From contig NZ_KK853997.1 in NCBI RefSeq assembly GCF_000696185.1, positions 1,465,483 to 1,529,482 on the forward strand: DNA of 64,000 nucleotides, read 5' to 3'. Shown here in pieces: positions 1 through 64,000 of this stretch (the first letter of the stretch is position 1; each line of letters opens with the position of its first letter). The position numbers were made by a program, and so were the translations under genes. The stretch is from Kitasatospora cheerisanensis KCTC 2395. GTDB taxonomy: Bacteria > Actinomycetota > Actinomycetes > Streptomycetales > Streptomycetaceae. The notes under the pieces were generated by a model. It saw nothing but the letters and a program-made list of their open reading frames with translations. It was not told where the DNA came from and did no database searches.

Positions 1-198
1 GCGTCGCAGGCCCGCGGCGTCCGGTGCGTGCTCTCGGCGTGCCGGGTGGAAGGCCTCGTACTGGATGTACTTGGTCTTTCGCCCGGTGCGGCGAGAGTGC
101 GTGCCGGGCGTCGTGGGGCAGGCGGGGGTTTGAAGACGGGCCCTAGCGGCGCGGTCCCGGGCGGCCGGTGGCGGCCGGTCGCCCGCGGGGACGGGGCG

Positions 199-705
199 TC
201 AGACCTCGGTGAACGGCGCGGGGTAGCGGCACACGCCGTGCGGGACGCTGTCCGCGCCGGGCAGCGCGAGCGCCTGGAAGTACGCCTCGGGGACGTCGAA
301 CGGTCCGGTGATGCGGTGCCCGGAGGCGGGCGCGAAGCCGAACCGGCCGTAGTAGCCGGGGTCGCCGAGGACCACCACGACGCGTTCGCCGGCCTCCGCG
401 GCGGCGGCCAGCGCGGCCCGGACGACGGCGGTGCCGACGCCCTTGCGCTGCCACTCGGGGGCGACGGCGACCGGGGCGAGGGCGAGCCCCTTGCCGTTGC
501 CGATCCGCAGCCGGGTGAGCAGGGCGTGGCCGATGACGACCTCCCGGGCGTCGACGGCGACCAGCGAGAGGTCCGGCAGCCAGGCGGCGTCGCGGCGCAG
601 CGCGTCCACCAGGTCCGCCTCTTCGGGGCCTGGGAAGGCCGCCATGTGGACGCGCCGGGTCTCGGCGGTGTCGGTGGGGAGTTCGACTCTGGTTCGTACG
701 GTCAT
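199..705 (-). CDS. GNAT family N-acetyltransferase (YhbS-like)
   Basis: Predicted 168-residue acetyl-CoA-dependent N-acetyltransferase; the substrate is not known. The middle of the protein has the GNAT acetyl-CoA signature: a beta strand 'LAPVAVAPEWQRKGVG' followed by the Q/R-x-x-G-x-G/A-type pyrophosphate loop (QRKGVG). 'GYYGRFGF' further on is the typical YhbS/COG3153 tail motif. Length fits a single GNAT domain. The start is the ATG preceding 'TVRTRVELP'. It stands alone, separated by about 140 bp from aspS, which runs in the same direction. The fold assignment is firm; a specific function cannot be read from the sequence. Confidence 0.85.
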   Translation of the reverse strand: MTVRTRVELPTDTAETRRVHMAAFPGPEEADLVDALRRDAAWLPDLSLVAVDAREVVIGHALLTRLRIGNGKGLALAPVAVAPEWQRKGVGTAVVRAALAAAAEAGERVVVVLGDPGYYGRFGFAPASGHRITGPFDVPEAYFQALALPGADSVPHGVCRYPAPFTEV

Positions 706-847
706 CCTTGACCCTTCTTGCGCCCTGCACCCCGTTGTGCAGCGATCCGGCCCCGGGCGGTGCGAGCCTACTCCTGGTGGGCGCGCACCGGCCGGGGCCG
801 GAACGAATCGTGATCTTTGTGATGTGCCGTCAGTTTCCGACGGCGCG

Positions 848-2638
848 TCAGGCGGTGGGCTCGGCCTCCGCCTTGGCGGCGTCCTTCTCCTTCGGCTTGG
901 CGTCCACGCCGGCCTCCCGGCGCTGGGCCGGGGTGATCGGGGTGGGGGCGCCGGTCAGCGGGTCGCCGCCGGTGGAGGTCTTCGGGAAGGCGATGACGTC
1001 CCGGATGGTGTCGTAGCCGCCCAGCAGGGTGACCACGCGGTCCAGGCCGAGCGCGATGCCGCCGTGCGGCGGCGGGCCGTAGTTGAAGGCGTCCAGCAGG
1101 AAGCCGAACTGCGAGGCCGCCTCCTCCTCGGAGAGGCCGATCGCGTCGAACGCCCGCTTCTGCACCTCGCGCTGGTGGATACGGATCGAACCGCCGCCCA
1201 GCTCCGAGCCGTTGAGGACCAGGTCGTACGCGTTGGAGAGCGCGCTGCCCGGGTCGGTGTCGAAGGTGGCGAGCGACTCGGCGGTGGGCGCGGTGAACGG
1301 GTGGTGCACCGCGTGCCAGCCCTGGAACTCGCCCTTGTCGTCCTCGATCGGCTCGAACATCGGGAAGTCCACGACCCAGAGGAACGCCCACTGGGACTCG
1401 TCGATCAGGTTGCAGCGGCGGCCGATCTCCAGGCGGGCGGCGCCGAGCAGCTCCTGCGAGGCGGTCTTCTTGCCGGCCGCGAAGAACACCGCGTCGCCGG
1501 GCTTGGCGCCGGCGGCGGCGGCCAGGCCGGCCAGGTGCTCCTCGGACAGGTTCTTGGCGACCGGGCCGCGCAGCTCGCCGGTCTCGGCGTCGACCAGCAC
1601 GTACGCGAGGCCGCGGGCGCCGCGGGCCTTCGCCCAGTCCTGCCAGGCGTCGAGCTGCTTGCGGGGCTGCGAGGCGCCGCCGGGCATGACGACCGCGCCG
1701 ACGTACGGGGCCTGGAAGACCCGGAACTCGGTGCCCTTGAAGTACTCGGTCAGGTCGGTGAGTTCCTGCCCGAAGCGGACGTCCGGCTTGTCGGAGCCGT
1801 AGCGGGACATCGCGTCGGCGTAGGACAGGCGGGGCAGCGGGTTGGGGATCTCGTACCCGTGCACCTCCTTCCAGATCCGGGCGATGATCTTCTCGCCGAG
1901 GGCCAGGATGTCCTCCTGGTCGACGAACGAGGCCTCGACGTCGAGCTGGGTGAACTCCGGCTGCCGGTCGGCGCGGAAGTCCTCGTCGCGGAAGCAGCGG
2001 GCGATCTGGTAGTAGCGCTCCATGCCGGCGACCATCAGCAGCTGCTTGAACAGCTGCGGGGACTGCGGCAGCGCGTACCAGTGGCCCGGCTGGAGGCGGA
2101 CCGGGACCAGGAAGTCGCGGGCGCCCTCGGGGGTGGAGCGGGTCAGGTACGGGGTCTCGATGTCGAGGTAGTCGTTCTCCTCCATCACCGAGCGGATGAT
2201 GTGGTTGACCTTCGAGCGCAGCCGCAGCGCGCGGGCCGGGCCCTCGCGGCGCAGGTCGAGGTAGCGGTAGCGGAGCCGCACCTCCTCGTTGACCGAGCCG
2301 GGCTCGTACTCGGCGACCTGGAACGGCAGCGGCGCGGCCTCGGACAGCACCTCGATGGACTCGACGACGACCTCGACGGCGCCGGTCGGGATGTCCGGGT
2401 TCTCGTTGCCCTCGGGGCGGACCCGGACCTCGCCGATCACCTTCACGCAGTACTCGGAGCGCAGCCCGTGCACCGACTCCAGGTCGCGGACCACGACCTG
2501 CACGGTGCCGGAGGCGTCGCGCAGGTCGATGAAGGCCACGCCGCCGTGGTCACGGCGGCGGGCCACCCAGCCGGCCAGGGTGACGGTGGTGCCGGCGTGC
2601 TCCGGTCGGAGCGTGCCCGCGTCGTGCGTGCGGATCAC
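848..2638 (-). CDS. aspS: Aspartate--tRNA ligase
   Basis: 596-residue class IIb aminoacyl-tRNA synthetase that charges tRNA-Asp in the cytoplasm. The N-terminal OB-fold anticodon-binding domain is seen in '[19 protein letters not shown]'. Motif 2 is '[18 protein letters not shown]', and motif 3 ends in '[15 protein letters not shown]'-like sequence. The bacterial GAD insertion lies between them, giving the full bacterial length. The GTG start at 2636-2638 overlaps the hisS stop (GTGA), so translation is probably coupled to hisS. The C-terminus has a short Lys/Ala/Glu tail typical of actinomycete AspRS. Whether it also charges tRNA-Asn (non-discriminating) cannot be told here; no asnS is in the window. 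Confidence 0.97.
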
Positions 2639-3912
2639 AGCTGCTTCTCCTTCAGGGTGGTGACGAGCGCCTCGAGGGCGACGGGGGTCTGCTCGCCGGA
2701 CTCCATGTCCTTGAGCTGGACCACGCCCTCGGCGAGGTCCCGGTCGCCGGCGATCAGGGCGAAGCGCGCCCCCGACCGGTCGGCGGACTTCATGGCGTTC
2801 TTGATGCTCTTGACGCCGAAGGCCAGGTCGGTGGGCACGCCCGCGCGGCGCAGCTCCACGACCTTGGCGAACAGCAGGTCCTTCGCCGCCTCGCCGAGCG
2901 CCACCGCGTAGACGGCGGTCGCGGCGGGCAGGTCGAGGGCGATGCCCTCGGCCTCCAGCGCCAGGAAGGTGCGGTCCACGCCGAGCGCCCAGCCGACCGA
3001 GGGCAGGGCCGGTCCGCCGATCATCTCGGACAGGCCGTCGTAGCGGCCGCCGCCGCCGATCGCGGACTGCGCGCCGAGGCCGTTGTGCACGAACTCGAAG
3101 GTGGTGCGGGTGTAGTAGTCCAGGCCGCGGACCAGCTTCGGGTCGTCGACGAACGCGACCCCGGCGAGCGTGAGCAGCTCGCGGACCTTCTCGTCGTACG
3201 CCTTGCAGTCCTCGCAGAGGAAGTCCCGCAGCATGGGGGCGTCGGTGAGCTGGGCCTGCACGGACTCGCGCTTGTCGTCCAGCACGCGCAGCGGGTTGAT
3301 CTCGGCGCGGCGGCGGGTGTCCTCGTCCAGGTCCAGGCCGGACAGGAACTCGATCAGCGCGGCGCGGTAGACCGGGCGGCACTGCTTGTCGCCGAGGCTG
3401 TTGAGCAGCAGCGAGTAGTTCGACAGCCCGAGCGTGCGGAACGCGTCGTCGGCGAGGATGATCAACTCGGCGTCCAGCGCCGGGTCCTCGGCGCCGATGG
3501 CCTCCGCGCCGACCTGCGAGAACTGGCGGTACCGGCCCTTCTGCGCCCGCTCGTAGCGGTAGTAGTTGCCGGAGTACCAGAGCTTCACCGGGAGGTTGCC
3601 CTGCTTGTGCAGGTTCGCCTGGAGGGCGGCGCGCAGCACGGAGGCGGTGCCCTCGGGGCGCAGCGCGAGCTCGTCGCCGCCGCGGGTGGTGAGGTTGTAC
3701 ATCTCCTTGGTGACGATGTCGGTGGACTCGCCGACGCCGCGGGAGAAGAGCTTCACGTCCTCGAAGACCGGGGTCTCGATGTAGCCGTAGCCGGCCCGGC
3801 GCGCGGGGGCGGCGATCGCCTCGCGGATCGCCAGGAAGGTCGCCGAACTGGGCGGCAGCAGGTCGTAGGTGCCCTTGGGGGCGGTGAAGGTGCTCAACTT
3901 CTCTTCCGTCAC
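2635..3912 (-). CDS. hisS: Histidine--tRNA ligase
   Basis: 425-residue class IIa synthetase that charges tRNA-His. Visible motifs are 'KGTYDLLPP' at the N-terminus, motif 2 '[13 protein letters not shown]', the histidine-specific '[15 protein letters not shown]' and 'GGGGRYDGL', and a C-terminal anticodon-binding alpha/beta domain. The GTG start (3910-3912) overlaps the stop of the upstream metallo-hydrolase by GTGA, and its own stop overlaps the aspS start the same way, so the three genes form one translationally coupled operon. Length and all class II motifs are normal. Confidence 0.97.
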
Positions 3913-4634
3913 ATTCCTCGTCGCGGGAAGGCCGGGGCGTCGGCCGCCCCCGCTGCCTGCTGGAGGTAGGGGTTGGTGGCGCGCTCTCGGCCGATGGTGG
4001 TCTGGGAGCCGTGGCCGGAGAGCACCACGGTCGCGTCGTCGAGGGGCAGGCACACCCGGGCCAGCGAGCGCATGATCGCTCCGCTGTCTCCGCCCGGGAG
4101 GTCGGTACGCCCGATGGAGCCGGCGAACAGCAGGTCGCCCGAGAACAGCACCGGAGGAATGTCCGTCACGGCGGGCGTCCTGAACGTCACCGACCCCTTG
4201 GTATGGCCGGGCGCGTGGTCGACGGTGAGCCGCAGGCCGGCCAGTTCGAGCACGCTGCCGTCGGTCAGTTCGCGGACGTCGTCCGGTTCGCCGACGGTGA
4301 GGGAGCCCATCAGCTGCTGGCCGAGGGAGCGGCCGAGGGCCTTCTCCGGGTCGGCCATCATGTACCGGTCCTCGGGGTGGATCCACGCCGGGACGCCCTG
4401 GGCGCCGCAGACCGGGACAACCGAGGCGATGTGGTCGATGTGCCCGTGGGTGAGCAGGACCGCGACCGGCTTGAGCCGGTGCTCGCGGATCAACTCCTCG
4501 ACGCCGCTTGCCGCTTCGTGCCCGGGGTCGACGATCACGCACTCCTCGCCGGCGGCGGGAGCGACCAGGTAGCAGTTGGTGCCCCAGGCCCCGGCGGGGA
4601 ATCCGGCGACGAACACGCGAGTCCTTCGTTTCAT
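3909..4634 (-). CDS. MBL-fold metallo-hydrolase (glyoxalase II-like)
   Basis: 241-residue metallo-beta-lactamase-fold hydrolase. The dinuclear metal motif THGHIDH lies at residues 62-68 (H63, H65, D67, H68). Further metal ligands are in '[10 protein letters not shown]', 'FSGDLLF' and the C-terminal 'LSGHGSQT'. The set is that of glyoxalase II/persulfide dioxygenase relatives, but substrate residues cannot be assigned. It is the first gene of the operon with hisS and aspS. The ATG at 4632-4634 is used; a GTG six codons in ('VFVAGFPAG') is an alternative. The physical link to two synthetases recurs in actinomycetes to my knowledge, but a functional reason is not established. Confidence 0.88.
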
Positions 4635-4841
4635 GCGGTGGCGGTCTTGTTTCCCCCGCAGCCTACCGGCGGCACGGGGCCGCGGGCGAACCGGTTCCCG
4701 CGCGCGTTCAGGCCTTTCTCATGTGCCGTTGATCCCGTGCTGACGCGCGGGGTCCTTACACTGGGCCGCCGACGGGTGCGACGATGCGCACACGACAGTC
4801 ACAACTCCCCACCTCCCAGAGCGCAGTAGGAGACACACCCG

Positions 4842-5594
4842 GTGGTCAGCAGCGAACAGCGGCGGCGGGAGCTCGCCCGCGAGAAGTACAAGCGCCAGAT
4901 GGACGCGCGCGCCAAGGCCGCGGCGCAGCGCAAGAAGCGCAACGCGGTGGTGGCCTCGGTCGCCGCCGTGGTGGTGCTGGCGGGTGCCGGCGCGGCCGCG
5001 GCCGGCGTGTTCGGCTCGGACAAGAAGGACGACAAGAAGGCGTCCGCCGCGCCGACCCCGGCCCCGTCGAAGACCGGCAAGTACACGGCCGAGCCGGCCA
5101 TGTCGATCGACACCGCCGCCCCGTACACGGCCTCGCTGGACACCTCGGCGGGCAAGGTGACCTTCTCGCTGGAGGCGGCGAAGGCCCCGCACACCGTCAA
5201 CTCCTTCGTGTTCCTGGCCGGTGAGCACTTCTGGGACAACACCAAGTGCCACCGCCTCACCACGGACGGCATCTTCGTGCTGCAGTGCGGCGACCCGACC
5301 GGCACCGGCACCGGCGGCCCGGGCTACGAGATCCCGGACGAGAACCTGACCGGCGCGACCTACCCGGCGGGCACCGTGGCGATGGCGAACGCCGGCCCGA
5401 ACACCAACGGCAGCCAGTTCTTCCTGGTCTACAAGGACACCCAACTGCCGCCCAACTACACCCCGTTCGGCAAGATCACCGGCGGCCTGGACGTGCTCCA
5501 GAAGATCGCCGGGGCCGGCGTGCAGGGCGGCGGTTCGGACGGCGCGCCCGCCACCCCGGTCGAGATCAAGGCCATCACCGCGGCCAAGGGCTGA
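4842..5594 (+). CDS. Peptidyl-prolyl cis-trans isomerase, cyclophilin type, membrane-anchored
   Basis: 250-residue cyclophilin. A very basic N-terminus (residues 4-31, many Lys/Arg) precedes one membrane segment (about 34-56, Ala/Val-rich). A low-complexity Lys/Pro/Ala spacer and a cyclophilin domain (about 85-250) follow, the latter with 'NSFVFLAGEHFWDNTKCHRL' and 'GSQFFLVYKDTQLP' motifs. The predicted topology puts the isomerase outside the membrane, where it would catalyse prolyl isomerisation of exported proteins. The GTG start follows AGGAGA at 4828-4833. It is divergent from the hydrolase-hisS-aspS operon, sharing a 207-bp promoter region. Confidence 0.9.
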   Translation: MVSSEQRRRELAREKYKRQMDARAKAAAQRKKRNAVVASVAAVVVLAGAGAAAAGVFGSDKKDDKKASAAPTPAPSKTGKYTAEPAMSIDTAAPYTASLDTSAGKVTFSLEAAKAPHTVNSFVFLAGEHFWDNTKCHRLTTDGIFVLQCGDPTGTGTGGPGYEIPDENLTGATYPAGTVAMANAGPNTNGSQFFLVYKDTQLPPNYTPFGKITGGLDVLQKIAGAGVQGGGSDGAPATPVEIKAITAAKG

Positions 5595-5799
5595 CCCGCC
5601 GCGAAAATCGACCGGTGCCGGATGCGGACAGCACCGGCGCTGGTCGCCTATGTTGCTGTTGTATAGGGTGCCCAGACCGTCGGCCGTCACCCTCGGCACG
5701 ACAACGACGGCTCGGGACGGCGGACTCCATCGGTCCGCCGCACATCAACTGTGGACGACGCTCCCGCCCGTGGGCGTGGCGTCATGTGGAGGAGGCGCT

Positions 5800-7029
5800 G
5801 TGAGCAGCGACCCGTGGGGCCGTGTCGACGAGCAGGGGAACGTCTACGTGAGGACGGCCGACGGCGAACGCCAGGTCGGCTCCTGGCAGGCCGGCTCCCC
5901 CGAGGAGGCCCTCGCCTACTTCGAGCGCAAGTTCCAGGGCCTGGAGGCGGAGACCGCGCTCCTCGAGCACCGGGTCCGCAAGACCGACCTGGCCGCCAAG
6001 GAGGCGCAGACCGCGCTGGACCACCTGCGGGCGCAGGTCGCCGAGGCGCACGCCGTCGGCGACCTGGCCGCGCTGGCCAAGCGCCTGGACACGCTGGCCG
6101 GGGAGATCGAGACCCGGCAGGGCGAGCGCAAGGCCGCCCGGGCGAAGGCCCAGGAGGAGACCCGCGCCGCCAAGGAGGCGCTGGTCGCCGAGGCCGAGCA
6201 GCTCGCCGACTCCAACCAGTGGCGGGAGGCCGGCGACCGGCTGCGCGCCCTGGTCGACAGCTGGAAGGCGCTGCCGCGCCTGGACCGCAAGAGCGACGAC
6301 GAGCTGTGGCACCGCTTCTCGCACGCCCGCTCGGTCTTCTCCAAGCACCGCAAGGCGCACTTCGCGGCGCTGGACTCGGAGCGCGACCACGCCCGCGCGG
6401 TCAAGGAGAAGCTGGTCGCCGAGGCCGAGCAGCTCGCCGACTCCACCGACTGGGGCCCGACCGCGGCCGCCTACCGCGATCTGATGACCCGTTGGAAGGC
6501 CGCCGGCCGCGCCCAGCGCGAGGCGGAGGAAGAGCTGTGGGCCCGCTTCCGCGGCGCCCAGGACGTCTTCTTCCAGGCCCGGTCCGCCGCGTTCTCCGAG
6601 CGCGACGCCGAGCAGGGCGAGAACCAGAAGGCCAAGGAGGCGCTGCTGGTCGAGGCCGAGGCGATCCTGCCGATCACCGACCTGAAGGCCGCCAAGGCCG
6701 CGCTGCGCGACATCGCCGAGCGCTGGGAGGCCATCGGCCACGTCCCGCGCGACGCCCGTCCGAAGCTGGACGGCCGGCTGGCCACGGTGGAGCGCGCCGT
6801 CCGCGAGGCCGAGGAGGCCGAGTGGCAGCGCTCCAACCCGGAGGCCCGGGCCCGCGCCACCGGCATGACCGCGCTGCTGCAGTCCGCCGTCGACAAGCTG
6901 CAGGCCGACCTGGACAAGGCCCGTGCGGCCGGCAACGCGTCCCGGGCCGCCAAGCTGGAGGCCGAGCTGGCGGGCCGTCAGGCGCTGCTCGACCAGGCGC
7001 AGAAGTCGCTGCAGGAGTTCAGCTCCTGA
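5800..7029 (+). CDS. DUF349 domain-containing coiled-coil protein
   Basis: 409-residue, highly charged, Ala-rich helical protein with three successive DUF349 units. Each unit carries Trp-Lys/Arg-x-(I/L/A) and 'LWxRFxxAxxxFxxxR' patterns (about residues 130-200, 205-275 and 285-345). A long N-terminal coiled coil lies around residues 45-125, and another near the C-terminus. The start is GTG at 5800, eight bases after a very strong GGAGGAGG (5788-5795). DUF349 proteins have no settled biochemical role, so none is claimed. Two of the repeats contain the same eight-residue phrase 'EAEQLADS', showing recent internal duplication. Transcription ends at the shared hairpin 7043-7082. Confidence 0.85.
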   Translation: MSSDPWGRVDEQGNVYVRTADGERQVGSWQAGSPEEALAYFERKFQGLEAETALLEHRVRKTDLAAKEAQTALDHLRAQVAEAHAVGDLAALAKRLDTLAGEIETRQGERKAARAKAQEETRAAKEALVAEAEQLADSNQWREAGDRLRALVDSWKALPRLDRKSDDELWHRFSHARSVFSKHRKAHFAALDSERDHARAVKEKLVAEAEQLADSTDWGPTAAAYRDLMTRWKAAGRAQREAEEELWARFRGAQDVFFQARSAAFSERDAEQGENQKAKEALLVEAEAILPITDLKAAKAALRDIAERWEAIGHVPRDARPKLDGRLATVERAVREAEEAEWQRSNPEARARATGMTALLQSAVDKLQADLDKARAAGNASRAAKLEAELAGRQALLDQAQKSLQEFSS

Positions 7030-7042
7030 CCTGACGTCAGCA

Positions 7043-7082
7043 CGGAGGGGCCCGGTCGCCGTACGGCGACCGGGCCCCTCCG
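7043..7082. terminator. Bidirectional intrinsic terminator
   Basis: Perfect 18-bp inverted repeat (7043-7060 pairs with 7065-7082) with a GTAC loop, placed between two convergent genes: the DUF349 gene on plus and the lipoprotein gene on minus. As usual for high-GC actinomycetes there is no U-tract. Confidence 0.85.
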
Positions 7083-7122
7083 CGTTTGCCGGAGCCAGGG
7101 CCCGGGGCTCGTGTCCGGGGGG

Positions 7123-7905
7123 TCAGACGGAGGCGGGCGCGGACGGCGAGGCGCCGGGCTGCAACTGGTCCAGGTCGACGCTCTGGTCGGGTCCGGGGGT
7201 GGCGCTCGGCACCGGGGTGCCGAAGTCGCCGAGGTCGACCCTGCCGCCGGTGTCCCGCTCCATCCGCAGCGGCACGGCCGGGCCGTCGGCGGCCACGTAC
7301 AGGGTGCCGGAGCCGGTGTCGGAGTGCCCGGTCACCGGGATCGTGCGGTGGCCCTGGACGGTGGTGGCGGCGCCCTTGGCGAGGTCGCTCCCGCCGGAGC
7401 CGAGCCGGTTGGCCAGTGCGCCGAGGTCGCACAGGTCGACGACCTCGGCGAACTGCGGGTTGTCGCTGGTGGTCTTCAGGTAGCGGTCGCCGACCAGTTC
7501 GGCCAGCGCGGGGTCGCCGTTGTTCTCCCAGAAGGCGTGGTCGGGCTTGACCCAGAGCTCCTGTCCGGCCTTGACCACCTGGAAGCCACCGACGCCGGCC
7601 TGCCGCAGCGTGCCGGCGCAGCTGCCCGCGCCGTCCAGCCGCAGGTCCACGGTGATCGTCATGCCGTTGCCGCCGACCGTGCCGGTCTCCCGCACCGACC
7701 TGGCGTCCCGGAGCGCCTGCACGGCCCGTTGCAGGATCTCCGCGGCCGGGAGGGCGGCCACCCCGTTGTCGGAGGCGGCGGCGGTCGCCGCGGCCGGGCT
7801 GCCGGCGGCGGCCGGTCCGCCGGAGCCGCCCGATCCGCCGCAGCCCGCCGCCAGGACGGCGGCCGCCGCCGCGCCCGCCGCCGTCATCGTCCGAGTCCCG
7901 CGCAC
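7123..7905 (-). CDS. Putative lipoprotein (LppX/LprG-like fold possible)
   Basis: 260-residue secreted lipoprotein. A basic n-region, an Ala-rich hydrophobic core and the lipobox 'LAAGC' place the acylated cysteine at residue 22. A Gly/Ala/Ser-rich linker leads to a domain with repeated beta-strand patterns ('SVRETGTVGGNGMTITVDLRLD', 'PVTGHSDTGSGTLYVAAD'). Strand order and the 'ADGPAVPLRMER' ending resemble LppX/LprAFG-type lipid-binding lipoproteins, but this is a resemblance only. It is convergent with the DUF349 gene and downstream of relA by about 100 bp. Confidence 0.8.
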   Translation of the reverse strand: MRGTRTMTAAGAAAAAVLAAGCGGSGGSGGPAAAGSPAAATAAASDNGVAALPAAEILQRAVQALRDARSVRETGTVGGNGMTITVDLRLDGAGSCAGTLRQAGVGGFQVVKAGQELWVKPDHAFWENNGDPALAELVGDRYLKTTSDNPQFAEVVDLCDLGALANRLGSGGSDLAKGAATTVQGHRTIPVTGHSDTGSGTLYVAADGPAVPLRMERDTGGRVDLGDFGTPVPSATPGPDQSVDLDQLQPGASPSAPASV

Positions 7906-8002
7906 GGTGCCTCCCGCAGATAGCCGACCGCCCCCACCCGGCCAGTGTCGGCGGGGCGGGGGCGGCCTGCACGCGGGGCCCGGGACGCGCCGGGCGAAGG
8001 GG

Positions 8003-10351
<2,349 letters not shown>

Positions 10352-10437
10352 GGACACTCCTACGTGCAGACGGATCAACCTTCATCGTACCGGCGGCACC
10401 ACGGGCTTCCGCGATTGGCCGACCCCCCACAGCGGAA

Positions 10438-10472
10438 AGCCGCCCGGGAACGGAATCTGTTCCCGGGCGGCT
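10438..10472 (-). terminator. Intrinsic terminator after apt
   Basis: 14-bp perfect stem (10438-10451 with 10459-10472) and 7-base loop, 18 bp beyond the apt stop codon on the minus strand, before relA. It suggests relA is also transcribed from its own promoter. Confidence 0.75.
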
Positions 10473-10489
10473 CCGACGCAGGTGGGCGC

Positions 10490-11044
10490 TCAGACCACGA
10501 CGAGGGTCTCCAGCGGCGCACCGTGCAGGTGCGGGACGAGCTTCTCACGCCCCGTCAGGAAGCCGAGCTCCATCAGCACCACGACGCCCACCAGCTCGGC
10601 GCCGGCCTCCTGGACCAGGTCCAGCGAGGCCGCGATGGTGCCGCCGGTGGCCAGCACGTCGTCGACCACCAGCACCTTCTCGCCCGGCTCGAACGCGTCG
10701 CACTGCACCTCCAGCGTCGCCGACCCGTACTCCAGGTCGTACGAGCGGGAGAACACGTCGCCGGGCAGCTTGCCCTTCTTGCGGATCGGGACGAACCCGA
10801 GTCCGGCCGCGACCGCGGCGGGTGCGGCCAGCACGAACCCCCGCGCCTCCAGGCCGACCACCTTGGTCGCGCCGAGTTCCTTCGCCCGCTCGGCCAGCGC
10901 CCGGGTCAGCGCGCCGAACGCCTCGGCGTCGGCCAGCAGGGGGGCGATGTCCTTGAACAGGACGCCCGGCTTCGGGTAGTCCTGCACGTCCCGGATCCGG
11001 CTGTTGAGCAGCTCGGTCAGGGCGGGGTCGGTGGTGGAGGTCAC
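10490..11044 (-). CDS. apt: Adenine phosphoribosyltransferase
   Basis: 184-residue cytoplasmic purine-salvage enzyme converting adenine and PRPP to AMP. The PRPP-binding motif is 'VLVVDDVLATGGT', and 'EARGFVLAAPAA' and 'PIRKKGKLPG' are Apt-specific. The start is a GTG, 24 bp after the secF stop, so it can be read with secDF. The position between secF and relA is the conserved streptomycete order. Nothing unusual is seen. Confidence 0.96.
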   Translation of the reverse strand: MTSTTDPALTELLNSRIRDVQDYPKPGVLFKDIAPLLADAEAFGALTRALAERAKELGATKVVGLEARGFVLAAPAAVAAGLGFVPIRKKGKLPGDVFSRSYDLEYGSATLEVQCDAFEPGEKVLVVDDVLATGGTIAASLDLVQEAGAELVGVVVLMELGFLTGREKLVPHLHGAPLETLVVV

Positions 11045-11068
11045 GGGGGTTCCTTAACGAGGCGGGGT

Positions 11069-12169
11069 TCAGCGCTTGCCGGACGGCCGACCCTTGCCCC
11101 GGGTACGGCTGGTCGGCTGGTTGCGCTGTCCGACCATACCTGCCGGAACCTCCTCGTCGATCATCACGTCCTCGCCCCGCGCCGCGGCCTCCTCGGCCGC
11201 CTTGGCCTCGGACGCGCGGCGCTGCGCGACCCGCTTGGCCAGTGCCTTCATCTCCGGGGTCTGCTCCTTGAGCTGCGCGAGCAGCGGGGTGGCGACGCAG
11301 ATCGAGGAGTAGGCGCCGGCGGCGAGGCCGATGAACAGGGCCAGCGAGATGTCGTTGAGGGTGCCCGCGCCGAGGAGGCCGCCGCCGATGAACAGCAGGG
11401 CGGAGACCGGGAGCAGCGCGACGACCGTGGTGTTGATGGAGCGCACCAGGGTCTGGTTCAGGCCGTGGTTGGCAGCCTCGCTGTAGGTGCGGCGGGACTG
11501 CTTGGCGAGGCCGTTCGTGTTCTCCTTCACGGTGTCGAAGACGACGACCGTGTCGTAGAGCGAGTAGCCGAGGATGGTCAGGAAGCCGATCACGGTGCCC
11601 GGGGTGACCTCGAAGCCGACCAGCGCGTACACGCCGATGGTGATCAGCAGGTCGTGGATCAGCGCGACCAGCGCGGCCAGCGCCATCCGCCACTCGAAGG
11701 CGATCGCCAGGTAGACGGTGACCAGGACCATGAAGATGATCAGGCCGGTCAGCGCCTTCTTGGAGATGTCGGCACCCCAGGAGGGGCCGATCACCTGGGC
11801 GTTGATGTCCTTCTCCTCGACCCCGACGGCCTGCGAGAACTCCTTGGTGAAGGTCGCCGCCGGCACCGACTCCTCGGCGCTGATCTGGACCCGGACGTCA
11901 CCCTTGTCCGTGGTCTGCACCAGCGCGGTGTTGGAGCCGGTGATCTTGTTCGCGGCGTCCTTCGCCTGGGACACCGACAGCCCGGGCTTGTGCACGGTGT
12001 AGACCGAGCCGCCCTTGAACTCGATGCCCAGGTGCAGGCCCATGGCCAGGCCGATCGCGGCCACCAGGACGATCACCGCGGAGATCGAGTACCAGATCTT
12101 CCGCTTGCCGACGAAGTCGAACGAGACCTCGCCCTGGTAGAGGCGGTGACCGATGTTGCGGAGCGACAT
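11069..12169 (-). CDS. secF: Protein translocase subunit SecF
   Basis: 366-residue inner-membrane partner of SecD that uses the proton gradient to assist late steps of Sec export. There is an N-terminal membrane segment (about 28-46), then the periplasmic domain opening with 'GIEFKGGSVYTV', then a five-helix block with 'FEWRMALAALVALIHDLLITIGVYAL' and 'GYSLYDTVVVFDTVKEN'. It starts three bases after the secD stop. The hydrophilic C-terminal tail (last ~60 residues, Ala/Glu then basic) is longer than in E. coli, as in other actinomycetes. Confidence 0.96.
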   Translation of the reverse strand: MSLRNIGHRLYQGEVSFDFVGKRKIWYSISAVIVLVAAIGLAMGLHLGIEFKGGSVYTVHKPGLSVSQAKDAANKITGSNTALVQTTDKGDVRVQISAEESVPAATFTKEFSQAVGVEEKDINAQVIGPSWGADISKKALTGLIIFMVLVTVYLAIAFEWRMALAALVALIHDLLITIGVYALVGFEVTPGTVIGFLTILGYSLYDTVVVFDTVKENTNGLAKQSRRTYSEAANHGLNQTLVRSINTTVVALLPVSALLFIGGGLLGAGTLNDISLALFIGLAAGAYSSICVATPLLAQLKEQTPEMKALAKRVAQRRASEAKAAEEAAARGEDVMIDEEVPAGMVGQRNQPTSRTRGKGRPSGKR

Positions 12170-12172
12170 GGG

Positions 12173-13948
12173 TCAGACCTCCTGGGTCTGCTGGGAGGGG
12201 GCGGAGCGGCGGCGCGAGCCGCGGATCGGCGGCCGGGCGCCGAGCCGCTTCGGGTCCAGACCGGACCACGGGTGGCCGCTCGAGAAGAACTTGGTGCGGG
12301 CCAGCAGCGTGATCAGCGGCTTGGTGAACAGGAAGATCACCACGACGTCGAGCAGCGTGGTCAGACCCAGGGTGAAGGCGAAGCCCTGCACCTTGCCGAC
12401 CGACACCAGGTACAGCACCGCGGCACACAGGAAGGACACGAAGTCCGAGACCAGGATGGTGCGCCGGGCCCGCGGCCAGGCGCGCTGCACGGCCGGGCGC
12501 AGCTGGGCGCCCTCGCGAACCTCGTCCCGGATGCGCTCGAAGTACACGATGAACGAGTCGGCGGTGATGCCGATCGCGACGATCGCGCCGCAGACCGCGG
12601 GCAGGTTCAGCGCGAAGCCGACGCCGGCGCCCAGCAGGCTCATGATCGACCAGGTCAGGATCGCCGAGACCACCAGGCCGGCGATCGAGATCAGGCCCAG
12701 GCCGCGGTAGTAGACCAGCGAGTAGATGACCACCAGCACCATGCCGATCAGACCGGCGACCAGGCCGGCGTCCAGCTGCTCGGAGCCGAGCTGCGGGGAG
12801 ACGGTGGTGACGTCGCTCTTCACGAAGTCGAGCGGGAGGGCGCCGTAGCTCAGCACGTTGCCCAGCGACTTGGCGTCGTTCTGGGTGAAGGTGCCGGAGA
12901 TGACCGCGCTGCCGCCGGTGATCGACTCGGAGACGTACGGGTGCGAGACGACCTGGCCGTCCAGCACGATGGCGAACTGGTTCGCCGGGGTCGGCTGGGC
13001 GGCGAGCTTGCCGGTGGTGTCTGCGAAGGCCTTGGAGCCGGCGTCGTTGAACGACAGGTCGACCATCCAGCCCTTGCCGCTCTGGGTGTCGTACACGGCC
13101 TGCGCCTTGGAGACGTCCTGGCCGTTCACGGCGACGCCGCCGAGCGCGAACTTGTACCAGAGGCCCTGCTCCGCGTCGTACGAGCAGGCCACGGCCGGCA
13201 GCGACGGGTCGGTCTTCTGGTAGTTCTGCCGCTGCTCCTTGACCGAGCAGTCCAGCGCGGCGAACTGCTGCTGCAGCTCGGCCGGGACGGTGCCCTGGGT
13301 CAGCGCGGCGGTCATGTCGGCCGCGGAGGCCGGGGCGCTCGGGGCGGCACTGGCGGCGGCGCTCGGGGCGGCCGAGGCGGCGCCGCTCGGGGCGGTGCTC
13401 GGGTCGGCCTGCAGGGCGCCGGACAGGGCACGGCCGGCCTTGCTGGCCGAGGCGCTCGGCGCGGGCGCGGAGGCGCTGCCGGAGGCGGCCGGGCTGGCCG
13501 AGCCGCTGGGCGCCGTCGACGGCGCGGTGCTCGGCTGCGGCTGGGCGCTCACGCCGGTCGGCGCGGTGGCCAGGACCGGACGGAAGTACAGCTTCGCGGT
13601 GTCACCGACCTTGTCGATGGACTCCTGCGTGTTACCACCGTCGGGGATGTTGACGATGATGTTGCTGTTGCCCTGGGTCTGGACCTCCGCCTCGGAGACG
13701 CCCATGCCGTTGACGCGCTTCTGGATGATCCCGACCGCGGTGTCGAGGTTGGCCTTGTTGATCGCGGAGGGATCGTCCGACTTGGCGGTCAGCGTGACGC
13801 TGGTGCCACCGGCGAGGTCGATACCGAGACGCGGCTTGGTGTAGCCCGTCCCGAACATGAGGGCCACCAGGCCGACGGTGACCACCAGGATGAGCGCCAG
13901 CGCCCTCCCCGGGTATCCGTCGCGCGACCGCGACTTGGGTGTTGCCAC
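12173..13948 (-). CDS. secD: Protein translocase subunit SecD
   Basis: 591-residue SecD. It has membrane segment 1 at about residues 15-33, then 'RLGIDLAGGTSVTL' opening the periplasmic region, and a C-terminal block of five helices with 'AIGITADSFIVYFERIRDE'. The GTG start at 13946-13948 begins 'ATPKSRSRD' and has GGGAGA upstream; a longer 604-residue form from 13987 is possible. Residues about 128-211 are an insertion of Ala, Ser and Pro, many as APS/SAS repeats, that splits the periplasmic domain. It is co-transcribed with secF and probably yajC. Confidence 0.95.
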   Translation of the reverse strand: MATPKSRSRDGYPGRALALILVVTVGLVALMFGTGYTKPRLGIDLAGGTSVTLTAKSDDPSAINKANLDTAVGIIQKRVNGMGVSEAEVQTQGNSNIIVNIPDGGNTQESIDKVGDTAKLYFRPVLATAPTGVSAQPQPSTAPSTAPSGSASPAASGSASAPAPSASASKAGRALSGALQADPSTAPSGAASAAPSAAASAAPSAPASAADMTAALTQGTVPAELQQQFAALDCSVKEQRQNYQKTDPSLPAVACSYDAEQGLWYKFALGGVAVNGQDVSKAQAVYDTQSGKGWMVDLSFNDAGSKAFADTTGKLAAQPTPANQFAIVLDGQVVSHPYVSESITGGSAVISGTFTQNDAKSLGNVLSYGALPLDFVKSDVTTVSPQLGSEQLDAGLVAGLIGMVLVVIYSLVYYRGLGLISIAGLVVSAILTWSIMSLLGAGVGFALNLPAVCGAIVAIGITADSFIVYFERIRDEVREGAQLRPAVQRAWPRARRTILVSDFVSFLCAAVLYLVSVGKVQGFAFTLGLTTLLDVVVIFLFTKPLITLLARTKFFSSGHPWSGLDPKRLGARPPIRGSRRRSAPSQQTQEV

Positions 13949-14103
13949 CTTGTTCGTTTCTCCCTGTCCATGCCGCCCGGCGGCCACGCCCCCGGCCCCG
14001 CGCAGGGCGGGGGCCGGAGAGCGGCGGACGCACGGCGGCCCAAGAGGTCCTGTGGGCTTGCGGCGGGTGCCGCTGGTCGGAGGGAGAGTGCCCCCCGGCC
14101 GTA

Positions 14104-14493
14104 CTACTTGCTCTCGGGAGCCTCGGCGTCGGCCTTCGCCTCGTCCTTGGACAGGCTCAGCGGCTTCTCGTCGGCGTCCTCGATCGCCTCGACGTCCTCG
14201 GTCGACTCGTCCTCGGCCGGACGGCCGTTGATGATCGCGTCGTACTCGAGCGGCTCCAGGACCGCCGCGATGGCGCCCTTGGTGTAGTGGGCCACCACGC
14301 CGGGAGCGACCTCGAGCTCGACCGTCTCGTCGTTGACCGCCTTGACCAGGGCGTACATGCCGCCGATGGTGCGGACGCCCGAACCCGGCTGCAGAGCGGT
14401 CTGCATGCTCTGCATCTGCGCCTGCCGCTTCTTCTGCGAGCGGAACATCAGGAAGATCGCGAGGAGCGGGAGGAGGAGGATGATGAAGTTCAC
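14104..14493 (-). CDS. yajC: Preprotein translocase subunit YajC
   Basis: 129-residue small membrane protein of the SecDF-YajC complex. One N-terminal transmembrane helix (residues 2-18, Ile/Leu-rich) is followed by the family phrase 'QKKRQAQMQSM', then a small beta domain 'GSGVRTIGGMYALV'. The last 40 residues are acidic (Glu/Asp/Ala), a common actinomycete extension. The start is GTG at 14491-14493 with AGGACC-type Shine-Dalgarno. It sits 155 bp before secD. Confidence 0.93.
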   Translation of the reverse strand: MNFIILLLPLLAIFLMFRSQKKRQAQMQSMQTALQPGSGVRTIGGMYALVKAVNDETVELEVAPGVVAHYTKGAIAAVLEPLEYDAIINGRPAEDESTEDVEAIEDADEKPLSLSKDEAKADAEAPESK

Positions 14494-14677
14494 AGCCAGG
14501 GTCCTTTGTCGGCCGCCCGGCAGGCGGCCAGTGCGTGTACGTCGGCCCGTCGGGCGAGAGGGGCGGTCCGGCGGAGTCTAGGCGACCCGCACTGAACGGA
14601 CAACGCCAAGCATGCCAGTGTGCCGCCGAAAGTGGCGAGCCTTGGCATGGACATAAACCGCCGATAAGGAAGCCGAG

Positions 14678-15751
<1,074 letters not shown>

Positions 15752-15811
15752 CGGAAAACGGCTCCCCATTGTCGACATGGTGACGGATCGTCAAATTGGT
15801 GTTCGCGCAGC

Positions 15812-16423
15812 TCAGCGGGCCCGGTTCAGGCCGCGCAGGGCGAGGCGCAGCAGCGCGCCCACGTCCGGCACGGCCTGCGCCTCGGCGTCCGGCGCCACCC
15901 GGGACACCGCCTCGTCCGCCTCCCGCGGAGCGTAGCCGAGGCCCACCAGCGCCGAATGCAGCTGCTCGTGCCACGGCGCGGGACCGGACGCGACCGGCTT
16001 CTGCGCCGGCACCGTGCCGTGCGGGGCGCCCAGCTTGTCCTTGTACTCCAGCAGCAGCTTCGCCGCCTTCGCCTTGCCGATGCCCGGCACCGCGATCAGC
16101 GCCTTCTCGTCACCGGCCGCCACCGCGACCCGCAGCGCCTCCGGCGAGTGCACCCCCAGGATCGCCTGCGCCAGCTTCGGCCCCACGCCCGGCGCCGCCT
16201 GCAGCACCTCGAACGTCGCCCGCTCGTCGTCGTCCGCGAAACCGAACAGCGTCAGCGAGTCCTCCCGGACCACCAGCGAGGTCGCCAGCCGCGCCACCTC
16301 CCCCACCCGCAGCCCGGACAGCGTCGACGGCGTGCACTGCACCGCCATCCCCACTCCCCCGACCTCGACCACGGCCACCCCGGCCCCCACCACGGCAACC
16401 GGGCCCTGCACAAAGGCGATCAT
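15812..16423 (-). CDS. ruvA: Holliday junction branch migration protein RuvA
   Basis: 203-residue junction-binding subunit. Three domains can be followed: N-terminal OB fold ('MIAFVQGPVAVVG...'), tandem helix-hairpin-helix motifs ('APGVGPKLAQAIL' and 'VPGIGKAKAAKLL'), and a C-terminal RuvB-binding helical domain ('HSALVGLGYAPREADEAV'). The ATG at 16421-16423 gives the standard length. It lies 35 bp after ruvC and 60 bp before ruvB. Confidence 0.96.
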   Translation of the reverse strand: MIAFVQGPVAVVGAGVAVVEVGGVGMAVQCTPSTLSGLRVGEVARLATSLVVREDSLTLFGFADDDERATFEVLQAAPGVGPKLAQAILGVHSPEALRVAVAAGDEKALIAVPGIGKAKAAKLLLEYKDKLGAPHGTVPAQKPVASGPAPWHEQLHSALVGLGYAPREADEAVSRVAPDAEAQAVPDVGALLRLALRGLNRAR

Positions 16424-16458
16424 GGCCGCCACACTTCCTTCTCTGGTGAACGTGGGCC

Positions 16459-17085
16459 CTACGAGGGGCGCGAGGAACTGCGCGGACGACCGGGCGCTCT
16501 GCCGTACGCCGCCCGCGGTGCGGCCGCCCGCTGCTCGGGCGGGTCGTCCGCCGACGGGGTGTGCCACGTGCCGCTCTCGTGGGCGCGGATGGCCGCCGTC
16601 AGGCGGTTGGTGGTGCCGCCGCGCCAGATGTGACAGATCGCCAGGGCGAGGGCGTCGGCGGCGTCGGCGGGCTTGGGCGGGGCGTCGAGCCGGAGTATCC
16701 GGGTGACCATGGCGGTGACCTGGGCCTTGTCCGCCCGGCCGGAGCCGGTGACGGCGGCCTTGACCTCGCTGGGGGTGTGCAGCGTGACGGGGATGCCGCG
16801 CCGCGTCGCGCACAGCACCGCGACGGCGGAGGCCTGCGCGGTGCCCATCACGGTGCGGACGTTGTGCTGCGCGAACACCCGCTCGACGGCGACGAGTTCG
16901 GGCGAGTAGCGGTCGAGCCACTCCTCCAGCCCGCGTTCGACGGCGAGCAGCCGCGGGCCGAGCTCGTCGCCCGGCGGCGTCCGGACGACGCCCACGCCGA
17001 GCATGTTCAGCTGCCGCCCGGGCAGCCCGTCGACGACTCCGACGCCGCACCTGGTCAGCCCGGGGTCCACTCCCAGTACGCGCAC
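16459..17085 (-). CDS. ruvC: Crossover junction endodeoxyribonuclease RuvC
   Basis: 208-residue Holliday junction resolvase. The four catalytic acids are recognisable: D7 in 'GVDPGLT', E68 in 'AVERVF', and D141 and D144 in 'DAADALALA'. The GTG start at 17083-17085 opens 'RVLGVDPGL' as in the family. The last ~30 residues are a Pro/Arg/Ser-rich tail absent from most RuvC proteins and probably disordered. First gene of ruvCAB, 119 bp downstream of yebC. Confidence 0.96.
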
Positions 17086-17153
17086 CTGCCCGCCCCACCT
17101 CTCTCCGACCTGCGAAGGCTACCCCCGACCACGGACAACCGGTCCCGGACACG

Positions 17154-17191
17154 CCTCCGCCCGGCGGCCGCGAGCAGCCACCGGGCGGAGG
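17154..17191 (-). terminator. Hairpin after yebC
   Basis: 11-bp stem (17154-17164 with 17181-17191) and 16-base loop, just beyond the yebC stop codon and upstream of ruvC. It probably separates, at least partly, yebC from ruvCAB transcription. Confidence 0.55.
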
Positions 17192-17204
17192 GAGCGGGAG
17201 CGGC

Positions 17205-17960
17205 TCAGGCGTCCAGCTCGGCCATGATCTCGTCCGAGACGTCGAAGTTGGCGAAGACGTTCTGCACGTCGTCGCTGTCCTCCAGCGCGTCGATCAGCTT
17301 GAAGATCTTGCGGGCGCCCTCGGCGTCCAGCTCGACCTGCATGCTGGGGACGAAGTTGGCGTCGGCCGAGTCGTAGTCGACGCCGGCGTCGACCAGGGCG
17401 GTGCGGACCGCCACCATGTCGGTGGCCTCGGAGATCACCTCGAAGGCCTCGCCGAGGTCGTTGACCTCTTCGGCGCCGGCGTCCAGGACGATGTCCAGGA
17501 CCTTGTCCTCGTCCACGCCGTCGGCCTTGGGGACGATCACGACGCCCTTGCGGTTGAACAGGTACGACACCGAGCCCGGGTCGGCCATGCTGCCGCCGTT
17601 GCGGGTCATCGCGACGCGGACGTCGGAGGCCGCGCGGTTGCGGTTGTCGGTGAGGCACTCGATCAGGACGGCCACGCCGTTCGGGCCGTAGCCCTCGTAC
17701 ATGATCGTCGAGTAGTCGGCGCCGCCGGCCTCCGCGCCGGAACCGCGCTTGACGGCCCGGTTGATGTTGTCGATCGGGACGGAGCTCTTCTTCGCCTTCT
17801 GGATGGCGTCGTAGAGCGTCGGGTTGCCGGCGGGGTCGCCGCCGCCGGTGCGCGCCGCCACCTCGATGTTCTTGATCATCTTGGCGAAGAGCTTGCCGCG
17901 CTTGGCGTCGATCGCGGCCTTCTTGTGCTTGGTGGTAGCCCACTTAGAGTGGCCGGACAT
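17205..17960 (-). CDS. YebC/PmpR family DNA-binding regulator
   Basis: 251-residue YebC/TACO1-type protein. The N-terminal signature '[30 protein letters not shown]' is nearly invariant in the family (seen here as residues 1-30), followed by '[15 protein letters not shown]' and the acidic C-terminal alpha/beta domains. Family members act as transcriptional regulators, and more recent work links them to translation of proline stretches; the sequence alone does not choose between these. The position before ruvCAB is conserved in many bacteria. Confidence 0.93.
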
Positions 17961-18051
17961 CGCCAGCTCCTTTTCGTCGCCAATGGGAAATGAACAGGGG
18001 AGATCTTACCGGTGCCGCACTGCGGGGTGGCACACGGTCACCGCGTCGCGG

Positions 18052-18663
18052 CTACTGCGCGGCGGCCTCGACCATCCGCACGAAGTACTCGTGCACGCGG
18101 TGGTCGCCGGTCAGCTCCGGGTGGAAGGAAGTGGCCAGCAGGTTGCCCTGGCGGACCGCCACGATCCGGGCGTCCGGGCCGTCGGCGGCCGGGACCTCGG
18201 CGAGCACCTCGACGCCCGCGCCGACCGACTCGACCCAGGGGGCGCGGATGAAGACGCCGGTGACCGGGTCGCCGGCCATGCCGGCGAACGGGATCGCGGT
18301 CTCGAAGGACTCGTTCTGCCGGCCGAAGGCGTTCCGGCGGACCGTCATGTCGATGCCGCCGACGGTCTCCTGGTCGTCGCGGCCGTCCAGGATCTTGTCC
18401 GCCAGCATGATCATGCCGGCGCAGGTGCCGTAGACCGGCATGCCGGCGCGGACGCGCTCGCGCAGCGGGTCCATCAGGCCGAACAGCACCGCCAGCTTGG
18501 AGATGGTGGTGGACTCGCCGCCGGGCATCACCAGGGCGTCGACCTCGGCGAGCTCCTCGGGGCGGCGGACCGGCCGGGCCAGCGCGTCGGCGGCGGCCAG
18601 CGCCACCAGGTGCTCACGGACGTCGCCCTGCAGCGCGAGGACGCCGATGGTGGGGGTGCTCAC
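18052..18663 (-). CDS. pdxT: Pyridoxal 5'-phosphate synthase glutaminase subunit PdxT
   Basis: 203-residue class I glutamine amidotransferase that supplies ammonia to PdxS for PLP synthesis. With this start the catalytic triad is C81 ('YGTCAGM'), H181 and E183 ('SFHPELTGD'); 'MPGGESTT' is the oxyanion region. Two GTG codons compete: 18667-18669 and 18661-18663. The second is preferred because GAGG then lies eight bases upstream, against two for the first. It follows pdxS by 108 bp. Confidence 0.94.
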
Positions 18664-18712
18664 GGTCACTACCTCTTCGATGTCGAACTACGGGCCGGGT
18701 AAGCCCACGGAG

Positions 18713-18747
18713 CGGCCCGCCGCGCCGATTGCTCGCGCGGCGGGCCG
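18713..18747 (-). terminator. Hairpin between pdxS and pdxT
   Basis: 13-bp perfect GC stem (18713-18725 with 18735-18747) and 9-base loop, 25 bp beyond the pdxS stop. Since pdxT needs the same transcript or its own promoter, this may be a partial terminator or an mRNA 3' stabiliser setting the PdxS:PdxT ratio. Confidence 0.55.
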
Positions 18748-18771
18748 AGGGGGGCCGGAACGGCCCGGGGC

Positions 18772-19683
18772 TCACCAGCCGCGGTTGGCGTAGCGCTCGG
18801 ACTCCGGCAGGGTGTCGCAGTTGATGCCGACCATGGCCTCGCCCAGGTTGCGGGAGGCGTCCGCGATGATCTTCGGGTCGTCGAAGAAGGTGGTGGCCTT
18901 CACGATGGCGGCGGCGCGCTTGGCCGGGTCGCCCGACTTGAAGATGCCGGAGCCGACGAACACGCCCTCGGCGCCGAGCTGGCGCATCAGCGCGGCGTCG
19001 GCCGGGGTGGCGACGCCACCGGCGGAGAACAGCACGACCGGCAGCTTGCCGAGCTCGGCGACCTCGCGGACCAGCTCGTACGGGGCGCGCAGCTCCTTGG
19101 CGGCGGCGTACAGCTCGTTGTTGTCGAAGCCGCGCAGCTTGGCGATCTCGTTCTTGATCTGGCGCAGGTGGCGGACGGCCTCGACCACGTTGCCGGTGCC
19201 GGCCTCGCCCTTGGAGCGGATCATGGCCGCGCCCTCGGCGATCCGGCGGAGGGCCTCGCCCAGGTTGGTGGCGCCGCAGACGAAGGGGGTGGTGAACGCC
19301 CACTTGTCGGAGTGGTTGATCTCGTCGGCCGGGGTCAGCACCTCGGACTCGTCGATGTAGTCGACGCCGAGCGACTGCAGGACCTGGGCCTCGACGAAGT
19401 GGCCGATGCGGGACTTGGCCATCACCGGGATGGAGACCGCGCCGATGATCTCCTCGATCATGTTCGGGTCGGACATCCGGGCCACGCCGCCGTCCTTGCG
19501 GATGTCGGCGGGAACCCGCTCCAGGGCCATCACGGCGACCGCGCCGGCGTCCTCGGCGATCTTCGCCTGCTCGGCGTTGACCACGTCCATGATCACACCG
19601 CCCTTGAGCTGCTCGGCCATGCCGCGCTTGACCCGGGCGGTGCCGACCTGCGGCTGGTCTGCGGTGGTGGGGGTGATGGACAC
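18772..19683 (-). CDS. pdxS: Pyridoxal 5'-phosphate synthase lyase subunit PdxS
   Basis: 303-residue TIM-barrel synthase that joins ribose 5-phosphate, glyceraldehyde 3-phosphate and ammonia to make PLP. Strongly conserved stretches include '[10 protein letters not shown]', '[10 protein letters not shown]', '[15 protein letters not shown]' and '[15 protein letters not shown]'. The GTG at 19681-19683 is chosen over one four codons upstream because GAGG lies six bases before it and length matches homologs. Forms the glutaminase-synthase pair with pdxT. Confidence 0.96.
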
Positions 19684-19840
19684 GTAAGACCTCACTCAGG
19701 AATGAACCGGTGCTATCGACCTATCGTAGGCCCGAGGGGGTGTGGACCCATACGCCACATGGTCCAGGGCCGCTCACGGCATACGACAATCAGGCCAGCG
19801 CACGAAGGGGGGCGGACGGTGGTGAAAAGCAGCGCCCAGC

Positions 19841-20386
19841 CTACGCGGGCGCGCCCTCGGGGGTGAGCGCCACCGGCGGCTCGTCGTCCATCTCGAAGGC
19901 CATCGGGAACGGCGCCCGGCCCGCCAGCCGGAAGTACCGCACCAGCCGGTGCTCGCGCACCGCCCGGGCCGCCCGCACCGCGTCGTTGTGGAAGCGCCGC
20001 GCCATCGGCACCCGGCGCACCGCCTCCACCAGGTCCCGCACCGCGTCCTCGCCGCCGGGCGCCGCCCGCACCGCCGCAACCTGCTCCGGCTCGTCCAGCA
20101 CCGCGCGCAGCGCCTCGCTCAGCTCGCTCTCCGCCACCTCGCGCTGCTCGTCCTGCGCCTGCCGGGCCCCGTGCGCGGCCTCCAGCAGCAGGATCGACGC
20201 GGCCGGGTCGAGCAGCGAGGAGGTGGCCAGCTCCACCGCCACCGACGCCCGGCGCAGCAGCTGGGCGTCCAGCGAGGCCCGGGCGGCGTCGATCCGGGCG
20301 TGCAGCCGGTCGAGCCTGCCCGCCGTCCAGCTCAGGTAGACGGCGAACAGTACGACGGCCGCGAGGGCCCAAATCCAGGTAGTCAC
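19841..20386 (-). CDS. Membrane-anchored protein of unknown function (LemA-like appearance)
   Basis: 181 residues. One N-terminal transmembrane helix (about 4-20) has almost no residues before it, followed by a long, charged, mostly helical region ('RLDRLHARIDAARASLDAQLLRRASVA' style heptads) and a short Pro-rich end. The early part resembles the LemA pattern of an N-terminal helix and then a helical bundle, but the LemA signature is not certain. It lies between the PIM-lipid genes and pdxS, all on the minus strand. Function unknown. Confidence 0.75.
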   Translation of the reverse strand: MTTWIWALAAVVLFAVYLSWTAGRLDRLHARIDAARASLDAQLLRRASVAVELATSSLLDPAASILLLEAAHGARQAQDEQREVAESELSEALRAVLDEPEQVAAVRAAPGGEDAVRDLVEAVRRVPMARRFHNDAVRAARAVREHRLVRYFRLAGRAPFPMAFEMDDEPPVALTPEGAPA

Positions 20387-20405
20387 GGGGCGTTACGGTA
20401 CCGGC

Positions 20406-20768
20406 TCAGCCGCCGAACGCCGCCGAGCGGTAGGACTCCCGGTCGGTCTCGGCGATCGACACGGTCGCCTGCACCGCCCCCGGGTCCGCGCCCAGGTACT
20501 CCGGCAGCGCGGCCAGCACCGCCTCCGCGAGCGCCGCCTTGGCCTGCGGGTTGCGCCCCGGGAAGATCTCGAAGTCGATCGCCACCAGCGCGAAGGTCTC
20601 GGCGTCCGCGCCGATCACCGCCTCCTCGGTGCGCCGGAACCGGGTCTTGCAGCCCTCCGGCTTGGCGTCGATCAGCTTCACGGCCAGCCGGTTCAGGGCC
20701 AGCCCGAAGCCGCGCCGGTCGAAGCAGTCGGCGAGCCGGTCGGTGTAGTCGACGGTGATCAGCGGCAT
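20406..20768 (-). CDS. Tautomerase / 5-carboxymethyl-2-hydroxymuconate isomerase-like protein
   Basis: 120-residue protein beginning 'MPLITVDYTDRL'. Pro after the initiator Met is the general base of the tautomerase superfamily, and the length, the 'CKTRFRRTEE' segment and 'IFPGRNPQAKAALAEAV' fit the CHMI branch. No catechol-pathway genes are nearby, so the natural substrate is unknown. The start ATG is 24 bp from the downstream end of the glycosyltransferase gene, suggesting it is the last cistron but one of that operon. Confidence 0.78.
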   Translation of the reverse strand: MPLITVDYTDRLADCFDRRGFGLALNRLAVKLIDAKPEGCKTRFRRTEEAVIGADAETFALVAIDFEIFPGRNPQAKAALAEAVLAALPEYLGADPGAVQATVSIAETDRESYRSAAFGG

Positions 20769-20792
20769 GGTGGTACCTCTCGCGAGCAGGGT

Positions 20793-21965
20793 TCAGCGGC
20801 CAAGACGCGTGTGCCGGCCGGACGGTTCGGCCTCGGCGACCGGCGGACGGCCGTCGGTGACCGTCTCGTACACCGACAGCACCTCCGCGCCGACGGTCTC
20901 CCAGTCGAACCGGCGCACGTGCCGCGACGCGGCCTCGCGCAGCTCCAGCAGCCGGTCGGGGCTGCCGAGCAGCTTGAGGGCGGAGGCGGCCAGCGCGTCC
21001 GCGTCCTCGACCGGGAACAGCTCGCCGGCCGCGCCGCCGTCCAGCACCTGGCGGAACGCGTCCAGGTCGCTGGCCAGCACCGGGGCGCCCGCCGACATCG
21101 CCTCGACCAGGATGATGCCGAAGGACTCGCCGCCGGTGTTCGGCGCCACGTACAGGTCGACGCTGCGCAGCAGCCGGGCCTTGTCCCGGTCGGACACCAT
21201 GCCGAGGAACTCGACCTGCGCCCGCACCTCGGGCGCCAGGCCGGCCACGGCCTCCTCCTCGTCGCCCTTGCCGGCCACCAGCAGCCGCACCCCGGGGCGC
21301 TCGGCGAGGATCCGCGGCAGCGCCGCCAGCAGCGTCGGCAGGCCCTTGCGCGGCTCGTTGATCCGGCCGATGAAGCCGATGGTGCCCGGCCCGCCCTCGG
21401 CCGCGCCGCCCTGCCACCTCGGGTCCGGTTCGGCGTCCGCGAAGAACCGCACGTCCACGCCGTTCGGGATCACCACCGCGTCGCCGCCCAGGTGCTCGAC
21501 CAGGGTGCGCCGGGCGTACTCCGACACCGCGATCCGCCCCGACATCTTCTCCAGGCCCGGCTGCAGGATCGGCGAGGCCGCGATCATCGCCCGCGAGCGC
21601 GGGTTCGAGGTGTGGAACGTCCCCACCATCGGCCCGGACGCCGCCCAGGCCGCCAGCATCGACAGCGAGGGCGAGTTCGGCTCGTGCACGTGCAGCACGT
21701 CGAACCGGCCCTCGCGCAGCCAGCGCCGCACCCGGGCCGCCGACAGGAAGCCGAAGCTCAGCCGCGCCACCGACCCGTTGTACGGCACCGCGACGGCCCG
21801 CCCCGCCGACACCACGTACGGCGGCAGCGCCTCCTCGTCCTCCGCCGGGGCCAGCACCGACACCTCGTGGCCCAGCCGGATCAGGTGCTCCGCCAGGTCC
21901 CGGATGTGGAACTGCACACCGCCCGGCACGTCCCAGTCGTACGGGCAGACCACGCCGATCCTCAC
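20793..21965 (-). CDS. GT4 glycosyltransferase, PimA-like phosphatidylinositol alpha-mannosyltransferase
   Basis: 390-residue GT-B enzyme. The N-terminus 'RIGVVCPYDWDVPGGVQFHIRDLAEHL' has the Gly-rich acceptor loop of PimA, and the C-terminal donor domain has 'GRINEPRKGLPTLLAAL' and the EX7E-like 'ESFGIILVEAM'. Predicted to transfer mannose from GDP-mannose to phosphatidylinositol on the cytoplasmic face. The GTG start (21963-21965) overlaps the stop of the acyltransferase gene (GTGA), so the lipid genes are translationally coupled. The mannosyl assignment rests on similarity and context, not on a tested enzyme. Confidence 0.87.
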   Translation of the reverse strand: MRIGVVCPYDWDVPGGVQFHIRDLAEHLIRLGHEVSVLAPAEDEEALPPYVVSAGRAVAVPYNGSVARLSFGFLSAARVRRWLREGRFDVLHVHEPNSPSLSMLAAWAASGPMVGTFHTSNPRSRAMIAASPILQPGLEKMSGRIAVSEYARRTLVEHLGGDAVVIPNGVDVRFFADAEPDPRWQGGAAEGGPGTIGFIGRINEPRKGLPTLLAALPRILAERPGVRLLVAGKGDEEEAVAGLAPEVRAQVEFLGMVSDRDKARLLRSVDLYVAPNTGGESFGIILVEAMSAGAPVLASDLDAFRQVLDGGAAGELFPVEDADALAASALKLLGSPDRLLELREAASRHVRRFDWETVGAEVLSVYETVTDGRPPVAEAEPSGRHTRLGR

Positions 21966-22867
21966 GACGCCTCCCGACGGGGCGTCAGGTCCGCCAGCCA
22001 CAGCTTCTGCAGCATGTGCCAGTCCACCGAGTGCTCGCGGATCGCCTCCGCCCACACGTCCGCCATCGCCTGGGTCATCGCCGCCGCCTGCTCCTGCCGG
22101 GTGCCCTCGCCGGACGGCGCCACCTCCGGGTGCACCTCCGCGCGCAGCAGCGGCCCGTCGTACCAGAGCGACACCGGGAACAGCGCCGCCCCCGTCCGCT
22201 GGGCCAGCGCCGCCGGACCGGCCGGCATCCGGGTCGGCTCGCCGAAGAAGTCCACCTGGATCCCGGCCTCCGAGAGGTCCCGGTCGCCCACCAGGCAGAC
22301 CAGCTTGCCCTCGCGCAGCCGCCGCGCCAGCGTCCCCACCACCGAGACCTGGGAACCGGTCAGCGCCAGCACCTCCATCCCCAGGCTCTCCCGGTAGGCC
22401 ACGAACCGGTCGAACAGCGACTCCGGCTTCAGCCGCTCCGCGACCGTGGTGAACGGGAACCCGCCCGCCGAGGCGATCCACGCCCCCGCCAGGTCCCAGT
22501 TCGCCATGTGCGGCAGCGCCAGCACCGCGCCCCGCCCGGCGGCCATCGCCTCGTTCAACTGCTCGAGGTTCTTCACCGTTATGGCGCCGGCGATCCGCTC
22601 CGGGCTCCAGGTGGACAGCCGGAACGACTCCATCCAGTACCGCAGGTACGACCGCATCCCGGCCCGGGACAGCTCCCGCAGCCGCGCCGCGTCCGCGTCC
22701 GGATGGACCCGGGCCAGGTTGGCCTCCAACTGCCGCACCCCCTTGCCCTGCCGCCGCCACGCCACGTCGGCGATGACGTTGAACAGGCCGCGGGCGACCG
22801 GCTCCGGCAGGTGCTTCAGCCCCGCCCAGCCGGCCGCGTAGGCCGTGTCGACCAACCGCTCCTTCAC
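21962..22867 (-). CDS. Phosphatidylinositol mannoside acyltransferase (PatA/HtrB-like)
   Basis: 301-residue lysophospholipid/lipid A-type acyltransferase. The catalytic HX4D is H120-MANW-D125, and 'GRGAVLALPHMANWD', 'VGDRDLSEAGIQVDFFGEP' and 'AALAQRTGAALFPV' are the PatA pattern. Predicted to acylate mannosyl-phosphatidylinositol. The GTG start overlaps the pgsA stop by GTGA and its own stop overlaps the glycosyltransferase start. Confidence 0.9.
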   Translation of the reverse strand: MKERLVDTAYAAGWAGLKHLPEPVARGLFNVIADVAWRRQGKGVRQLEANLARVHPDADAARLRELSRAGMRSYLRYWMESFRLSTWSPERIAGAITVKNLEQLNEAMAAGRGAVLALPHMANWDLAGAWIASAGGFPFTTVAERLKPESLFDRFVAYRESLGMEVLALTGSQVSVVGTLARRLREGKLVCLVGDRDLSEAGIQVDFFGEPTRMPAGPAALAQRTGAALFPVSLWYDGPLLRAEVHPEVAPSGEGTRQEQAAAMTQAMADVWAEAIREHSVDWHMLQKLWLADLTPRREAS

Positions 22868-23520
22868 TTGACCCCCTCGGCGGCGCCCGCCGCCTCCAGC
22901 TCCGCCGACTCCCGGCGCACCGTCAGCATCCGCTGCGCCACCGTCACCAGGCTGCCCGCCGCGACCACCCACAGGGCGATCGGCAGCAGCCACTCGATGT
23001 ACGGCACCCCGAACTTGTGCAGGCCCGCGAAACCGGCCGCCACCAGGCTGATCACCAGCCGCTCGGCCCGCTCCACCAGCCCCGACACGTTCACCGGGAA
23101 GCCCAGCGACTCGCCGCGCGCCTTGGTGTACGACACCACCTGGCCGCTCGCCAGACAGAAGATCGACACCGCGCACAGGATGTCGTTGTCGCCCTTCCCG
23201 GCATACCACATCGCCAGGCCGCCGAAGATCGCCGCGTCGGCGACCCGGTCGAGCGTGGAGTCCAGGAACGCACCCCACTTGCTGGACCGGCCCGCCTGGC
23301 GGGCCATGTTCCCGTCCACCAGGTCGGAGAAGATGAACAGCGTGATGGTGATCGTGCCCCAGAAGAACTCCCCGCGCGGGAAGAACACCAGGGCGCCCGC
23401 CACCGAGCCGGCCGTTCCGATCAGCGTGACCGCATCCGGACTGACACCCCACCGCAGCAGCATCGCCGCGAACGGGGTGAGGACACGTGTGAAGAAGCCA
23501 CGCGCGTACTTGTTGAGCAT
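22864..23520 (-). CDS. CDP-alcohol phosphatidyltransferase (phosphatidylinositol phosphate synthase type)
   Basis: 218-residue integral membrane enzyme. The CDP-alcohol motif D-x2-D-G-x2-A-R-x8-G-x3-D-x3-D is complete: D66, D69, R74, G83, D87, D91. About six hydrophobic segments are present. Actinobacterial homologs (often called PgsA1 or PIPS) join CDP-diacylglycerol with inositol 1-phosphate; context with an acyltransferase and a mannosyltransferase supports this over phosphatidylglycerophosphate synthase. First gene of the coupled lipid operon; start ATG 23518-23520. Confidence 0.9.
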   Translation of the reverse strand: MLNKYARGFFTRVLTPFAAMLLRWGVSPDAVTLIGTAGSVAGALVFFPRGEFFWGTITITLFIFSDLVDGNMARQAGRSSKWGAFLDSTLDRVADAAIFGGLAMWYAGKGDNDILCAVSIFCLASGQVVSYTKARGESLGFPVNVSGLVERAERLVISLVAAGFAGLHKFGVPYIEWLLPIALWVVAAGSLVTVAQRMLTVRRESAELEAAGAAEGVK

Positions 23521-23647
23521 GGCCTTCCGGTCCGCTCCGCTCCTCGGAATGGCACCCGCGAGCCGCTGGCCCGCCGGGCGGCCGCGCGGATGGCCCCGCC
23601 CGGCTGGACAATGGTATCCACGCTGATCGAGCGGCAGGAGGCCAGCC

Positions 23648-25661
23648 ATGCCGGACCGGACAGCCCACTCCCCCAGTACGCCCGCCGACCGACCCGGCCG
23701 GCTCCGCAACATCGCCCTGGTAGGGGCCGGCGGAGCCGGCAAGACCACCCTCGCGGAGGCACTCGCCGTCGCCGCCGGCGCCCTGACCAGGCCGGGCACC
23801 GTCCCCGACGGCACCACCGCCGCCGACTGGGAGGACATCGAGCACCAGCAGCAGCGCTCCGTGCAGTTCGCGCTCCTCCCGCTCCCCTGGCAGGACCTCA
23901 CCGTCAACGTCCTCGACGCGCCCGGCTACGCCGACTTCGCCGGCGAACTGCACGCCGCCCTGCGCGCCGCCGAGGCCGCCGTCTTCGTCCACTCCGCCGC
24001 CGACGAGAGCGTCCCCCGGCCCGTCCGGGCGCTCTGGCAGGAGTGCGAGGAGGCCCGCCTCCCCCGCGCCGTCGCCCTCACCCACCTGAACACCGCCCGG
24101 GTCCGCCTCGACGACGTCCTGCGGATGCTCCAGGACACCCTCGGCACCCCCGACACCGTCCGCCTGCTGCACCACCCCGACCTGCGCGACGGCCACCTGC
24201 ACGGCACCACCGACCTGCTCACCGGCCGCTCGTACGGCAAGCCCGACGACCCCGGCGACCTCGGCGCCGAGCGCGCCCGCCTGATCGAGGCGCTCGCCGG
24301 CGAGGACGACACCCTGATGCAGCGCTACCTGGACGGCGCCGAGCTCGACACCGCCGCCCTCACCGCCGGCCTGCGCCGCGAGATCCTCGCCGGCACCCTG
24401 CACCCCGTCCTCGCCACCGCCCCGACGGCACCGGCTGCGATGCCCTGCTCGACCTGGTCGCCACCGCCTTCCCGTCCCCCGCCGACCGCGCCGACGGCCT
24501 CCCGCCGCCGACCCCGACGCGCCCTTCACCGCCCAGGTCGTCCAGACCGGCGAGGACCCCTACCTCGGCCGCCTCAGCCTGCTGCGGGTCTTCACCGGCA
24601 CCCTGCACCCCGACACCGCCGCCCACCTCCCCGACGGCACCGAGGAACGCCTCACCGCCCTGCACAGCCCCTTCGGCCACCAGCTGCGCCCCGTCCCGCA
24701 GGCCGTCGCCGGCGACCTCGTCACGGTCGCCAAGCTCACCGCGGCCCGCACCGGGGACACCCTCACCGCCGACAGCACCGTGCTGCCGCCCTGGCCGCTG
24801 CCCGAAGCGCTGCTGCCCACCGCCGTCCAGGCCCGCTCCAAGGCCGACGAGGACAAGCTCTCCCAGGCCCTCGGCCGGCTCGCCGCCCAGGACCCGGCGC
24901 TGCGCGTCGAACAGAACCCCGACACCCACCAGCTCGTCCTGTGGTGCACCGGCGAGGCCCACCTCGCCGTCACCCTCGACCGGCTCACCGCCCGGCACGG
25001 CGTCCACGTCGAGACCGTTCCCTACGAGGTCGCGCTCCGGGAGACCTTCGCCGCCCCCGCCAACGGCCACGGACGGCACGTCAAGCAGTCCGGCGGACAC
25101 GGCCAGTACGCGATCTGCGACCTCACCGTCGAACCCCTGCCCGGCGGCGGCTTCGAGTTCGTCGACCGGGTGGTCGGCGGCGCAGTCCCCCGGCACTTCG
25201 TCCCGTCGGTCGAGAAGGGCGTCCGCGCCCAGCTCGCCCACGGCCTGCACGGCCACCCGATGACCGACGTCCGGGTCACCCTCACCGACGGCAAGGCGCA
25301 CTCGGTCGACTCCTCCGACGCCGCCTTCCAGACCGCGGCCCAACTCGCCCTCAAGGAGGCCGCCGACCACACCGAGGTCCGCGTCCTGGAACCCGTCGAC
25401 GAAGTCCGCGTCCTGCTGCCCGACGAGTACCAGGGCGCCGTCCTCACCGACCTGTCCGCACGCCGCGGCCACGTCCTCGGCACCGAGATCGGCGGCCCCG
25501 GCCTGAGCCTGGTCCGCGCCGAGGTCCCCGAACTCGAACTCGCCCGGTACCCGCTCGACCTGCGCTCGCTGTCGCACGGAACCGGCCAGTTCACCCGCAG
25601 CTACCTGCGGCACGCCCCCATGCCCGCCCACCTCGCCGCCCAGTACGCCACCACGGGCTGA
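23648..25661 (+). pseudogene. EF-G-like translation factor (EF-G2 type), frame broken twice as read
   Basis: Encodes an EF-G paralog of 671 residues once repaired. The G domain has the P-loop 'GAGGAGKTT' and G3 'DAPGYADF', but G4 reads 'THLN' in place of NKxD. The frame runs from ATG 23648 (AGGAGG at 23636-23641) to about 24420, moves by one base, continues 'GTGCDALLDLVATAF...', moves again near 24512, and then stays open to 25661 through domains II-V. Adding one C to the C4 runs at 24420-24423 and 24512-24515 restores a continuous protein (2014+2 nt = 672 codons). Mycobacterial EF-G2 is reported to lack ribosome-dependent GTPase activity. Likely intact in the organism, with assembly errors. 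Confidence 0.85.
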
Positions 25662-25677
25662 CGAGGCGTCAGGAGCC

Positions 25678-26100
25678 TCAGGAACGGCGCGGCAGCGCAC
25701 ACGCCTTGGTGCCGCCCGGCATCTGGTCCCGGTGCCGCGCCACCCAGCGGTACAGCACGTCCGCCAGCGGCCGCACCGGCGCCAGCGCCAACAGGCCGCC
25801 CGCCCACGCCCACAGGCCGCCCGAGCGCATCAGCAGCCGCGCCACCGCCTGCGAGCCGCCGTACACCTTGCGGTCCGGCGTGATCCACAGCACCTCGCGG
25901 GACGCCCGCTCCTCCGTCACCTCGCCGCCGGTGAATTCACCCAGCGCCGCCATGTCCGCGAACTGGAACGCCACCGCCTGCCAGCCCGCCGAGGACAGGC
26001 TCTGCCGCGGATAGCGCTCCGCCCACCGCACGCAGCTCGAACAGAACGCGCAATCACCGTCGAAAACCAGCACCGGCTCCGGTGCGAACGCACTCGTCAT
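25678..26100 (-). CDS. DCC-family thiol-disulfide oxidoreductase (DUF393)
   Basis: 140 residues, opening with the family hallmark D-G-D-C-x-x-C (D14, D16, C17, C20) after a short beta strand ('PVLVFDGDCAFCSSC'). The rest alternates helices with 'VLWITPDRKVYGGSQAVARLL' and ends 'YRWVARHRDQMPGG', as in DUF393 proteins. Probably a redox-active, thioredoxin-fold-related protein; no substrate is known. Convergent with the EF-G-like gene with 16 bp between stops. Confidence 0.87.
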   Translation of the reverse strand: MTSAFAPEPVLVFDGDCAFCSSCVRWAERYPRQSLSSAGWQAVAFQFADMAALGEFTGGEVTEERASREVLWITPDRKVYGGSQAVARLLMRSGGLWAWAGGLLALAPVRPLADVLYRWVARHRDQMPGGTKACALPRRS

Positions 26101-26289
26101 ACCGCGATCCTCTCGCCCGCCCGCACCCGCGGGCAAACCGGGTGCGTCGAAGTCCCCACGACGGGGCAACATTCCCCCGAAACCGCCGCGCACGGCCGAG
26201 ATGTGACCCAGGATCAGCTGATGATCCGCACAGGCGCGCCGCCGCGCGGTAACCTGCCGCAGACCATCAGGGGAGGAGGAGCTGCTCAG

Positions 26290-27933
26290 GTGACTCAGCT
26301 CGACATGACGCCGGGCGCACAGGTACCACGGACGGACGTCGGTCATCAGACCGCGGTCACCCAGGCGTTCTCCTCCGCCGCCTACCGCACCGGCGACTAC
26401 AACGAACTCGAGGCGCTCGCCGGAGTGAGCGTCAAGAAGGGCAAGTTCGCGCTGTTCCGGCCCAGTGCCGGCGAGGCGTTCAGCCGCGCCCTGATCGACC
26501 GCACCCTCGGCGGCGGCCGCAAGCCCATCGTGCCCTCGCACGGCACCGACATCCGCATGGTCGTCGAGCACTGCCTCGCCGCCCAGGACCTGCGCGAGGC
26601 CCGCGACCGCCGGCTCGCCACCCTCAGCGCCGTCTGCGGCGTGCTCTTCCTGCCCGGCACGCTGATCTGGCTCGCCGCGTACCAGGCCCGCGCCTGGCTC
26701 GGCACGAAGAAGTCCGCCGCCCGGGACGGCTTCATCGGCACCCTGGCCCTGCTCGCCGCCGTCGCGCTGACGCTGTTCCTGCTGGTCCGGCCGCCGGCCG
26801 ACGGCCTGCTCGGACTGTACTGCCGGGTGGTGATGCTCGGCCCGGTCGTCGGCTGGTACCTCGCCAAGCGCACCGTGGTCACCTCCGTCATGCAGCAGCG
26901 CGCCCGCTGGGGCGACCTGGTCGGCGGCAGCCCGGTCGCCGCGGTCGTCCCCAAGGCCGTCCCGAAGGACCACCTCGACAAGAAGGCCAACGAGCTCAAG
27001 GCCGGACTCGACCGCCTCACCAACGAGCAGCGCACCAACGTCCAGCACTACGCCGGCCCCAAGGGCATCCTCGGCATCGGCGCCCGCTGGGCCGAGTGGT
27101 CGCTGCGCGAGGACCTCCGCCCCGCCGAGGGCCACCCCGACTTCCGCAGCTTCCACGTCTGGGACCTCGCCCGCCGGATCACCGACCGCCTCGGCGCGCT
27201 CAGCGGCAGCGACGTCCCCAACGGCGGCCTGCCCAAGCCCCAGATCAGCCACTGGGTGGTGCTCGACACCGGCGAGGGCGCCGACGAGATCGGCCGCCCC
27301 TCCGGCGCCGACATGGACGGTGACCGGATGCGCGACTTCGCCGTCCAGGAAGTCGCCAACAAGCAGAGCGTCGGCACCGACACCCGGCACCGCATCGCCG
27401 TCCAATTCGTGCTGCACAAGGGCCAGTTGGTCACCACCGTGGTGGTCAGCATCATGGTCCTGTCGCACAGCCTGCAGGTCACCGCGACCGCGCACGCCCT
27501 CGGCCCGATCGCCGGCTACTTCACCGGGAAGCCCAAGACCCCCGAGAAGGACGTCCCCAAGACCCTCCGGTTCTGGGAGAACCGCACCGTCCAACTCCCC
27601 GTCGTCACCGACGACGAGATCGTCCGGCAGGCCGTCCGCGCCCCGTTCCACAAGGTCCCCGGTCTGCAGAAGTGGCTCGGCGGCTCCATCGGCCTCCCCG
27701 AACCCCTCTGCCTGCGCCAGGCCTGGGCCGACCCGACCTGGAACAGCCGCTTCAAGTCCGACGACGCGCTCTACATCCCCACCCCCGTGGTCGGCCTGAT
27801 CCACGCCGCGGTGGTCGAGTTCCTCGACGAGCACGACGTCGCCACCGACCGGATCGCCAACCGCTCCAACATCATCCGCGCCGAGATGCAGGGCAGCCGC
27901 CCCTTCCGCGCCGACAAGTACGACGCCGGGTAG
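26290..27933 (+). CDS. Unknown membrane protein, 547 residues
   Basis: Not recognised. A GTG start with GGGAGGAGGAG nearby (26271-26280) yields 547 residues. Residues 1-105 are soluble; hydrophobic segments follow at about 112-132, 148-167 and 172-192, then a large soluble region (195-370), another hydrophobic stretch at about 378-410 and a soluble tail. There is no signal peptide, P-loop, zinc motif or known catalytic signature. A 6-bp inverted repeat (GGATCA-5-TGATCC, 26211-26227) lies upstream. It is monocistronic, ending at an unusually long hairpin. Homologs in Streptomyces are expected but their role is unknown to me. Confidence 0.8.
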   Translation: MTQLDMTPGAQVPRTDVGHQTAVTQAFSSAAYRTGDYNELEALAGVSVKKGKFALFRPSAGEAFSRALIDRTLGGGRKPIVPSHGTDIRMVVEHCLAAQDLREARDRRLATLSAVCGVLFLPGTLIWLAAYQARAWLGTKKSAARDGFIGTLALLAAVALTLFLLVRPPADGLLGLYCRVVMLGPVVGWYLAKRTVVTSVMQQRARWGDLVGGSPVAAVVPKAVPKDHLDKKANELKAGLDRLTNEQRTNVQHYAGPKGILGIGARWAEWSLREDLRPAEGHPDFRSFHVWDLARRITDRLGALSGSDVPNGGLPKPQISHWVVLDTGEGADEIGRPSGADMDGDRMRDFAVQEVANKQSVGTDTRHRIAVQFVLHKGQLVTTVVVSIMVLSHSLQVTATAHALGPIAGYFTGKPKTPEKDVPKTLRFWENRTVQLPVVTDDEIVRQAVRAPFHKVPGLQKWLGGSIGLPEPLCLRQAWADPTWNSRFKSDDALYIPTPVVGLIHAAVVEFLDEHDVATDRIANRSNIIRAEMQGSRPFRADKYDAG

Positions 27934-27945
27934 GCCCGCCGGCAG

Positions 27946-28000
27946 GTGACGCGGCAGGGGCCGTGCGGGAGTCGCTCCCGCACGGCCCCTGCCGCGTCAC
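27946..28000. terminator. Very long bidirectional terminator hairpin
   Basis: Perfect 26-bp inverted repeat (27946-27971 with 27975-28000) with a 3-base TCG loop, between the convergent membrane-protein gene (plus) and HIT gene (minus). Confidence 0.88.
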
Positions 28001-28012
28001 GTGCTCACCGCG

Positions 28013-28558
28013 TCAGGCCGGCCACACCTCGGCCAGCACCTTCCGGGTGTCCGCCAGCAGCTGCGGCAGCACCTTCGTGTGCCCCACCACCGGCATGAAG
28101 TTGGTGTCCCCGCCCCAGCGCGGCACCACGTGCTGGTGCAGGTGCGCCGCGATGCCCGCGCCCGCCGCCGCACCCTGGTTCATCCCGATGTTGAACCCGT
28201 GCGCCCCCGACGCCGCCCGCAGCGCCGTCATCGCCTTCTTGGTGAACTCCCCGAGCTCGGCCGTCTCCGGCCCGTCCAGCTCGGTGTAGTCCGCGACGTG
28301 CCGGTACGGCACCACCATCAAGTGCCCGCCGTTGTACGGGTACAGGTTCAGCACCGCGAACACCGACTCGCCGCGCTGCACGATCAGCCCGTCCTCGTCG
28401 CTCAGCTTCGGGATCGAGCAGAACGGGCAACCGTCGTCCGGAGCCGGGCCGGTGGGCTTGTTCTCGCCCTGGATGTACGCCATCCGATGAGGTGTCCACA
28501 GGCGACGGAAGCCGTCCGGCTCCCCCACGCCCCGCTGCAGTTCCGGCTCACTCGTCAT
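28013..28558 (-). CDS. HIT domain nucleotide-binding/hydrolase protein
   Basis: 181-residue histidine-triad protein. H139-L-H141-Q-H143-V-V is the H-x-H-x-H-x-x active site, preceded by 'GFNIGMNQGAAAGAGIAAH'. A C-P-F-C pair at residues 44-47 resembles the zinc-binding CxxC of Rv2613c/AP4A phosphorylase-type HIT proteins. Such proteins cleave dinucleoside polyphosphates or AMP conjugates. The ATG at 28556-28558 ('TSEPELQRG') is preferred to one eight codons upstream. It follows thrS on the minus strand; in actinomycetes this HIT gene is commonly next to thrS. Confidence 0.9.
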   Translation of the reverse strand: MTSEPELQRGVGEPDGFRRLWTPHRMAYIQGENKPTGPAPDDGCPFCSIPKLSDEDGLIVQRGESVFAVLNLYPYNGGHLMVVPYRHVADYTELDGPETAELGEFTKKAMTALRAASGAHGFNIGMNQGAAAGAGIAAHLHQHVVPRWGGDTNFMPVVGHTKVLPQLLADTRKVLAEVWPA

Positions 28559-28599
28559 GCCCGCCAGCATAAGCGCCGCCACACCTCGCGAACCAAGCA

Positions 28600-28635
28600 G
28601 TGCGGGGCGGACTCCCGGAGGAGCCTGCCCCGCAC
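28600..28635 (-). terminator. Hairpin after thrS
   Basis: 9-bp GC stem (28600-28608 with 28627-28635) enclosing a second short stem, 24 bp beyond the thrS stop on the minus strand and before the HIT gene. Confidence 0.55.
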
Positions 28636-28658
28636 GTCGATCTCGGTTGCCCCGGGCG

Positions 28659-30638
28659 TCAGACCTGGACCCGGCTCCGCACCGCCTCGACGATCTCGGC
28701 GATCGCCTGGTCGCGCGGCACGCCGTTCTTCTGCTCGCCGTTGCGGTACCGGAAGGACACCGCGCCGGCCTCGACGTCGTCGTTGCCCGCGATCAGCATG
28801 TACGGCACCTTGCTGCGCTGGGCGTTGCGGATCTTCTTCTGCATCCGGTCGTCCGAGGTGTCCACGTCCACCCGGATCCCGTGCTTCTTCAACTCGGCCG
28901 CCACGTCGAGCAGGTACGGCACGTGCTCGTCGGTGATCGGGATGCCGGTCACGGTGACGGGGGCCAGCCACGGCGGCATGGCGCCCGCGTAGTGCTCCAG
29001 CAGCACCGCGAAGAAGCGCTCGATCGAGCCGAACAGCGCACGGTGGATCATCACCGGCCGCTGCCGCGAGCCGTCGGCCGAGGTGTACTCGAGCTCGAAG
29101 CGCTCCGGCAGGTTGAAGTCGAGCTGGATGGTCGACATCTGCCAGGTGCGGCCGATCGCGTCCCGCGCCTGGACCGAGATCTTCGGGCCGTAGAAGGCCG
29201 CGCCGCCCGGGTCCGGCACCAGCGGCAGGCCCTGCTTCTCGGCCACGCCGGCGAGGACCGCGGTGGCCTCCTCCCACGCGTCGTCCGACCCGACGAACTT
29301 CTCCGGGTCCTTGGTGGACAGCTCCAAGTAGAAGTCGTTCAGGCCGTAGTCGCGCAGCAGGCCCAGGACGAAGGTCAGCGTCCGGTCCAGCTCCTCGGCC
29401 ATCTGCTCGCGGGTGCAGTAGATGTGCGCGTCGTCCTGCGTGAAGCCGCGGGCGCGGGTCAGGCCGTGCACCACGCCGGACTTCTCGTACCGGTACACGG
29501 TGCCGAACTCGAAGAGGCGCAGCGGCAGTTCACGGTACGAGCGGCCGCGCGCGTCGAAGATCAGGTTGTGCATCGGGCAGTTCATGGGCTTGAGGTAGTA
29601 GTCCGTGCCCTCGTCGAGCTGCATGGGGGGGTACATGCCGTCGGCGTACCAGTCGAGGTGGCCGCTGGTCTCGAACAGCTTCCCCTTGGTGGCGTGCGGG
29701 GTGTAGACGAACTCGTAGCCCTCTTCCTCGTGCCGCTTGCGCGAGTAGTCCTCCATGGTGCGGCGGATGATGCCGCCCTTGGGGTGGAAGACGGCGAGGC
29801 CGGAGCCGATCTGCTCGGGGATGGAGAACAGGTCGAGCTCGGTGCCGAGCTTGCGGTGGTCGCGCTTGGCGGCCTCCTCGAGGAAGTCGAGGTGGGCCTT
29901 CAGCTCGTCCTTGGTGGGCCACGCGGTGCCGTAGAGGCGCTGCAGCATCGGGTTCTTCTCGCTGCCGCGCCAGTACGCGGCGGCGGAGCGCATCAGCTTG
30001 AACGCCGGGATGTGCCGGGTGCTGGGCAGGTGCGGGCCGCGGCAGAGGTCGCCCCAGCAGACCTCGCCGGTCTTCGGGTCGACGTTGTCGTAGATGGTGA
30101 GTTCGCCGGCGCCGACCTCGACGTCGGCGCCCTCGCCGGCGGTGGCGGCGGAGCCCTTGAGGCCGATCAGCTCCAGCTTGTAGGGCTCCTTGGCGAGCTC
30201 CTCGCGGGCGGCCTCGTCGGTGACCACGCGGCGGGAGAACTTCTGCCCCCGCTTGATGATCTCCTGCATCTTCTTCTCGATGGTCTTGAGGTCGTCCGGG
30301 TGGAACGGCTTCTCGACGTCGAAGTCGTAGTAGAAGCCGTCGCGGACGGGCGGGCCGATGCCGAGCTTGGCCTCCGGGAAGACCTGCTGGACGGCCTGGG
30401 CCATCACGTGCGCGGTGGAGTGCCGCAGGATGTCGAGGCCGTCGGGGCTGGAGATCTCGACGGGCTCGACCTCGTCGCCGTCCTGGACGGCGTAGGCGAG
30501 GTCCTTGAGCTGGCCGCCGACGCGGGCGGCGATCACGGCGCGGTCGTCGGCGAAGAGCTCGGCGGCCGTAGTGCCCGTGGTCACCACGCGCTCTTCCCGA
30601 TCGGGTTCGCGGTTGATGATGATCCGGACGTCCGTCAC
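28659..30638 (-). CDS. thrS: Threonine--tRNA ligase
   Basis: 659-residue class II synthetase. It has an N-terminal TGS domain (about 1-65), then the editing domain with '[17 protein letters not shown]' (the HxxxH metal motif), the catalytic core with '[10 protein letters not shown]', '[24 protein letters not shown]' and '[17 protein letters not shown]', and a C-terminal anticodon domain. The GTG start at 30636-30638 gives the normal length. Its upstream 258 bp is shared with the divergent exonuclease gene; no T-box structure was recognised. Confidence 0.97.
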
Positions 30639-30896
30639 CGGTCTCTCCTGACGTTCTGGCTATGGGGTGCAGCACGACCGCTGCGTTGTGCATGGTACCG
30701 AGCCGGGCCCGGTACCCGTTGCCAAGGGCCGCGGCGGCCCCGGTGATCGTTCGGTCACTTTCTGCCACAAAGGGGGCGCTCCGCACGGTTGACCGTCCGT
30801 CAACTGCGGTATCACTTGGACACGGCGCGGCGCCCCACTGGTCCTCGGTGGGAGCGCCGCCCGGCAAAGGGACCGCGCGGCGTCTGAGGGGGCGTC

Positions 30897-31670
30897 ATGC
30901 AACAGCTCCGTTCCTGGTACCAGGGTCCGTTGGCGTCCTTCGACACCGAGACGACGGGTGTGGACGTCGAGCGGGACCGCATCGTCTCGGCCGCCCTGGT
31001 GCTGCAGTCCGGCCCGGGCGGGGCGGCCAACGTCCGCAGCTGGCTGGCGAATCCGGGCGTGCCCATCCCCGAGCAGGCCCGGGCGGTGCACGGCATCTCC
31101 GACGACCACGTGCGCGCCAACGGCCGCCCGCCGCGGGCGGTCGCGGTGGAGGTGGCGCTCGCCCTGGCCGAGCAGTCCCGCGCGGGCGTGCCGCTGGTGG
31201 TGATGAACGCGCCGTACGACCTGACGCTGCTGGACCGGGAGTTGCGCCGGCACGGGGCCGGTTCGCTGACGGAGGTGCTGGGCGGCGCGGAGCTGCTGGT
31301 GCTCGATCCGCGGGTGCTGGACAAGCAGTTGGACCGCTACCGCAAGGGCCGCCGCACCCTGACCGACCTGTGCGCGCACTACGGCGTCCCGCTGCTCGGC
31401 GCGCACGACGCGGCGGCGGACGCGCTGGCCGCAATGGAGTTGGTGCGCGCGGTGGCCGCGCGGCACTCGCAGCGGCTGGGCGGAATGTCCCCGGCGGAGC
31501 TGCACCTGCGGCAGGCGATGTGGCACGCGGCACAGGCACGCGGGCTGGAGCGCTGGTTCGAGCGGGCGGGCACCCCGGAGCGGGTGGACACGGCCTGGCC
31601 GATGCGGCCGGCCCGCTGCCGCTGCGGCGAACGCCTGGAGCCGGGCCACGCCTGCGAGTTGGCGGCCTGA
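30897..31670 (+). CDS. DnaQ-like 3'-5' exonuclease domain protein
   Basis: 257-residue DEDDh exonuclease. ExoI is 'FDTETTGVD', followed by 'VHGISDDHVRANG'; ExoII is 'VMNAPYDLTLLDREL' and ExoIII 'GAHDAAADALAAMELV' (H-x-A-x-x-D). The C-terminus carries 'CRCGERLEPGHAC', a cysteine/histidine cluster that may bind zinc. Stand-alone proteins of this type may proofread or process nucleic acids; the specific role is unknown. ATG start at 30897. It ends at the hairpin 31693-31732. Confidence 0.88.
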   Translation: MQQLRSWYQGPLASFDTETTGVDVERDRIVSAALVLQSGPGGAANVRSWLANPGVPIPEQARAVHGISDDHVRANGRPPRAVAVEVALALAEQSRAGVPLVVMNAPYDLTLLDRELRRHGAGSLTEVLGGAELLVLDPRVLDKQLDRYRKGRRTLTDLCAHYGVPLLGAHDAAADALAAMELVRAVAARHSQRLGGMSPAELHLRQAMWHAAQARGLERWFERAGTPERVDTAWPMRPARCRCGERLEPGHACELAA

Positions 31671-31692
31671 CGGCCCGGCCGGGAACGGCGGA

Positions 31693-31732
31693 ACGACGAA
31701 GGCCCCGACCTGGTGGTCGGGGCCTTCGTCGT
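31693..31732. terminator. Bidirectional terminator, exonuclease gene / tRNA-Val
   Basis: Perfect 18-bp stem (31693-31710 with 31715-31732) and TGGT loop, between the plus-strand exonuclease gene and the minus-strand tRNA-Val. Confidence 0.85.
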
Positions 31733-31740
31733 GTGCTCGG

Positions 31741-31812
31741 TGGGCGATACTGGGATCGAACCAGTGACCCCTTCGGTGTGAACGAAGTGCTCTCCCGCTG
31801 AGCTAATCGCCC
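31741..31812 (-). tRNA. tRNA-Val(CAC)
   Basis: 72-nt cloverleaf on the minus strand: acceptor GGGCGAT/ATCGCCC, D-arm with 'AGCTCAGCGGGAGAGC', anticodon stem CTTCG/CGAAG with loop TTCACAC (anticodon CAC, reads GUG), T-arm with GGTTCGATCC, discriminator A. CCA is not encoded. Identical to the copy at 31997-32068. Confidence 0.95.
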
Positions 31813-31938
31813 GGGCAACGAGATGAACAGTAGCACCACTTGGGCCCGCGGATCCAATCCGTTCCCCGACGGCCCCCCAGTTCCCGTACCGGGCACGCCC
31901 GCTGAATGTCCGTCAGAACTCCGGCCGGGGAACGCGGA

Positions 31939-31987
31939 AAAGGCGCAGGGCCCCGACCTGATAAACAAGTCGGGGCCCTGCGCCTTT
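31939..31987 (-). terminator. Terminator of the upstream tRNA-Val(CAC)
   Basis: 19-bp perfect stem (31939-31957 with 31969-31987) with an 11-base A-rich loop, between the two tRNA-Val genes; each tRNA therefore probably has its own transcript. Confidence 0.8.
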
Positions 31988-31996
31988 GCATTCCGG

Positions 31997-32068
31997 TGGG
32001 CGATACTGGGATCGAACCAGTGACCCCTTCGGTGTGAACGAAGTGCTCTCCCGCTGAGCTAATCGCCC
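31997..32068 (-). tRNA. tRNA-Val(CAC), second copy
   Basis: 72-nt cloverleaf, base-for-base the same as the copy at 31741-31812 (anticodon CAC in loop TTCACAC). The flanks differ, so the duplication is confined to the mature tRNA. Confidence 0.95.
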
Positions 32069-32466
32069 GGCTGCAGGGAAAACATTACCCCATCCGCGCG
32101 GGTGCTCCGACCACCCCGCCCCCTCGTCGCGCCCGGCCCCGCCCCGGCTCCCCGACCAGCAGCGTCGGCGGGTCGGCGGCGGGGCCGCGGGACGGCCGGT
32201 GCTCCGGGCGGGGCCGGCGGCGGCAGGTTCGTGCGTTCCTCCAGCCGCCGGGGAGCCGGTCCGGTGCGACCGCCGGTAATCCCCTGCCGTTACCGGCCCG
32301 GCCGGTGCCCGGGCGGGCCGTTCGGGGGATTCCGCAATGCGCCGGAAGGGGTACGACTCGCACCGGAATCGGGACAGACGGGTTTACACCGGGCTTTCAG
32401 GTGGGATGGTCCGTTCGCCGACGTGCGATTCCCCGAGCGCACACTGAGCGAAAGGCCCTGGCGCTT
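32069..32466 (+). other. ssgB upstream region without a gene
   Basis: 398 bp with no plausible coding frame. The last 90 bp contain the putative stress/development sigma promoter described at 32382-32407 and a weak Shine-Dalgarno (GAAAGG) before ssgB. The first part carries the promoter of tRNA-Val on the other strand; nothing else was recognised. Confidence 0.5.
32382..32407 (+). promoter_or_regulatory. Putative SigH/SigB-type promoter of ssgB
   Basis: GTTT at 32382-32385 and GGGAT at 32403-32407, separated by 17 bases, resemble the GTTT...GGGTAT consensus of streptomycete SigB/SigH. ssgB of S. coelicolor is reported to be SigH-dependent. Spacing is one base longer than usual, so this is an inference. 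Confidence 0.45.
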
Positions 32467-32880
32467 ATGAACACCACGGTCAGCTGCGAGCTGCACCTGC
32501 GCCTCATCGTGTCCAGCGAGTCCTCACTGCCCGTCCCCGCGGGCCTGCGCTACGACACTGCCGACCCCTATGCCGTGCATGCGACGTTCCACACCGGAGC
32601 CGACGAGACCGTGGAGTGGGTGTTCGCCCGCGACCTCCTCGCGGAGGGGCTGCATCGACCCACCGGTACCGGCGACGTCCGGGTGTGGCCGTCCCGCAGC
32701 CACGGTCAAGGCGTGGTTTGCATCGCCCTGAGCTCTCCGGAAGGAGAAGCACTGCTGGAGGCCCCGGCCCGGGCGCTTGAGTCCTTCCTCAAGCGGACGG
32801 ACGCCGCGGTGCCCCCCGGCACCGAACACCGTCACTTCGACCTCGACCGGGAGCTGTCCCACATCCTCGCCGAGAGCTGA
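32467..32880 (+). CDS. ssgB: Sporulation-specific cell division protein SsgB
   Basis: 137-residue SsgA-like protein with the exact SsgB length and near-invariant sequence ('MNTTVSCELHLRL', 'VWPSRSHGQGVVCIALSS', 'FLKRTDAAVPPGTEHRHFD'). Known role: with SsgA it marks future septum sites in aerial hyphae and recruits FtsZ. The whole protein looks intact. It is monocistronic, with a developmental-type promoter candidate upstream. This gene is the clearest marker that the host is a sporulating, mycelial actinomycete. Confidence 0.97.
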   Translation: MNTTVSCELHLRLIVSSESSLPVPAGLRYDTADPYAVHATFHTGADETVEWVFARDLLAEGLHRPTGTGDVRVWPSRSHGQGVVCIALSSPEGEALLEAPARALESFLKRTDAAVPPGTEHRHFDLDRELSHILAES

Positions 32881-33171
32881 ACACCGAACGAGTCCGGCCC
32901 GCCGTCGCGCGGCGGCGGGATCGCCTCGATGCGCACCGTCCTACTCGGGGGCACGGTCGCAGTTCACTGCCGCCCACCGGCGGCCTCGGGGCCCGGCCCC
33001 GGGCGTCCTCTCCCAGCGGAGCGGACGCCCGGGGCTAAGCCGCGTCCAGCGCCCGTACCGGCCGCGCACGCGCCGCGTACGGGCCCGAACCACGGCCCGG
33101 GCCGGTAGAGTCGGCCCCCGCGATGACCGACGCGGTGGTCCCCGGACCGCCGCCGCGTGAGGAGTTCCCAC

Positions 33172-33753
33172 GTGCTGATCACCCATGACACCGAATGCGC
33201 GCTGAGCATCCTGGTGGAGCTGCTGAACACCGCGCCGGAGGCCTGCGGCAGCGAGCAGCTGCCCGATGTGGCGGCACTGAGCGCCTTCGTGGTGGGGCAG
33301 GAGATCAGCGAGATCGACTCGCTCGGCCCGGCCGACCTGGCCGCCGTGCACGAGCTGCGCGCCCGGCTGCGCGAGGTGTTCTCCGCCGGCACCGTCGAGC
33401 GGGCCGCGGAGCTGGTCAACGCGCTGGTCGCGGAGGCCGGCACCACGCCCCGGCTGACCAACCACGACCACCACGGCTGGCACATCCACTACTTCGCGCC
33501 GCACGCCGCGGTCGGGCGGCACCTGGCCGCCGAGCTCGGCATGGCGCTGGCGTTCATCGTGATGGCGGGCGAGCTGGAGCGGCTGCGCCGCTGCGAGGCG
33601 CCGGACTGCGCCCGGGTCTTCGTCGACCTGTCGCGCAACCGCTCGCGCCGCTACTGCGACAGCCGCACCTGCGGCAACCGGCTGCACGTGGCCGCGTACC
33701 GGGCCCGGCAGCGCTCGGCGGAGGCCGGGGCAGTGGCCGCGGCCGGGCGCTGA
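33172..33753 (+). CDS. CGNR zinc-finger / ABATE-domain putative regulator
   Basis: 193 residues. The N-terminal two-thirds is an ABATE-like helical ligand-binding domain; the C-terminal quarter has the CGNR zinc finger: 'RCEAPDCARVFVD' then 'RRYCDSRTCGNRLHVAAYR' with four zinc cysteines. Family members are putative stress-responsive transcription regulators. I use the GTG at 33172 because GAGGAG lies eight bases upstream; a start five codons earlier lacks this. It lies 52 bp before the DsbA-like gene in the same direction. Confidence 0.88.
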   Translation: MLITHDTECALSILVELLNTAPEACGSEQLPDVAALSAFVVGQEISEIDSLGPADLAAVHELRARLREVFSAGTVERAAELVNALVAEAGTTPRLTNHDHHGWHIHYFAPHAAVGRHLAAELGMALAFIVMAGELERLRRCEAPDCARVFVDLSRNRSRRYCDSRTCGNRLHVAAYRARQRSAEAGAVAAAGR

Positions 33754-33805
33754 GGCCGGGCCCGGCTGGTCGGGTCGGGGCGGCGGAGCTGGGAGACTGG
33801 GGGGC

Positions 33806-34294
33806 ATGAGCGATTCCCCCCTGCCCCGCGTCGAGTTCTGGTGCGACCTGCTGTGCCCCGACTGCCGTACCTCGCTGGACGACCTGCACGCGCTGCGCGC
33901 CCGCTTCGGTGAGGCGCTGACCATCGAGCTGCGGCACTTCCCGCTGGAGAAGCACAAGTACGCGTACCCGGCGGCGGAGGCCGCCGCCGAGGCGTTCGAG
34001 CAGGGGCGCGGCTGGGAGTTCGCCGAGGCGCTGCTGGCCCGGCTGGAGGACGTGGAGCGCGGCGGGGCGCAGGCGCTGGTGGAGATCGCCGGCTCGGTGG
34101 GGCTGGACGCGGACGAGGTCGACACCGCGCTGATCGACGGCCGTCACATGCTGCTGGTCGACTCGGACGTCGCCGAGGGCCGGGCGATCGGCGTCAAGGG
34201 CACTCCGACGTACGTGGTGGCCGGCAAGCGGCTGGACGGCGGGCAGTCGCAGGACGGGCTGTTCGATCGCATCGTGGAGCTGCTCGGCGGCTGA
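33806..34294 (+). CDS. DsbA-family thioredoxin-fold protein (FrnE-like)
   Basis: 162 residues; redox motif C17-P-D-C20 right after the first beta strand ('VEFWCDLLCPDC') and the cis-Pro loop 'GVKGTPTYVV'. No signal peptide or membrane anchor, so it should act in the cytoplasm, as FrnE-type disulfide oxidoreductases/isomerases do. An additional cysteine (C13) precedes the motif. ATG start at 33806. Confidence 0.87.
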   Translation: MSDSPLPRVEFWCDLLCPDCRTSLDDLHALRARFGEALTIELRHFPLEKHKYAYPAAEAAAEAFEQGRGWEFAEALLARLEDVERGGAQALVEIAGSVGLDADEVDTALIDGRHMLLVDSDVAEGRAIGVKGTPTYVVAGKRLDGGQSQDGLFDRIVELLGG

Positions 34295-34334
34295 CCCGCC
34301 CGGTCGTCGGCGACGGCGGGGCGGTCGAGGCCCG

Positions 34335-35177
34335 TCAGAGCAGCGGCTTGCTGAGGACGCGCCGGGTGACCCGGTAGCCGAGCGAGTCGTACAGGGCGAT
34401 CGCCGTGCCGTTGTCGGCGAACACGTTGAGGCCGAGGTGGTGGACGCCGGCGGCGAGGCACTCGCGTTCGGCGAGGTGCATCAGGGTGCGGCCGTGGCCC
34501 CGGCCGCGGTGCTCCGGGGCGACCTCCACCAGCATGACCCAGGCCACCGGGCTGCCGTCGGGCAGGCGGTCCTGGTGGAGGGTGACCCAGAGGCAGCCGA
34601 GGACCCGGCCGTCGGCGTCGAGGAGTTGGCGCAGCACGGTGTCCGGGGTGTGCGGGCCGCCGGGCAGGGCGCGGCGGTGGTCGTGCTCGGCCTTGGCGGC
34701 GGCCTCGGCGTCGCCGACCCCGGAGTCGACCAGTTCCTGCCGGTAGCCCTCGACGGCCTGCTCCTCCCAGGCCGGGTACTCCGCCGGCCCGATCCGACGG
34801 ACCGTCAACCCGCCCGGCGCCTCCGGGAGTTCGGTGAGCGGTTTGATCAGGTTGCGCATCCGCTCGGTGTAGCCGAGGTTCTCGGCGAGCCGCAGGCCGG
34901 CCTCCGCCCCGGCGGGCACGGTGACGTCGATCCGGGTGCATCCCCAGGAGCGCAGGACCTCCTCGGCGGCGAGCACGCCGATGGTGCCCCGGCCGCGGCG
35001 CCGCCCCTCGGTGACCTCCAGTTCGCTGATCTCGCCCGGGCAGAAGCCGGTCCGGGGCCAGGCGGTGGTCCGCAGGCCGCCCACCGGGTGGCCGTTGACC
35101 ATGATGTGCCAGCGCCGCGTCCGGCCGTGGTCGGCCGCGGCCTCCTCGGCGCCGTCCGGCCGCAGCGTGGTTGTCAT
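34335..35177 (-). CDS. GNAT acetyltransferase with two GNAT-like domains
   Basis: 280 residues. The C-terminal GNAT domain (about 145-280) is complete, with 'VEVAPEHRGRGHGRTLM' (acetyl-CoA loop R-G-x-G-x-G/A) and 'GLNVFADNGTAIALYDSLGY'. The N-terminal half has a weaker copy, 'EISELEVTEGRRRGRGTIGVLAAEEVL' and 'AGLRLAENLGYTERM', suggesting a tandem duplication like that of MshD. No substrate evidence. Divergent from nothing nearby; pabC follows in the opposite half of the interval on the same strand, 49 bp away. Confidence 0.83.
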   Translation of the reverse strand: MTTTLRPDGAEEAAADHGRTRRWHIMVNGHPVGGLRTTAWPRTGFCPGEISELEVTEGRRRGRGTIGVLAAEEVLRSWGCTRIDVTVPAGAEAGLRLAENLGYTERMRNLIKPLTELPEAPGGLTVRRIGPAEYPAWEEQAVEGYRQELVDSGVGDAEAAAKAEHDHRRALPGGPHTPDTVLRQLLDADGRVLGCLWVTLHQDRLPDGSPVAWVMLVEVAPEHRGRGHGRTLMHLAERECLAAGVHHLGLNVFADNGTAIALYDSLGYRVTRRVLSKPLL

Positions 35178-35226
35178 ACCGGCCCCTTTTCCCTTCCGCG
35201 GCCCGGTTCTACCGTCCGGGCGGTGC

Positions 35227-36041
35227 TCAGACCGGGTCGTTGTCGCGGACCGCGTGCTCGGTGAAGATCTCCATCGCCTTGCGGGTCACCGGGCCGGCCG
35301 GGAGGGTGCGGGCGTCGATGCGGGTGACGGCCTGGACGTCGCGCAGGGTGGAGGTGAGGAAGACCTCCTCGGCGTCGGCGAGGGCTTCGAGGGGGACGTC
35401 GGTCTCCTCGGCGCCGGTCCAGTCGATGACGAGCTGCCGGGTGATGCCGGCGAGGCAGCCGGATTCCAGGGTGGGGGTGAGGAGGCGGCCGTCGAGGACC
35501 AGGAAGACGTTGGAGCCGGTGCCTTCGCAGAGCCGGCCGGCGGTGTTGGCGAACAGGGCTTCGCTGGCGTCGGCGCGGTGGGCGGCGGCGAGGGCGACGA
35601 CGTTCTCGGCGTAGGAGGTGGTCTTCAGGCCGGTGACGGCGGAGTGTTCGTTGCGGCGCCAGGGGACGGTGATCACGGCGGTGGCGTCGGGGCGGCGCTT
35701 CGCGGTGCCGAGGGCGACGACCAGGGTGGGGTCGGAGTCGCCGCGTTCGGAGCCGAGCGGGGCCAGGCCGCCGGTCCAGGTGATCCGCAGCCGGCCGAGC
35801 GGCAGCGGCTTGGCGGCGAGGACGGCCGCGCAGGCCTCGCGGACCCGGTCGTGGTCGGGGCGGGGAGGCCGAGGCCGCGGGCGGAGCGGCTGAGGCGGTC
35901 GAGGTGGCGGGTGAGGGCGAAGAGTTCGCCGTTCTCGGCCTTGACGGTCTCGAACACGCCGTCGCCGACGGTGAGTCCGTGGTCGAGGACGGAGAGTGCG
36001 GCGTCGTCCTCGGTGCTGAGGGTTCCGTTGACCCAGATCAT
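35227..36041 (-). pseudogene. pabC: Aminodeoxychorismate lyase-like class IV aminotransferase, one frameshift as read
   Basis: Fold-type IV PLP enzyme of 271 residues once repaired. The N-terminal part from ATG 36039-36041 reads 'MIWVNGTLSTEDD...GDGVFETVKAENGELFALTRHLDRL'. After 'GLGLPAP' the frame breaks, and the remainder ('RVREACAAVL...', 'LKTTSYAENVVALAAA', 'EGTGSNVFLVLDG') continues one frame over to 35227. Adding one base to the G4 run at 35857-35860 (C4 on the coding strand) restores 272 codons. The partner gene pabB is 20 bp upstream, so the pair should make 4-aminobenzoate for folate. Probably an assembly error rather than a dead gene. Confidence 0.85.
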
Positions 36042-36061
36042 CGGCGTCGTGCTCCTTGCGG

Positions 36062-37117
36062 TCAGGCGGGGGTGCCGGTGGAGGCTATCGCCACCAGCCT
36101 GGCGGCTTTGAGTTCGGTTTCGCGCCATTCGCGGTCGGGGTCGGAGTCCCAGGTGATTCCGGCGCCGGTGCCGAACTTCAGGACGGGCCGGCCGGTGTCC
36201 CGTTCGATCCAGAACGAGCGGATGCCGACGGCGAGTTCGGCCTCGCCGCGGTCGGCGTCGACCCAGCCGATCGCGCCGCAGTAGGGGCCGCGGGGGGCGG
36301 TCTCCAGCGCGCGGATGATGCGCAGGGCGCTGCTCTTGGGGGCGCCGGTGACGGAGCCGGGCGGGAAGGTGGCGTCGAAGAGCTGCGGCCAGCCGGCGTC
36401 GGCGTGCAGCCGGCCCTCGACGGTGGAGACCAGGTGGACCAGGCCGGGGTGCTTCTCGACGGCGCACAGGTCGGGGACGGTGACGGTGCCGGTGTCGCAG
36501 ACCCGGCCGAGGTCGTTGCGGACCAGGTCGACGATCATCACGTTCTCGGCGTGGTCCTTGTCGAGCAGGTCGTCCTCGGTGCGGCCGGTGCCCTTGATGG
36601 GGCCGGAGCGGACGGTGCGGCCGTGGCGGCTCAGGTACAGCTCGGGCGAGGCGGTGGCGATCTCGACGCCGTGCTCGGGGAGGCGGATCGTTCCTGCGTA
36701 CGGCGCGGGGTTGTGCGCGGCGAGGAGTCCGCCGAGGGCGTCGATGTCGGTGCGGTCGGGGTCGGGCAGCGGTGCGCTCAACACCCGGCAGAGGTTGGCC
36801 TGGTAGACCTCGCCGGCCGCGATGTGCTCGCGGATGCGGCGCACGCCCGCGCGGTAGGCGTCCACGTCGAGGGAGGTGTGCCAGCTGTCGGGGGCGGGTC
36901 CGCGCCAGGCGTCGGTGGCGGGCGGGCCGGGGTCGGGGCGGACCTCGTCGAACCGGGCGCAGGTGAGGCGGCCCTCGAAGTCGTGGGCGACGGCCCAGAA
37001 TCCGCCGCGGTCGAGGACGGCCGGGTCGTGGCCGACCTCGCGCAGGCCGGTGGCGAGGCGTCCGGCGAAGCGGGCCATCGGCTGGTGGGGGCTGAGCGGG
37101 GCGGTGCGGCCGGACAC
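36062..37117 (-). CDS. pabB: Aminodeoxychorismate synthase component I (chorismate-binding)
   Basis: 351-residue chorismate-utilising enzyme. The C-terminal core has 'IREHIAAGEVYQANLCR', 'GPIKGTGRTEDD', 'ENVMIVDLVRNDLGRVC' and 'FPPGSVTGAPKSSALRII', the PabB/TrpE family blocks. 'PIKGT' with Lys is the PabB version of the active-site strand. The GTG at 37115-37117 is chosen because AGGAG lies four bases upstream. No glutamine amidotransferase (PabA) is fused or adjacent, so it must use one encoded elsewhere. Confidence 0.9.
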   Translation of the reverse strand: MSGRTAPLSPHQPMARFAGRLATGLREVGHDPAVLDRGGFWAVAHDFEGRLTCARFDEVRPDPGPPATDAWRGPAPDSWHTSLDVDAYRAGVRRIREHIAAGEVYQANLCRVLSAPLPDPDRTDIDALGGLLAAHNPAPYAGTIRLPEHGVEIATASPELYLSRHGRTVRSGPIKGTGRTEDDLLDKDHAENVMIVDLVRNDLGRVCDTGTVTVPDLCAVEKHPGLVHLVSTVEGRLHADAGWPQLFDATFPPGSVTGAPKSSALRIIRALETAPRGPYCGAIGWVDADRGEAELAVGIRSFWIERDTGRPVLKFGTGAGITWDSDPDREWRETELKAARLVAIASTGTPA

Positions 37118-37292
37118 GGTTCTCCTGCGCGGATTGTGGTGCTGCCCGTTGCGGTCGCGCGGGCGGGGCGTGGGCGCCGGGGGTTCGCCCCGGTACCGAA
37201 AGTCTAGGTCGGGGGCCTGCGGGAACGGTCCGACCGGGCCCGACGGTTGGGCATCGGGCGGCCACCCCCGCGCCACGCTGCGGGAACGGATT

Positions 37293-37321
37293 TTTCAGCT
37301 GGGCCGGGAATCCGCTAGAGT
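37293..37321 (+). promoter_or_regulatory. Putative promoter of the tRNA cluster
   Basis: A -10-like TAGAGT at 37316-37321 in 'CCGCTAGAGT', preceded by a T-rich -35 area at 37293-37298, ahead of the tRNA-Gly gene. The 'GAATCCGCTAGAGT' context looks like other streptomycete tRNA promoters, but the -35 match is poor. Confidence 0.4.
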
Positions 37322-37379
37322 TCAACACGTCGCCAGGGAGCGCAGCCGGGAAAAACCGGAAGGGCCCCCAGGGAGACAG

Positions 37380-37452
37380 GCGGACGTGGCTCAGTTGGTA
37401 GAGCATCACCTTGCCAAGGTGAGGGTCGCGAGTTCGAATCTCGTCGTCCGCT
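37380..37452 (+). tRNA. tRNA-Gly(GCC)
   Basis: 73-nt cloverleaf: acceptor GCGGACG/CGTCCGC, anticodon loop TTGCCAA (GCC), T-arm GCGAG-TTCGAAT-CTCGT, discriminator T. First gene of a six-tRNA array on the plus strand. Confidence 0.95.
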
Positions 37453-37491
37453 CGATGGGGAACGGGTAAGATCGTTCTTCAGAAGTTGCCT

Positions 37492-37562
37492 GGTGGAGTG
37501 GCCGAGAGGCGAGGCAACGGCCTGCAAAGCCGTGTACACGGGTTCAAATCCCGTCTCCACCT
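37492..37562 (+). tRNA. tRNA-Cys(GCA)
   Basis: 71-nt cloverleaf: acceptor GGTGGAG/CTCCACC, anticodon loop CTGCAAA (GCA), T-arm ACGGG-TTCAAAT-CCCGT, discriminator T. 39 bp after tRNA-Gly. Confidence 0.95.
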
Positions 37563-37602
37563 CCAAGAGGTGCCTTCCGGTTCCGACCGGCGGGCCCTCC
37601 CC

Positions 37603-37674
<72 letters not shown>

Positions 37675-37722
37675 CTGGTCTTCGGACTTCGGTCTCCGGG
37701 TTTCGATCATCGGAGCATCCCC

Positions 37723-37794
<72 letters not shown>

Positions 37795-37830
37795 CCCAGG
37801 CAGGGCTCTTCGAAGTCCCTGGCACCCCCC

Positions 37831-37902
<72 letters not shown>

Positions 37903-37940
37903 CGCAGGGAGGGCTCCCCGGAGCACCTCGGCACCGTCCC

Positions 37941-38012
<72 letters not shown>

Positions 38013-38020
38013 CCGCAGTT

Positions 38021-38054
38021 GAGAGCCGCCGTCCGGATCCGGACGGCGGCTCTC
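38021..38054 (+). terminator. Terminator of the tRNA array
   Basis: Perfect 34-base palindrome (17-bp arms 38021-38037 and 38038-38054, tip GGATCC), nine bases after the last tRNA-Val. Confidence 0.8.
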
Positions 38055-38098
38055 GGCGTTTGCGGCGGCAACGGACGGTACTGCCCGCGGACATGGGA

Positions 38099-38144
38099 GT
38101 GGCCGGGAACGGCACGCCCTCACCGACGTGTCGTTCCCGGCCAC
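38099..38144 (-). terminator. Hairpin, possible terminator of the small membrane protein gene
   Basis: 13-bp perfect stem (38099-38111 with 38132-38144) and 20-base loop, about 100 bp downstream of the minus-strand gene at 38243-38425. It may also back up termination of the tRNA array. Confidence 0.45.
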
Positions 38145-38242
38145 CGGGTGAGGCCGGAGCTGCAGCCTGCGCCACTCATTTCGTCCGTCCACGACTACAT
38201 GAGGGTTGCTCCGGCCGGCGAAGACCCCTACCCCATTGGGGG

Positions 38243-38425
38243 TCAGCGCCCGATCAGATCGGCGACCGCTTTGGTCTGGGTCGCCAGTTGGTCCCACGCC
38301 CCGAACAGGGCCATCAGCAGGATCGCGCAGGGCAGGGCGATGGCGAGGGCCACCATCGGGTGCCTGGTCTCCGCGGGGTGCGGGGCCAGGGGCCGACGGC
38401 GGGGGGCTCTGCTGAGCGGTGCCAT
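38243..38425 (-). CDS. Small single-pass membrane protein, 60 residues
   Basis: 60 residues: a basic, Pro/Arg-rich N-terminal 22 residues, one strongly hydrophobic helix (about 24-44, 'MVALAIALPCAILLMALFGAW'-like, Ala/Leu/Ile) and a short polar end 'QLATQTKAVADLIGR'. AGGAG lies ten bases upstream of the ATG (38423-38425), which supports translation. No family recognised. It could be a type II anchored peptide; the adjacent gene on the other strand is a receptor-type kinase, but no link is shown. Confidence 0.55.
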   Translation of the reverse strand: MAPLSRAPRRRPLAPHPAETRHPMVALAIALPCAILLMALFGAWDQLATQTKAVADLIGR

Positions 38426-38897
38426 GTCTGCTGTGCTCCTGCCGGGCTGCGGTGCTGCGGTCGGGTCGGGGACGGGTGGTGCTCGCTTGGCAGCGAGGAC
38501 GGTCATTTCTCGGGGGACGAGCGGGGCCGTCCTCGCTGTGAACAACGGTAGGCGGGACGGCAGTCGGGGTCGTCATGCCGGCGTACCGTTCCGATCGCCT
38601 CCGCTGGTAGGAGGCGGGGGGCGGGCGCGTACGCCTGAGGTCGGACACGGGAGTGCGCGGACCCCTTAGGCGACCCTGAGGGCGCCCCTTGGGGGACGGC
38701 GGGATCGCTGGTGGGGCAGGGTGTCTGACGGTGCGCCACGGATGCCGGTCTGACAATCCGACCGGCGGTTCGTGTGTTGCGTGTCAGCACGGGGCCGCTA
38801 CCTGTCCGTAAGCTGTGCCGAGACAGTTGTCTGACGGTGCCCCGGACCGACGGGGCCTCACCCCACAGGCTGACGGAACGGGAACGGGTACGGGCAA
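38426..38897 (+). other. Divergent regulatory region before the kinase gene
   Basis: 472 bp without a supported gene. It contains a 13-bp direct repeat, TGTCTGACGGTGC, at 38722-38734 and 38828-38840, and between them an inverted repeat GCCGGT-11-ACCGGC (about 38743-38765). Start sites of the kinase gene (plus) and the small membrane protein gene (minus) must lie here; no clear -35/-10 pair was found. Confidence 0.5.
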
Positions 38898-40834
38898 ATG
38901 GCAATGATGCGGCTGCGGCGTGAGGACCCCCGCATCGTCGGCCCGTACCGGCTGCACCGGCGGCTGGGCGCGGGCGGGATGGGCGTGGTCTTCCTCGGCT
39001 CGGACCGGAAGGGGCAGCGGGTCGCGCTGAAGCTGATCCGCGCCGAGCTCGCCGAGGACGCCGAGTTCCGCACCCGCTTCGCCCGCGAGATCGCGGCGGC
39101 CTCCCGGATCCGCGGCGGCTGCACGGCCCGGGTGATGGGCTCCGACATCGAGGCCGACCGCCCGTGGCTGGCCACCGCGTACGTGCCCGGGCCTTCGCTG
39201 TACAAGCAGGTCTCCGAGGAGGGCGTGCTGGCCTGGCCGGACGCGGCCCGGATCGGCGCCGCGCTGGCCGACGGGCTGGTGAAGGTGCACGAGGCGGGCG
39301 TGGTGCACCGCGACCTCAAGCCGTCGAACATCCTGCTCTCCCCCAAGGGCCCGCGGATCATCGACTTCGGCATCGCCTGGTCGCGCGGCGCGTCCACCCT
39401 CACCCACGTCGGCACGGCGGTCGGCTCCCCCGGCTTCCTCGCGCCGGAGCAGGTGCGCGGCGCGGCCGTGACGCCCGCCACCGACGTGTTCGCGTTCGGG
39501 GCGACGCTGGCGTTCGCGCTCACCGGGGAGTCGCCGTTCGGGTCCGGCGCCTCCTCCGAGGTGATGCTGTACCGGGTGGTGCACGAGGAGCCGGACCTGT
39601 CCGGAATCCCGCCGGTGCTGGCCCCGTTGGTGCGGGCCTGCCTGGCCAAGGAGCCCTCGGAGCGTCCGCCGGCCGCCGCCCTGCACGAGCGCCTGAGCGA
39701 GCTCGCCGCGCGCGGCGTCGGCGGCCGGGCCGCCCGCTCCGCCGTGCGCCCCGCGGAGCGGCCCGCCGCCGGCGCCCCGGCGGAGGGGACTGCGGACGGT
39801 CCGCCGGTGCGCCGCCCGGGCGGTCCCGGCCGGGCGCCGCGGTGCCCGGTGCGGTCCGCCGGCCGGTCGCCGAGGGCCAGCGCGGCCCGGCCGGTCCGCC
39901 GCCCGCCCGGCCGGCGCCCGTCCGTCCGGCGCCCGCCCCGGCCGCGGCTGCTGACGGCGCGTCGGCGCCCGGCCGCCCGGTGGCCGCGCCTGCGGTGCCC
40001 CGGCCCGAGGTGCGCCCGGACGCCCGCACCGAGCGGGTGCGGCGCCCGGTCCGGGACGGCGACACGGTGCGCGAGCGCCGGCCCGCCGCGCCCGCCGGGC
40101 GGGAGCGCACCCCGCTGCCCGGCCGCGACCGCACTCCCCCGCCCGGCCGCGTCCCGCACCCACCGGCCAGCCGGCCGACGGCCCGTCAGCGGCTGCTGCG
40201 CCAGCGGCTGGTGGTGTTCGTCACCGTGACGCTCGGGGTGGCGCTGGCCATCGCCGTCGCGCAGGGCTGCGAGAACCGGGACGCGCAGGGCCTCGGCCCG
40301 GCGCCGGGCACGACGGCCACGGCGAGGCCGAGTTCGGGCGCGACGCTGTCGGTGGACAGCCTGAACACCGTCGGCCACAGCGACTCCGGCCTGGGCCCCG
40401 CGCTCGGCAACCCGCCGGCCGTGGACTGGCCGAACCGCAGCTACCCGGACCCGGCGGGCGGTCCGACGATCCAGCTGCACGACGGGCACTCCACCGACGG
40501 GGGCGCGCCGGTCACGCTCTCCGCCGTGCTGCCCGCCCGCTACCGGGACGCCCCGGCGACGCTGGTGGTGCTGCGCCGGGTCGAGGGCGCCGTCCCGGTC
40601 GACCTGGTGCAGCTGTACGCGTTCACCGGCACCGCTCCGACGCTGATCGCCGGCCGGGCGTCCACCGCCAATCCGGAGGCCGGGGCGGTGTGGCGGGTGG
40701 AGAACGGCGCGCTGGTCCGCGAGGAGCGGGTGGACCGCACCGGCGCGGTCTCCTCGACCCGCTACACCGTCCGCCCGGACGGCAGCCTGGAGGAGTCCTG
40801 GCCCGGCGCGGGCGTCTCCGGCTCGACGAACTGA
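38898..40834 (+). pseudogene. Receptor-type Ser/Thr protein kinase, one frameshift as read
   Basis: Eukaryotic-type (Hanks) kinase of about 645 residues once repaired. The N-terminal kinase domain is intact: Gly loop 'LGAGGMGVV' (24-31), catalytic Lys K45, 'HRDLKPSN' with D139, DFG at 156-158, and 'PGFLAPEQ'. A Pro/Arg-rich juxtamembrane region follows; there the frame shifts (around 39776-39789, where a C4 and a G4 run occur) and continues in another frame through one transmembrane helix ('LVVFVTVTLGVALAIAVAQGC') to an extracellular domain of about 190 residues, ending at 40834. 1937+1 nt gives 646 codons. The sensor domain has no PASTA repeats. Confidence 0.85.
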
Positions 40835-40893
40835 CGCCCGCCCGCTCAACTGCCGGTGACGGTCTGTCAGTGCCCGGCGGGAGCATGTGCCGC

Positions 40894-41451
40894 ATGATGT
40901 GGACGACCGACGCGATGCACGTCGCGTACTGCCAGTACTTCCTGTACGGGCCGGAGCTGCCGGACGGCTGGGACGCGCACGCGCTGGCCCGGCTGTTCCA
41001 CGGCAACGGCGTGGCGGCCGGCTGCCCGGACCACCTGACGGTGCTGTGCGGCACCCACACCGGGCTGATCCGGCTCGGCGTCGAACGGGCCGCCGCCCGG
41101 CCGGCCGAGCCCGGGCCGGAGTGGGAGAGCGCGGTGGAGCTGTCCCTGTACAGCAGCGGCGAGTTGCGCGTCCGGGCCTGGGACGGCGTCGACCTCGCCG
41201 AGGCCGGCAACCTGGCGCACGCCGGCCGCGGCTGGTACCGGATCCGGGTGCAGACCCGCGGCCGGGACCGCGGCAGGGAGACCGACACCGCCGCCCGCCC
41301 CGTCGAGGAGCACCGGCTGACGATCTGGCCCGCTCCCCCGTCCCCCGATCTGGTGCTGCGCGTCGGCGACCTGACGGGCCGTCGGCACCACGATCCGCGC
41401 CGGCCGGCCCCGCAGCCGATATCGCCGCCCGCGGCGCGTCGGGCGGCCTGA
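40894..41451 (+). CDS. Protein of unknown function, 185 residues
   Basis: Not recognised. Starts 'MMWTTDAMHVAYCQYFLYGPELPDGW' at ATG 40894, with GGGAG ten bases upstream; an ATG three codons earlier is possible. The first 120 residues look folded (mixed alpha/beta, 'DHLTVLCGTHTGLIRL', 'YSSGELRVRAWDG'); the last 40 are Pro/Arg-rich and probably disordered. No membrane segment or catalytic motif. It lies between the kinase gene and another unknown gene, all on plus, with about 60 bp gaps. Confidence 0.65.
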   Translation: MMWTTDAMHVAYCQYFLYGPELPDGWDAHALARLFHGNGVAAGCPDHLTVLCGTHTGLIRLGVERAAARPAEPGPEWESAVELSLYSSGELRVRAWDGVDLAEAGNLAHAGRGWYRIRVQTRGRDRGRETDTAARPVEEHRLTIWPAPPSPDLVLRVGDLTGRRHHDPRRPAPQPISPPAARRAA

Positions 41452-41517
41452 CGGGTCATCGGCCGTGCACCGCGGATAATGGTCGCGGAGTCGGGCGAAC
41501 CGGGAGGTACGGGAGCA

Positions 41518-41895
41518 ATGGCGCTGGTCGCAGGAGTGCGCGTCAAGCTGGTGACGGATCTGGTGCTGGGTGACGCCACCGAGGCCTCCGGGGGCGGGGA
41601 GCCGGTGGGCCTCCTGCTGCTGGGGGCGGGCGTCGAGGGCACCGTCGAGCACGTCACCGGGGAGGTGGCGCCGCCCGACGAGGTCCGCGAGTACGAGCGG
41701 CTGCGGGCGCTGCGCGACGACTACGGGCACACCATGCCCGGGGAGAGCCTCAAGCGGCTGGAGGCCGAGATCGCCAAGCTGACCCCGCACTGGGAGGCGT
41801 TCCAGGTGCGGGGGCCACGCTCGTCGGTGCGGGTGCGCTTCGACAACGGGTTCGTGCTGGACGGGGCCGACGAGCAGGTGCTGACGGCCCTCTAG
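41518..41895 (+). CDS. Protein of unknown function, 125 residues
   Basis: Small, acidic soluble protein. It opens with beta-rich sequence ('GVRVKLVTDLVLGD'), has a charged helical centre ('YERLRALRDDYGHTMPG', 'KRLEAEIAKLTPHWEAF') and closes with 'SSVRVRFDNGFVLDGADE'. ATG 41518 follows GGAGGTACGGGAG. No family recognised. Convergent with the minus-strand membrane protein gene. Confidence 0.7.
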   Translation: MALVAGVRVKLVTDLVLGDATEASGGGEPVGLLLLGAGVEGTVEHVTGEVAPPDEVREYERLRALRDDYGHTMPGESLKRLEAEIAKLTPHWEAFQVRGPRSSVRVRFDNGFVLDGADEQVLTAL

Positions 41896-41922
41896 GGCCC
41901 TTCAGCAGCTGCCGGCGGCCTT

Positions 41923-42678
41923 CTAGAAGTGGTCGGGGCCCTCCCAGGCGTACCAGCCGTCGCCCAGCGGGGAGTAACCGGAGGCGCGGGAGGGCGTGCC
42001 GGCCGGGAAGTACGCGTAGCCGTGCGGGGCGAACAGGCCGCTGCCGCCGATCGCGAACTTGACTCCGCCGTCGACGAGTTCGGTTCCGGTGACCCGGTAG
42101 CCGGCCACCCACTCCGGCCCGGCCGCGCCGGTGGCGACGGCGTGCTCGGCCCAGTCGGTGAGCGCCGGGCGGGCCAGCCCGAAGCGGACCTCGGCCAGGT
42201 CGACCTGTGTGGCCGTCAGCACCGTGACGGCCACCAGCAGCGGGCCGACCGCCCAGCGCCAACGGCCGGACGGGTTCCGGCCGTTCCGGGCGGAGACCCA
42301 CGCCTGCCACATCAGCCAGGCGAACGGCAGAAGCAGCAGCATCGACGCCCCGAAGCCGATCAGCCCGACGTCCCCGCCGGGGACGCTCAGGCCCAGCAGG
42401 ATCGCGGCGCAGCCCAGCGCGACGCCGAGCAGCACGCTGGTGCCGGGGCGGCGCGGCCGGCTTGACCTCGTAGTCACCGTCGCACCGACCACCACGACGG
42501 CGATCAGCAGCAGCGGGACCGCCGCCATGACGAGGAACACCGGGAACCCCTGGAACCAGCTGTGCAGCTTCCCGTCCGGCAGCGCCACGAGTGCGGCGAG
42601 CACCGCGCCCGCCAGCAAGGGGCCCCGGTAGCCCTCGAACGAGAGGCGGCGCAGCGCGAGGGCGCGATCATTGATCAT
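41923..42678 (-). CDS. Membrane protein of unknown function, 251 residues
   Basis: Five hydrophobic stretches in the first ~165 residues (near 20-34, 45-67, 80-98, 104-125, 140-158), then a soluble C-terminal domain of about 85 residues ('GLFAPHGYAYFPAGTPSRASGYSPLGDGWYAWEG'), probably outside the cell. Start ATG 42676-42678. No known family. It is read in the same direction as the SpoU methyltransferase, upstream of it. Confidence 0.75.
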   Translation of the reverse strand: MINDRALALRRLSFEGYRGPLLAGAVLAALVALPDGKLHSWFQGFPVFLVMAAVPLLLIAVVVVGATVTTRSSRPRRPGTSVLLGVALGCAAILLGLSVPGGDVGLIGFGASMLLLLPFAWLMWQAWVSARNGRNPSGRWRWAVGPLLVAVTVLTATQVDLAEVRFGLARPALTDWAEHAVATGAAGPEWVAGYRVTGTELVDGGVKFAIGGSGLFAPHGYAYFPAGTPSRASGYSPLGDGWYAWEGPDHF

Positions 42679-42742
42679 GACGCCCTTTCTACCGGAGGAC
42701 GGCCCGCCCCGGTACCCTCAACTTCCTTTGCGGGAGCGGGAC

Positions 42743-43546
42743 TCAGCCGTGGTTCACCGCGTAGAAGGCGATCGCGGCGGCGGCGCCGACGTTCAGCGAG
42801 TCGATGCCGTGCGCCATCGGGATGCGTACCCGCTGGTCGGCGGCGGCGAGCGCCTTCGGGGTGAGACCGTCGCCCTCGGCGCCGAGCATCAGCGCGGCCT
42901 TGTCCAGCAGGTGCGACTTGGCGACCGTGAAGTCCTCGGCGCCGGACGGGGTGAGCGCGAGAAGTTCGAACCCGGCCTCGCGGACCGCGGCGAGCGAGTC
43001 CGGCCACGGGTCAAGACGGGCGTACGGGACGGAGAACACCGCGCCCATCGACGTCTTGACGGCCCGTCGGTACAGCGGGTCGGCGCAGTCCGGGGAGAGC
43101 AGCACGGCGTCCATCCCGAGGGCCGCCGCCGAACGGAAGATCGCGCCCAGGTTGGTGTGGTCCACCAGCCCCTCCAGCACGGCGACCCGCCGGGCCCCGT
43201 CGAGGACCTCGGCCGCGGACGGCAGCGGCTTGCGCTCCATCGACGCGAGAGCGCCGCGGTGCACGTGGTAGCCGGTCACCCGCTCCGCGAGAGCCGGCTC
43301 GACCAGGTGCACGGGCGCGTCGGTCTCCGCGATCACGTCGCCCATCACGCCGAGCCACTTCGCGGTGAGCAGCATCGACCGCATCCGGAAGCCCGCCGCG
43401 AGAGCACGGCGGATCACCTTCTCGCCCTCCGCGATGAACAAGCCCTCGGCCGGTTCGCGCCGACGGCGCAGCTCGACGTCGGTCAGGTCGGTGTAGTCGC
43501 TCAGCCGGGGGTCGGCGGCGTCGGTGACGGTGGATGGCTCAGACAC
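42743..43546 (-). CDS. TrmH/SpoU family RNA 2'-O-methyltransferase
   Basis: 267-residue SPOUT methyltransferase. It has an N-terminal substrate-binding domain (L30e-like, 'FIAEGEKVIRRALAAG'), then the knotted C-terminal domain with motifs 'VLEGLVDHTNLGAIFRSA', 'MLGAEGDGLT' and 'SLNVGAAAAIAFY', which bind S-adenosylmethionine. It modifies a ribose in rRNA or tRNA; the target base cannot be assigned. Start ATG at 43544-43546. Confidence 0.9.
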   Translation of the reverse strand: MSEPSTVTDAADPRLSDYTDLTDVELRRRREPAEGLFIAEGEKVIRRALAAGFRMRSMLLTAKWLGVMGDVIAETDAPVHLVEPALAERVTGYHVHRGALASMERKPLPSAAEVLDGARRVAVLEGLVDHTNLGAIFRSAAALGMDAVLLSPDCADPLYRRAVKTSMGAVFSVPYARLDPWPDSLAAVREAGFELLALTPSGAEDFTVAKSHLLDKAALMLGAEGDGLTPKALAAADQRVRIPMAHGIDSLNVGAAAAIAFYAVNHG

Positions 43547-43723
43547 CGGACGATTTTCGCACGTGGGAGGACCCGACAGGGCTCGTGGGACATGGGGACC
43601 GGAAACGGCGGAACGCTTCGCGCCCTGTTGATCCTCCGCAGACCCGGCCTCGCCGTTCCCCGAGCCCCTGGCGGGGCTCCCGCCGTTCTCCCAACCCCTG
43701 TCGGGCTCCCGCCGCTCCCCGGG

Positions 43724-44962
43724 CTACTCGCCCAGGATGTTGACCACGTCGCCGATGACGATGACCGCCGGGGGCTTGATGCCCTCGGTGCGGACGGTTT
43801 CGCCGATGGTGGCGAGGGTGGCGTCGATGCGGCGCTGGGCGGCGGTGGTGCCCTCCTGGACGACGGCGACGGGGGTGGAGCCGTCGCGGCCGTGGGAGAT
43901 GAGCTCCGCGGCTATCGCGGCGATCTTGTCGACGGCCATCAGCAGGACCAGCGTGCCGGTCATGCCGGCGACGGCCTGCCAGTTGGTGAGGGAGCGCTCG
44001 CCGGGGCCGACGTGGCCGGAGATGACGGTGAACTCGTGGGTGAGGCCGCGGTGGGTGACGGGGATGCCGGCGGCCGCGGGCACGCTGATCGAGGACGAGA
44101 TGCCGGGGACGACGGTGACGGGCACGCCGGCGTCCAGGCAGGCGAGCAGTTCCTCGCCGCCGCGGCCGAACACGTACGGGTCGCCGCCCTTGAGGCGGAC
44201 CACGAACTTGCCGGCCTTGGCGTGGTCGATCAGGGTCTGGTTGATCGCTTCCTGGGCCATGTACCGGCCGTAGGGGATCTTCGAGGCGTCGATCACCTCG
44301 ACGTGCGGCGGGAGTTCGGCGAGCAGTTCGCGCGGGGCGAGCCGGTCGGCGACGACCACGTCCGCGTCGGCGAGGAGGCGGCGGCCGCGCACCGTGATCA
44401 GGTCCGGGTCGCCGGGGCCGCCACCGACCAGGGCGACGCCCGCGCCGCGGGCGCGGTACTGGCGGGCGGCGAGGGAGCCGTCGCGCAGGCCGGCGACGAT
44501 CGAGTCGCGCAGGGCGGCGGAGTGCCGGGGGTCGCCGGTGAGGACGGCGACGGTCGCGCCGGCGTCGTGGCCGGAGGCGGGCGTCCAGGCGGTGGCGGCG
44601 GCGGCGTCGTCGCTGCGGGAGCAGAACACCCGCAGGCGCTCGGCCTCGGCGGACACGGCGGTGTTGACCTCGGGGTCGTCGGTGGCGACCAGCGCGTACC
44701 AGGTGTCGGCGAGGTCGCCGTCCGCGTACGGGCGCCGGTGCCAGGTCAGTTCGCCGGCGTCGGCCATCGCGGAGACGGCGGGGGTGGTGGCCGGGGATAT
44801 CAGGTGGATCTCGGCGCCGGAGGCGATCAGCGCGGGCAGTCGGCGCTGGGCGACCTGGCCGCCGCCGATCACCACGACGCGGCGGCCGGACAGCAGCAGC
44901 CCGACGGGGTACGGGGTGAGGCCCTGGGTGGACGGGTGCGGGTGCGGCGTGAGCGCGGTCAT
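43724..44962 (-). CDS. cobA: Uroporphyrinogen-III C-methyltransferase with precorrin-2 dehydrogenase domain
   Basis: 412-residue CysG-like protein. The N-terminal NAD-binding domain ('RRVVVIGGGQVAQRRLPALIASGA', about 25-150) oxidises precorrin-2, and the C-terminal SUMT domain ('LVGGGPGDPDLITVRG', 'RYMAQEAINQTLI', 'VRLKGGDPYVFGRGGEE', 'VPGISSSISVPAAAGIPVTHRG') makes precorrin-2 from uroporphyrinogen III. Compared with E. coli CysG the domains are similar but shorter overall. Start ATG at 44960-44962. Placed with cobT and cobL, so it feeds cobalamin or siroheme synthesis. Confidence 0.92.
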   Translation of the reverse strand: MTALTPHPHPSTQGLTPYPVGLLLSGRRVVVIGGGQVAQRRLPALIASGAEIHLISPATTPAVSAMADAGELTWHRRPYADGDLADTWYALVATDDPEVNTAVSAEAERLRVFCSRSDDAAAATAWTPASGHDAGATVAVLTGDPRHSAALRDSIVAGLRDGSLAARQYRARGAGVALVGGGPGDPDLITVRGRRLLADADVVVADRLAPRELLAELPPHVEVIDASKIPYGRYMAQEAINQTLIDHAKAGKFVVRLKGGDPYVFGRGGEELLACLDAGVPVTVVPGISSSISVPAAAGIPVTHRGLTHEFTVISGHVGPGERSLTNWQAVAGMTGTLVLLMAVDKIAAIAAELISHGRDGSTPVAVVQEGTTAAQRRIDATLATIGETVRTEGIKPPAVIVIGDVVNILGE

Positions 44963-45087
44963 CGAGGGAGCTCCTGGGTGGGCGGCGGTGCGGGGAGCCC
45001 CGTGGCCGGCGCGCCCTTGAGCCGGCGACGGGCGGCGGCGGACCGCCCCCGCCGCACACGGCGGGGGCGGCTCGCGCCGGTGGTGGA

Positions 45088-48000
45088 TCAGGACTTCTCG
45101 GTGACTCCGGCGGAGTCGAAGGTGGCTACATCGTGCATCGCCCGGGCGGCGCTCTGCACCAGCGGCAGGGCGAGCAGGGCACCGGTGCCCTCGCCGAGCC
45201 GCAGGTCCAGGTCGATCAGCGGGCGCAGGCCGAGCCTGGCGAGCGCGGTCTGGTGACCCGGCTCGGCGGAGCGGTGTCCGGCGATGCAGGCGGCCAGCAC
45301 CTCCGGCGCGATGGCCTTGGCGACCAGCGCGGCCGAGCCGGCGATCACGCCGTCCAGGATGACCGGGGTGCGCAGCGAGGCCGCGCCCAGCAGGAAGCCG
45401 GCGATCGCCGCGTGCTCCAGGCCACCGACGGCGGCGAGCACGCCGATCGGGTCGGCCGGGTCCGGCTTGTGCAGCTCCAGGGCCTGCCGGATCACCTCGA
45501 CCTTGCGGGTGTGGGTGGCGTCGTCGATGCCGGTGCCGCGCCCGGTCACCTCGGCCGGGTCGGTGTCGGTGAACACCGAGATCAGCGCGGCGGACGCGGT
45601 GGTGTTCGCGATGCCCATGTCGCCGGTGATCAGCACCTTGTTGCCGGCCGCGACCAGGTCGCGGGCGGTCTCGATGCCGACCTCGATCGCGCGCACCGCC
45701 TCGTCGCGGCTCATCGCCGGGCCCTGGGTCATGTCGTCGGTGCCGGGCTTGACCTTGCGCGGCAGCAGGCCGGTGGTGCGGCCCTGCTGGATGGCGTCCG
45801 GCAGTTCGGAGGCGACGCCGACGTCGACCACGCACACCTCGGTGCCGACCTGCGCGGCGAAGGCGTTGACCACCGCGCCGCCGGCCAGGAAGTTCCCGAC
45901 CATCTGCGCGGTGACCTCCTGCGGCCACGGCGTCACGCCCTGGGCGTGCACCCCGTGGTCACCGGCGAAGATCGCCACGCAGCCCGGCTCCGGGATCGGC
46001 GGCGGGCACTTGCGGGCCAGCCCGGAGAGCTGCGCCGCGATGATCTCCAGCACGCCGAGCGACCCGGCGGGCTTGGTCATCCGCTTCTGCCGGTCCCACG
46101 CCTCGCCGAGCGCCTTGGCGTCCAGCGGGCGGATGCCGCGCAGCGTGTCGGACAGCAGGTCGTGCGGCTCCTCGCCGGGCAGCGCACGGTTGCCGTACTG
46201 CTCCTCGTGCACCACCCAGGACAGCGGGCGCTTCTTCGCCCAGCCCTGCTGCTGCAGCTCCGGCTCGTCCGGGAACGCGTCCACGAAGCCGACGCACAGG
46301 TAGGCGACGACCTCCAGGTGCTCCGGCAGGCCGAGTTCGCGGACCAGTTCCTCCTCGTCGAAGAAGCTCACCCAGCCGACGCCCAGGCCCTCGGCCCGGG
46401 CCGCCAGCCACAGGTTCTCGACGGCCAGCGCCGCCGAGTACGGGGCCATCTGCGGCTGGGTGTGCCGGCCCAGCGTGTGCCGGCCGCCGCGGGTGCGGTC
46501 GGCGGTCACCACGATGTTGACCGGCGTCTCGAGGATCGCCTCGATCTTGATTTCCTTGAACTGCTTCGCCCGGCCCTTGGGCAGCGAGTCCGCGTACGCC
46601 TCGCGCTGACGCTCCGCCAGCTCGTGCATCTTCCGGCGGGTCTTCGCGGAGCGGATCACCACGAAGTCCCACGGCTGCGAGTAGCCGACGCTGGGCGCGG
46701 TGTGCGCCGCCTCCAGCACCCGGATCAGCACCTCATGCGGAATCGGGTCCGGCCGGAAGCCGTTGCGGACGTCCCGCCGCTCCCGGATCACCTGGTGCAC
46801 GGCCTCCCGCCCCGCGTCGTCGTACCCGGGCGCGGCGGGGCCGCGGTCCTCCTCGGGGACGTCGACGGCCTCGGCGGACTCGGCGGACTCGGGGGCTTCG
46901 GCCTCGGCGGGCTCGGCCTCGGTCTCGGTCGCTTCCGTGGCTTCGCCGGGCTCGGCAGGTGCGACGGCCTCGGCAGCGGGCGCGGCCTCGGGCTGGGGCT
47001 CGGTCTCCGCGACGGGCTCCGTGCTCTCGGCAGCCTCGGTGCCTTCGGGGCCTCGGGCGCCTCGGCGACGGGAGCGGCCTCGGCCTCGACCGCCTGGGCG
47101 GGCTCGGTGGCCTCGGTGGCCTTGGGGGTCTCCGTGGCCTCCGTGGCCTCCGGCGCCTCCGCGTTCTCGGCGGCGGGCTTCTCGGGCTCCAGCAGCGGCA
47201 GTCCGGCGGGCGCGGCGAGGAACGCCGAGATGCGACGGTGCGCGCCCCGGCCGGCCAGCTTCGCGGCCTGCTCGGGGATCGGCTGCGCGGCAGCCTCGGC
47301 GGCCTCCGCGTTCTCGGCAACGGGCGCGGGCTGCTCGGCCGGCACGGCCTGCTCGGCGGGCGCGGCCTCCGGCTGCTCGGCGGACGGAGCGTCAGCAGCG
47401 GGGGCAGCGGCCTCGGGCTGCGCAGCCTCCGACGGAGCGTCAGCCGCCTCGGCGGCGACGGGCTCGGCAATCACGGCCTCGGCCGCCACGGGCTCGACGG
47501 CCGGCACGGCCTCGGGCTGCTCGACCACCGGAGCGTCGGCGGCCGGAGCGTCGGCGGCCGGAGCGTCGGCGGCCGGAGCCTCCGCCGCCTGGGCCTCCGT
47601 CACCGGGGCGTCCGCGACCGGCTCCGCCACCGGGGCCTCCTCGGCCACGGGGGCTTCCACGACGGGTGCATCGACGGCGGCCTGCTCGGCAACCGGGGCT
47701 TCCACGGCCTCCGCCGCAGGAGCCTCGACTGCCGGAGCCTCGACCGCCGGGGCCTCAGCGACCGGAACCTCGACGGCCGGCACCGGCGCGCCCTGGGCCG
47801 CCCCGGCAGCAGCGGCCTCGACGGGCTCCACGAACACGGGCGTCAGGCTCGCGGCGGGCGCGGCCACCACGACCGGCTGCGCCGGAACGGCTTCCGCCGC
47901 CACCGGCTCACCCTCGACGGGCGCGACGGTCGCAGCGGGCTCGGCCACGACGGCCTCGGCCGCGACCGGCTCCGCCGCCACCGGCTCGGCGACGACCGGC

Positions 48001-48845
48001 TCCACGGCGATCGGCTGCGGGGCGGCAACCTCCGCCTCGGCAACGGGCGCTGCGTCGGCGGGCGCCACCGTCTGCACCGGCGCGGCCGGTTCGGTGACGA
48101 CAGCCGCCGCGGCGGCCTCCACCACCTGCGGCTGGACAGGCGCGGGCACCGGCACGGCCTGCACCGCGGTCGGCACGGGCGTGGCCTGCGCCGGCACCGT
48201 CTGCACGGGCGCGGCCTGGACGGGCGCGGCCTGCGCCGGCACGGTCTGGACGGGCGGAGCCTGCACCACGGGCGCGGCCTGCTGCTGCGGCGCCGCCTCG
48301 GCGGGGATCGCGGGCACACCGAAGGCGGGCGTGCCGCCGGGGGTGGACGGGCCGCGGTCGGCGAGCGAGCGGACCGGGACGTGACCGGTCATCAGCGACG
48401 GGTCCGGGATCGGCGGGCCGGCGTGCAGCGGGCGGCGCGGCTGAGGCGCCGTCAGCGGCGGGGCGACGGGCTGCGCCTGCGGGCCGCCCGCGGCGGTCGG
48501 GTCCGCGGCCGTCTCGGCGGTGAGCACCGGCGGGGCGAGCGGGGGCCAGGAGGGCGCGACGGGGTGCCGACGGCCGGCTCGGCGGCCGGGTCGGCGGTGT
48601 CGGCCGCTTCGACGGTGCCGTGCACGGCGTCGCCCCAGGCGGTCTGGGGGGCGGGCATCAGCAGGACGTCGTCCTCCTCGTCGCCGTCGGGCTGGTCGAG
48701 GAAGGTGTACGCGGGGCGCTGTTCGCCGTGCCATCCGGCCGCGGCCGGCGGAAGGGGCGCGCCGAGGTGGTGCTCCGGCAGGGTCCGCCGGGCCCGGGTT
48801 CGGGCGCGAGGGGACCGGCGTTGGGGCGTGGCCGCCGTCGGTCAT
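45088..48845 (-). pseudogene. cobT: BluB-CobT fusion with long Ala/Pro/Val/Glu linker; four frameshifts as read
   Basis: About 1253 residues once repaired. An acidic N-terminus ('YTFLDQPDGDEEDDVLLMP') is followed by about 500 residues made almost only of A, P, V, E, Q and T, then a BluB-type flavin nitroreductase domain from about residue 683 ('RRDVRNGFRPDPIPHEVL', 'APSVGYSQPWDFVV'), then CobT to the end ('RMTKPAGSLGVLE', 'FAGDHGVHAQGVTPWPQEVT', 'GGLEHAAIAGF'). BluB makes dimethylbenzimidazole from FMN; CobT activates it to alpha-ribazole phosphate. Start ATG 48843-48845 with GGAAGGAG. Frames break at G4 runs near 48823, 48810 and 48561, and at 47047-47050; four bases give exactly 1254 codons. 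Confidence 0.85.
47530..47574 (-). repeat. 15-bp tandem repeat, three copies, inside the cobT linker
   Basis: GGAGCGTCGGCGGCC occurs three times without a gap; on the coding strand it encodes AADAP repeated. It is part of a larger low-complexity stretch (about 46860-48330). Confidence 0.85.
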
Positions 48846-49252
48846 GTCAATGCTCCTTCCAGGCCGCTTGCGCGTCCTCGGCGGGTGTCCCGGAGGTCCC
48901 GCCCACTTCGCCGGGGCGGAGCCGCACCGACCCGTCCCTTACTCCATCGGTCGTCACCCACAGGGGTGGCGCGCCATCAGAAACAACGACAGCCCCGGGC
49001 AACCGGCACGACGGCGCGGCCGCTTTCGGACCCTCACGGCATTCTTCCGGGCGGGTGCGCACCACGTCGAATGCCCGCGAAGCGGGCTGTTCGGGTTGCA
49101 GCGCGTCAAATCGGCGGTAATCATGCCGGATCGGACACGGTGCTGCCGTGACGGATTGCGCCCCGGGGGAAAACCCTACCGGCCGCGGCCGGACCGTTCT
49201 CGAAACCCTGTCCGGATGCGACGGGGATCACCGTACCGGCGGGGTCTGACGG
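48846..49252 (-). other. Region between cobL and cobT without a gene
   Basis: 407 bp upstream of cobT on the minus strand. A small hairpin GCCCGC-GAA-GCGGGC is at 49073-49087, and a near-palindrome CACCC-ACA-GGGGTG at about 48955-48968. I looked for a cobalamin riboswitch (B12 box, conserved core) in this direction and did not recognise one. The cobT promoter presumably lies here. Confidence 0.45.
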
Positions 49253-50490
49253 TCAGTCGTGCGGTTCGGCCCAGATCAGCAGGGTGTAGTCGCCGCGCCC
49301 GAAGGAGGGTCCGGCGCCGCTGGTCTGTTCGGCCCGCAGCGGGGCGGACTGGAGCAGCAGGCCGTCGGTGCGGTAGCCGGCGGCGTCGAGGATCTGCCGG
49401 GTCTCACCGGCTTCGGCGAGGCTGCGGGCGACGGCGACGACGCGTTCGGGTTTGCGGGCGACGACGGCTCTGACCATGGCGGGTCCGCCGTGTTCGACGG
49501 CGACGGCGTCGGGTTCGGGGAGGGCGCCGAGGACCTCGGGTCCGGAGCCGGTGGCGGTCTCGATCTCGACGCCGGCCCTGCGGGCGTTGGCGGTGATCCG
49601 GGCGCAGTCGGCGGGTTCGGCTTCGACGGCGACGACGGCGGCGCCGAACCGGGCGGCTTCGACGGCGAGTGCGCCGTCCCCGGCGCCGACGGTCCACAGC
49701 AGGTCGCCGGGGGCGGGTGCGAGGCGGGCCAGCGCCAGCGCGCGGACGTGCGGGGGCAGGGCGCGGGGCGCCGGGTGTCGGCGTCCGCGCCGGCGTACGC
49801 CCGGCTCGGGAGGGCCCAGCCGCGCTGCGCCCCGGGGTGGTCGACGGGTTTGCCGGCCATCCAGCCGGCGGCGGCCTCGGTGGCCGGGACGTTGCCGATG
49901 ACCAGGACGACGGCGGGGTCGCGCCAGTCGTGGTCGGGGACGCGTTCGGAGGTGAGGACGGTGACGTCCTCCTCGGGGGTGCCGAGGGCCTCGCAGACCA
50001 CGAAGGTGCGGGGCACGCCGCGGAGCATCAGGGCGAGTTCGCTGGGGCCGGCGTCGCCGGTGGTGAGGACGGCGACCTTGGGGTGGGCGCGGCAGACGTT
50101 GGCGGCGCGGCGCAGCCGTCCGCCGTGCGCGGAGACCACCTGGGCGTCCTCCCAGGGCATGCCGGCCCGGGCGAAGGCGGCGGCCACCGAGGAGACGGCG
50201 GGCAGCACTTCGAGTTCGAGGCCGTACTCGGGGCGACGCAGGGTGCGCACGACGCCGAAGAATCCGGGGTCGCCCTCGGCGACGACGACGGCGGTGCCGC
50301 GGTGGTCGGCGAGGCGGCGGGCGGCGGCCCGCAGGTCGCCGAGGCCGATGCGTTCGGCGCGTTCGGGGACGGGGAGGGCGGCGAGCTGGTAGCCCGCTCC
50401 GGCGACGAGGGTGGCTGCGGCGAGTGCGCCCGCGGCCGCCTGGGTCAGTGGTGTGCCGTCCCACCCGATGACCGTGATCCGGTCAGCCAT
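49253..50490 (-). pseudogene. cobL: Precorrin-6Y C5,15-methyltransferase (decarboxylating), one frameshift as read
   Basis: CbiE-CbiT fusion of 412 residues once repaired. The N-terminal CbiE-like domain (from ATG 50488-50490: 'ITVIGWDGTPLTQAAAGAL', 'VVVAEGDPGFFGVVRTLRR', 'LPAVSSVAAAFARAG') is in one frame to about 49768. The CbiT-like SAM domain ('GDLLWTVGAGDGALAVEAAR', 'VVAVEAEPADCARI') continues in the next frame to 49253. Adding one base to the G4 run at 49765-49768 gives 413 codons and joins '...RRPRALPPHVRALAL...'. It methylates and decarboxylates precorrin-6Y in aerobic cobalamin synthesis. Upstream partner of cobT on the same strand. Confidence 0.86.
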
Positions 50491-50626
50491 CTGCGGCTGT
50501 TCTCCCTACGCCGTGTTCCGCCCCTGGTGGGTGTGCCGGTGGTGTGCGGTGCCGCCGGCGTTCCCTGGGCAGAGGCTACCGCCTGGCCGGGGTGGTGCGG
50601 AGCAGTGGCGCGCGCCGGGGGCGTGC

Positions 50627-51253
50627 TCAGTGGCGCAGGGCGTGGTGGCGGTCGGCGGGGTGGGCGGGTTCGGGCGGGTCGAGGTCCTCGGGGAGCAGGC
50701 TCCACACGATGAGGTCGGTGTGCTCCTCGGGGCCGGGGCCCCATTCGCCGCCGCGGACGAGGGCGGCGTTGCGCAGGACGCCTTCGCTGATCGCGCCGGT
50801 CTTCTGGGCGACCTGCTGGGCGGCGGTGTTGCCGGCGGCGGTGCGCAGTTCGAGGCGCTGGAAGCCGCGGTCCTCGAACAGCCACTGGGCGGTGCCGAGG
50901 AGGGCCTCGGGGGCGTAGCCCTCGCCGCGGGCCCAGGGGGCGGTGACGTAGCGGACCTCGGTGGCGCGCAACCGCCAGTCGGTGCGGTCGAGTTCGAGGA
51001 GTCCGACCAGGCGCTGGGTGAGGTGTTCGGTGACGGCGAAGACTATGCCTCGTCCGAGCGCGCGCCGTTCGGGGGCCTGACGGCCGATCAGGTCGCGGGC
51101 GTCGGCCTGGGTGTAGGGCCGGGGGTACTCGGTCCAGGTCTGGACGAGTTCGTCGGAGAGCATCGTGGCGAGGCCGGGGGCGTCCTGTTCCTCAAGGGGG
51201 CGCAGCAGCAGCCGTTCGGTGCTGATGGCTGTCTCGGGGAAGTTCGCAACCAT
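50627..51253 (-). CDS. GNAT family N-acetyltransferase (RimJ/RimL-like)
   Basis: 208 residues; RimJ/RimL-type pattern '[21 protein letters not shown]', 'VRYVTAPWARGEGYAPEALLGTAQWLFE', 'LELRTAAGNTAAQQVAQKTG'. The acetyl-CoA loop is WARGEGYA. ATG at 51251-51253 is used because AGGAG is seven bases upstream; longer versions lack this. The Pro/His-rich C-terminus is probably flexible. Substrate unknown. Confidence 0.85.
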   Translation of the reverse strand: MVANFPETAISTERLLLRPLEEQDAPGLATMLSDELVQTWTEYPRPYTQADARDLIGRQAPERRALGRGIVFAVTEHLTQRLVGLLELDRTDWRLRATEVRYVTAPWARGEGYAPEALLGTAQWLFEDRGFQRLELRTAAGNTAAQQVAQKTGAISEGVLRNAALVRGGEWGPGPEEHTDLIVWSLLPEDLDPPEPAHPADRHHALRH

Positions 51254-51346
51254 GCCGTCTCTCCTCGCCGGGTCGTGGACACACCGTACGCCCCGCCCCT
51301 TCGTCGGGCGTGTCAGCGTACCTGTTCCGGACCTCACGGCTCGTCA

Positions 51347-51384
51347 GCACGGTGCCCCCGGAGGGGAGGCCGGGGGCACCGTGC
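51347..51384 (-). terminator. Terminator of metNIQ
   Basis: 15-bp stem (51347-51361 with 51370-51384), 8-base loop, 27 bp beyond the metQ stop. Confidence 0.8.
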
Positions 51385-51410
51385 GGGCCGAGCGTGAGTC
51401 AGCGGGTGGC

Positions 51411-52247
51411 TCAGAACGCGGGGATGACCGCGCCCTGGAAGTTGTCGGTGATGTACTTCTTGACCTCGTCGGAGTGCAGCAGCTCGGCGAGCTTCTTGAC
51501 CCGCGGGTCGCTCTCGTGGCCCTTCTTGACGGCCAGGATGTTGGCGTACGGGTTGCCCTGGGCCTTCTCCAGCACCAGCGCGTCGGTGGCCGGCTTGAGG
51601 TTGGCGCCGAGAGCGTAGTTGCCGTTGATGACGGCGGCGTCGACGTCGTCGAGGGAGCGCGGCAGCTGGGCGGCCTCCAGCTCCTTGAACTTCAGGTGCT
51701 TGGGGTTGGAGGCGATGTCGTCGGCGGTGGCGGTGGTCCCGGCGCCGTCCTTGAGGGTGATGATGTTGTTGTCGGCCAGCAGCTTGAGCGCCCGGCCCTC
51801 GTTGGTGGCGTCGCTGGGGACGGCGATCTGGGCGCCGTCCTTCAGGTCGGCGATGCCCTTGACCTTCTTGGAGTAGACGCCGAGCGGCTCCAGGTGGACG
51901 GCCTCGACGGAGACGATGTCGGTGCCGTTCTTCTTGTTGAAGTCGTCCAGGTAGGGCTGGTGCTGGAAGAAGTTCGCGTCCGCGGATCCGTCCTGGACCG
52001 AGGTGTTGGGGGTCACGTAGTCGCTGACCTCCTTGACGTCCAGCTTGAGGCCGGCCTTCTCCGCCAGGTTGTCCTGCACGAACTTGAGGATCTGCGCGTG
52101 CGGGGTGGCGCTGGCCGCGATCACCAGGGGCTTGTTGGGGTCGGCCTGGGCGGCGGAGTCGGAGCTGCCGCTGGAGCAGGCGGTGAGGCCTATGACGAGG
52201 CCGGCGGCGGTGGCGGTCAGGACGGTGGTCTTCAGAACGTTACGCAC
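51411..52247 (-). CDS. metQ: Methionine ABC transporter substrate-binding lipoprotein MetQ
   Basis: 278-residue NlpA/MetQ lipoprotein. Signal peptide with lipobox 'LTAC' (acylated C24), Ser/Gly linker, then the MetQ domain: 'VTPNTSVQDGSADANFFQHQPYLDDFN', 'GIADLKDGAQIAVPSDATNEGRALKLL', 'VINGNYALGANL'. Binds methionine (or its sulfoxide) outside the membrane and delivers it to MetNI. GTG start at 52245-52247. Last gene of the operon, 70 bp after metI. Confidence 0.95.
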   Translation of the reverse strand: MRNVLKTTVLTATAAGLVIGLTACSSGSSDSAAQADPNKPLVIAASATPHAQILKFVQDNLAEKAGLKLDVKEVSDYVTPNTSVQDGSADANFFQHQPYLDDFNKKNGTDIVSVEAVHLEPLGVYSKKVKGIADLKDGAQIAVPSDATNEGRALKLLADNNIITLKDGAGTTATADDIASNPKHLKFKELEAAQLPRSLDDVDAAVINGNYALGANLKPATDALVLEKAQGNPYANILAVKKGHESDPRVKKLAELLHSDEVKKYITDNFQGAVIPAF

Positions 52248-52317
52248 GAAAAGTGCCTTTCTGCGGGGTGCGAACGGCCCTGTCGGGCCGGGAGCCGCTC
52301 CGGTGGGGAGCGGTGGT

Positions 52318-53064
52318 TCAGTGCGAGGACGCGAGGTCCTCGTCGATCTCCTCGGCGCGCGGCGCGGCGTTCGCGGAGCGGAAGAAGCTCAGCGGGCTGC
52401 GGTAGTTGCCGCGGTGGGAGAGTCGGCGGGCGATCTGGTCGCCGAGCAGTTGCAGCGCGGTGACGATGATCACGAGTTCGGCGACGATGACCCACATGAA
52501 GGTGGTCTCGAAGCGCTGGTAGCCGTAGCGGATGGCGAGGTCGCCGAGGCCGCCGCCGCCGACCGTGCCGGCCATGGTGGAGTAGCCGATCAGCGCGATC
52601 AGGGTGGTGGTGACGGCGGAGACCAGCGACGGCAGGGTCTCCGGCAGCAGGGTCTTGCGGACGATGGTGCCGGTGCCGGCGCCCATCGCCTTGAGCGCCT
52701 CGATCAGTCCGCCGTCGACCTCGCGGAGCGAGGTCTCGACCAGGCGGGCGAAGAACGGGATGGCGCCGATGGCGAGCGGGACGCTGGCGGCCTGCCAGCC
52801 GAGCGAGGTGCCGGTGAGCGCCTTGGTGAAGGGGATCACCGCGACGATCAGGATGATGAACGGGATGGAGCGTCCGACGTTGACGATCACCCCGAGCACC
52901 CGGCTGACGGCCAGGTTCTGCAGCAGGCCGCCCTTGTCGGTGAGCACCAGCAGCAGTCCGAGCGGCAGGCCGATCACCAGGGTGGCCAGGCCGGCGATGC
53001 CGACCATGCCGAGGGTCTCCCAGGTGGCGGGCCACATGAGTTCCTGCATCCGGTCCCAGGTCAT
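52318..53064 (-). CDS. metI: Methionine ABC transporter permease MetI
   Basis: 248 residues, five to six membrane helices, with the MetI/NlpA-type start 'TWDRMQELMWPATWETLGMVGIAGLATLVIGLPLG' and the EAA-type loop 'EALKAMGAGTGTIVRKTLLPETLPSL' that contacts MetN. ATG 53062-53064 overlaps the metN stop (ATGA). The last ~25 residues are a hydrophilic tail. Confidence 0.95.
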   Translation of the reverse strand: MTWDRMQELMWPATWETLGMVGIAGLATLVIGLPLGLLLVLTDKGGLLQNLAVSRVLGVIVNVGRSIPFIILIVAVIPFTKALTGTSLGWQAASVPLAIGAIPFFARLVETSLREVDGGLIEALKAMGAGTGTIVRKTLLPETLPSLVSAVTTTLIALIGYSTMAGTVGGGGLGDLAIRYGYQRFETTFMWVIVAELVIIVTALQLLGDQIARRLSHRGNYRSPLSFFRSANAAPRAEEIDEDLASSH

Positions 53065-54086
53065 GCCGCCGCTCCGTTCGACAGGTCGAGGACGTCCACC
53101 TGGAGTCCCTGTTGGCGCAGGTAGCCGATCGGCACCACGTTGTCGGTGTGGCTGCCGGGCAGTTCGACCCGCATCCGGCCGACCAGGCGGCCGGCGATGG
53201 TCTCCGCGGCGGCGCCGAGGATGTTGATGTCGATCTGGTAGGTGCGGGCCAGCTGGGAGACGAACGGCTGGGCGGGCGCGTCGCCCTGGAAGGTGATCTC
53301 CAGGACGGTGCGGTCCTCGCGGCCGGTGCCGAAGTCGCCGAGCGGGAACAGGTCGCGGGCGATCTGCGAGCGGCCGTCGGCGAGCAGGTCGGTGAGCTGC
53401 CCGGTCTCGACGACCTTGCCGCCGCGCATCAGCGCCGCGGAGTCGCAGACCGACTTGATGACGTCCATCTCGTGGGTGATCAGCAGCACGGTGAGGCCGA
53501 GCTGCTGGTTGAGCTCGCGCAGCAGCTTGAGGACGGAGCGGGTGGTCTCCGGGTCGAGGGCGCTGGTGGCCTCGTCGGAGAGCAGCACCTTGGGGTCGCC
53601 GGCCAGGGCGCGGGCGATGCCGACGCGCTGCTTCTGGCCGCCGGACAGCTGGCTCGGGTAGCTGCGGGCCTTGTCGGCGAGGCCGACCAGGTCGAGCAGT
53701 TCGGCGGCCTTGCGGCGGCGGTCGTGCCGGTCGAGGCCGATGATCTCCAGCGGCAGTTCGACGTTCTGCTGCACGGTGCGCGAGGACAGCAGGTTGAAGT
53801 GCTGAAACACCATGCCGATCCGGCGGCGGGCCTCGCGGAGTTCGCGGCCGGCCCGCTGCTCGCTGCCGGCCAGCGCGGTCAGTTCGACGCCGTCGACGGT
53901 GACGGTGCCGGCGGTGGGCCGCTCCAGCAGGTTGACGCACCGGATGAGGGTGGACTTGCCGGCGCCGCTGGTGCCGACGACCCCGAACACCTCGCCCTGC
54001 CGCACGTGCAGGTCGACGTCGTCCAGTGCCACGACGTCGCGGCCCCGGGAACGGTAGACCTTGGTCAGGCCCTTGGTGGTGATCAC
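53061..54086 (-). CDS. metN: Methionine ABC transporter ATP-binding protein MetN
   Basis: 341-residue ATPase. Walker A 'GTSGAGKST', Q-loop 'FQHFNLL', signature 'QLSGGQKQRVGIARAL', Walker B 'LLSDEATSALD', H-loop 'LLITHEMD'. The C-terminal ~90 residues form the NIL/ACT-like domain ('PFVSQLARTYQIDINILGAAAETI') that binds methionine and inhibits transport. I use GTG 54084-54086 ('ITTKGLTKVY'); an ATG 11 codons upstream (54119) is possible. Preceded by a leader with a Met/Cys-rich peptide. Confidence 0.94.
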   Translation of the reverse strand: MITTKGLTKVYRSRGRDVVALDDVDLHVRQGEVFGVVGTSGAGKSTLIRCVNLLERPTAGTVTVDGVELTALAGSEQRAGRELREARRRIGMVFQHFNLLSSRTVQQNVELPLEIIGLDRHDRRRKAAELLDLVGLADKARSYPSQLSGGQKQRVGIARALAGDPKVLLSDEATSALDPETTRSVLKLLRELNQQLGLTVLLITHEMDVIKSVCDSAALMRGGKVVETGQLTDLLADGRSQIARDLFPLGDFGTGREDRTVLEITFQGDAPAQPFVSQLARTYQIDINILGAAAETIAGRLVGRMRVELPGSHTDNVVPIGYLRQQGLQVDVLDLSNGAAA

Positions 54087-54294
54087 AGCTGCTTCCGTTG
54101 TTCGTCGGCGGATGGTCATCGGCGGACTGCCACGGGGGCGTGCGCCAATGGCTGGGGACGGCACCTGGTGCCGGGAGGAAGAGTGGGTGCTGCCGTCGTG
54201 TCGATCATGGCCGCCGGTCGGACGGGCCGCGCGGGGGCGTGGCCCTAACGAGTCATCGGCGGACGGGACGTCAGCGGGTGCTGGGCGAAGGCTC

Positions 54295-54321
54295 TCAGCG
54301 ACAACACATTCGACGGCACAT
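54295..54321 (-). CDS. Putative Met/Cys leader peptide upstream of metNIQ
   Basis: Eight codons reading M-C-R-R-M-C-C-R then TGA. AGGTGA, the exact complement of the 16S rRNA 3' end, lies seven bases before the ATG, so translation is very likely. Three of eight residues are Cys and two Met. The same frame is open upstream to an ATG at 54378 (27 residues in all, starting MTTTTTC), but that start has no Shine-Dalgarno. The stop lies 208 bp before metN with no other gene between. A role in ribosome-mediated attenuation by Cys or Met supply is inferred; it is too short for ordinary gene finders. Confidence 0.6.
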   Translation of the reverse strand: MCRRMCCR

Positions 54322-54467
54322 GCGTCGCTCACCTGCCGGCGTCGCGCCGGTGGGGATGCATGTCGTCGTCGTGGTCATGAACCCAGTAAATCAGACAATT
54401 GGTCCACGTCCCAATGCTCAGGACCTTCCGTCCGACATGCGGACACGACCCTTGCGGGACAAGGCAG

Positions 54468-54500
54468 CGGCGCCCCGCCTGTGGTCCGGGCGGGGCGCCG
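54468..54500 (-). terminator. Terminator after the GNAT gene at 54512
   Basis: 12-bp GC stem (54468-54479 with 54489-54500) and 9-base loop, 12 bp beyond the stop codon. It separates that gene from the metN leader, so metNIQ needs its own promoter between about 54380 and 54460. Confidence 0.75.
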
Positions 54501-54511
54501 CAAGGGGTGGT

Positions 54512-55006
54512 TCAGGCCGCCAGGGAGGTCTCCCCCGGCTTGGCCAGGGTGACGATCGACATCCGACGGGAGACCTCGCGCACCTCGGTCTCGCGGTAGC
54601 CGAGACGGCGGTACAGCCGCAGGTTGCCCAGGCTGCGGTGGCCGGTGAACAGCCGGTAGCCGCCGCTCGCGCCGTCCTCGGCGAGTTGCGCCTCCAGCGC
54701 GGTCAGCAGCCGGCGGCCCAGGCCGTGCCGCTGCATCCGGGGGTGCACCACCAGGCGGCCGATCCGGCCGACACCGTCCTCGTCGACCCAGCCGCGCACC
54801 GTGCCGACCACCTCGTCGCCCAGGCGGGCCACCAGCACGCGGTGCTCGGCGAGTTCGGCCTTGAGGCTCTCCAGGGTCTGGGTCAGCGGTGCGAGGTTCC
54901 AGTCGCTGTACAGCTCCGCCTCGCTCTGGTAGCCGAGGTACTGGAGCTTGAGGATCTGCTCCGCTTCATCAGGTCGTGCCGCTGCGATGATCACACTCAT
55001 GCCCAT
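54512..55006 (-). CDS. GNAT family N-acetyltransferase
   Basis: 164 residues, one GNAT domain: 'AEQILKLQYLGYQSEAELY', 'VARLGDEVVGTVRGW', and the acetyl-CoA loop in 'IGRLVVHPRMQRHGLGRRLL' (Q-R-x-G-x-G), then 'GHRSLGNLRLYRRLGYRE'. The first ATG (55004-55006) has GGAGG nine bases upstream; a second ATG is two codons in. Substrate unknown. Confidence 0.87.
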   Translation of the reverse strand: MGMSVIIAAARPDEAEQILKLQYLGYQSEAELYSDWNLAPLTQTLESLKAELAEHRVLVARLGDEVVGTVRGWVDEDGVGRIGRLVVHPRMQRHGLGRRLLTALEAQLAEDGASGGYRLFTGHRSLGNLRLYRRLGYRETEVREVSRRMSIVTLAKPGETSLAA

Positions 55007-55166
55007 GTGCGGGGGCCTCCATCGTCAATCGCCCGGCGCGCACGAGTGAGGGTCTGGCACCGGCCTTGTCCGAGGTGTGCCCGGACGGGGATCGGCCCGG
55101 CCCGGGAAAAGCGCGACACGTCCCGCCGGACGGTGGCCCGGTCACGGAACTGGCGCGCTCACGCTC

Positions 55167-55194
55167 AGTATCCGGACGGCCGGACGACCGTCAA
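55167..55194 (-). promoter_or_regulatory. Vegetative-type promoter of the GNAT gene
   Basis: On the minus strand TTGACG (55189-55194) and GATACT (55167-55172) are separated by 16 bases, a good HrdB-type match. Transcription would start near 55160, giving a leader of about 150 nt. Confidence 0.6.
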
Positions 55195-55266
55195 GAGAGA
55201 CGTTCGCCACCGCTCTACCCAGCCGATGGCTGTTCTCAACCTTCCGGACGCCCGACGTGGCGAGCG

Positions 55267-56658
55267 TCACGCGCCGCCCGCCGGCCCGTCCCGCCGCCCG
55301 CTCGGACGGATGTTCTGGTTCACCCGGAACAGGTTCCCCGGGTCGTAGCGGTCCTTCAGCGCCACCAGCCGCTCGTACTTCGCCAGCCCGTACGCCTCCA
55401 CCACCCGGCCCTGCCCCTCCAGGCCCATCAGGTTGACGCAGCCGCCGCCCGAGGAGAACGGCCGCATCGCCTCCCAGCACCGCCGCACCCACGCCACCTG
55501 CGGCTCCGCCGGCCCGGTGCTCCACCGGCCCACCGCGCTCAGCAGGTACGGGGCCTGCCGGTAGGTGTACGCGCTGTCCTCCGCGCCCACCCGGGCCACC
55601 GCGCCGCCCAGGAACGCCAGTTGCGCGTGCGCGTCCGGCGACGGCAGGGCGGCGACCTGCTCCGCCAGGCAGTCGATCGCCGCGCCGTCCAGCACCGACA
55701 GGAACTCCGAACGCCCGAACACGGCCGCGCCCGGCCCCCGGCCCTCGTCCTGCATCCGCTGCCAGAGCGGGTACGGGCGGGTCTGCACGGTGTCCGCGAG
55801 CACGCCCGGCAGGGCGCGCAGCGGGGCGATCACCTCCCGGCCGCGGTCGGCCCGGCCGGCCCAGCACAGGCCGATCCGCACCGCCGTCGCCGCCGGCAGC
55901 TGCGGCATCCCGCGCGGCGCGCCGAACTCGCAGCACACCGTGAGCCCGTCCGGGGCGTGCGCCATGAAGTCCCGCACCGCGGCCAGCGTCGGCGCCAGCC
56001 GCTCCCCCGGCAGGTACAGCGCCCCGCACAGCAGGTGCGCGCCCACCCGGTGCAGCCGGTACGTGAAGGAGGTGACCACCCCGAAGTTGCCGCCGCCGCC
56101 GCGCAGCCCCGCGAACAGCTCCGGGTGCGAGGCCGCACTCGCCGTCAGCAGCCGCCCCTCGGCCGTCACCACGTCGGCCTCCACCAGGTTGTCGCAGGTC
56201 AGCCCGTACGCGCGGGACAGCCAGCCGCTGCCGCCGCCGAGCGTGGTGCCCGCGATGCCCGCCGCCGAGTACGGCGCGCCGGGCGTCGCCAGCCCGAAGG
56301 CCTGCGTCTCGTGGTCGAAGCCGCCCCAGGTCGCGCCCGGCTGCGCCCGGGCGGTGCGGCGCTCCGGGTCCACCCGGACGCCGGTGAGGCCGGACAGGTC
56401 GATCAGCATCGCGCCCTCGCCGGTGCCCAGGCCCGCCAGGCTGTGCCCCGCGCCGCGCACCGCGACGGGCAGGCCGTGCTCGCGGGCCACCGCCACCGCC
56501 TGCAGCACGTCGGCGACGCCGGTGCAGCGGGCGATCACCTCGGGCCGCCGGTCCACCGCCGCGTTCCACACCCCCCGCGCCCGGTCGTACCCCTCGTCCC
56601 CGGGCAGCACGATCTCACCCCGGAACCCCTCGGCAAGCGCCACGGCTGCGTCGGCCAT
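55267..56658 (-). CDS. FAD-binding PCMH-type oxidoreductase (BBE family)
   Basis: 463-residue flavoprotein oxidase. The PCMH FAD domain has 'VRGAGHSLAG' with H72, the usual site of 8-alpha histidyl attachment of FAD, and 'GTTLGGGSGWLSRAYGLTCDNLVEADVVT'. The C-terminal BBE segment ends 'YERLVALKDRYDPGNLFRVNQNI'. The cysteine that makes a second FAD bond in bicovalent members (in a G-x-C-P-T-V-type loop before the Gly triplet) is replaced by 'YSAAGIAG'. No Tat or Sec signal is visible. The substrate cannot be predicted; not part of an operon. Start ATG at 56656-56658. Confidence 0.87.
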   Translation of the reverse strand: MADAAVALAEGFRGEIVLPGDEGYDRARGVWNAAVDRRPEVIARCTGVADVLQAVAVAREHGLPVAVRGAGHSLAGLGTGEGAMLIDLSGLTGVRVDPERRTARAQPGATWGGFDHETQAFGLATPGAPYSAAGIAGTTLGGGSGWLSRAYGLTCDNLVEADVVTAEGRLLTASAASHPELFAGLRGGGGNFGVVTSFTYRLHRVGAHLLCGALYLPGERLAPTLAAVRDFMAHAPDGLTVCCEFGAPRGMPQLPAATAVRIGLCWAGRADRGREVIAPLRALPGVLADTVQTRPYPLWQRMQDEGRGPGAAVFGRSEFLSVLDGAAIDCLAEQVAALPSPDAHAQLAFLGGAVARVGAEDSAYTYRQAPYLLSAVGRWSTGPAEPQVAWVRRCWEAMRPFSSGGGCVNLMGLEGQGRVVEAYGLAKYERLVALKDRYDPGNLFRVNQNIRPSGRRDGPAGGA

Positions 56659-56762
56659 GGATCCAGCGTAGGCGGGGTGCCCGCCCCCCGCTCCGCCGGA
56701 ACCGGGTGCCCGGGTGACGTGCCGCACGCCGCGGGCGCGCTCGCCCGGGCCGCAACGGCGGC

Positions 56763-56789
56763 GGGGCCGGACGGTCTCCGTCCGGCCCC
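56763..56789 (-). terminator. Terminator of argH
   Basis: 12-bp GC stem (56763-56774 with 56778-56789) and TCT loop, 15 bp beyond the argH stop. Confidence 0.7.
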
Positions 56790-56804
56790 GGCTCGCGTCG
56801 GTGG

Positions 56805-59496
<2,692 letters not shown>

Positions 59497-59533
59497 GGCT
59501 TTCTCCTTCAGTACAGGTTTCATGCGGCGTTAG

Positions 59534-59567
59534 GCATAAGTATGCACGACCGCGTATGAGTTGCCAA
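59534..59567 (-). promoter_or_regulatory. argG promoter with overlapping ARG box
   Basis: Minus strand: TTGGCA (59562-59567), 17 bases, CATACT (59539-59544). The inverted repeat GCATA-CT-TATGC (59534-59545) covers the -10 and matches the ArgR half-site pattern (TGCATA); a further partial half-site, CTCATAC, lies in the spacer. ArgR with arginine is expected to block RNA polymerase here. Confidence 0.65.
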
Positions 59568-59606
59568 ACCGGTGGCACGGAAGGCGTGCGAACCGGGCGA
59601 AAGGGC

Positions 59607-60155
59607 TTACTGCGACTTGGCCTGTGCGAGCTGCATCAGGTGGTCGGCGAGCGCCTGCCCGCCGGCCGCGTCGCGGCTGATCAGCAGCACGGTGTCGTCG
59701 CCGGCGATGGTGCCGAGGATCTCGAACACCTCGGCGGTGTCGATCGCGGAGGCCAGGAACTGGGCGGCGCCGGGCGGGGTGCGCAGCACCACCAGGTTGC
59801 CGGAGGCGGTGGCGGAGACCATCAGCTCGCCCGCCAGCCGGGCCATCCGGGCCTCGCTGGCGGATTCGCCCATGGGCGCGCGCGGGGTGCGGTCCCCGCC
59901 CTCGGCCGGGACGGCGTAGATGAGCGCGCCGTCCCGGTTGCGGATCTTCACCGCGCCGAGTTCGTCCAGGTCCCGGGAGAGGGTGGCCTGGGTGACCACG
60001 AGGCCGTCGTCGGCGAGCAGCTTCGCCAGTTGGCTCTGCGAGCGGACGGGCTGACGGGTCAGCAGATCCACGATGCGGCGGTGGCGCGCGGTGCGGGTCT
60101 GCGGGACCTGCGGCATGGGTCCTGCCGTGGTCGACTCGGGGCGGGGTTCGGTCAT
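59607..60155 (-). CDS. argR: Arginine repressor ArgR
   Basis: 182 residues. N-terminal winged helix '[43 protein letters not shown]' (S-R-D recognition motif); C-terminal oligomerisation and arginine-binding domain with '[11 protein letters not shown]'. Start ATG 60153-60155, preceded by AGGAG. The first ~22 residues are an extension compared with E. coli ArgR. It is 26 bp after argD in the argCJBDR operon and controls it and argG. Confidence 0.95.
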
Positions 60156-60180
60156 AACTGAAGATTCTCCTGAAAGACGC

Positions 60181-61398
60181 TCAGCTGTTCGCGCCGGGGG
60201 CGGTTTCGCGGACCGTTCGGAGGATCGCGGGCAGCGCGGCGAGGAAGCGGTCGGCCTGTTCCTCGGTGAGGATCAGCGGCGGAACGAGCCGGACGGCGTC
60301 CGCGACGGCGGCGTTGACCAGGAAGCCGGCGTCCTGCGCGGCGGCCTGGACCCGGGCGGCGACGGGCTGCGTCAGCACGATGCCGAGCAGCAGGCCCTTG
60401 CCGCGCACCTCCGCGACCAGCGGGTCGCCGATCGCCTCGACGCCCTGCCGCAGCCGCTCGCCGATCTTGGCGGCGTGCTCCAGCAGGCCCTGCTCCTCGA
60501 TGGTGCGCAGCACGGCGAGGCCGGCCGCGGCGACCACCGGGTTGCCGCCGAAGGTGGTGCCGTGCTGGCCGGGGGCGAGCAGTTCGCCGGTCTCGCCGAA
60601 GGCGAGCACGGCGCCGATCGGCAGGCCGCCGCCGAGGCCCTTGGCGAGGGTGACGATGTCGGGGTCGGCGCCGTCCTCGGCCTGGTGGGCGTACCAGTGG
60701 CCGGTGCGGCCGATGCCGGTCTGGATCTCGTCCAGGACCAGCAGGGTGCCGGTGGCACGGGTGATCTCGCGGGCGGCCCGCAGGTAGCCCTCGGGCATCG
60801 GGACGGCGCCGTTCTCGCCCTGGATCGGCTCGATGAAGACGGCGGCGGTGTCCTCGGTGACGGCCGCGCGGAGCGCCTCGACGTCGCCGAGCGGGACGTG
60901 CGTGACGTCTCCGGGCAGCGGCTTGAACGGCTCCTGCTTGGCGGGCTGGGCGGTGAGCGCGAGGGCGCCCATGGTGCGGCCGTGGAAGGCGCCCTGGACG
61001 GAGACCAGGTGGGTGCGGCCGGTCAGCCGGGAGATCTTGAAGGCGGCCTCGTTGGCCTCGGCGCCGGAGTTGCAGAAGAACACCCGGGCCGGGCGGCCGG
61101 CCAACTCGACCAGCTTCTCGGCGAGTTGGACGGTCGGCTCGGCCATGAACAGGTTGGAGACGTGGCCGAGGGTGGCGATCTGCTCGGTGACGGCCCCGAC
61201 GATCGCGGGGTGCGCGGTGCCGAGCGCGTTGACCGCGATGCCGCCGACCAGGTCGAGGTACTCGTTGCCGTCGGCGTCCCACAGCAGGGCGCCCTCGCCG
61301 CGCACCAGCGGGATGCGCGGGGTGCCGTAGTTGTGCATCAGCGTGTGCCGGTACCGCTCGGTGATGGACGCGTTGCTGCTGACTGCTTCGTTGCTCAT
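60181..61398 (-). CDS. argD: Acetylornithine aminotransferase
   Basis: 405-residue class III PLP aminotransferase. '[18 protein letters not shown]' (phosphate-binding loop), '[14 protein letters not shown]', PLP lysine in '[15 protein letters not shown]', '[14 protein letters not shown]'. Start ATG overlaps the argB stop (ATGA). Converts N-acetylglutamate semialdehyde to N-acetylornithine. Confidence 0.96.
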
Positions 61399-62327
61399 GC
61401 CAGGCCCCCCAGGACGGTGGTGTCGTCGTCGGGCACGACCATGGTGCCGATGCCCTCGTCGGTGAAGATCTCCAGCAGCAGGCTGTGCTGGACCCGCCCG
61501 TCCAGGACGCGGGCGGTGCCCACGCCGGAGCGGACGGCGCGCAGGCAGCCCTCCATCTTGGGGAGCATGCCGCTGGCCAGGGTCGGGAGCATCTCCTCCA
61601 GTTCGGAGGCGGTGAGCTGGCTGATCACGTCGTCGGAGTTCGGCCAGTCCTTGTAGAGGCCCTCGACGTCGGTGAGCACGACCAGCATCTCGGCGCCGAG
61701 CGCGGCGGCCAGCGCGGACGCGGCGGTGTCGGCGTTGATGTTGTAGACGTGGCCGTCGGCGCCGCGGGCGATCGAGGAGATCACCGGGATCCGGCCGTCG
61801 GCGATCAGCGCCTTCACCGCGCCGGCCTCGATGTTGACGATGTCTCCGACCAGGCCGATGTCGACCTGCTCGCCGTCGACCACGGCGTAGCGCTTGACGG
61901 CGGTCATGGTGTGGGCGTCCTCGCCGGTCATGCCGACGGCGAACGGGCCGTGGGTGTTGAGCAGGCCGACCAGTTCGCGCTGGACCTGGCCGGCGAGCAC
62001 CATCCGGACCACGTCCATGGTCTCGGGGGTGGTGACCCGCAGGCCCGCGGTGAACGAGGACTCCAGGCCGAGCTTGTCGAGCTGGGCGCTGATCTGCGGG
62101 CCGCCGCCGTGCACCACGACGGGGTGCAGTCCGGCGTAGCGGAGGAACACCACGTCCTGGGCGAAGGCGGCCTTCAGGTCCTCGTCGACCATGGCGTTGC
62201 CGCCGAACTTGATGACGACGGTCTTGCCGTGGAAGCGCTCCAGCCAGGGCAGCGCCTCGATCAGGGTGCGGGCCTTGGGCAGGGCGGCGTTGCTGCGGGC
62301 CTGTTCGCCCTTGGGTGCGATCTGCAT
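61395..62327 (-). CDS. argB: Acetylglutamate kinase
   Basis: 310-residue amino-acid kinase. '[10 protein letters not shown]' (ATP loop), '[18 protein letters not shown]' (substrate loop), '[19 protein letters not shown]', and '[11 protein letters not shown]'. The longer N-terminal helix ('[19 protein letters not shown]') is the hexameric, arginine-inhibited type. ATG 62325-62327; 14 bp after argJ. Confidence 0.96.
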
Positions 62328-62341
62328 GGTGGGGTCCCCCG

Positions 62342-64000
<1,659 letters not shown>

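Follow-up and report, generated by a model that had tools for sequence, protein, structure and literature searches.

The metNIQ operon of Kitasatospora cheerisanensis KCTC 2395 is preceded by a short reading frame with a Met- and Cys-rich end, which is probably (at roughly 80%) part of a ribosome-read attenuator that senses the charging state of Cys-tRNA, Met-tRNA or both. A leader upstream of metNIQ is already known in Streptomyces lividans; what is new here is the breadth of its conservation, the mixed Cys/Met signature, the core with its rare CGA codon and a hairpin specific to metN leaders. Comparison of the leaders supports a leader peptide in which selection maintains the frame, the start, the Met and Cys codons, the stop and the location upstream of metN while the remainder drifts.

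The window, a stretch of 64,000 nucleotides from this genome, carries the leader and the three genes of the operon on its minus strand (Table 1). An earlier note had pointed to an eight-codon frame with AGGTGA seven bases upstream and sulfur amino acids at five of its eight codons, and all of this is confirmed: positions 54321-54295 of the minus strand read ATG TGC CGT CGA ATG TGT TGT CGC TGA, which encodes MCRRMCCR and a stop. The same frame stays open back to an ATG at 54378. A leader of at least 200 nt before metN had also been claimed; the distance from the stop of the leader ORF to the GTG of metN (54086) is 208 nt, the metN leader as a whole is 292 nt long, and the identity of MetN is backed by its two Pfam domains. 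With codon frequencies taken from 45 gene-like ORFs in the window that were picked by GC3 (Cys 1.1%, Met 1.6%), the chance of finding at least four Met or Cys codons among the seven internal codons is about 1.7e-5 per place. The Met/Cys-rich frame before metN is correct as observed and far from chance. CGA makes up 2.3% of the Arg codons and TGT 7.3% of the Cys codons in the same ORFs, so the core is enriched in rare codons.

Upstream of the leader, position 54512 marks the end of a GNAT gene in the same orientation. A GC-rich inverted repeat, GGCGCCCCGCC...GGCGGGGCGCC (minus strand, 54499-54469), lies between this gene and the metN leader and is likely the terminator of the GNAT gene. The gene end and the repeat together indicate that the metN leader is likely transcribed separately.

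Table 1. Features of the metN leader and the metNIQ operon in the window
Feature	Position	Strand	Remarks
Leader peptide ORF (metL type)	54295..54378	minus	27 codons, MTTTTTCIPTGATPAGERRMCRRMCCR and stop; homologous frame in genus and family
Met/Cys core and stop	54295..54321	minus	MCRRMCCR and stop; CGA ATG TGT at 54312-54304
metN	53061..54086	minus	GTG start; Pfam ABC_tran and NIL domains
metI	52318..53061	minus	Frame end 52318, start approximate; Pfam BPD_transp_1
metQ	51411..52247	minus	Pfam NlpA lipoprotein
Candidate metN ribosome-binding site CGGAAG	54092..54097	minus	Sequence reading
AGGTGA, SD-like	54329..54334	minus	7 bases 5' of inner ATG; sequence reading
Inverted repeat CCGGCG-CGA-CGCCGG within leader ORF	54336..54350	minus	Sequence reading
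Extended -10 element TCTGATTTACT	54385..54395	minus	6 nt 5' of ATG 54378; exact in 113 of 130 leaders
Candidate -35 TTGGGA	54409..54414	minus	18 nt 5' of TTTACT; weak, from sequence reading and likeness among genus loci
Genus-specific element TGACTCGTTAGGGCCACGCC	54236..54255	minus	Distance to metN almost constant; 69 of 70 genomes with no more than one match

The leader is conserved throughout the genus of the window and the rest of its family. A DNA search matched it in 65 of 70 genus genomes, and each of the 65 matched loci holds an in-frame ORF, 27-35 codons long, whose end contains Met/Cys; metN is present in 64 of these loci, while L041 stops short of metN. The ORF is also present in L078, L081 and L082, from genus genomes that gave no DNA match, and the total comes to 67 genus leaders. 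In another genus genome without a DNA match (G005), MetN itself gave no match at E 1e-60, and the remaining one (G040) was left out of the leader count. Conservation of the small frame and its Met and Cys codons, put forward in the earlier note as a check, is borne out, the frame being kept upstream of metN in all 67 genus leaders with Met and Cys retained. It is likewise found in 70 of 71 upstream regions from other genera of the family; this sample covers all 71 full-length MetN matches, with one fragmentary match (G089) left out, and three of the first 63 ORFs in it were placed by eye. Six of six named Streptomyces loci have the leader ORF, which was recognised in L263 by reading and not by pattern, and no such leader was found upstream of metN in the Actinoplanes locus L249. 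L368 (G111) retains only the core RMCRMCA and its stop upstream of metN, with the promoter and the 5', N-terminal part replaced; it may be a case of natural loss or an assembly join. Five weak secondary DNA matches (L066-L070) were inspected for leader paralogues and none contains the leader, and a megablast search of the leader against plasmids gave no match.

The core is best described from an alignment of 130 leaders, 67 from the genus and 63 from the rest of the family. As expected of ribosome-mediated attenuators, the codons for the relevant amino acids cluster near the end of the short ORF: both Met and Cys occur within the last 14 residues of all 130 peptides, with at least two Cys there in 127. 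The core Met is kept in every leader, its preceding codon is CGA in 125, and it is followed by Cys in 121 leaders and by Arg in 9. In 129 of the 130 a further Cys is found at most 12 residues ahead of the core. The longest contiguous Cys run is one residue in 94 leaders, two in 34 and three in 2, the window leader having a run of two. The CGA of the core is presumably a slow codon.

These features can be combined, tentatively, into a dual-codon sensor, in which a shortage of either Cys-tRNA or Met-tRNA would halt the ribosome at one and the same core, tuned by CGA. Such a sensor would have been kept across two actinobacterial families, would let a single leader register the overall state of the sulfur amino acids and would drive methionine import, with the GCCCCGAA-loop hairpin as its output arm in many genera and another arm in the clade of the window. 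It is somewhat doubtful that cysteine alone is sensed, as in mycobacteria, and that retention of the Met codons has a different cause, for instance the nucleotide context CGAATG. The near-constant Cys before the core, the occurrence of Cys among the final 14 residues of every one of the 130 peptides, the substitution of the first core Met in many other genera and a second Cys-coding leader upstream of sulfite reductase in the same genome would all fit the sensing of cysteine, but the core Met is retained without exception and Met recurs outside the family.

Beyond the family, 41 metN upstream regions were compared (40 from family f17 and 1 from f3, made up of 14 loci of 18 places and 27 of 56), the strand of each locus being set by tblastn. 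ORFs whose final 14 residues hold three or more Met/Cys, Cys among them, a criterion that does not require Met, occur on the metN strand in 24 of the 41 regions as against 1 of 41 on the opposite strand; by this criterion 17 of the 41 regions have no leader. An end of the form RMC-x(0-3)-stop is present on the metN strand in 10 of the 41 and on the opposite strand in none. Although Met was not demanded, all 26 Met/Cys-rich ORFs found outside the family hold Met as well as Cys (L176, for example, ends in VMCRGTRMCGTARMCAMGGMPSMR), which argues against cysteine as the only signal. The best evidence that both amino acids may matter is that both persist while the out-of-family sequence turns over. 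The promoter element accompanies only L323 and L327 among these 41 regions. Four f17 leaders (L176, L177, L342 and L345) have R-M-C units and an AMGGMPSMR end, unlike the streptomycete type.

It is unlikely that methionine is the sole signal, which is how Droste et al. read the S. lividans leader metL (PMC8079986). The downstream genes do import methionine and the core Met is invariant, in keeping with that published reading, yet Cys is conserved about as strongly, both directly after the core Met and near the end of the peptide.

It is improbable that conservation acts on an RNA or DNA element, such as a riboswitch or a protein site, with the ORF incidental to it. The distance from the ATG to the core takes 11 values, every one of them divisible by three, so the frame is preserved through 11 length classes, and Met and Cys codons recur in the divergent sequences of another family. 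By contrast, 89 lengths from stop to metN, between 96 and 359 nt, are spread 31/28/30 over the three classes of length modulo three. No Rfam family is matched at its gathering score in the window (50000-58000), nor is there a match in four hairpin-bearing relatives; a hit to P11 on the opposite strand (E 0.33, 20.6 bits versus a gathering score of 70) was taken as chance. What speaks for an element of this kind is the fixation of CGA beyond amino-acid need, the ratio of amino-acid-changing to silent substitutions over the whole ORF, which is near chance (2.35 versus 2.93 expected in the genus, 5.17 versus 4.05 in genus g10), and the hairpin downstream.

This hairpin, CTCGC-GCCCCGAA-GCGAG or a close variant, is present in 80 of the 130 leaders. 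Leaders of many genera carry it, for example L099, L114, L320 and L323, the last with a variant stem. Judged by pattern searches, the hairpin with the GCCCCGAA loop is specific to metN leaders: the pattern CKCGCGCCCCGAAGCGMG occurs in 28 of 61 family genomes with one match each, 27 of the 28 are the exact hairpin, and each of these 27 lies some hundreds of nt 5' of the place of MetN. The stem CTCAC...GTGAG of L323 and L327 is a compensatory change and CCCGC...GCGGG in the g10 leader L118 is another; one leader breaks a pair. The hairpin also occurs in 5 of the 41 out-of-family regions (f17), and a joint core-to-hairpin pattern is found once each in 29 of 394 class genomes, 28 of one genus and 1 of f17. 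Since the window and 29 other genus leaders are without the hairpin, it is not required. The genus has an element of its own (Table 1), and TGACNCGTNNGRGY lies 132-180 nt before metN in 41 of the 67 genus leaders and in none of the 63 from elsewhere.

The start of the ORF is marked by its promoter. TCTGNTTTACT is exact in 113 of the 130 leaders, each time 6-7 nt 5' of the outer ATG, and variants are present in the other 17, so that the outer ATG with an exact or variant -10 element is found in all 130. The mean distance from -10 element to transcription start in S. lividans is given as 6.3 nt (PMC8079986), and with the element 6 nt before the ATG a leaderless mRNA is therefore predicted; the ORF from ATG 54378 is probably leaderless, like its reported S. 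lividans homologue. A generic consensus promoter scan called no promoter at the leader. The 27-residue product from 54378, which the earlier note had given only as an alternative, fits the conserved outer ATG and -10 element, and the eight-codon SD-led frame finds no support as the unit. That ribosomes translate this frame from 54321 is highly improbable, even though AGGTGA is well spaced and 61 of 67 genus leaders and 39 of 63 others have a loosely SD-like motif ahead of the inner Met-Cys. Of the 66 genus leaders with an upstream Cys, 61 have Met immediately in front of it, compared with only 39 of the 63 other leaders, so the inner ATG is not general, whereas the outer one is. Additional initiation may occur at the inner Met-Cys; the outer and inner starts lie in one frame. 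A functional micropeptide working in trans is very improbable, as the ORF is conserved but its N-terminal sequence turns over from genus to genus and its amino-acid changes are near chance.

In the ribosome-read attenuator favoured here, transcription would probably start at the AUG of the leader itself, and ribosomes would thus load on the 5' end of the metNIQ mRNA. A ribosome approaching the stop would meet Cys and Met codons, and directly before Met-Cys it would have to read CGA, a rare codon for Arg. If charged Cys-tRNA, Met-tRNA or both were scarce, the ribosome would halt at the core, and its position would alter how the downstream leader folds or how accessible it is; metNIQ expression would then rise and methionine would be brought in. 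We infer translation of the leader in K. cheerisanensis, the stalling and the downstream step from the conserved features.

As the output, relief of occlusion of the metN ribosome-binding site appears slightly favoured over termination of the Rho type within the C-rich spacer. The available text of two papers (PMC9031893, PMC13236596) reports such relief by a stalled ribosome for cysteine leaders of mycobacteria, and Rho has been suggested for mycobacterial cys operons (PMC1262725). Over the 130 leaders the spacer has a C content of 0.47 and a G content of 0.30, which suits Rho sites but is no test of Rho, and no intrinsic terminator follows the leader ORF, the single predicted site falling within it; Rho therefore stays a candidate. 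No alternative fold of the leader is backed by covariation, and five pairs of the inverted repeat within the ORF are unchanging across the 67 genus leaders, hence without covariation. Pairing of the core with the ribosome-binding site outdoes other leader segments only in some genera, 20% of the other segments being at least as strong in g10 and 60% in the window's genus. This pairing, attractive in g10 (UGUCGA with UCGACA), was not retained, as TGT-to-TGC changes are uncompensated by reading and 60% of the other segments in the window's genus do equally well or better. With the core masked, the metN start opens more easily, by 0.24 kcal/mol in the window, by a mean of 1.4 in 25 genus leaders (0.3 for other masks) and by 0.4 in 12 g10 leaders; 31-35% of other masks match the effect, in a weak test that covers 39 of 85 leaders. 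Re-initiation from the leader gene was also rejected, the reported peak being at 10-11 bp (PMC4833913) versus 208 nt here. In S. coelicolor, metNIQ rises alongside the cysteine-synthesis genes under oxidative stress, which fits the proposed sensor physiologically; the authors of that study tie this co-induction to the HbpS-SenS-SenR system, and a predicted SenR site 5' of metN is an alternative cause (PMC4991794).

The closest known system is metL (SLIV_29928) of S. lividans TK24, with the peptide MSTTSDRTPATEATTTPGARCMCRRMCAF, a leaderless ORF 5' of metNIQ listed in Table 4 of Droste et al. (2021) as a methionine-dependent attenuator; the available text notes methionines and threonines and makes no mention of Cys codons (PMC8079986). 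Like metL, the window leader is a small ORF on the metNIQ strand directly 5' of metN, has an M-C-R(-R)-M-C core near its stop (metL has 29 residues and ends in CMCRRMCAF) and has no typical Rho-independent terminator. Unlike metL, it has a different N-terminus and is without the downstream hairpin. metL was read as Met-dependent in one species, whereas Cys is about as conserved as Met in the leaders compared here. The earlier claim that such a leader is not described stands in part: a methionine-dependent attenuator at this place is in print, but the mixed Cys/Met signature is absent from the available text of that paper (PMC8079986). The literature searched, with subscription papers mostly outside it, gave no further description recognised as the metN leader. 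No Pfam model matches the leader peptide.

Polycysteine leaderless short ORFs of mycobacteria were reportedly described by Canestrari et al. in 2020. In the available text of two papers, such ORFs precede sulfur genes and act by translational attenuation (PMC9031893, PMC13236596). The metN leader is likewise a probably leaderless short ORF with Cys codons before sulfur-related genes, but the mycobacterial leaders have contiguous Cys and precede cysteine genes, whereas the leaders compared here mix Met with Cys, have Cys runs of one to three residues and precede genes for a methionine importer. NCBIfam, including NF042936 (the Ms4527A family), gave no match to the metN leader at E up to 10, a search in which weak matches are lost to the HMMER filters. 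A small leader ORF is likewise described by NCBIfam NF042934, 'putative leader peptide' (cis_reg_atten), but the metN leader does not match it. In the LEU element, or leuA leader, of Actinobacteria, leader codons for leucine are proposed to pair with the ribosome-binding site of the next gene (Seliverstov et al., 2005, PMC1262725); unlike there, the matching core-to-RBS pairing is unsupported across genera here.

Elsewhere in the K. cheerisanensis genome (L223:691-774, contig C1 near 2,094,000), a leader ORF encoding MSSAGTTLVGRLHVDLLRVSSAICPVT precedes a sulfite reductase gene and matches NF042934 above its cut-off. It is a second Cys-coding leader of a sulfur gene in this organism, unrelated to the metN leader. 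Among 14 loci of the PALP family (cysteine-synthase-like) in this genome there is one CC ending (L237), and none has a leader of the HVDL or MC type.

The leader before metNIQ thus goes from one table line on a single Streptomyces species to a widely conserved element whose exact codons are defined. Should both codons matter, a single leader would couple the supply of cysteine and methionine, a coupling that, to our knowledge, is found in no described leader peptide. With a second Cys-coding leader before sulfite reductase, streptomycetes may have a set of cysteine-responsive leaders comparable to the mycobacterial one.
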